Source: a virus. From it: a DNA stretch of 23,722 bases. The translations under genes were made by a program, and so were the position numbers. The stretch's first letter is position 1. Every line of letters starts with the position of its first letter. The stretch covers positions 1 to 23,722 of IMG/VR virus record IMGVR_UViG_3300028654_000069. One strand, written 5' to 3'. Positions 1-23,722 of this stretch are shown here, piece by piece. The notes beneath the pieces are model-generated. The model worked only from the letters and a program-made list of their open reading frames with translations. It ran no database searches and was not told the DNA's origin.

Positions 1-345
1 GCAAATGGGAGATTTACTGCTCCAGTAACAGGATTCTACATGTTTTCTACGTGCGTATTAGCGAGCAATATCGGAGCGGGTCATACTTTTGGTAATTTAA
101 ACATCGGGCCTGGGTCTACGGTTGATAACAAAGCAGTTCAAACAGGGTTCTGTAGTCCGGCAGCAGTTCAAACGAGTGATAATAAATATGGATTTACTGC
201 ATCAGCTGGATTCCATCTGACTGCAGGAGATTACATTATTGTGCAGCTGCAAGTATCTAATAGCACTAAGACCATTGGTGTTGATGGTGCTACTGGCGGA
301 GGCTCATTGCTTCATTGCACGTTTACAGGAAGTTTAATTGGATAA
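1..345 (+). CDS. C1q-like C-terminal domain of a tail fibre/receptor-binding protein (5' end cut off)
   Basis: The reading frame is open from the first base, so this is the 3' end of a longer gene. It begins ANGRFTAPVTGFYMFS and runs about 114 residues to TAA. The pattern G-x-FTAPVTG-x-Y-x-FS is the hallmark of the C1q/TNF-like jelly-roll fold, which forms trimeric tips on many phage tail fibres and on collagen-like proteins. The rest is Gly/Thr/Ser-rich beta-type sequence ending GGGSLLHCTFTGSLIG, as expected for a C1q C-terminus. The inferred role is host-surface binding at the tail fibre tip. The Met at position 40 is internal and not a start. The fold assignment is by motif only. Confidence 0.75.
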   Translation, partial: ANGRFTAPVTGFYMFSTCVLASNIGAGHTFGNLNIGPGSTVDNKAVQTGFCSPAAVQTSDNKYGFTASAGFHLTAGDYIIVQLQVSNSTKTIGVDGATGGGSLLHCTFTGSLIG

Positions 346-375
346 TATGGTTGTTTAATCTATAAGGAGGCTGAT

Positions 376-552
376 ATGGCTGACTGGATAAAGATACTCA
401 TCATTGCAGGATCATTAGCAGCGGTAGGCGCTATCAAGGTATTTTTTCCGGGTTATCAAGATGATAATCCAATTGAGGTGCTTGCTGAAGAAGCAATTGA
501 ATATGAGACTGGAATCCATATAGATTTAACGCCATTGTCTCCAGAAAAATAA
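376..552 (+). CDS. Small phage membrane protein, 58 aa
   Basis: It begins MADWIKILIIAGSLAAVGAI, with a strong Shine-Dalgarno sequence (AAGGAGG, 364-370) five bases before the ATG. A single N-terminal transmembrane helix covers about residues 5-22. It is followed by a short acidic tail (EVLAEEAIEYETGIHIDLTP). Small proteins of this layout, with one helix and an acidic ETG-x-x-x-DLTP tail, occur beside tail or lysis genes in many phages, but no function is established that I can name. Holin or spanin-related roles are possible guesses only. It is the last gene of the plus-strand block before the terminators. Confidence 0.75.
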   Translation: MADWIKILIIAGSLAAVGAIKVFFPGYQDDNPIEVLAEEAIEYETGIHIDLTPLSPEK

Positions 553-577
553 TAACCCCCACCTGCAAGAGTGAGGG
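553..577 (-). terminator. Probable terminator for the minus-strand operon
   Basis: CCCCCAC (556-562) pairs with GTGAGGG (571-577), with one mismatch. Read on the minus strand the hairpin is followed by a T-rich run (TTATTATTTTT). It may act as back-up to the stronger hairpin at 683-710. Confidence 0.45.
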
Positions 578-648
578 AAAAAAGGAGTTCGCTTATGAGT
601 CGAACAAAATATATCATAGCGATTATTGGTTGATACTGGAATAAGAAA

Positions 649-710
649 TTATTATTGGATTATCTCGCTTTCAATAATAAAATCCCCCACGGGTTTTAAC
701 CTATGGGGGA
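649..710 (-). terminator. Strong hairpin terminator for the minus-strand operon
   Basis: TCCCCCA (683-689) pairs with TGGGGGA (704-710), and an inner GGTT/AACC extends the stem. On the minus strand the hairpin is followed by TTTTATTATTG, a good U-tract. A second 9-bp inverted repeat, TTATTATTG (649-657) with CAATAATAA (672-680), lies directly beyond it. The 553-742 gap between convergent genes holds these hairpins and only a 12-codon ORF at 595, which I do not call. Confidence 0.65.
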
Positions 711-742
711 CTAAGCAGTGCATCAACCATCAGTAGAACGAA

Positions 743-931
743 CTACGATCGCTGAATTTCTTCATGGTCTATAATTTTTCTGCCCATGTATTCCCAGCGG
801 GGATCTTCTTCATTGTTGCTGAATTGTATGTATACATCCCAAACATGGCCATCCAATAATACTAAGCATTCTGTCTGGAATGGTGCCTGATCTAATTTGC
901 TTGGCGCACTATGCCTTATTATAGGTTCCAT
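743..931 (-). CDS. Hypothetical small protein, 62 aa
   Basis: This protein, MEPIIRHSAPSKLDQAP..., is not recognised. It is soluble and slightly acidic, with a Trp-rich centre (HVWDVYIQF, RWEYMG). The Shine-Dalgarno sequence AGGAG lies four bases before the ATG and starts within the TAA stop of the upstream lipoprotein gene, so the two are probably translated from one message. It is the last gene of the minus-strand operon; the hairpins at 649-710 lie just downstream. Confidence 0.6.
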   Translation of the reverse strand: MEPIIRHSAPSKLDQAPFQTECLVLLDGHVWDVYIQFSNNEEDPRWEYMGRKIIDHEEIQRS

Positions 932-938
932 ATAACTC

Positions 939-1376
939 CTAATAACTCAACAACGATTCGTACCATTCTTCATGATGCTCGATAGATTCAAACTCAGTGA
1001 TGAAGGTTCCCAGAAGATCTGCAAAGTTATACGTCTCATCTTCAGCAAAGTATTCAAGCAAGCAAGTGCATTCTTTATGGTTTATCCATAAGGCAGCATA
1101 GCCATGCAAGCCTGTGATATGCACTACATATACTTCATTACTTAAGCATTCAATGTAGAAGCTGGTATTTTCAAACTGAGCAGCAGTGCAAGCGTTAACT
1201 AAAGCATTGATAGGGTTCTCGCAGTTACTTACAAACGCAGGGCAATTTTCAATGCTTAGCAATGTATTCTTTGTTTCCCTTACACTCATTTTTGGATGCT
1301 GTTTTTCTTGTGATTTTATGCATGAAGAAGCAAGAGCCAAGCTAAACAAGCAGGTAATTAACATTGTATTCATCAT
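939..1376 (-). CDS. Putative phage-encoded lipoprotein, 145 aa
   Basis: The start chosen is MMNTMLITCLFSLALASSC, because AAAAGG sits six bases upstream. The frame is open for nine more codons to an ATG at 1403, but that start has no Shine-Dalgarno sequence. The N-terminus is a hydrophobic signal peptide ending in a plausible lipobox (LASS-C), so the mature protein would be lipid-anchored at Cys. The mature part is Cys-rich (five or more further Cys) and acidic, ending EEWYESLLSY. The family is not recognised. Phage lipoproteins expressed from early or lysogenic operons often alter the host envelope, for example by superinfection exclusion, but that is inference here. It lies just downstream of a 40-aa membrane protein. 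Confidence 0.6.
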   Translation of the reverse strand: MMNTMLITCLFSLALASSCIKSQEKQHPKMSVRETKNTLLSIENCPAFVSNCENPINALVNACTAAQFENTSFYIECLSNEVYVVHITGLHGYAALWINHKECTCLLEYFAEDETYNFADLLGTFITEFESIEHHEEWYESLLSY

Positions 1377-1386
1377 TATCATCCTT

Positions 1387-1509
1387 TTAATTTTTGTCGT
1401 CATAATACTTGCATACGATATATGCTACTATCACGAATGCTACTACTGTTATGCCCAATGTTGCAAGGATAAGTGTTTCCAGCCTATCCATAAAATCATT
1501 TAATGGCAT
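1387..1509 (-). CDS. Small single-helix membrane protein, 40 aa
   Basis: This short gene reads MPLNDFMDRLETLILATLG... and ends CKYYDDKN. It has a clear transmembrane helix (about residues 13-33) flanked by an acidic N-terminus and a charged C-terminus. The Shine-Dalgarno sequence (AGGGGAG) is well placed, seven bases before the ATG. The stop codon sits beside the Shine-Dalgarno of the lipoprotein gene, which suggests translational coupling. The pair could work together in the envelope. The function is unknown. The coding call rests on its RBS, its membrane-helix composition and its exact fit in the gap between two genes. Confidence 0.6.
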   Translation of the reverse strand: MPLNDFMDRLETLILATLGITVVAFVIVAYIVCKYYDDKN

Positions 1510-1528
1510 CAAACCACTCCCCTTCATA

Positions 1529-2266
1529 TTACTTGCCGTTTCGCAACGCTTTTATTTCGCGAATGCGTTTCATTGCAGGATGGTATTTTGATTTCGGGAG
1601 ATCAGCCAAATTCTGTAGCTTCAGTCCTTCAAGTATCATCTCTGCGATATCGGGATATTCTGCGAGTTCATAATTAACTTCATCAAGTTGGTCTTTGCTG
1701 ATTACTTCAGTAGTTTCTTCTCGTGGATTGTATTTTGTGTTGAGCGCTACGCCTTTGGCGAATACTTCTCGAGTTGTTGCTACTGCGGCCTCGCCATCAT
1801 CATCTTCTTCTCCTACTACTACTCCAACTAAGCTGGTATAGCACATGCGCTTCATATAGGTGATAGTAGATGATATTGACTGCACATCATTCTTTGGAGG
1901 AATGATTCTAACTTTAGATTGAACCCATTCTCCTGATGTATGCATAAGTTTAGTGATAAGCCATTTGCCATCATCAGCATCAATGATCATTTGTAGAACA
2001 GCTAAACCATTCTTGGTTAATGCGGGCCTTGAAGCTTGCACCACAGACATAAGATCTGCATACGCACTCTTAAAGAATGGATTATTCTTATTCTCGCCAG
2101 CAACTGCAAACTCAGATTGAGCCTTAGCTAAAGCAGTAGCAAGTTCTTTGATATCATCAGATGAATTTTGCTCAGGTTGCACGATCTTGCTATCGCTCAT
2201 AGCTTTTATCTTGAGCAAAAGATCGTTGATCATATCCTGAATTTTTATCAGTTCAATTGTTTCCAT
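1529..2266 (-). CDS. erf: ERF-family single-strand annealing protein (recombinase)
   Basis: This 245-aa protein matches the ERF superfamily pattern. A coiled N-terminus (residues 1-50) is followed by the core, about 51-160: KAQSEFAVAGENKNNPFFKS, then YADLMSVVQASRPALTKNGL, SGEWVQSKV, a Ser/Thr-Tyr helix (TITYMKR) and EEDDDG. ERF proteins form rings on single-stranded DNA and anneal complementary strands. In P22 Erf circularises the genome and supports recombination-dependent replication. The Lys/Asp-rich C-terminus may bind SSB or a partner nuclease, but no exonuclease or SSB gene is visible nearby. It is the main recognisable enzyme of the minus-strand early operon. RusA at 9484 would complement it by resolving junctions. 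Confidence 0.88.
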   Translation of the reverse strand: METIELIKIQDMINDLLLKIKAMSDSKIVQPEQNSSDDIKELATALAKAQSEFAVAGENKNNPFFKSAYADLMSVVQASRPALTKNGLAVLQMIIDADDGKWLITKLMHTSGEWVQSKVRIIPPKNDVQSISSTITYMKRMCYTSLVGVVVGEEDDDGEAAVATTREVFAKGVALNTKYNPREETTEVISKDQLDEVNYELAEYPDIAEMILEGLKLQNLADLPKSKYHPAMKRIREIKALRNGK

Positions 2267-2268
2267 TA

Positions 2269-2661
2269 CTACTCCTTATAAGCTACATAATTTTTTTTCA
2301 ACTCTGAGATTTTTGCAAATTCTATCAATTTTCTTAAAAAATCATTCCAATCAGGTTTTATGCGAAATCCAATTGGAGAGTTTAGGATGTTCCATCGCTT
2401 CTCGTTAACAGGATTATTGAAGTCATGTCCTGAGAAAAGAACCGCTTCTAGCTTTCCATGCTCTGGATTCCATTGAATTGAATAATTTTCTTCTGAGATA
2501 TCATCATTACTATAATTTGTTTCAAAGATGTAGCAGAAATGAGTAAATGGTATCAGTGTTCCGATGTCTTCCTGAATCTGAGATATAGAATTGTTGATGT
2601 CATCAAGTTTCTTTTTATTCTGATCAACCAATTCTTTAAATTCTTTAAATGCTTCCATCAT
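2269..2661 (-). CDS. Hypothetical protein with N-terminal coiled coil, 130 aa
   Basis: The start (MMEAFKEFKELVDQNKKKLD) overlaps the stop of the upstream gene as TAATG, which indicates translational coupling. Residues 1-35 are a charged helix likely to form a coiled coil. The remainder is mixed alpha/beta with aromatic residues (HFCYIFETNY, WNPEHGKLEAVLFSG). No catalytic motif is seen. Its position directly upstream of the annealing protein suggests a role in early DNA metabolism, but that is inference only. Confidence 0.65.
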   Translation of the reverse strand: MMEAFKEFKELVDQNKKKLDDINNSISQIQEDIGTLIPFTHFCYIFETNYSNDDISEENYSIQWNPEHGKLEAVLFSGHDFNNPVNEKRWNILNSPIGFRIKPDWNDFLRKLIEFAKISELKKNYVAYKE

Positions 2662-2900
2662 TATTCATCTCCCATTAAATCTTCGCCAATTTCTTCTCTG
2701 ATATGCTTGCGTATGGCATAAATATATGCATTCATTGAAAGATTTTGATCTTCAATATTTTCTAATTCTTTTACAATAATCTGCATAATTTGCTGAGGAG
2801 TAATAGGTGCTGGGTCAGCAATTCCCTCGATAACTTGCAGCAGCATGTTTGCTTCAGCTCTAATTGTTTGTATAGATTGTTGTATGGTTTTTTCTTTCAT
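2661..2900 (-). CDS. Hypothetical helical protein, 79 aa
   Basis: MKEKTIQQSIQTIRAEANML... is all-helical and acidic at the C-terminus (EEIGEDLMGDE). A Pro-rich turn (DPAPITPQQ) lies near residue 30. It is not recognised. Shine-Dalgarno-like AAAGGGGC lies upstream of the ATG. Its stop overlaps the next start as TAATG, so it is coupled to the coiled-coil gene downstream. Confidence 0.6.
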   Translation of the reverse strand: MKEKTIQQSIQTIRAEANMLLQVIEGIADPAPITPQQIMQIIVKELENIEDQNLSMNAYIYAIRKHIREEIGEDLMGDE

Positions 2901-2923
2901 AAGAGCGCCCCTTTATAGGTTAT

Positions 2924-3121
2924 TTACTTACCCATCTTTCTTTCTAGTTTCTTATCTTCCAATCTATCTAATACAACTTGCTCTAAACATTCAACAGAGC
3001 ATAGATCAATATACTCATCTGTGTCATTAATTGATTTGAGAAACACTCTTGGATTATCGATATCAAACTTATTGATGTCATATTCTGAAGTGCACCATTC
3101 GCAGCGTTTAATCTTGTCCAT
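2924..3121 (-). CDS. Small putative zinc-binding protein, 65 aa
   Basis: Two cysteine pairs, CEWC near residue 7 and CSVEC near residue 42, are spaced like a treble-clef or zinc-ribbon finger. The C-terminus is a Lys/Arg-rich helix (RLEDKKLERKMGK). The start lies inside the 3' end of the upstream regulator gene (14-base overlap), so the two genes are probably co-translated. The zinc finger assignment is by spacing only, and the target is unknown. Confidence 0.55.
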   Translation of the reverse strand: MDKIKRCEWCTSEYDINKFDIDNPRVFLKSINDTDEYIDLCSVECLEQVVLDRLEDKKLERKMGK

Positions 3122-3404
3122 TCTTTTTCTTCTCTACAATCTTAAATCCATAGCCTAAGGCGGCCATTATATTAAATATTGGTTTTGTTGTAGTTTTGTT
3201 TTTTCCTGAAAGCATCGTATACAGGCTCACTCGAGGAATTCCGCTTTTTTTAGACAATTTAGTAATTCCACCTTGTTGATCGGCTATTTCTCTGAGCATC
3301 AATATGAAATCACTGCTGCCTTTTTTTATGGATTCATTCAGTTTATTTATGTCCTTGATCTGTTCTTCAGTCCAAGGAGCTTCCTCTTCTATTTTTTGCT
3401 TCAT
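3108..3404 (-). CDS. HI1420-like addiction-module antidote / Xre-type regulator, 98 aa
   Basis: The C-terminal half (about residues 30-90) follows the HI1420/HigA-like antidote pattern: FILMLREIADQQGGITKLSK, then KSGIPRVSLYTMLSG and IMAALGYGFKIV. This is a helix-turn-helix DNA-binding domain. In the family such proteins sit next to a RelE/HigB-like (Gp49) toxin and repress their own operon. No toxin of that kind is visible on either side: the upstream neighbour (3407-3700) does not resemble one. It may therefore be an orphan antitoxin, a decoy against a host toxin, or simply an operon repressor. The dyads in the control region at 3727-3760 and 3840-3849 are candidate targets. Confidence 0.7.
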   Translation of the reverse strand: MKQKIEEEAPWTEEQIKDINKLNESIKKGSSDFILMLREIADQQGGITKLSKKSGIPRVSLYTMLSGKNKTTTKPIFNIMAALGYGFKIVEKKKNGQD

Positions 3405-3406
3405 TA

Positions 3407-3700
3407 TTAGTCCAATAAAATAATATATTCTTTAGGGAAGTTTCTTCTGAATACGTCTCTTGCTGTGTCAAATAAAATAAAAAGATGATCGTATTCTTTG
3501 TTATTCATATAGAAGCCAAATAAAGAATTGCGGATTAGGTCTCGCTCGGAATCCATAATTGCATTATAAAGAGCAACGGCTGCAGGACACAATTCAACTT
3601 GCCTTCCTGAAAACCTATTCGTGATTATCTCGCTCTTATCCCCAATCACCAGTGTTTTTAGGATTTCCTTCTCTTTTTTAGTCATTTTTATATTTTCCAT
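3407..3700 (-). CDS. Conserved phage-type hypothetical protein, 97 aa
   Basis: This is the first gene of the minus-strand operon. It has a basic N-terminus (MENIKMTKKEKEILK) and a central motif TNRFSGRQVELCPAAVALY. That motif resembles a family of small phage proteins with a 'NPFSG...ELCP.AVALYD' signature, from memory and without a function I can name. An in-frame ATG at codon 6 is an alternative start. The message starts downstream of a TATATA box near 3719-3724 (minus strand). It ends two bases before the antidote gene. Confidence 0.6.
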   Translation of the reverse strand: MENIKMTKKEKEILKTLVIGDKSEIITNRFSGRQVELCPAAVALYNAIMDSERDLIRNSLFGFYMNNKEYDHLFILFDTARDVFRRNFPKEYIILLD

Positions 3701-3726
3701 ATCCCCATGTCCCTGATTTATATAGC

Positions 3727-3760
3727 GCCCTATTTCTCTAAGAAGGTAGAGAAATAGGGC
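3727..3760. promoter_or_regulatory. Perfect 13-bp dyad in the divergent control region (candidate operator)
   Basis: GCCCTATTTCTCT (3727-3739) and AGAGAAATAGGGC (3748-3760) are perfect inverted copies separated by eight bases. The dyad lies between the divergent genes at 3700 and 3905, just upstream of the minus-strand TATATA box. It is not at the end of a gene and has no U-tract on either strand that would favour termination. An operator for one of the regulators nearby is the best guess; an RNA hairpin is the alternative. Confidence 0.55.
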
Positions 3761-3841
3761 CGAAAGGAGCTACTATTATGAAAGCGTAGCATTTTTTATT
3801 TCAATCTTCTGTTACTACTACTTTAACATATATTGCATAAT

Positions 3842-3869
3842 TTGCAAATAAATTAATAGATGTTATAAT
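3842..3869 (+). promoter_or_regulatory. Sigma70-type promoter for the regulator/ankyrin operon
   Basis: TTGCAA (3842-3847) and TATAAT (3864-3869) are separated by 16 bases. They lie 35 bases upstream of the regulator start at 3905. The -35 box is inside the perfect palindrome ATTTGCAAAT (3840-3849), with a further TTGCA half-site at 3833-3837, which is typical of an operator. Confidence 0.65.
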
Positions 3870-3904
3870 ATCTTCATATAGAATATTAAATAGAGAGACT
3901 TGCG

Positions 3905-4114
3905 ATGATAGATAAACAAAGAGAAAAGAGAGAAGACTTATTGCTCAGATTAGAGAATGTTATTGTGGATAATCCGATATCGATGGCTCGATTAGCTTTG
4001 CAGATAGGATTGGCATATAATACCCTCAAAAGCTTCATGGCAGGCAGCAGGTTCACCAGCATGGAAGCATTGGCCAGGATAGAAAAGTATCTATTGGAGA
4101 AAGAGGGGGACTAA
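3905..4114 (+). CDS. Small helix-turn-helix regulator, 69 aa
   Basis: The segment ISMARLALQIGLAYNTLKSF, then MAGSRFTSMEALARIEKYLL, follows a Cro/C1-type helix-turn-helix: A-x-x-x-G-x-x-x-x-T-L with a trailing helix. It is probably the DNA-binding repressor for the adjacent divergent control region. It closely resembles the regulator at 5403 (shared pattern LA-x-x-IG-x-x-Y near the recognition helix), so the two are likely paralogues. Its stop overlaps the ankyrin gene start as TAATG, so both are made together from the promoter at 3842-3869. Confidence 0.65.
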   Translation: MIDKQREKREDLLLRLENVIVDNPISMARLALQIGLAYNTLKSFMAGSRFTSMEALARIEKYLLEKEGD

Positions 4115-4536
4115 TGAAGTTCGCATGGATAGTATTGCTATCGACTTTATCTTTAAGTGCAATGCAGACACCTACGTTTTTGCATAAGACAGTGAGTTGG
4201 GAATATAGTCCAGAGCAGCTTCAGACATATCTTTCTTGTTTTCCGGGCAATATTAATACCTATTGCAATGGTTGTACGCCGCTCCATGAATGGGCTACAT
4301 GGTCTTTGGGAGTAATTCCTGATTCCAACCATCTTTATAATGCGCAAGAGAAGTTAGCGATGTTGATCAAGGTAGGTGCGGATCCCGCATTGAAGGATAA
4401 GCATGGCCATACTGCATTGGATATCTTGCAGATGAATTACAATTCATTCAGTAAGGATACTGCGTTTGATAAGGGTTCATATGCCATCACAGTTCTCATG
4501 GCTCAGTTGCAGTTTGCGCAGAAGCTTAAGAAATAA
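4114..4536 (+). CDS. Secreted ankyrin-repeat protein, 140 aa
   Basis: Residues 1-16 (MKFAWIVLLSTLSLSA) form a Sec-type signal peptide. The mature protein has two ankyrin-repeat signatures: CTPLHEWA (about 54-61), and VGADPALKDKHGHTALDILQ (about 87-106), with the canonical GAD...D-x-x-G-x-TALD loop. Ankyrin repeats bind other proteins and have no catalytic role. Export to the periplasm or beyond is predicted. The gene is coupled to an HTH regulator and followed by a terminator, which gives it the look of an accessory (moron) gene changing the host rather than building virions. Whether it acts on competing phages, host envelope proteins or a eukaryotic partner cannot be told here. Confidence 0.75.
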   Translation: MKFAWIVLLSTLSLSAMQTPTFLHKTVSWEYSPEQLQTYLSCFPGNINTYCNGCTPLHEWATWSLGVIPDSNHLYNAQEKLAMLIKVGADPALKDKHGHTALDILQMNYNSFSKDTAFDKGSYAITVLMAQLQFAQKLKK

Positions 4537-4537
4537 A

Positions 4538-4558
4538 GCCACCGAGACTATCGGTGGC
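4538..4558. terminator. Bidirectional terminator between convergent genes
   Basis: GCCACCGA (4538-4545) pairs perfectly with TCGGTGGC (4551-4558) around a five-base loop. On the minus strand it is followed by TTTATTTCTT. It lies between the ankyrin gene and the convergent secreted-protein gene. Confidence 0.7.
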
Positions 4559-4589
4559 CAACTTATACTCTGTTTTGCCTAGATCTTCT

Positions 4590-5240
4590 TTATGGAAGGA
4601 ATGGAACTGCGGTTCCTGCGATAGCTGCGGCTGTTGCTGCGCTTTCTACAGCGGCTACATAGCCAACTGCGCCATTGGTTACTGCGGTTGCCGTGCCAAC
4701 CATTGCGCCTGCAGCTTCTACGCCAATAGTAGCAATAATTGCTTTACCGGCTGCGACTCCGCCTGCGGCTGCATTGATCATTGGTGTGCCATAAGGGAGC
4801 ATTTCTGCGCCATAGATAGCAGCATCAGCTAAGTGAGCAGCGAGATATGGTGCTTCCCAGTTGGCAAGGATTGCTGCTTCTTGTACTGCGGTTAGGGTAG
4901 CTGCGCCAGGAGCGGCTGCGGTGAATCCCACAACAGGAATGCCTTCAAGGGCTGCTATTGTTGTGCTTGGCAATATGGTTGATGAGGCGGTTGATACCAG
5001 AGCGGTAGCGCTTGTTTGTCCTGCTGATGCAACAATATTAGCAACAGTTCCTCCGGCTGCGCCAACAGTCGTAGCCGCAATAGTTATTGGTACGCCATAA
5101 CCAAGACCTTTGGTAACCCAATAGCAAAACGCGCCGAATAATGGACCGCGTGCAACTTGAGATGGCTGGATTGCATAGACTGGCATGCTAAAAAGGCATG
5201 CAATTGATAAGGCAACAAAGCCTTTTTTAATTTGTAACAT
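4590..5240 (-). CDS. Secreted Ala/Gly-rich protein of unknown function, 216 aa
   Basis: A signal peptide (MLQIKKGFVALSIACLFSMPVYA) with predicted cleavage after VYA is supported by a strong Shine-Dalgarno sequence (AGGAG, six bases before the ATG). The mature protein is about one-third Ala with many Gly, Val and Thr. It contains several AxxxG/GxxxG-type stretches (GAAGGTVANIVA, NAAAGGVAAGKAI, VEAAGAMVGTATAV) that could form glycine-zipper helices in a membrane. No known family is recognised. It stands alone on the minus strand with its own terminator between two regulator operons, a typical moron layout. The composition could suit an envelope-active toxin, a pore or an exclusion protein; these are guesses. 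Confidence 0.7.
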   Translation of the reverse strand: MLQIKKGFVALSIACLFSMPVYAIQPSQVARGPLFGAFCYWVTKGLGYGVPITIAATTVGAAGGTVANIVASAGQTSATALVSTASSTILPSTTIAALEGIPVVGFTAAAPGAATLTAVQEAAILANWEAPYLAAHLADAAIYGAEMLPYGTPMINAAAGGVAAGKAIIATIGVEAAGAMVGTATAVTNGAVGYVAAVESAATAAAIAGTAVPFLP

Positions 5241-5344
5241 AAGTTACTCCTGTTAAATATAATTAAATGAACTGCTCTTCATAACTATCTACTCCCTTTT
5301 ACGACTGTACCGTTATTTCCTTCCAGGTTTAAACAGTGTAAAAG

Positions 5345-5373
5345 TTGTATTTAATGTATCACAGTGGTACAAT
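5345..5373 (+). promoter_or_regulatory. Sigma70-type promoter for the second regulator operon
   Basis: TTGTAT (5345-5350) and TACAAT (5368-5373) have an optimal 17-base spacing. They lie 30 bases upstream of the ATG at 5403. This excludes the upstream in-frame ATG at 5364, which falls inside the promoter. The 5241-5402 gap also holds the Shine-Dalgarno sequence of the divergent secreted-protein gene. Confidence 0.7.
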
Positions 5374-5402
5374 ATGTCAATAACAATGCGAAAGGGCATA
5401 GT

Positions 5403-5606
5403 ATGATGCAAAGAGATGAATTGCGCAAAAGAATATCAGAGATATTGATGGATGATACGTATAGTACGATATCACTCGCTAAGGCTATAGGGATTGGTTA
5501 TAGATCGTTTATGAGATTTCTTCGTGATAGAGGGGCATCTCGTTCTATGACAGAGATCAAGATAAACAGGTTTATTGCACGATATAATGCAAAGGTTAAT
5601 GAATAA
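5403..5606 (+). CDS. Small helix-turn-helix regulator, 67 aa
   Basis: The start is the ATG ATG at 5403, seven bases after AAAGGG and just downstream of the promoter. The segment ISLAKAIGIGYRSFMRFL (about residues 25-42) fits a helix-turn-helix. It resembles the regulator at 3905, with an N-terminal R-x-x-E-x-x-x-D element, IGIGY versus IGLAY, and a trailing helix. The two probably arose by duplication and may repress each other's promoters. The stop overlaps the next start (TAATG), so it is coupled to 5606-5959. Confidence 0.6.
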   Translation: MMQRDELRKRISEILMDDTYSTISLAKAIGIGYRSFMRFLRDRGASRSMTEIKINRFIARYNAKVNE

Positions 5607-5959
5607 TGAATAAAAAATCCCCTATGCGTAAAAAAATTTTAAACATGGGCGAGTATCTTGATAATAATCCCAAGATGAAAGGGTTCTCTGAGGGATTCTG
5701 CGCTATGTGTGATGCCATGATCGCTATTAATGACCATGTTATTGATACTCTCAATAAGGGACCGGAAGACTTAATTGAATTATATGGCGTTATGACGCAA
5801 CTGAGTAAGGACATGGATCTTTCGAAATTGCATGAAGATTTTGAATATTTAAGGAAGGCGATTGGAGACGCAGCTGGCATCGAAGACATGATAGTTCATA
5901 AGTTTGAAAATACTGATGAAGCCATAAAGGCGATGAATGAAGATAATGGTGAGGCATAA
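5606..5959 (+). CDS. Hypothetical helical protein, 117 aa
   Basis: MNKKSPMRKKILNMGEYLDN... has a basic N-terminus followed by acidic amphipathic helices (DLIELYGVMTQLSKDMDLSK). It is not recognised and has no transmembrane segment. It overlaps the regulator stop by one base and is the second gene of the operon. Confidence 0.6.
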   Translation: MNKKSPMRKKILNMGEYLDNNPKMKGFSEGFCAMCDAMIAINDHVIDTLNKGPEDLIELYGVMTQLSKDMDLSKLHEDFEYLRKAIGDAAGIEDMIVHKFENTDEAIKAMNEDNGEA

Positions 5960-5997
5960 GAAAACTACAAGAAGTTTAAAAACGTAAAGGTTAATGA

Positions 5998-6156
5998 ATG
6001 ATAAGAAAGATTTGGCATTGTTTGAATTTTGATTTTTATGAGATTGTGGGGCCGGCTATATTAGTGACACTCTTATGGAAGTGGTTTCAGTATGGTGGTA
6101 TTGAATTGGGTTTAGCATTTGTAGTGGTTGAGTTAGTTCGAAGTAGAAGGTATTAA
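5998..6156 (+). CDS. Small membrane protein, 52 aa
   Basis: MIRKIWHCLNFDFYEIVGPA... reads to RSRRY with TAA at 6154. Two short hydrophobic stretches, VGPAILVTLLW (about 17-27) and IELGLAFVVVELV (about 35-47), suggest a helical hairpin, and the ends are basic. Shine-Dalgarno AAAGG lies seven bases before the ATG. The gene fills the gap between two longer genes. The function is unknown. Confidence 0.5.
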   Translation: MIRKIWHCLNFDFYEIVGPAILVTLLWKWFQYGGIELGLAFVVVELVRSRRY

Positions 6157-6168
6157 AGGAGAATATTA

Positions 6169-6651
6169 ATGTTTAATTGGTTTAAGAAAAAAGACACCTC
6201 TCCTAAGTCATCTGATGATGATGTGCGCAAGTTGCTTTATAAGTATCCTGAATTGAATTCGGTTTCTCAGTTTTGGATTGATTTTGAGAACAAAGTGATG
6301 GCAAAGCATCAGGAGGTATATATCGCTGCTATGCGCGGGATTTTAGGTGAATCCCTAGATGAGATGAGGAAGGTTGTTCTCACTGCAAAATCGATAAAGG
6401 ATGGAATGGATATTGATTTGAGTTTGAGAATCAATGTTGCTTCTGTGGGAGATAGGCAAGAAGAGATCCTCAAAAGGATTGATGCTATGAGATATTTAAG
6501 TTATACGCATCAGCGTAGATATGAGAAATACAGAGATATGGAGAATGAAATGTGGTGCAAAGCACAGAAGGAAGCGATTGCAGAGTTTGATAGGATGGAT
6601 GCTGAGTTATTAAAAATTACAAAAGACATAAAATCAGAAGGTATTAAATGA
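6169..6651 (+). CDS. Hypothetical coiled-coil protein, 160 aa
   Basis: MFNWFKKKDTSPKSSDDDVR... begins with an amphipathic or basic segment that could sit on the membrane surface. It continues in long charged helices (RQEEILKRIDAMRYL; KAQKEAIAEFDRMDAELLK). The Shine-Dalgarno sequence is AAAGGAG. Its stop overlaps the SPFH gene start (ATGA), so a physical or functional link with that membrane protein is plausible. The family is not recognised. Confidence 0.6.
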   Translation: MFNWFKKKDTSPKSSDDDVRKLLYKYPELNSVSQFWIDFENKVMAKHQEVYIAAMRGILGESLDEMRKVVLTAKSIKDGMDIDLSLRINVASVGDRQEEILKRIDAMRYLSYTHQRRYEKYRDMENEMWCKAQKEAIAEFDRMDAELLKITKDIKSEGIK

Positions 6652-7436
6652 ATAAAGAAAAGTGGATCGTAAGACTGAGTCTATTTTTTGCGATATTAAT
6701 AATTATTGTAGCGTTTATTCCCTACTATCAGCTTGATCCTGGTATTACGGGATTGCATTTACGGTTTGGCAGGATCATTAATGTTAATAGAGAGGGTGGC
6801 ATATACTTTAAGATGCCGCTTATTGATAGCGTGATAGAGATGCCCAATGGCATACAGAAATGCTCTATAGAGACATCTGCATTGTCTAAGGACTTGCAAG
6901 CGATCTCAATTGGTATTGATGTTAACTATCGGTACATTAATGAGGTTGAGCTGTATAAAGCTACACGTGGCGAGCCAGAGAAGGTTATTTTAAAGCCATT
7001 CTGTCATGAGTCTATTAAGGCAATCATTGCGCAGTATACCGCAGAGGATCTGATACAAAATAGGCATGAAGCGAAAGAGAAGATCTATGTTGATCTTAAA
7101 TCTCGTTTAAAGCCTCACTATATAGACTTTGTGGAAGTTAACTTTGCGCATGCAGATTTCTCGAGCGAATTTATTCATGCAGTTGAGAGCAAGCAAATAG
7201 CATTACAAGAATCTATGAAGGCAAAGAATCTTACTGAGAAGGTAAGGGAAACTGCCCTACAAACAAAGCTCATAGCAGATGCTGAGGCTTATGCTCAACA
7301 GATCAAGAAACAATCAGCTACGCGTGAATTAGCGCAGTTAAAAGCTATTGAGAAATGGGATGGGGTATTGCCAAGAGTAGTATCAGGAGCTATCCCGTTT
7401 ATAGATTTAGATGATCCTAAAGTGCAGGGTAGATAA
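6648..7436 (+). CDS. SPFH/prohibitin-family membrane protein, 262 aa
   Basis: Residues 7-26 form one N-terminal transmembrane helix (LSLFFAILIIIVAFIPYY). The SPFH (band 7) domain follows at about 30-185, with the pattern PGITGLHLRFGRIINV, GIYFKMPLID, VNYRYINEVELYK, IAQYTAEDLIQNRHEAKEKI and FVEVNFAHADF. A charged coiled-coil C-terminus (ALQESMKAKNLTEKVRE... to about 240) is usual in prohibitins and HflK/HflC. The family builds large cage- or ring-like assemblies in the inner membrane and regulates proteases such as FtsH. The phage copy could shield phage proteins from FtsH or remodel the host membrane; that is inference. It is coupled by overlap to genes on both sides. Confidence 0.85.
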   Translation: MNKEKWIVRLSLFFAILIIIVAFIPYYQLDPGITGLHLRFGRIINVNREGGIYFKMPLIDSVIEMPNGIQKCSIETSALSKDLQAISIGIDVNYRYINEVELYKATRGEPEKVILKPFCHESIKAIIAQYTAEDLIQNRHEAKEKIYVDLKSRLKPHYIDFVEVNFAHADFSSEFIHAVESKQIALQESMKAKNLTEKVRETALQTKLIADAEAYAQQIKKQSATRELAQLKAIEKWDGVLPRVVSGAIPFIDLDDPKVQGR

Positions 7437-7675
7437 TGATTTGGAAGAGATTTGAGGATGAATTACCCAAATTAGATCATCCTATACTTATATTGATGGA
7501 AACTATTATTGATAAGGATCAGTATATTCATTGGATATCGAGTGGGAGGTTCACGCTCCGGGATGGTCTTATAATTCATGCGAAAAAAGAAGATCTTTAT
7601 CCTTCCCTTCCTTTTAAGTGGGCTCCGATGGTTGAATTGCCGTGTGAATCTAAAACAAAGGTTAGTTTGAGATGA
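7436..7675 (+). CDS. DUF551-like small protein, 79 aa
   Basis: The pattern W-x-x-F-x-x-x-LP-x-x-D-x-P-I-L-I-L, a central variable loop and a closing KWAPMVELP resembles the DUF551 layout (short beta proteins common in phages, ending W-x-P-x-x-x-LP). Its ATG overlaps the SPFH stop (TAATG). The function of the family is unknown. A second, divergent protein of this type is at 13311. Confidence 0.5.
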   Translation: MIWKRFEDELPKLDHPILILMETIIDKDQYIHWISSGRFTLRDGLIIHAKKEDLYPSLPFKWAPMVELPCESKTKVSLR

Positions 7676-7786
7676 TCAATATATGGCCAGAATCTGATTG
7701 ATTTACCCTGTCTTTCAGGTACAATACCAATATATTTTAATAATCTAGCGTAATGTTAGGTGAGTTAAAGTTTCTTAGAAATAAAA

Positions 7787-7856
7787 AGCCCCAGATTTCT
7801 CTGAGGCTCCTTAAATTTTAGCTATTCCCCCAGACCTCTTCAAATGTTTGGGAATA
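7787..7856 (+). terminator. Two consecutive hairpins at the end of the SPFH operon
   Basis: Stem one pairs AGCCCCAGA (7787-7795) with TCTGAGGCT (7800-7808), with one mismatch, followed by CCTTAAATTTTA. Stem two pairs TATTCCC..AGAC (7823-7835) with GTTTGGGAATA (7846-7856), with a two-base bulge. The first is probably a terminator. The second has no U-tract and may belong to the replication origin. Confidence 0.5.
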
Positions 7857-7935
7857 AGCGAGAGAAAAAAAAGAACCTGTAATTAAACAAGCCCTTTTTA
7901 GTACTAGTCATTTGCTGTGACACAAAATAACTGCG

Positions 7936-7981
7936 AACACTTATGTATATAACACTTATGTATGTATATAACACTTATGTA
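7936..7981 (+). repeat. Three copies of a 12-bp repeat AACACTTATGTA (iteron-like)
   Basis: Exact copies lie at 7936-7947, 7951-7962 and 7970-7981. They are just upstream of a second, longer repeat family and of the replication initiator gene. This is the arrangement of iterons bound by Rep proteins. Confidence 0.65.
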
Positions 7982-7990
7982 CGAGACCTT

Positions 7991-8150
7991 TTAAGTCTTA
8001 GAGATAAATCTTATGAACAACACACACATTAAATCTTAGGAACAAAGATAGATGAAGAAACATACACACTTTAAATCTTAGAAATAAAGATATATGAAGA
8101 AACATACACATTAAATCTTAGGAACTAATCTATATGAACTACACACAAAG
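7991..8150 (+). repeat. Four imperfect 38-42-bp direct repeats running into the initiator start codon
   Basis: TCTTAG recurs at 7996, 8034, 8076 and 8116. Each is followed 17-18 bases later by ATGAA plus an ACACAC-like tail, with ATGs at 8013, 8052, 8094 and 8134. The period is 38-42 bp, close to four DNA turns. The fourth ATG is the start codon of the initiator gene; the three earlier ones head mini-ORFs of six to eight codons that stop inside the next repeat. The repeats may be iterons, translational decoys or both. The remaining 7676-7990 stretch holds the hairpins and the 12-bp repeats and no gene. Confidence 0.7.
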
Positions 8151-9441
8151 TCAACAAGAAAATAAAATAAATCCCCTGATCTTGGGGATTATGAATGAGA
8201 ATAATTCTCTTAAGCTTGAGATTCTCAATTATTTTGTCTATTTAAGTACTCGTTTCAGGTTTGTTTTCCCTTCTCAGGGAACTATTGCTGCCAAGTTTGG
8301 TGTTACTCGCGGATGGGTTAATGCTCTTTTGGCTGAGTGGAAGCAATTGGGTGTTATCAAGTATCGCCAGCAGGGTTTCAATCGTTCATGCATTTATATT
8401 CTCAATCCATTGCTTGAGAGAGAGAAGAATCGTATTAAGTTTAAGCTTCCTGCTGCTGTTTTGCTGCTCTCGATTTCTTCCCTTTGTAGCGCTGTTTTCC
8501 AGGAGGAGTTGACACTAAGTAATATAAGGAAATATATATATGAAAATTCATATGAAATTGTTACTGTTCCGAGTGCAGAATATGGATTTTATGAAGAGCG
8601 TCCTACCAAAGAGGAATCAATAACCTATTTATTTATCCCTACTACTACTACTACTCGAAAGACATGCATAGGAGTAGTAATAAAAAAAGAAAAAGAGACT
8701 GTAATGTTAAACGAAGCAAGTCGCAACTTCATAATACGAAGCCAAAACAATCCCAATGCGAAAGTAGCATTGGAGAATCCAGAGATAGTCGCTGCGGTGT
8801 TTACTCCTTTGATGGAGCAAGTGCAACATTCCCTAAAATGGGATGAAAGAGAGACTCTGTTTCTTGCAGCGATTCCTACTGAAGCGGTTACGTATACTTA
8901 TGGCTTAGCCAAGAGAATCCTTGATGGATCTTTCCCTATTACTACTCCTATCGACGATAGCTTTAATTGGTTCGTAGGCGTGGCTAGTAAGAAATGCAAG
9001 GAGCTAGGACTCCATATAGATCGTCGATTCTATCAAGCACTCTGTCAGATCAAGGGAATAGAACCAGTAGTAGCAGGAGAAAATCCTAAGCCTCTTCGAC
9101 AAGGATCGAAACCACGAAACCCATCAGGTCATAGTCCGGCTAAAGAAGAACCAAAAATGACCGAGAACGAACGAATTGGATTCCTCACAAAGGAGATTGC
9201 AGGCTTTAAGGAAAAGATCTCCAATCCTCAAAAATACTTCCTACCTAATGTGAACCTTGTAGAAGCACTAGAAGCAGGAACAGCACTACTAGCTGCACGT
9301 GAACAAGAGCTTGCTGACTTATTAAATCCACCTGCTAAGATAATCGACAAATCAGCAACCCAAATGACGCCAGAAGAATGGCTTATCTGGAATAGAGAAA
9401 CAAAGATACAGCGTCTAAAGGAAGAAAGATACAGCGTCTAA
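8134..9441 (+). CDS. Putative replication initiator protein with N-terminal winged helix, 435 aa
   Basis: Residues about 28-90 are a winged-helix domain (LEILNYFVYLSTRFRFVFPS, QGTIAAKFGVTRGWVNALLA, EWKQLGVIKYRQQG), like plasmid and phage replication initiators and primosomal proteins. A hydrophobic stretch follows (about 103-120). A helical segment (about 205-310) contains ETLFLAAIPTEAVTYTYGLA. The rest is a charged linker with a helical C-terminus carrying MTPEEWLIWNRETKIQRLKEE. The iteron-like repeats immediately upstream support an origin-binding role. No helicase or polymerase motif is visible, so host replication enzymes would be recruited. The C-terminus has been altered by a 23-bp tandem duplication. 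A transcriptional regulator is the main alternative. Confidence 0.65.
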   Translation: MNYTQSQQENKINPLILGIMNENNSLKLEILNYFVYLSTRFRFVFPSQGTIAAKFGVTRGWVNALLAEWKQLGVIKYRQQGFNRSCIYILNPLLEREKNRIKFKLPAAVLLLSISSLCSAVFQEELTLSNIRKYIYENSYEIVTVPSAEYGFYEERPTKEESITYLFIPTTTTTRKTCIGVVIKKEKETVMLNEASRNFIIRSQNNPNAKVALENPEIVAAVFTPLMEQVQHSLKWDERETLFLAAIPTEAVTYTYGLAKRILDGSFPITTPIDDSFNWFVGVASKKCKELGLHIDRRFYQALCQIKGIEPVVAGENPKPLRQGSKPRNPSGHSPAKEEPKMTENERIGFLTKEIAGFKEKISNPQKYFLPNVNLVEALEAGTALLAAREQELADLLNPPAKIIDKSATQMTPEEWLIWNRETKIQRLKEERYSV

Positions 9442-9449
9442 AGGAAGAA
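9404..9449 (+). repeat. 23-bp perfect tandem duplication at the 3' end of the initiator gene
   Basis: Positions 9404-9426 and 9427-9449 are identical (each begins AGATACAGCG and ends AAAGGAAGAA). Because 23 is not a multiple of three, the second copy is read in another frame and stops at 9439-9441. Confidence 0.9.
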
Positions 9450-9483
9450 AAAAGTTTAATGAGAACTATTTGAAGGATTAACA

Positions 9484-9873
9484 ATGAGAGAGAAATCATA
9501 CATAATCCCCCTGAAGCCTATTAGCTGGAAGCGCGTAGGATTATCAGGAACCAGATTCTATGATCAGCAAGTTAATGATAAAATAGCCTATGGACTATAT
9601 CTGCTCAAATCTCATGGCAATGATGATATGTTCAATAACCCCATAGAGCTTGATGTAACATTCTATATGACTACCGCTCAGCAGAAAATCAAACAAATCA
9701 AAAAGCATCATGCATCAACGCCAGACCTCGATAATTTGATCAAACTACTTCTGGATGCTATCGTAGACACCAAAACAATAGTTTCTGATGACAAAATCAT
9801 ATCAGTCATACACGCTAAAAAAGTATACGACTCAAAACCTAGAACCGAATTTACCATTAGAGAATTAGAGTGA
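9484..9873 (+). CDS. rusA: RusA-family Holliday junction resolvase, 129 aa
   Basis: The protein has the RusA layout: an N-terminal strand (YIIPLKPISWKR), a central beta core (PIELDVTFYM), and the acidic active-site helix STPDLDNLIKLLLDAI (about 78-93). VSDDKIISVIHAKKVY with the second acidic cluster (D102, D103) follows, then a closing PRTEFTIREL. Asp81, Asp83, Asp91 and the DDK pair are the expected metal ligands. RusA dimers cleave four-way junctions, here probably products of ERF-driven annealing or replication, before packaging. The length matches the family. Its stop overlaps the GTG start of the next gene. Confidence 0.9.
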   Translation: MREKSYIIPLKPISWKRVGLSGTRFYDQQVNDKIAYGLYLLKSHGNDDMFNNPIELDVTFYMTTAQQKIKQIKKHHASTPDLDNLIKLLLDAIVDTKTIVSDDKIISVIHAKKVYDSKPRTEFTIRELE

Positions 9874-10424
9874 GAAGTAATAAAGTAGCACCAGTGCGAT
9901 CTGTAAAGGGAAAAACCCCCCAACTTAGCACTAAGAAATCTGTTGTGTCAAAGTTGCGTAACAAAATTACTGTTGATGAAATAGATTTCTTTTATAGTGC
10001 ATTAAATGAAGTAACTGCGCATAATTTAGCAAACAAGTTGATTGACTTAGTTGAAGAACATGAGGACATTCGAAGCATGGCAACGTGTTATAGAAAGCTT
10101 GGTGTTTTACCCGAGCGGTTTCATGAAGCCCTTAAGGTGTTTCCTAAGCTCAAGACAGCTCATGAGTATGTCAAAGTGCTCTTCTCTGAACGCAAAGAGA
10201 AGATAGCCGAAGAAAGAGATCCTAAATTCCATTCAGATTCTCTTCATATATACTCCTATGATCATGCAGCCGATAAGACTCTTGATCATGAACGCAAGAA
10301 AGACCTTAAGAAGATAACTGAAGATAGCAAGAACGATAATACAACCAAAGTCATAGTACTCTCTCAGTTAGATACTGGGGAACTCGTACAAATTGGTGGT
10401 AAGAAGGAAGAAGATGAACGATAA
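9870..10424 (+). CDS. Probable terminase small subunit, 184 aa
   Basis: It starts at GTG, overlapping the resolvase stop. The N-terminus is basic. A helical region about 40-120 (FFYSALNEVTAHNLANKLID, ATCYRKLGVLPERFHEALKV, AHEYVKVLFSERKEKIA) suggests the DNA-binding and oligomerisation domains of small terminases. A charged C-terminus (SKNDNTTKVIVLSQLDTGEL) could contact the prohead or large subunit. No family signature is conclusive; the call rests on size, composition and position two genes upstream of the large terminase. A general DNA-binding protein is the alternative. Confidence 0.45.
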   Translation: MRSNKVAPVRSVKGKTPQLSTKKSVVSKLRNKITVDEIDFFYSALNEVTAHNLANKLIDLVEEHEDIRSMATCYRKLGVLPERFHEALKVFPKLKTAHEYVKVLFSERKEKIAEERDPKFHSDSLHIYSYDHAADKTLDHERKKDLKKITEDSKNDNTTKVIVLSQLDTGELVQIGGKKEEDER

Positions 10425-10758
10425 AGAATTATTACGTGAGATATTGCTGCGTGGATTTGATCATCTATCAGCGCTCACCAATGCATTAGCAAGAATACAG
10501 AAAGAAGCTAAAGATGACGAAGAATCACTTAAGCAAAGCGTTGCACTATCTATGGTGTTTCGTGCGCTCAATGATGTGCTCCATCCTGGATATGCAACTG
10601 CACAGACGCTATTTCCGCAACAGGATATGACACCATTCCTGGATATGCTCAATAAAGCACATAAAGAAGCCGTCGATAAAAAGATATTCCCCGTATGCAC
10701 TTGTTCGAGCTGTAAGGTGACTGATGAATCTACTCCCCGAAACACAGATCAGGATTAA
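10414..10758 (+). CDS. Hypothetical protein, 114 aa
   Basis: The start MNDKELLREILLRGFDHLSA is chosen because GGAAG lies just upstream; the longer frame from 10393 lacks one. The first 60 residues are helical, the middle carries HPGYATAQTLFPQQ, and the end has a Cys-rich CTCSSC motif that may bind metal. It overlaps both neighbours (11 and 35 bases) within the packaging operon, so a packaging accessory role is possible. Confidence 0.6.
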   Translation: MNDKELLREILLRGFDHLSALTNALARIQKEAKDDEESLKQSVALSMVFRALNDVLHPGYATAQTLFPQQDMTPFLDMLNKAHKEAVDKKIFPVCTCSSCKVTDESTPRNTDQD

Positions 10759-12094
10759 TCAATTTAAGACAAGAGACTACCAAAGAAGGCTTTCTAAAGC
10801 TTTTGAAGAAGGCAATATCAAGCGATTCCTGGTCATATGGCCACGACGTGCTGGAAAGGATATATGTTCTCTTGCGCTCCTCGTTCGTGCAGCCTTGAGG
10901 CGTGTAGGCACCTATATGTATATATTCCCAGAGTTCTCTTCTGGTAGGCGTATATTATGGGATGCTATTGATATTGATGGTAATCGGGTAATGCATAAAT
11001 ATATACCTGAGGAGATTGTAGAGTCTCGCAATGAGCAGCAGATGCGTATTCGTTTGATCAATGGATCTCAGATACTGGTTGTTGGTTCAGATAACTACGA
11101 TTCTACCCTTGTAGGTACTAACGCTCACGGCATGATCTTCTCAGAATATGCCTTGCAAGATCCAAGAGCATGGCAGTTTGCTATTCCTATTCTTAATGCG
11201 TCTAATGGTTGGGCTATGTTCATATCAACGCCACGAGCAAAGAATCATCTCTGGGAGTTGTATCAAGTGGCATTGAATACGCCTGGATGGTTTTGTGAGA
11301 AGCTCACCATTGATGATACCTGTCATATTCCCATTGAAGAGATACGGCGTGAGATTGCAGAGGGTCAGATCTCAGAAGCAATGGCTATGCAGGAGTACTG
11401 GACATCGTTCGAGCTCGGAGCATCAGGCGCATTCTACAGTAGAGACATAGATAATCTTCGTCGCAAGGGTCAGATTACGCATGTTCCATGGGAGCCTTAT
11501 CATCCCGTTTATACCGCTTGGGATCTTGGTTTTAATGATCCTACTACTATTGTATTCTTCCAGATTATTGGGCAGGTGATTCGAGTCATAGATTGCTATG
11601 AGAACACTAAGAAAGGTTTAGATCACTACGCTAAGATTGTTAAGGAAAAGCCGTATGCCTATGGCAAGCATATAGCTCCGTTTGACATAGCGGTTCATGA
11701 TCTTGGCACGGGTATATCTCGCTGGAAGACGATGCACGATCTGGGTATTTCCTTTATAAGATATGAGAAGAAGCAGCCAGGCATAGCTGATGGCATAGAA
11801 GCAGTGCGTCGCAATTTGCCTAAGATGTGGTTTGATGAGAAGGCATGCGAGCCGTTATTGAAAGCGCTTGAGAACTATCAGCAGGAGTATGATGCTAAGC
11901 GTAAAGTGTACAAAGAGAATCCCCTCCATGATTGGTCGTCTCATTGGGCAGACGCTGTACGGTATATGTGTGTAGCATTGCCGATGCTTTCTAATACGAA
12001 TGATCCAAAAGCGTTAGAGCAACGATATAATGAGGCTATGGGTTATCAGAGCAATATGCCAGCAGTTTTCAGAACGGACTTGCCGGACTATTAA
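10724..12094 (+). CDS. terL: Terminase large subunit, 456 aa
   Basis: This is the ATPase and nuclease of the DNA-packaging motor. The ATPase domain shows Walker A WPRRAGKD (residues 39-46), Walker B GMIFSEY (136-142) and the coupling motif FISTPRAKNHL (167-176). The RNase H-like nuclease domain shows AWDLGFNDPT (265-274, Asp267), HDLGTG (325-330, Asp326) and HWADAVRYM (Asp410), the expected metal-binding acidic residues. The length is usual for compact large terminases. The ATG follows TAAGGTG closely and lies inside the previous gene. The gene is uninterrupted, unlike the portal and capsid genes. Confidence 0.95.
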   Translation: MNLLPETQIRINQFKTRDYQRRLSKAFEEGNIKRFLVIWPRRAGKDICSLALLVRAALRRVGTYMYIFPEFSSGRRILWDAIDIDGNRVMHKYIPEEIVESRNEQQMRIRLINGSQILVVGSDNYDSTLVGTNAHGMIFSEYALQDPRAWQFAIPILNASNGWAMFISTPRAKNHLWELYQVALNTPGWFCEKLTIDDTCHIPIEEIRREIAEGQISEAMAMQEYWTSFELGASGAFYSRDIDNLRRKGQITHVPWEPYHPVYTAWDLGFNDPTTIVFFQIIGQVIRVIDCYENTKKGLDHYAKIVKEKPYAYGKHIAPFDIAVHDLGTGISRWKTMHDLGISFIRYEKKQPGIADGIEAVRRNLPKMWFDEKACEPLLKALENYQQEYDAKRKVYKENPLHDWSSHWADAVRYMCVALPMLSNTNDPKALEQRYNEAMGYQSNMPAVFRTDLPDY

Positions 12095-12150
12095 AACGGG
12101 TTATTATTAGAGCACTTACATCTTCTTCGTCGTTGATGTTGGTTAGTTTG

Positions 12151-12174
12151 ACTGCCTCCAGCAATGGGGGCAGT
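12151..12174 (+). terminator. Hairpin after the large terminase gene
   Basis: ACTGCCTCCA (12151-12160) pairs with TGGGGGCAGT (12165-12174) through ten base pairs including one G-T wobble, with a GCAA tetraloop. Only GTTGT follows, so termination may be weak, or the hairpin may protect the downstream message. The gap 12095-12193 is otherwise empty. Confidence 0.5.
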
Positions 12175-12193
12175 GTTGTAAAGGAATATTGTT

Positions 12194-12523
12194 ATGAGAT
12201 CGGAAGACAAGCGAAATTTTGCTGATTCAATATTAGCTATTTATAAGTTTATTGATTCTAATCTTAAGTCTGATGGAAAAAGATTGGAAGTGAGATACAG
12301 GAATAGGAATTATGTATTTAGTCACCCAGCTACTCTGGAAGAAAAAAAGTTAATGGATAAGCAAAGAAATCGTCTTGCTAAATTTTTTATTCGGGATGCA
12401 TTTAATCAGATTCTAAAAAGAATTCCTCATCCTTACGAAATGTGGTCCAACGAGGTATTATTTCATGCTTTCGATCGAATATCTTATTTCGAAAGTTCGA
12501 AGCATAAGGATAATCATGAATAA
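12194..12523 (+). CDS. Hypothetical protein, 109 aa (paralogue of the next gene)
   Basis: MRSEDKRNFADSILAIYKFI... has an N-terminal helix ILAIYKFIDSNL, a basic beta stretch (RLEVRYRNRNYVF) and a helical C-terminal half (LAKFFIRDAFNQIL). The same order and spacing is seen in the neighbour at 12516 (AIYSVYKLLDQEL, YTITINDVTHELNY, IKQLLKDAL), so the two are likely diverged tandem copies. The function is unknown. Shine-Dalgarno AAAGGA lies upstream. Confidence 0.65.
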   Translation: MRSEDKRNFADSILAIYKFIDSNLKSDGKRLEVRYRNRNYVFSHPATLEEKKLMDKQRNRLAKFFIRDAFNQILKRIPHPYEMWSNEVLFHAFDRISYFESSKHKDNHE

Positions 12524-12956
12524 AGAATTTTCGATTGCGCATGAAGATATATCTTCCGCAATTTATAGTGTGTACAAATTGCTTGATCAAGAATTATCTC
12601 AAGATTGGAAATCATATACTATTACTATTAATGATGTGACGCATGAGCTTAATTATGAATGCGATCCAGCAGTAAGAGATATGGTTATAAAGCAATTGCT
12701 GAAAGATGCGTTATGCGCTCATATAGATAATATCGATCAAGATCATTATATAGCTCCCTTCGATATCATAAGCAGAATACTCAACGGTGCTCGTAAAGAG
12801 GATCATCAGTTTGAGATCATCAAAGAAGAGATAGTTCCTAATCTTGATGCTAATGGCAAACCTATTACTGCAAAGCCATTGAATGAAGAGAGCATCTATG
12901 TCCAATGGCAGGATCAAAGCAAGTTTAAGTTTGAGGAAGAGAATGCTAATCAGTGA
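12516..12956 (+). CDS. Hypothetical protein, 146 aa (paralogue of the previous gene)
   Basis: The start MNKEFSIAHEDISSAIYS follows AAGGA at a five-base spacing; the longer frame from 12465 lies inside the previous gene without an RBS. The N-terminal 75 residues parallel the previous protein, while the C-terminal part (EIVPNLDANGKPITAKPLNE, ESIYVQWQDQ) is unique. It overlaps the previous gene by eight bases and the next by 14. Confidence 0.65.
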   Translation: MNKEFSIAHEDISSAIYSVYKLLDQELSQDWKSYTITINDVTHELNYECDPAVRDMVIKQLLKDALCAHIDNIDQDHYIAPFDIISRILNGARKEDHQFEIIKEEIVPNLDANGKPITAKPLNEESIYVQWQDQSKFKFEEENANQ

Positions 12957-13281
12957 TTACGAACTAGAGCTACATTTTAATTCCATAGCAGAAAAATATC
13001 CTGCCTTTTATTGGATTGAAGATTTTGATACGCGTAATTGGGATGATGCTGATAAGTTGGTCATGCAGAATCTTATTAATAAATGGAATGATCGAATGTC
13101 TATGATGAAGTCTGCTCTTCCGGATAAAGATATTGGAGTATCGCCTATTGTTTCTGATCCCTATCCTGTAACCAGAGAATTGCGTAAAAAAGAAAGATTG
13201 CAACATACTGCCGAGTGGCACAGAAGAAGAGCAGAGCATTACGATCTCATGGCAAAGTATTACGAGGATAGCAATGTTTGA
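12943..13281 (+). CDS. Hypothetical protein, 112 aa
   Basis: The start MLISDYELELHFNSIAEKYP is chosen from GAGGAAGA just upstream. The protein has aromatic residues early (YPAFYWIEDFDTRNWDDAD) and a long basic C-terminal helix (ELRKKERLQHTAEWHRRRAE, then HYDLMAKYYED) likely to be a coiled coil. It is not recognised. The last codons overlap the first copy of a 21-bp duplicated gene-start sequence. Confidence 0.6.
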   Translation: MLISDYELELHFNSIAEKYPAFYWIEDFDTRNWDDADKLVMQNLINKWNDRMSMMKSALPDKDIGVSPIVSDPYPVTRELRKKERLQHTAEWHRRRAEHYDLMAKYYEDSNV

Positions 13282-13288
13282 GTGGATA
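13268..13288 (+). repeat. First copy of a 21-bp direct repeat containing a gene start
   Basis: The sequence from ATAGCAATG to GTGGATA is identical to 13704-13724, 436 bp downstream. Here the start opens a seven-codon ORF (MFEWISF); at the second copy it opens a real gene (MFEWIKDLF). Confidence 0.9.
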
Positions 13289-13310
13289 TCATTTTAAGTC
13301 GGAGATAAAG

Positions 13311-13535
13311 ATGTGGATAAAGGTTAATAATATTTCCGATATGCCAATGGATGGTAAAGAATTCATTTCATTCTGGAAAGGAAGAGTATGTATAACTCAA
13401 TATGATGAAGAAGAGAAATGCTTTTTTCTCTCATTCTCTCCGGCTGATTACGAAAAAAATATGAGAGTTCCTGATCATTTAGAGAGAAGATTCTATTATT
13501 GGATGCCACTTCCTTCTACGCCCGAGGGCTATTAA
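13311..13535 (+). CDS. DUF551-like small protein, 74 aa
   Basis: The start MWIKVNNISDMPMDGKEFIS follows GGAG at a six-base spacing. The pattern W-I-x-V-x-x-I-x-D-M-P-x-D-G-K-E and the ending RRFYYWMPLPSTPEGY match the general DUF551-type layout (W...P...G ... W-x-P-LP). It is a distant relative of 7436-7675. Its stop overlaps the next start as TAATG. Confidence 0.55.
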   Translation: MWIKVNNISDMPMDGKEFISFWKGRVCITQYDEEEKCFFLSFSPADYEKNMRVPDHLERRFYYWMPLPSTPEGY

Positions 13536-13717
13536 TGAATAGAAAATACATTTGTAGAAAATGCGATTGTGAAATGGATAATGAAAATATCATAGAAGTT
13601 TTTACATATAATAAGTGGCAGTTATGTGTCGTATGTGAAAAGGATTTTTTCACATTGGTAGATAGTTTCTTTAATGATGAATCGCGTATAGATCATGGGG
13701 AGAATAGCAATGTTTGA
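13535..13717 (+). CDS. Zinc-ribbon small protein, 60 aa
   Basis: The start MNRKYICRKCDCEM overlaps the previous stop. Two CxxC knuckles (CRKC near residue 8 and CVVC near 38) about 30 residues apart form a typical zinc ribbon. The rest is acidic. The role is unknown; phage zinc ribbons often bind nucleic acid or host polymerase. It lies entirely between the two copies of the 21-bp repeat except for its last codons. Confidence 0.6.
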   Translation: MNRKYICRKCDCEMDNENIIEVFTYNKWQLCVVCEKDFFTLVDSFFNDESRIDHGENSNV

Positions 13718-13724
13718 GTGGATA
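13704..13724 (+). repeat. Second copy of the 21-bp direct repeat
   Basis: It is identical to 13268-13288 and contains the start of the gene at 13710. Both copies also overlap the SNV-stop end of the gene before them. Confidence 0.9.
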
Positions 13725-14054
13725 AAAGATCTATTCTCTTTCAAAGTTAAGCCGTTGATTAATCATACTACGCCATTTACTCCTACCGTCCAAGAGGATC
13801 CGCGTACTGTTCAATCCGTTAAGAATGTGCGTAAAGCCTTTGAGCAACAAGCATTTGAGATAGAAGTCAGAGCGCGTAAAGCGCATGCAGCTGAATGCGA
13901 TGATACGTTTAGTTGCACAGCTGAGCCATGTTTTATCAGAGAGCCTGATAAGATCGTGAAAACTGAAACTGTTTCTGCTGAGTCTTATAATGAAAGACGC
14001 AAGAGGAATATGAAGCGAATTAAAGATATGAATAAGAAAAATAAATCTTCTTGA
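13710..14054 (+). CDS. Hypothetical basic protein, 114 aa
   Basis: The start MFEWIKDLFSFKVKPLINHT follows GGGAG at a seven-base spacing. The N-terminus is amphipathic, the middle is helical (NVRKAFEQQAFEIEVRARKA), a small Cys cluster follows, and the C-terminus is strongly basic (ERRKRNMKRIKDMNKKNKSS), suggesting nucleic-acid contact. It directly precedes the portal gene. Confidence 0.6.
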   Translation: MFEWIKDLFSFKVKPLINHTTPFTPTVQEDPRTVQSVKNVRKAFEQQAFEIEVRARKAHAAECDDTFSCTAEPCFIREPDKIVKTETVSAESYNERRKRNMKRIKDMNKKNKSS

Positions 14055-14119
14055 TATAAGAGCAGCAGCATTCTACAATGGGTAAAAATTACTTTTATCT
14101 TAATAAAAGGATGTGGTAG

Positions 14120-16409
14120 ATGCTGTTTCCCCAACTTGGCCCGCAATATTACGATGAGAAAGATAAAGCTATTCTCTCGCGTATGGAGGCTTTTTATGCA
14201 GAAGCTATTACGATAAACCAATCGTTTTGGTCAGAGGCTAGACATATTGGCCTCTTTAAACTTTCTCTAATTGACTTGGAACCGCTAACGTAAAGTCGAG
14301 CGCGACAGGGCGGAAGGCAATGAAGCCACCGTGAACGACTGAGTGAGAAGGCCCAGAAATGGGATGCGACAGTCTGAGCACTATGGAGACATAGTGAGGG
14401 AGATCCGAAGAGGTTTCCCCGCCTAGCAATAGGTCATAAAAGTAACAGAAAAGGATACTGATACTCGATTCTTTAGCGGAGATCAAACGCTTTGGACGGA
14501 TCTTTATGGTAATCTTCCTGCAAATAGGCGGAGGCAGTTTAACTTCAATCGTATTCGCCGTGTAGTGAATATGATCTCTGGTCATCAGCGCCGTAATCGC
14601 AAGTCTACTATCGTTACTCCTGAAGAGAATGCTAACTCTGAAACAGCAGATCAATTTACTAAAGTCATGCTTTGGTGTAATAACCAAGCTAATGTTCTCG
14701 AGACAATCTCTGATGCATTCCAAGGAGCATTAGTAACCGGAATGAACTTCCTGCACGTCTGGGTAGATTATAGATCAGATCCTGTTTCAGGTAATATTAA
14801 AGTTGACCATGTCCCCTATAATGGCTTTATGGTTGATCCTTACTTTAAGAAAAAGGATATGAGCGATTGCAATTATGTTTGGCGCCGTTCATATGTAACC
14901 AAGCGAGAAGCGATATCTCTTCTTCCTGCGCATACTGATGAGATACTTGGATTAACTTCAAATGATACTGGCTCTGCTCGTGATAGCAAGTTTCAATTTC
15001 AAGTTGAATCTTACAATATGGGCTACAAGAACCTTTTAACGTATGATGAGTTCTATTATAGAGATTATCGCACGCAGAAGATGTTAGTTGATAGTCAAAC
15101 TGGTGAAGTAATGGAATGGCGGTTTGATAATGACGAAGGTCTTCGACTATTCCTTCAACAATATCCAACCATTACATTGATAGAACAGGAAATCCCAACG
15201 GTTAAGCTTGCTATTGTTGTGCAGGGTAAGGTTATGTATCACGGGCCAAATCCCGTAGGCATTGATCAATATCCCTTTGTTCCAGTACTGGCTTATTATG
15301 AGCCCCAGATGCCCTATTTTCCGTTCCGCATACAGGGCGTTGTTCGTGGTTTAAGAGACTCTCAGTACTTATATAATCGTCGTCGTATCATTGAATTAGA
15401 TATCTTAGAGTCTCAAATAAACTCTGGGTATATCTATAAAGAGAACGCGCTGGTTAATCCGAAGGATATATTCTTATCCGGTCAGGGTCGTGGGCTTGCG
15501 CTTAAAGATGAAGCTCAGATGACTGACGTTCAGAAGATTCCATCTCCTGGTATAGATCCTTCAATGATTCAGCTTTCTGAATTGTTAGCGAAAGAAATTC
15601 AGGAGGTTGCGGGTGTTTCTGATGAGTTACTTGGCTTTGATAATAAGGATACGTTGTCTGGTTATCATGCCATGCTTAAGCAATCTGCTTCTACTACTAC
15701 GTTACAAATATTATTTGATCAGCTTGATGGAGCGCAAAAACAATTAGGTAAGATATTCTTGGATGTAATTCAGGCTAACTTCACGCCAGGAAAGATACAG
15801 AACATTCTTGGTGGTGAGCAACCGACTGAAGAATTCTATACTAAGGCTTTTGGTAATTATAATGCGGTTGTTGAAGAAGGTTTAAATACTGCTACTCAGC
15901 GACAAATGCAGTTTGGTCAGATGTTAATGTTGAAAGAAGCGGGCGTTCCTATTACTGCGCAAGATCTTATGGAAGCAGCGACTATTCAGAATAAGAAGAA
16001 GATTGTTGAAAATGCCAAGAGACAAGAAGAGCAAGCAATGCAAGCTCAGCAAATGCAGATGCAAGCAGCTATGGAAGAGCAGCAAGCAAGAACTAACCTT
16101 GCACATGCAAGAGCAGATGCAGATCGTGGCTTGGGCGTAGAACGTTTAAGCAGAGTGCAGGAGAATCAGGCACTTGCGCAAGAGCGTAGAGCTGAGGCTG
16201 AAAAAGATAACGAAATCGCTTTACTCAATTTTGTTAAAGCGCTAAAAGAAATAGAGAGTGTTGATCTAGCTCACCTTGAAAAACTTATCACGCTTAGTAA
16301 CGTGCTCAAATCAGAGCAGCGTGTTGAGAATGTTAAGGATGAAATAGAACAAACGCCACAACAACAGCCTGTTGAAAATAAAACCCCAGCGCAGAGTGTA
16401 TCTGCGTAG
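14120..16409 (+). CDS. P22-type portal protein, 691 aa, interrupted by a group I intron
   Basis: The exons are 14120-14239 and 14454-16409. Joined, residues 32-52 read INQSFWSEA then DTDTRFFSGDQT; this is the conserved N-terminal block of P22-like portals (...FW-x-EA-DxDTRF-x-x-GDQ). Later blocks are RRVVNMISGHQRRNRKSTIV, GMNFLHVWVDY, VDHVPYNGFMVDPYFKK and YPFVPVLAYYEPQM. The C-terminal ~200 residues are Gln-rich coiled coil (QQMQMQAAMEEQQA), the barrel region. Portals form the dodecameric DNA channel at one capsid vertex and dock the terminase. Without intron removal, translation stops 18 codons into the intron. An internal GTG at 14565 merely continues exon 2. The Shine-Dalgarno is AAAAGG. 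Confidence 0.9.
14240..14453 (+). ncRNA. Group I self-splicing intron in the portal gene, 214 nt, no ORF
   Basis: P1 forms between exon GAGGCU (14234-14239) and guide GGCCUC (14249-14254), with the required U-G pair at the splice site. P10 forms between UAUU (14245-14248) and exon GAUA (14454-14457). P3 is CUUUCUC with GAGAAGG; P7 is CGACUG with CAGUCUG; P8 is CCC/GGG; P9 is a CACUAUG/CAUAGUG hairpin. The intron ends in G (...AACAGAAAAG). The ATTGACTTGGAA element and the GGTCATAAAAGTAACAG end are shared with the two capsid introns. Removing it restores the frame and the conserved portal block exactly. Confidence 0.9.
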
Positions 16410-16467
16410 TTTAGAGGGATAACCTTGCAGCGCGAAAGCGGACTGTAGTTACTACGAAGGAGCCACT

Positions 16468-16713
16468 ATGGCAAGACATTATGGATCTAAAGGAATGGAT
16501 CCTCGACGTCATCAAGAAATGAAAGACGCGGGGATGATCTCTGAAGATCATTCAGCTACTGCGAATCTTCCTCAACAAGTTAAGTATCATGATTGGCCAC
16601 AAGCAAGTCATTATACTGACTATGGTTTGGATGACACCATTAAAGGTATCGACAAACAAGAGAACGAAGATGAACGTGGCATGAAGCGTCATATGCAACG
16701 CGGGAAGTACTAA
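16468..16713 (+). CDS. Small virion-cluster protein, 81 aa
   Basis: MARHYGSKGMDPRRHQEMKD... has Shine-Dalgarno GAAGGAG and no membrane segment. It is charged and His-rich, with motif GLDDTIKGIDKQ. Small proteins starting MAR-x-YG and containing DDTI-x-GID are, from memory, common next to P22-type portals; their function is not known to me. The 58-base gap before it holds short inverted repeats. Confidence 0.65.
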   Translation: MARHYGSKGMDPRRHQEMKDAGMISEDHSATANLPQQVKYHDWPQASHYTDYGLDDTIKGIDKQENEDERGMKRHMQRGKY

Positions 16714-16714
16714 T

Positions 16715-16864
16715 ATGCCAGCTGCGCCAAGACCTAACAAAAAAGCTACCGCTATAGCTTTCGATCTCCTTGGAGTTCCTGCTAATCTTCGCGAGAAGAA
16801 GACAGCGCTCCAAAAGAGAATAGATCGGCGTCTGTTATATGATGATACTCAACGAGTTCGTTAA
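16715..16864 (+). CDS. Small basic protein, 49 aa
   Basis: MPAAPRPNKKATAIAFDLLG... reads to DTQRVR and TAA. The Shine-Dalgarno sequence GGAAG lies in the end of the previous gene. The body is a basic amphipathic helix (REKKTALQKRIDRRLL). It fits exactly between the previous stop and a terminator hairpin. The function is unknown. Confidence 0.6.
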   Translation: MPAAPRPNKKATAIAFDLLGVPANLREKKTALQKRIDRRLLYDDTQRVR

Positions 16865-16873
16865 ACTGTGGGA

Positions 16874-16911
16874 GAGGGATACTGTGTATGGTCTGTATCC
16901 CTCTTTCATTT
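16874..16911 (+). terminator. Rho-independent terminator
   Basis: GAGGGATAC (16874-16882) pairs perfectly with GTATCCCTC (16895-16903), followed by TTTCATTTATT. It closes the portal sub-operon and lies just before the DUF6496 gene. Confidence 0.75.
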
Positions 16912-16923
16912 ATTAGGAATACA

Positions 16924-17280
16924 ATGGCAGAAAATAAAAAAGTAATCTCGCATCTTAAGGGCGATATAAAAACCTTTAAGAAAGAAGCCAAAGAAGATCG
17001 TGAACTCATGAAGTCTCTTAAACATAAGAAGCATGAACATGAAGAATCTAAGAAATACGAGAAAAAAGAGCATAAGAAAAAGGATCCGAAGAAACATGGA
17101 TCTAAGGAAAAAACTGAAGGCCGTTCTAAGATAAAGAAGGTAATGCACGAATTCAAAGAAGGAGAGTTGCATTCCGGATCAAAAAAGGGGCCTTTAGTCA
17201 CTAATCCTAAGCAAGCTATAGCAATTTCTATAAGTGAAGCGCGTAAATCAGGCGCTAAAATACCTAAGAAGAGCAAATAA
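16924..17280 (+). CDS. DUF6496-type lysine-rich virion protein, 118 aa
   Basis: The start MAENKKVISHLKGDIKTFKK is used because AGGA lies upstream; the in-frame ATG at 16888 is inside the terminator hairpin. Residues 20-75 are extremely Lys/Glu/His-rich. The C-terminal ~45 residues hold the recognisable block KIKKVMHEFKEGELHSGSKK, then GPLVTNPKQAIAISISEARK and SGAKIP, as in DUF6496. Proteins with this block occur in many phages and giant viruses and are probably DNA-binding or virion-packaged; the precise role is unknown. Confidence 0.75.
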   Translation: MAENKKVISHLKGDIKTFKKEAKEDRELMKSLKHKKHEHEESKKYEKKEHKKKDPKKHGSKEKTEGRSKIKKVMHEFKEGELHSGSKKGPLVTNPKQAIAISISEARKSGAKIPKKSK

Positions 17281-17311
17281 TAAAGATTTCCCTAAGGACT
17301 CTTCTACTACT

Positions 17312-17352
17312 GGGAGGCAGAGCCAAAATTCTGTCTCCCGTCTTTGCTTTTT
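17312..17352 (+). terminator. Rho-independent terminator
   Basis: GGGAGGCAGA (17312-17321) pairs with TCTGTCTCCC (17330-17339) with one wobble, followed by GTCTTTGCTTTTT. Confidence 0.75.
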
Positions 17353-17403
17353 AAGTAGAATTAAGTACTCTGAGCTCGAAAACACTCGATATAAGGGAGT
17401 ATA

Positions 17404-17943
17404 ATGACCAAGAAACAAACTATTGGCTCTGTATCATCAGAATTATCAAATAAAACCCCCGATTCACTCGATCCCATAGAGATTCAAAGAGCAACCGAAC
17501 AGGAATATCTCGACAATCTCATTTGGTGCGTTAAACACGCTCAGAAGAAAGTTGATTGTTCTGGAATAGAAGGACATGATGCATGCAAGAATCGTCCTGC
17601 CATGGACGGGGATTTCTACATAGCGGCACTTTTAAAGAAAGAGAAGCTTCTACAAAATGTGTTACGTAATTATTTTATTCCTACTCTTGCTTGTCCGACT
17701 CCTCATTTTGATCAAACCGTGTTCCGGTATAATAAAGATAAAGAGGATGTCGAATTTATGTGGGTTGTTCCCGACCAAGAGACATGTGAGATCTTCCTCG
17801 AGAACAAAGAGAAGATAGTTCCCGCAGAGCGAGGGCTTTTGAAGTTTGTTTTAGAATATTATGATGGAACTCTCTTTAATATGGCTAAGAAATTAAACGG
17901 CGAATCCCACTTTGCAGGATCTGCATTGGAGAAATCATTATGA
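17404..17943 (+). CDS. Hypothetical virion-cluster protein, 179 aa
   Basis: MTKKQTIGSVSSELSNKTPD... has a disordered N-terminus, a helical Cys-containing part (CVKHAQKKVDCSGIEGHDAC) and an alpha/beta C-terminal half (QTVFRYNKDKEDVEFMWVVP; LLKFVLEYYDGTLFNMAKKL). Its location between portal and scaffold genes suggests a structural or assembly role, but no family is recognised. Its stop overlaps the next ATG (ATGA). Confidence 0.65.
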   Translation: MTKKQTIGSVSSELSNKTPDSLDPIEIQRATEQEYLDNLIWCVKHAQKKVDCSGIEGHDACKNRPAMDGDFYIAALLKKEKLLQNVLRNYFIPTLACPTPHFDQTVFRYNKDKEDVEFMWVVPDQETCEIFLENKEKIVPAERGLLKFVLEYYDGTLFNMAKKLNGESHFAGSALEKSL

Positions 17944-18143
17944 TGTGTTATGGATGCAAGAAGGTTATTAAATCATATATAGAGTTATTTAATGATGATT
18001 CTAGAGAGTTTACGGATTACGGTTGCAGTAAATACTCTGAAACTAATAATAATAACCGGTATTGCATAGATATATTTGCTATGTATCTCATAAAAAAATT
18101 ATATCAAAAGGATTATTTAGAATTCGGGCAAAGAAGAGATTGA
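17940..18143 (+). CDS. Small Cys-containing protein, 67 aa
   Basis: It begins MMCYGCKKVIKSYIELFNDD, with a CxxC pair at the N-terminus and two further Cys (near 29 and 42) that could complete a zinc site. It is coupled to the previous gene by overlap. The function is unknown. A 15-codon ORF (18145-18192) follows; it has no clear RBS and is not called. Confidence 0.5.
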   Translation: MMCYGCKKVIKSYIELFNDDSREFTDYGCSKYSETNNNNRYCIDIFAMYLIKKLYQKDYLEFGQRRD

Positions 18144-18193
18144 TATGATATGGCGTACATACAAAGAAAAGCCTGATTGGAAAAAACAATAAA

Positions 18194-18451
18194 ATGAGCT
18201 ATTTCTCTTGCGGTCATTTTTCTGAGGAAGAAATTCATAAATGGTTAGATAATTTCCTTCCTGGTTATACTATTGAAAGAAAAATAGAATCATTTTCTGG
18301 TCCCGCCTGGTGCAAACAATGTTGTGATAATAGGAATGCTCATTTTAGAAAGAATTGGAATGCAGAAGAAGAATTTAGAGGGATGAGTACTGAGTTAGCA
18401 CGATATAAAACTCAATATTATAATCTTAAAAAAAAGTTAAAAGGAAATTAG
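18194..18451 (+). CDS. Small putative zinc-binding protein, 85 aa
   Basis: MSYFSCGHFSEEEIHKWLDN... has CGH near the start and a CKQCC cluster near residue 40, spaced like a CHCC zinc finger. It is followed by a basic helix (YNLKKKLKGN). It ends two bases before the scaffold gene. No clear Shine-Dalgarno precedes it. The function is unknown. Confidence 0.5.
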   Translation: MSYFSCGHFSEEEIHKWLDNFLPGYTIERKIESFSGPAWCKQCCDNRNAHFRKNWNAEEEFRGMSTELARYKTQYYNLKKKLKGN

Positions 18452-18452
18452 T

Positions 18453-19382
18453 ATGGCAATCGGCAAACAACTAAATAATAAAAGCTTTTACGCAAACTCA
18501 CAAGGCGCATCAGGCGCACCTGATATAGCTATGCCTCCGCTAGATCATACTCCTGCTATTGCTACTGCAGCGCCAGATCCATGGCAAGCGCAGCAAATGC
18601 AGCAGCAAGAATCCAATCCTTTTGGTGCAGTTCCTGAAGAGTTGCCTCAAGAAGTTCAGCAAGAGATGCAGCAAATGCAGCAGCAAGAAGAACCAGAAGC
18701 TCAAGAACAAGAGCAACCAGTTCAGCAAGAACATCGCAAGCCCTCTCCCAATGAATCGTTTAAGGCAGTGAAAGATGCAAAAGAGCGCGCTGAAAGAGAG
18801 CGTGATGCAATGCTTGCTCAAATGCTTGAAATGCAACAGCGTATTCAATCAATGCAGCAGCCAAAGCAACAAGAAGAACCAGTAGAAGATTATGATATTG
18901 ATATCGAGTCTGATGCATTAGCTGAAGGCAAGCATCTTAAAAAGCTGGTAGCAAAGCAAAAAGCAATGGAGAAGCAGCTTAAAGCATATCAAGCAATGTC
19001 TGAAGAAACAGCTGTTGAAGCACGTATTCGTTCTCAGTATCCTGACTTTGAGAAAGTAGTATCTAAAGAGAACGTAGATATGCTGGTTGCTCAGTATCCA
19101 GACATAGCAAATACACTCAGAAACACGCCAGATATGTATAACAAAGCAGCATCTACTTACACGATTATCAAGAACTTTGGCATCCATAAAGATACGCCTA
19201 AATATGAAGCTGATCGTGCCAAGGCCGTATCGAATGCTCAAAAGCCAAGACCTTTAGCTTCAGTGAATCCAACTCAAGGTGATAGCCCTCTTTCTAAGGC
19301 GAATGCATTTGCTAATGGCATGACTGAAGATCTCAAGAAGCAACTAAGAGAAGAGATGTATGCTGCTAGAAAAGCTATGTAA
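18453..19382 (+). CDS. Probable capsid scaffolding protein, 309 aa
   Basis: The N-terminal ~100 residues are Gln/Pro/Glu-rich and disordered (repeats of QQMQQQE type). A coiled coil covers about 103-180 (VKDAKERAERERDAMLAQML; KKLVAKQKAMEKQLKAYQAM). A helical domain (IRSQYPDFEKVVSKENVDML; YNKAASTYTIIKNFGI) and a basic C-terminal helix (DLKKQLREEMYAARKAM) finish the protein. An acidic, disordered plus coiled-coil build with a basic C-terminal helix just upstream of the capsid gene is classic for scaffolds. They guide capsid assembly and then leave. The assignment is by composition and position. Confidence 0.7.
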   Translation: MAIGKQLNNKSFYANSQGASGAPDIAMPPLDHTPAIATAAPDPWQAQQMQQQESNPFGAVPEELPQEVQQEMQQMQQQEEPEAQEQEQPVQQEHRKPSPNESFKAVKDAKERAERERDAMLAQMLEMQQRIQSMQQPKQQEEPVEDYDIDIESDALAEGKHLKKLVAKQKAMEKQLKAYQAMSEETAVEARIRSQYPDFEKVVSKENVDMLVAQYPDIANTLRNTPDMYNKAASTYTIIKNFGIHKDTPKYEADRAKAVSNAQKPRPLASVNPTQGDSPLSKANAFANGMTEDLKKQLREEMYAARKAM

Positions 19383-19390
19383 GGATTAAT

Positions 19391-19732
19391 ATGAGATTAA
19401 CAGAACAACAATCGGCATTTGCGCGTGACGTTGCGAAACTCATCAATTGGATATTTGATAATGGCTTCTCCGTTACCCTCGGAGAGGCCCTCAGAACGCC
19501 AGAACAAGCTGAGCTCTATGCTAAGGAAGGTAAAGGAATAAAAGATAGCCTGCATTGCAAAAAGCTTGCTATAGACCTTAATCTTTTTGATCATGAAGGT
19601 CATTATCTAAGCGATACCAAATCTTATGAGGAGTTTGGTGTTTTCTGGGAAGGTCTTAACCCACTCAATCGATGGGGTGGAAGATTTACTCGTGCAGATG
19701 GCAATCATTTTCAGCGCAATTTGATGGAATAA
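19391..19732 (+). CDS. M15-family peptidase endolysin, 113 aa
   Basis: A compact M15 (D-Ala-D-Ala carboxypeptidase-like) fold is indicated by SLHCKKLAIDLNLF (His55 and Asp62) and the C-terminal RADGNHFQ (His106), the three zinc ligands of the family. EALRTPEQAELYAKEG is the usual preceding helix. Such enzymes cut peptide cross-links in peptidoglycan, either at lysis or as a virion-borne lysin. No signal peptide is visible, so a holin or pinholin would be needed for release. Its place between scaffold and capsid genes is unusual for a lysis gene and leaves open a virion role. The antisense HNH gene overlaps its last 22 bases. Confidence 0.85.
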   Translation: MRLTEQQSAFARDVAKLINWIFDNGFSVTLGEALRTPEQAELYAKEGKGIKDSLHCKKLAIDLNLFDHEGHYLSDTKSYEEFGVFWEGLNPLNRWGGRFTRADGNHFQRNLME

Positions 19733-20136
19733 GTTTCTTGAGTATGATGGAACTTGCATAACCATGTAACTTTAAGCCAGTTTTCTTTCTCATAGGAAGA
19801 ATGATGTGCTTCTGCGATAGGGTTTTTGCATTCTTTGCATGGTTGTTTAAATAATCTTCCATCCCGAATTGCATTACTCACAGCCGTATGAGCCGATCGT
19901 TTATTTTTATTTAATTGGCGCCATTTAATTATTGCTTTAGCTCTAACGTTTCTGCCATTTTTAACAAGCCATTGTCTATAATTATCTTTACCTTTACTGC
20001 TGTGTCGATATTCACGACATTTAGCGTTGTAGCAAATTTTACATCGAGAAAATGGAATATTAAATCGTTTGTCCCAATTAAATTCTGAAAATGACTTTGT
20101 AATTTTGCATATTGTACATGCTCTTTTTTGTTCCAT
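19711..20136 (-). CDS. Free-standing HNH homing-type endonuclease, 141 aa
   Basis: The N-terminus holds a zinc finger (CTIC at 7-10, CKIC at 32-35). The C-terminal HNH domain shows C100-x-x-C103, AEAHHSSY (His111/His112), WLKVTWLC (Cys127) and HH (130-131), the ββα-metal active site with structural zinc. A basic helix lies between the two. This type of small HNH enzyme is a selfish mobile gene in phages. It runs against all neighbouring genes, overlaps the endolysin's end and has no ORF on its own strand nearby, as expected for a late insertion. It may promote spread of itself or of the nearby capsid introns. Confidence 0.85.
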   Translation of the reverse strand: MEQKRACTICKITKSFSEFNWDKRFNIPFSRCKICYNAKCREYRHSSKGKDNYRQWLVKNGRNVRAKAIIKWRQLNKNKRSAHTAVSNAIRDGRLFKQPCKECKNPIAEAHHSSYEKENWLKVTWLCKFHHTQETYSIKLR

Positions 20137-20195
20137 ATATATAGTATATCATTTTGAGTTTTAGCATGAAACCATTTTGAAAGAAGAGAACAATC

Positions 20196-20224
20196 TTGAA
20201 ATATTAGGATAACAATCGTATAGT
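20196..20224 (+). promoter_or_regulatory. Sigma70-type promoter for the capsid gene
   Basis: TTGAAA (20196-20201) and TATAGT (20219-20224) have a 17-base spacing. It lies 160 bases upstream of the capsid ATG and would give the capsid its own message with a long leader. Confidence 0.55.
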
Positions 20225-20270
20225 AGTAGCCAGCAAGAAAAGAAGTCGCGAATCTTTAATGCCAATTCTT

Positions 20271-20342
20271 GGACCCAAAAGCCTTTCAGGACCTGGTCCT
20301 ACCTGAATATTCGGACCCAAAAGCCTTTTTAAGAACTGGTCC
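20271..20342 (+). repeat. Two ~30-bp direct repeats, each a hairpin, in the capsid mRNA leader
   Basis: GGACCCAAAAGCCTTT occurs at 20271-20286 and 20313-20328. Each copy continues into CTGGTCC, ending at 20299 and 20342. GGACC at the start of each unit pairs with GGTCC at its end. They lie between the promoter and the capsid ATG. Roles in mRNA stability or as protein-binding sites are possible. Confidence 0.75.
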
Positions 20343-20385
20343 AGCTTAAAGTCGATGTTAATAAACATTTTCTTTAAGGAATAAT

Positions 20386-22380
20386 ATGGCAATTACTACT
20401 ACTAGTTCTCTGCCAGCACCCGTTCAACAGTCGTTTAGTTATAAACTGTTAGCGGTGCCGGTGCCAAATATGATCCACAAGATTCCTGCCATGCTTAAAA
20501 ACATGCCAAGAAACGGTGGTACAACTCTACGTATGCGTAGATACAATCCATTAAACGTTGCAATGGTTCCATTAGGAAATTCAGGCGTTACTCCTCCAGC
20601 TCAGAATCTGACTGCTGTGGATATCGATGCTAAGATTTCATTTTACGGTTTTGCATAAGGTGCCGTAAATCTGGTTTTGTCATTTAGACCTACGTAATCT
20701 TGAATGAACAAGTTACGTTACAAAACCAGGATCCCGTTAAATGAAAGCGGGATTAAAACCTACCCTGATTGACTTGGAAGCCTAAGGCGAAAGCTAAGGT
20801 GACAAGGGCCAAGGACAACGATTAAGAATTACGCATAGGATGAAGATGAAATCTAGAATTAAGTTTACGAATATCCTCGAAACAGAGTTGGCGAGCATCA
20901 ATACTTTCTTTGGAAAGTTTGTTGGATCCCAATTTTGCTGTGTAGGTCTTTCTGAATCTTATCATGATTTCGCACTGTCTTCTTTTGATAGTGAGATAAG
21001 GAAGAATTTGTTCACACAGATCAAGCAATCTATCTCCAGTAGCAATCCAACTGAAAACTTCTCGAGTGAACTTCTTAGTGGAAGTAGTACGAGTAGCGGC
21101 AGAATTGGTTCCACTGAAGGTTTGATTCAACCAATCTATGAGAACATAATCCGTATTATCGATCTTCAAAAGACCACGATAATGCTCAGTTACATAGCCA
21201 TCTCCCGATTTTTTGGGGATAAGGCCAATGTAAAAGCATCCTTCTCCATCCACAATGCCTGCCATGTAAGCCAAATCAACTGGTTTATAAGTGGTTGGAA
21301 CGTAATCCTCAGATCGTTTGTAGTATTTTCGTCTTTCTTTCATAGAATCCTCGTTTTAATAGAACAGTATTACTATATAAGTATAAACGAAACAAAACTA
21401 CTTGTCCAGGCTGAACGACTTAGCGGGTGGGACTCTGTATTTACCAGGGTATGCGAAAGTCTGAACTCATATCGAAAGTATGAGAGAGAGATCCGAAGAG
21501 GTTTCTCCGCCAAATGTAAAAATTTGGTCATAAAAGTAACAGAGTGTTTAAACGAATGTGCAGCACGTCTTGGCGTGTCACTTCGTCAAACAGAAGATCA
21601 GCTTACACGCGATATGCTTGCTTCAACAGCAGCATTCATTAACTGTACTGCTGGTGTGAATGGCGATAATCCGACTGAGTTGACTCGTTCAGATGTTGAT
21701 GATGTTGTTCGTGCCCTATTAGGGAATAACGCGTACACCATTCTTGATAACATCGAAGGTGATGACAAGTTCGGTACAGCGCCTGTTCGTGATGCTTATT
21801 TTGCGTTATGTCATACTGACTTAACAAAAGATATGGATAACGTTACTGGGTTCATTCAAAAGAACCAATATCCATCACCTATGAATGCATTGCGTTCAGA
21901 GTGGGGTGCGATTGGGAACTTACGTTTCTTGATTTCATCTATTGGTTCTACTACTGCAGCAGCATCATCCCTAGGACAGACGGTGTACAACATCTTCTGC
22001 GTAGGTATGGAGGCTAAAATGTTAGGTCTCCTTAAATTTCTTCTGATTGACTTGGAAGTCCTACGGGATCACAAGGGGCAAGCGAAAGCAGCCTGAACGA
22101 CTAAGTGAAGAAACCTCGAAAGAGGAAGCGATAGTCTGAACTCTATGGAAACATAGAGAGGAATCTCCGAAGAGGGAATCCCGCCTAGAAATAGGTCATA
22201 AAAGTAACAGAATTGTATGCATGTATAGAGCAAGATGGGTATTCAGCTCAGTTCATATATCGTCCGCCTATTTATGATGGACCACTTGCGTTGAACGCAT
22301 CGGTCGGTTATAAGTTCGCAGAAGTACCTCGGATTCTCAATGACCTATGGGTCTTGAATCTTCGTTGCACATTAGCGTAA
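20386..22380 (+). CDS. N4-gp56-type major capsid protein, 315 aa, interrupted three times
   Basis: The exons are 20386-20649, 20688-20737, 21547-22015 and 22216-22380. Joined, they keep one frame. The joins read KISFYG|TYVILNEQVTLQ, NQDPV|LNECAARLGVSL and VGMEA|YACIEQDGYSA, and the protein ends LNDLWVLNLRCTLA. The YG-x-YV...QDPVL block and the RQTEDQLTRDML block are typical of the N4-gp56 capsid family, which forms the HK97-like icosahedral shell. Exon 2 is only 50 nt. Two interruptions are complete group I introns; the first is a 38-nt insert lacking a core. Unspliced message would stop three codons after exon 1. The Shine-Dalgarno is TAAGGA. Confidence 0.88.
20650..20687 (+). other. 38-nt core-less mini-intron with group I guide sequences
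   Basis: It breaks the capsid frame and carries in-frame stops. The exon end UUUACGGU (20642-20649) pairs perfectly with GCCGUAAA (20662-20669), with U-G at the junction, as in a group I P1. AGGU (20658-20661), directly 5' of that guide, pairs with the first bases of the next exon, ACCU (20688-20691), as in P10. The insert ends in G, as group I introns do. No P3-P8 core fits in 38 nt. CUGGUUUUGU (20671-20680) also pairs with ACAAAACCAG (20720-20729) at the end of exon 2. Confidence 0.75.
20738..21546 (+). ncRNA. Group I self-splicing intron in the capsid gene, 809 nt, carrying an antisense endonuclease gene
   Basis: P1 joins exon AUCCCGU (20731-20737) with guide GCGGGAU (20747-20753), seven pairs with U-G at the splice site. 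P3 is CCUACCC with GGGUGGG; P4 is CUUG/CAAG; P5 is GCCU/AGGU with an inner GC-GAAA-GC. P6 (GGACAA/UUGUCC) is the loop that holds the endonuclease gene. P7 is CGACUU with AAGUCUG, followed by a P9 hairpin and the shared GGTCATAAAAGTAACAG end. The intron ends in G at 21546; P10 may be UUU/AAA. Splicing joins DPV to LNECAARLG. Confidence 0.88.
20822..21343 (-). CDS. LAGLIDADG homing endonuclease, antisense inside the intron, 173 aa
   Basis: The motif LAYMAGIVDGEGCFYIG (about residues 24-40) is a single LAGLIDADG helix with the catalytic acidic residue. One motif implies a homodimer. The body (YRGLLKIDNTDYVLIDWLNQ; FSWIATGDRLLDLCEQILPY; IKRRQCEIMIRFRKTY) fits the family's alpha-beta saddle. The enzyme would cut intronless capsid genes and drive homing of the intron. 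It is encoded on the strand opposite to the capsid gene, with its own Shine-Dalgarno (GAGGA, four bases before the ATG), so it must have its own promoter or come from read-through of antisense transcription. Confidence 0.9.
   Translation of the reverse strand: MKERRKYYKRSEDYVPTTYKPVDLAYMAGIVDGEGCFYIGLIPKKSGDGYVTEHYRGLLKIDNTDYVLIDWLNQTFSGTNSAATRTTSTKKFTREVFSWIATGDRLLDLCEQILPYLTIKRRQCEIMIRFRKTYTAKLGSNKLSKESIDARQLCFEDIRKLNSRFHLHPMRNS
22016..22215 (+). ncRNA. Group I self-splicing intron in the capsid gene, 200 nt, no ORF
   Basis: P1 joins exon GGAGGCU (22009-22015) with guide GGUCUCC (22025-22031), with U-G at the splice site. P3 is UUUCUUC with GAAGAAA; P4 is CUUG/CAAG; P7 is CGACUA with UAGUCUG; P8 is CCUC-GAAA-GAGG; P9 is UCUAUG-GAAA-CAUAGA. 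The shared end GGTCATAAAAGTAACAG is followed by AATTG. Removal joins GMEA to YACIEQDGYS in frame. Confidence 0.9.
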
Positions 22381-22389
22381 GGAGATACT

Positions 22390-23619
22390 ATGGATAACAC
22401 TTCAATTCTCGGTCAAGGTACTTTTGTAGCTTCATCTGCAAATTTAACTAATCCGAATTCTGGCAACGCCTCAGTGGGTCAAGCAAATCCTGCATACATC
22501 CAAATCCCGTCTAATGCTGACTGGATGATTGTGCGGAACTTTACTCAATTTGGTACTGCTGGTAACAGTGGCGCGTACTTTAATGGTACTGCTAACGCTA
22601 ATACTGGTATCGAATACTACTGGCAACGTGGCATGGCTGCGGGCACTGGTATAGTTAAATACTATGCTAATGGTGGCTCAGTAATGCACGGTGATACACT
22701 TCTTACTGGTGGCTTTACGCTTTATGATCCATCTGGACAAGCAGCGGGCTCATATCCGTTACTTGGCAACCCAGTTGTTACTTCTGCTTCTACTAACGCA
22801 ACGCGTCCTGTAGTAAGCACAGCAAACACTGCGGGTATTTCAGTTGGTACCGTAGTTCGTTTAAGCAATACAGCGCAAACTGATGTTAACGGTGTTGATT
22901 TTGTTGTGGGTGCAGTAACTGCGAACACAAGCTTCACGCTTTTAACTTCAACAAACGCTCTTGCTACTGCTCCTGGTGCTATTGGTGGTGCTGGTTTCTA
23001 CCGCATTGTGTATAACGCGAATAACGCTTTGTTTTATCCGCGTCGTCGTTATGTGGTTAACGTTACTCAAGCATCTAATGCTCAAGTAAGTACCTCAATT
23101 GCTCACGGATTGACTCCTGGTCAAGAAGTTCGCTTTAAGATCCCAACTCAATCTGGTATGATTCAATTGAATCCTCAACTTAACAACAACTACTTCCCAA
23201 CAAGCTCTTCAGCTTCTGCGATTGTAGTGAGTGTTGTTGATGATTACAACTTTACTATCAATATTGATACTACTGCATACACAGCATTTACTTGGCCTAC
23301 TATTGCTCAACAGCCGTGCGATTTCCCAACCGTAACTCCATTCGGTGAAGATACTGCAACTGCTCTTGCAAGCAATACAGCTCAAGTTCCTACTATTGGT
23401 GGAGTGCAAATCTTCAATACCAATACTGGAATTCTTGCTGACTCAACAGTGAATACTGGTTACCTAGGCATGATCCTGGGTGCTGGTGGTCTTGGTGTGT
23501 TAACTGCTACTACTCCTATCTATGGGCCTGCTGGTTCTATAGCATGGAGCGCAGGTAACGCTGCTACTGGTGATACTCTTTATTGGGTTGCTGGTAAATC
23601 TACTTATGGTGGATTGTAA
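22390..23619 (+). CDS. FCCH-domain-type virion protein, 409 aa
   Basis: MDNTSILGQGTFVASSANLT... is rich in Gly, Ala, Thr, Asn and Ser and is beta-type throughout. The segment VSTSIAHGLTPGQEVRFKIP (about 236-255) and the following SVVDDYNFTINIDTT resemble the 'HGLxxGdxV...' repeat that databases label ubiquitin-E1 FCCH-like; in phages it occurs in decoration and tail-associated proteins. An earlier stretch (GISVGTVVRLSNTAQTDVNG) looks like a second copy. It is immediately downstream of the capsid gene and ends at a terminator. A capsid decoration or head-tail protein is most likely. Confidence 0.6.
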   Translation: MDNTSILGQGTFVASSANLTNPNSGNASVGQANPAYIQIPSNADWMIVRNFTQFGTAGNSGAYFNGTANANTGIEYYWQRGMAAGTGIVKYYANGGSVMHGDTLLTGGFTLYDPSGQAAGSYPLLGNPVVTSASTNATRPVVSTANTAGISVGTVVRLSNTAQTDVNGVDFVVGAVTANTSFTLLTSTNALATAPGAIGGAGFYRIVYNANNALFYPRRRYVVNVTQASNAQVSTSIAHGLTPGQEVRFKIPTQSGMIQLNPQLNNNYFPTSSSASAIVVSVVDDYNFTINIDTTAYTAFTWPTIAQQPCDFPTVTPFGEDTATALASNTAQVPTIGGVQIFNTNTGILADSTVNTGYLGMILGAGGLGVLTATTPIYGPAGSIAWSAGNAATGDTLYWVAGKSTYGGL

Positions 23620-23632
23620 GATCTGATATAGT

Positions 23633-23662
23633 GGGGAGGGAGAAATCTCTCCCCGTATTTAA
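23633..23662 (+). terminator. Rho-independent terminator
   Basis: GGGGAGGGA (23633-23641) pairs with TCTCTCCCC (23646-23654) with one wobble, followed by GTATTTAA. Confidence 0.65.
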
Positions 23663-23676
23663 ATAAAGGAAAAGCA

Positions 23677-23722
23677 ATGGCTCAAATAGAAAAAGCAGCT
23701 CCAGACGCAGCTGAAAAAGAAC
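23677..23722 (+). CDS. Start of a further gene (cut by the window end)
   Basis: MAQIEKAAPDAAEKE is open to the end of the window. AAAGGAAAAGCA precedes the ATG, giving a good Shine-Dalgarno. Too short to identify; probably the next virion gene. Confidence 0.55.
   Translation, partial: MAQIEKAAPDAAEKE

Follow-up and report, generated by a model that had tools for sequence, protein, structure and literature searches.

A core-less mini-intron in a phage capsid gene and its probable excision by the core of a neighbouring group I intron

The major head (capsid) gene of the phage analysed here is interrupted by a 38-nt insert. Very probably, this is a non-autonomous group I intron that has lost its core and is removed by that of a complete group I intron lying 50 nt downstream. 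Sequence comparison with related phages establishes the exact boundaries of the insert, the conservation of its P1 helix and terminal guanosine, the covariation of P10 and of a further helix (hereafter the bridge), its co-occurrence with an adjacent intron, and the existence of full-length relatives at the same site.

Interruptions of the capsid gene and guides of the insert

The window (the whole stretch of 23,722 nt that was analysed) is a single 23.7-kb IMG/VR virus record carrying terminase, portal and major head genes. Together, the exons of its capsid gene comprise 315 codons and a stop codon, matching in length the gene that a relative (L003) has without interruption. They are arranged as follows, with P1a and P1b denoting the P1 helices of the insert and of the downstream intron, respectively.

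20386-22380, plus strand: major head (capsid) gene, with three interruptions of 38, 809 and 200 nt
20386-20649, plus strand: exon 1, codons 1-88, ending ...FYG (full-length relative: PHROG 1357 major head protein)
20642-20649, plus strand: 5' strand of P1a, exon sequence UUUACGGU with the splice-site U (predicted fold)
20650-20687, plus strand: putative mini-intron, 38 nt, guide-only, without core, with a final G
20658-20661, plus strand: intron strand of P10, AGGU, its position 3 being paired in all distinct inserts
20662-20669, plus strand: 3' strand of P1a, the internal guide sequence (IGS) GCCGUAAA, shared by full introns at this site
20671-20680, plus strand: 5' strand of the bridge, CUGGUUUUGU, inside the mini-intron
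20688-20737, plus strand: exon 2, TYVILNEQVTLQNQDP plus 2 nt
20688-20691, plus strand: exon strand of P10, ACCU, the first bases of exon 2
20720-20729, plus strand: 3' strand of the bridge, ACAAAACCAG, in exon 2 and adjoining P1b
20731-20737, plus strand: 5' strand of P1b, AUCCCGU, of the complete intron
20738-21546, plus strand: complete group I intron with a P3-P9 core (by alignment), proposed catalyst for both introns
20747-20753, plus strand: 3' strand of P1b, GCGGGAU, the IGS of the complete intron
20822-21343, minus strand: homing-endonuclease-like ORF within the complete intron (PHROG 5046, E 2e-22)
21547-22015, plus strand: exon 3
22016-22215, plus strand: third intervening sequence, a 200-nt group I intron without ORF
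22216-22380, plus strand: exon 4, with the stop codon

The PHROG 5046 label of the intron-borne ORF is HNH endonuclease, and its translation contains a LAGLIDADG-like motif. Another endonuclease-like ORF (19711-20136, minus strand; PHROG 2340, E 4e-20) lies just upstream of the capsid gene and is possibly a free-standing homing endonuclease. Elsewhere in the window, positions 6648-7436 encode a protein with an SPFH/Band 7 domain (Pfam, E 1e-22).

A sequence-only reading of the window had located the insert at 20650-20687 from a break in a conserved capsid block, and this position proved to be exact: when the uninterrupted FYG-TYV junction was sought in relatives, two of them (L003 and L009) were found to read FYG-TYVILNEQVTLQNQDPV-LNE without break. 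Both guides described in that reading were recovered, namely P1 between the end of exon 1 and the IGS, with the U.G pair at the splice site, and P10 between AGGU and ACCU. In addition, a third helix that the reading had overlooked pairs the part of the insert that lies 3' of the guide with the exon directly 5' of the P1 of the next intron. In the predicted fold of a 119-nt stretch, P1a, the bridge and P1b form three adjacent hairpins (z = -4.98).

The inserts found in this and related phages thus share several hallmarks of group I introns: a P1 with U.G at the splice site between the 5' exon and the IGS, a P10 between the IGS flank and the 3' exon, and a terminal guanosine. What they do not contain is a P3-P8 catalytic core, as 28-53 nt are too short for it and the core sits in the downstream intron; since there is no room for a core, the insert is not classed as an autonomous group I intron. 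A conserved P9.0-like sequence was likewise sought ahead of the terminal G of the mini-introns and none was found, unlike in the aligned full introns, which end in AACAGA followed by 2-4 nt and a final G.

Recurrence at a single codon junction

Relatives of exon 3 and exon 1 were gathered by protein search of viral contigs, without reference to the insert; many of them were uninterrupted, and others carried a short insert at the identical junction. A pattern scan of IMG/VR for P1, IGS and exon start added further loci, and removal of duplicates and of three unrelated genome hits left 69 distinct inserts from many metagenomes, 28-53 nt long (median 34), all at the codon junction FYG|TYV (a further insert, in L282, has Trp following the Thr). 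With one architecture recurring there in 69 distinct sequences, the insert is neither a chance feature nor an assembly error. The P1 loop of the longest mini-intron (L105, 53 nt) additionally contains a TTTCAATTTGAAA inverted repeat. In a tblastn search with 158 reference ORFs from 14 loci, the capsid insert was the only recurrent short insert found. A scan of genome contigs gave one true match, L243; its 4.4-kb contig was assigned to a Methylococcaceae MAG, which offers a weak hint at the host.

Since the P1/IGS letters and the final G were prescribed by the scan pattern, they carry no independent weight within the set of 69. The protein search, in contrast, required nothing about the insert, and all short inserts found by it have a final G and the guide GTGCCGTA; moreover, TACGGT precedes the insert in 22 of 22 protein-found loci and is present in 7 of the 81 genes without insert. 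P10 does provide independent evidence: the pattern placed no constraint on its position 3, where the third Thr-codon base faces a base of the insert, and this position is paired in 69/69 inserts (A-T 6, C-G 47, G-C 6, T-A 10), with a maximum of 52/69 over 20,000 permutations. By the best capsid tree, this Thr base underwent a minimum of 12 changes.

All 69 inserts disrupt the frame or introduce an in-frame stop. Short frame-breaking inserts in coding genes are also known from translational bypassing (T4 gene 60 and yeast mitochondrial inserts; PMC5009743), and programmed bypassing of the 38 nt, as in T4 gene 60, would suit both the size of the insert and the stop codon shortly past a Gly codon, the take-off codon of T4 gene 60 being likewise a Gly codon, GGA (PMC5009743). 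A GGN triplet nevertheless occupies the landing position (the last triplet of the insert) in 0/69 inserts, so that take-off and landing codons are mismatched, and bypassing gives no role to the splicing-guide covariation of P10 or to the association with an adjacent intron. It was rejected for want of a Gly landing triplet and on the P10 covariation, and is extremely improbable.

Equally hard to credit is a joining of the insert's 5' splice site to the 3' site of the downstream intron, by which the intervening exon would be skipped in frame, as in Twort orf142. The stretch skipped would amount to 17 codons, and there are known precedents for such skipping: the tandem group I introns of Twort orf142 and of Coxiella 23S also combine two splicing events flanking a short exon (23-34 nt, against about 27-51 nt in the two main phage families), both introns there possess cores, and exon skipping is the unusual product (PMC10136302). 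P10, however, covaries with the exon immediately 3' of the insert, exon 3 of the window starts with UUU and shows no match to the P10 strand AGGU, and the 17 residues are retained in intronless relatives. Exon skipping was rejected on the P10 match to the adjoining exon and on these retained residues.

The adjacent intron and the bridge helix

If the insert is a core-less group I intron, which core could remove it? Alignment of the downstream intron (20738-21546) with its relatives revealed P1, P3, P4-P6, P7, P8, P9, P10 and a terminal G, with covariation of P3 and P7 across the aligned introns. Rfam at gathering scores gave no match in the window, L073 or L030 (for L073 none even at E <= 1), and the core was for this reason demonstrated by alignment; RF00028 does match related introns (E 3e-5 to 7e-4), though below the gathering score.

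Among protein-found loci with enough sequence, an adjacent intron (codons 86-125, within about 100 nt downstream) was present in 22/22 genes with the insert and in 17/81 without it, the other 64 insert-free genes lacking one (Fisher p = 3e-12, to be taken only as a guide since related sequences are not independent). The 22 do not include six further insert-bearing contigs, on which either the sequence or the gene breaks off short of the next exon. On the capsid tree (a quick search with many weak branches), the insert was gained or lost at least 30 times, and of the nine independent pairs that lie on supported branches, a median of seven show the intron following the insert, and none the reverse. 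Capsid introns as a whole occupy many sites in loci L002-L150, at about codons 9-14, 27, 31, 52, 70, 79, 93, 97, 99, 104, 105, 118, 144, 181, 190, 223, 261 and 274.

The core might instead be supplied in trans by another phage or host intron, adjacency then reflecting co-inheritance; the sequence-only reading had named another intron in trans as its alternative. Engineered group I spliceozymes do excise 64-100-nt introns in trans (PMC4094466), and several loci with a mini-intron have additional introns in the capsid gene. However, the adjacent intron is the only capsid-gene intron in 11 of the 22 insert loci, none of the 19 genes with only distant introns carries the insert, and the end of the bridge adjoins the P1 of the adjacent intron. 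Supply in trans is accordingly the less likely option and, as an explanation of the insert, decidedly improbable, whereas removal by the core of the intron 50 nt downstream, which the same reading had favoured, is supported comparatively by the adjacency and by a covarying bridge that tracks the site of that intron.

In families 1 and 2, the bridge runs without interruption over 7-13 pairs in 53/62 inserts, a length of 7 being attained by 2.5% of shuffled tails; the linkers are 1-3 nt to the IGS and mostly 0-1 nt to P1b. The uninterrupted bridge has only 5 pairs in 9/62 inserts, and it is weak in L125. It covaries pair by pair, and in family 2 the cognate exon pairs better than non-cognate ones in 1917/2064 comparisons. 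Furthermore, the bridge partner moves with the insertion site of the neighbouring intron, at four sites (after codons 97, 104, 105 and 118; computed for codons 97 and 105, and read from the printed sequence for codons 104 and 118). Two loci (L151 and L200) were grouped by eye with L120 at the codon-118 site and belong to neither family. Many family-2 introns (after codon 97; L105, L174 and others) have a long P1b loop with a recurring TTCTTTGAAATTTCTTGGTTTTG-like stretch, which is absent from other family-2 introns and for which no role was found.

A helix of this type is not without precedent. The sequence-only reading knew of no described minimal guide-only group I intron, a statement that needs qualifying, as small putative group I introns of 63-75 nt, mostly devoid of core, are present in the SSU rDNA of the fungus Phialophora (PaSSU and relatives) and have been proposed to descend from larger introns (PMC3160393). 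Like the phage inserts, they have a P1 with U.G, a P10 and a helix (there called PM) between the middle of the intron and the 3' exon (PMC3160393). They differ in residing in nuclear rDNA, in their final U and assigned P7, and in that no adjacent intron is invoked, one of them reportedly self-splicing in vitro (PMC3160393); the phage inserts are shorter (28-53 nt), interrupt a protein gene, end in G in every protein-found case and adjoin a complete intron in all testable cases. Could the mini-intron then splice by itself without a group I core, as the 67-nt PaSSU intron of Phialophora americana is reported to do in vitro without a second intron (PMC3160393)? The shared helices speak for it. 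Against it stand the complete intron adjoining 22 of 22 testable mini-introns, a bridge partner that tracks the site of this intron, and a length that leaves little room for the P7 of PaSSU, the final base of which is U and not G. Self-splicing is very unlikely.

Excision by the neighbouring core could proceed as follows. Of a group I intron, the mini-intron would have retained P1 including the U.G pair, P10 as its guide to the 3' exon, and the terminal G, but nothing of the catalytic core. With the intervening exon looped out by the bridge, the base of P1a would meet that of P1b in one junction at the entrance to the P3-P8 core of the neighbour, leading into P3. This core would take P1a first, and the mini-intron would be cut out using P10, joining FYG to TYV; it would then dock P1b and remove its own intron. 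Recognition of the 3' splice site is the weakest step of this scheme, as no P9.0-like sequence is conserved before the final G. The system is likely to represent a natural ribozyme removing an intron not its own, with one core, two interchangeable P1/P10 guides and a bridge delivering the second. Spliceozymes engineered from the Tetrahymena ribozyme similarly use a group I core to remove a separate core-less intron; they are designed, act in trans and define the 3' splice site via P9.2/P9.0 (PMC4094466, PMC4509937), whereas the phage system would be natural, in cis, and based on P10 and the bridge.

Origin, dependence and significance

The proposal that the insert arose from a group I intron by deletion gains support from full-length introns with the same P1/IGS at its exact site, found in five loci (L250, L252, L253, L256 and L257) by a scan for the same guide and then for a group I core. 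In L250, two full introns occur in tandem, the second after a short exon at the family-2 site, and both match the Rfam group I model below the gathering score. If the upstream member of such a tandem pair lost its core, a mini-intron followed by a full intron would result. A scan of 34-64-nt tails for intermediates with a partly deleted core gave no convincing candidate, the only match recognised as a capsid gene being L169, already known.

Once formed, the mini-intron would tie the capsid gene to the complete intron, since a precise loss of the latter would leave behind an insert that cannot be spliced; one may speculate that the mini-intron persists because it has made the phage dependent in this way. 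The group III introns of Euglena chloroplasts are comparable as remnants (90-120 nt) of self-splicing introns thought to need an outside catalyst, and differ in deriving from group II introns and in the trans-acting factors proposed for them (PMC4424553); the phage case allows both the source intron and the probable catalyst to be named. The literature searched, in which subscription papers are scarce, yielded no account of a natural intron being removed by the core of another group I intron.

Spliceosomal introns, like those of group III, are thought to descend from self-splicing introns that lost their catalyst and became dependent on an external one. For group I introns, this step has been engineered before, but natural examples whose catalyst had been identified were absent from the literature searched. 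Because such introns escape standard gene calling as well as Rfam at gathering scores, misannotation of the major head gene is likely in this phage group. If true, the present reading would describe a natural intron borrowing the catalyst of another, at a single site of a single gene where full introns, tandem full introns and a mini-intron with a full intron can be compared in dozens of natural variants.

Follow-up and report, generated by a model that had tools for sequence, protein, structure and literature searches.

The major capsid protein (MCP) gene of this virus is interrupted by a 38-nt insert that is very probably a group I intron without its core, relying for excision in cis on the core of the neighboring group I intron downstream. 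Comparative sequence analysis established the junctions of the insert, its P1 helix (P1a), its P10 pairing, a stem between the insert (strand A) and the following mini-exon (strand B), the link of that stem to the next P1, the dependence of the insert on the downstream intron, and the presence of full-length introns at the same site. It also appears likely that one natural group I ribozyme splices both its own intron and that of a core-less neighbor in cis, and that this neighbor degenerated from a full-length intron and came to depend on the shared core.

Organization of the Capsid Gene

The window, that is, the whole stretch of DNA analyzed, is a virus record of 23,722 bases that carries terminase, portal (Pfam P22_portal), endolysin-like and MCP (phrog_1357) genes. 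The MCP gene started at 20386 and its frame broke after codon 88. When the segments 20386–20649, 20688–20737, 21547–22015, and 22216–22380 were joined, they gave a complete MCP of 315 amino acids, which aligned end to end with uninterrupted relatives (best identity, 98%). The gene had three interruptions, the 38-nt insert (20650–20687) and two group I introns. Exon 1 (20386–20649, plus strand, as are all parts of the gene) ended with F-Y-GGU at the first 5′ splice site, and the spliced frame matched uninterrupted relatives across this junction. The 50-nt mini-exon (20688–20737; TYVILNEQVTLQNQDP plus GU) encoded residues conserved in the MCP of intron-free relatives. Exon 3 (21547–22015) and exon 4, which held the stop codon (22216–22380), were supported by alignment of the joined frame to intron-free relatives. 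The second full-length intron (22016–22215; P1, GGAGGCU/GGUCUCC) had neither a stem nor a mini-intron, and it matched RF00028 with 23.5 bits (E = 3e-4) in a local cmscan.

All sequences in the comparison were metagenomic contigs, and they represented a widespread group of uncultured phages. No cultured phage with an MCP identity above 60% was found, and the host remained unresolved, as the only host-linked evidence came from four short MAG-binned contigs of unrelated taxa. No spliced cDNA was present among the contigs retrieved for the relatives; the uninterrupted genes there were intron-free alleles. MCP genes in this phage group (L105, L116, L148, L174, and L189) can contain several introns of group I, as many as about four, at many different sites. 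Elsewhere in the window, at ~14269, a core of the same intron family (ATTGACTTGG; P1, AGAGGCT/GGCCTCT) lay upstream of the portal ORF (14565–16409), which suggests that a group I intron interrupts the portal gene as well.

Splice-Site Elements of the Insert

The insert, which was absent from intron-free relatives, was preceded by U and ended with G (omega-G, 20687). The 5′ strand of P1a (UACGGU, 20644–20649) formed six of six pairs with the internal guide sequence (IGS; GCCGUA, 20662–20667), including a U·G pair at the splice site, and this helix covaried as UAUGGU/GCCAUA. Adjoining the IGS, GGU (20659–20661) was complementary to the first three bases of the mini-exon (ACC, 20688–20690) and made up the P10 strand. 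Through these two pairings, a single uninterrupted guide would bring exon 1 and the mini-exon into alignment, as it does in group I splicing.

Relatives were collected by pattern scans of IMG/VR that were anchored on P1a or on core patterns. They yielded 81 distinct inserts in 81 contigs, 28–59 nt in length and all at the same MCP codon. The P1 pairing and the terminal G were search conditions; the covariation of P1 was seen with a second pattern, and the variable P10 base was not fixed by the search patterns. The group I criterion of a 5′ exon U paired with a G of the IGS was met, with six of six P1 pairs in all detected inserts and covarying UAU and UUC variants. A 3′-terminal G together with a P10 to the 3′ exon was also present. 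The threonine codons ACC, ACG, ACT, and ACA in the exon faced G, C, A, and T, respectively, in the insert, so that the third P10 base was Watson–Crick to the wobble base in all 81 cases and all four states. Permutation gave a mean of 38 matches and a maximum of 52 in 100,000 trials.

The remaining criterion, an own core of P3–P9 with the guanosine site in P7, was not met by the insert. There was no room for a core; the total of 28–59 nt was taken up by P1, the P10 strand and strand A. The conserved 3′ end of the full introns, GGUCAUAAAAGUAACAG, was also missing before omega-G in the inserts. Without this end, the choice of the first omega-G would rest on P10 and proximity, with P10 as the evident contact.

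It is scarcely credible that the insert simply stays in the RNA, whether as a broken gene, as an assembly artefact or by programmed ribosome bypassing. The window is a metagenomic contig, and ribosomes are known to bypass a short gap within a gene in T4 gene 60, which provides a precedent. However, a separate 39-kb contig (L285) held an insert identical to that of the window, many distinct relatives carried one at the same site, and P1, P10, and the stem covaried. Assembly error and a pseudogene were ruled out by L285 and the relatives. Read-through in frame was possible for none of the 81 inserts, owing to an in-frame stop in 75 and a frame shift in the other six. In a bypassing element of the T4 gene 60 type, the landing codon equals the take-off codon. 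This was not the case here, where the take-off codon GGU stood against UAG before the resumed frame in the window and against varying codons in relatives, and the insert lengths varied without a frame rule. Bypassing was ruled out by the mismatch of these codons.

In the inserts with a long P1a loop (L204, L206, L242, L252, L256, L287, and L301), in-frame read-through of the unspliced RNA ended in LAA, FAA, CAA, QAA, or KAA directly before the stop codon. Such ends resemble an ssrA-like degradation tag, but they may reflect a hairpin in the P1a loop.

The Stem between the Insert and the Mini-Exon

The initial annotation, made from the window alone, had proposed a 10-bp pairing between CTGGTTTTGT (20671–20680) and ACAAAACCAG (20720–20729) and a further folding of the mini-exon. 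The pairing was exact (10/10), and the fold within the mini-exon was located at 20692–20702 (ACGTAATCTTG) and 20709–20718 (CAAGTTACGT). Strand A (CUGGUUUUGU) began 3 nt past P1a, and strand B ended directly at the next P1 (P1b). In the window alone, the stem was suggestive but not decisive, as a 10-bp complement within the next 150 nt occurred in 0.6% of the trials with shuffled inserts. The minimum-energy fold of 20636–20760 consisted of P1a, the 10-bp stem with the folded mini-exon, and P1b (z = −5.5), and none of 200 shuffles was as stable.

The relatives added strong compensatory covariation. Double changes were found at seven of the nine pairs of the A:B stem. In 37 distinct sequences from the commonest class, P1a and P10 combined with the stem gave 103 double-change cells vs. 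32 in shuffles, and 95.6% of cells were paired vs. at most 47% in slid controls. When inserts (A) were permuted against mini-exons (B), none of 20,000 permutations was as good as the native combination, in the NEQ class and in the DPV class. Stem covariation was not established by either of the small classes RLG (4 distinct) and DPt (6 distinct) alone. A chance stem was ruled out by the 81 distinct inserts and their covariation.

The order suggested by the initial annotation (P1a, a P2-like stem enclosing the mini-exon, P1b, and P3) was upheld across the 81 relatives. It had named loss of the stem in relatives keeping the insert as a refutation; instead, 67 of 68 were predicted to form P1a, the stem, and P1b together. 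The description of the stem as P2-like held, with a change of emphasis: the downstream introns have no P2 (P1 is followed by 4–5 nt and then P3), and the stem is an element added for the first site only. The evolutionary context, namely the full-length introns at the same site and the covariation of P10, was beyond its reach.

Strand A started at, or within about two nt of, position 3 past P1a. Strand B ended 0–3 nt before the P1 of the next intron at no fewer than five intron positions, and strand A changed accordingly. These positions were after N-E-Q-GU (26-nt mini-exon), after D-P-GU or D-P (~50 nt), after R-L-G-V-S (~85 nt), and elsewhere (L242 and L399). That strand B moves with the downstream intron fits a tether to the core of that intron. 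Among 113 introns of the family with a locatable P1, strong stems ending directly at P1 were found only at this capsid site.

A stem could nevertheless tether the insert without the same core acting on it. The insert might be excised by group I chemistry with another core working in trans, either in the same transcript or as a free excised intron, while the stem only exposes or protects P1a. Several complete introns of the family lie in the same transcripts, for example intron 2 of the window (22016–22215), and engineered group I ribozymes have excised segments in trans (PMC4094466). We regarded this as unlikely, because it predicts neither the tracking of the adjacent P1 by strand B at five or more positions nor the constant presence of an adjacent intron.

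Dependence on the Downstream Intron

The downstream intron (20738–21546) met the criterion of a complete group I core, as all listed helices paired fully. They comprised P1b (20730–20753; GAUCCCGU before the splice site, with GCGGGAU, 7/7 pairs), P3 (20759–20765/21425–21431), P4 (20773–20776/20803–20806), P6 (20807–20810/21409–21412), P7 (21417–21421/21457–21461), and P8 (21432–21437/21445–21450). The P6a loop contained a homing-endonuclease ORF on the minus strand (20822–21343; phrog_5046, labelled HNH endonuclease, E = 2e-22). A cmscan with Rfam returned no match for this endonuclease-bearing intron (intron 1 of the window) or for the intron of L148, and the miss of the former was probably due to the insertion in P6a. 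A second endonuclease-like ORF (19711–20136, minus strand; phrog_2340) was free-standing upstream of the MCP gene.

Scanned for without requiring the insert, the intron at the N-E-Q position turned up at 45 loci that also carried the insert, of which 43 came from automatic detection and two (L184 and L330) from reading by eye. At five other loci (L427, L428, L431, L433, and L438) the intron was present but the insert was not, and exon 1 continued directly into the mini-exon. The introns at the D-P position were also found without an insert. An insert without a downstream intron was not seen in the sample, in which one contig (L326) ended inside P1b. Since downstream introns occur without the insert and never the reverse, the core-bearing intron is autonomous and the insert dependent, within samples obtained by searching with P1a or core patterns.

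Full-Length Introns at the Same Site

In more distant relatives (L387, L390/L396, L393, L398, L407/L411/L415, L417, L420, and L422), the same site was occupied by full-length introns that belonged to this family and shared the IGS. The one in L390 was 216 nt long and met the group I criterion of an RF00028 match (29.3 bits, E = 6e-6, local search) together with a complete core. It was followed by a 26-nt mini-exon and then by a complete intron at the N-E-Q site, so that L390/L396 had complete introns at both sites. The states observed were no intron, a full intron at the first site, full introns at both sites, and a core-less plus a full intron. The simplest reading is that the first intron lost its core after that of the neighbor became available; the comparison did not prove this direction.

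In the MCP tree, the insert was scattered among intron-free alleles, and well-supported branches forced at least 12 changes. Of the 120 exon-1 bases shown, 118 agreed between L360 and L103, and one difference was the splice-site base (GGU/GGA); their mini-exons differed at 5 of 26 positions, in the region that holds the insert and the intron. This pattern is likely a gene-conversion boundary, with the unit arriving together with flanking exon.

Introns of this family (22016–22215 in the window; 4118–4284 in L390) scored only 23–29 bits against RF00028, for which the gathering score is 50. Standard Rfam annotation therefore misses them, and the genes look broken.

Proposed Splicing Pathway

The insert keeps only the 5′ site, the IGS with P1, P10, and omega-G. 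Before splicing, the RNA is predicted to run from P1a through a 3-nt J1/2 into the P2-like stem, with strand A in the insert and strand B in the mini-exon, then to P1b, which would form a side arm in the place of a P2.1, and on through J2/3 to P3 and the core. P1a would thereby be presented to the single core, with omega-G|ACC aligned by P10. Attack by guanosine and ligation would then connect exon 1 with the mini-exon. Strand A would be lost in this step, and with it the stem. P1b, now directly beside P3, could dock, and the downstream intron would remove itself in the ordinary way. The first site would have to react before the second, because downstream-first splicing would remove the only adjacent core. 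Docking of P1a is plausible, since the geometry is like the P1-J1/2-P2 of ordinary phage introns. That one core performs both reactions, their order, the initiation by guanosine, and the descent of the insert from a full-length intron were inferred without RNA data.

The first 5′ site might instead be spliced directly to the last 3′ site, so that the mini-exon is omitted and a second product results, as is reported to happen naturally between the group I introns around a 23-nt exon in Twort orf142 (described in PMC10136302). This was considered very improbable for the capsid gene. The P10 of the first site matched the start of the mini-exon in 81/81 inserts, the mini-exon encodes conserved MCP residues, and leaving out the common mini-exons of 26 and 50 nt would shift the frame. 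Excision of the insert by the adjacent core, with the mini-exon kept, remained the preferred pathway.

Comparison with Known Systems

Ordinary phage group I introns of the P1-P2-P3 type (T4 td, Twort, and SPO1) share with the insert the U at the 5′ site with a U·G pair in P1, P10, and the 3′-terminal G; they share with the downstream intron P3–P8 and a homing-endonuclease ORF. The td intron has the order P1, short J1/2, and P2, which the fold of the first site resembles. Unlike in these introns, the first intron here has no P3–P9, an exon completes the P2-like stem, and the core lies beyond the next exon.

Trans-excision-splicing ribozymes excise fragments of up to 28 nt in vitro (PMC4094466), a length close to the 28–59 nt of the inserts. 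In these engineered ribozymes and in spliceozymes, a group I core also removes a foreign internal segment via P1 and P10. However, they are laboratory systems acting in trans, whereas the capsid system occurs in nature, would work in cis, and is tethered by a stem that covaries. A spliceozyme-type activity, in which a core removes a segment that does not belong to it, was inferred for the downstream intron from sequence alone.

In Twort orf142 and Coxiella 23S, complete group I introns flank an exon of 23 or 34 nt, which can be skipped (PMC10136302; PMC11878797). Here too, two group I splice units surround a very short exon and may cooperate. In those cases, both cores are complete and the exon is sometimes lost; in the capsid gene, a core is missing from one of the units, and retention of the exon is predicted. 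The group III introns of Euglena chloroplasts have no core and are thought to rely on factors from elsewhere (PMC2882425). They are likewise introns cut down to splice-site elements, with catalysis supplied from elsewhere. However, their relationship is to group II, and a protein and/or a trans RNA is presumed to act as helper, whereas the ancestry here is group I and the putative helper is the linked neighbor. A search limited to an open-access library turned up no description of a natural group I ribozyme that acts on a second intron without a core.

Biological Implications

Group I introns are taught as self-contained elements, each with its own ribozyme. If the proposed reading is true, the capsid gene offers a natural separation of substrate from catalyst, in which an intron of 28–59 nt keeps the recognition elements and borrows the core of its neighbor, and the linking stem evolves together with synonymous positions of the exon. 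For annotation, such inserts give capsid genes in viral metagenomes a broken look. The range of states in the relatives makes the loss of self-sufficiency open to study and to rebuilding in vitro. The system would parallel, among group I introns, the step that is proposed to have led from self-splicing to spliceosomal introns, and it bears on the origin of a shared splicing apparatus and on how one core chooses between two P1 helices.
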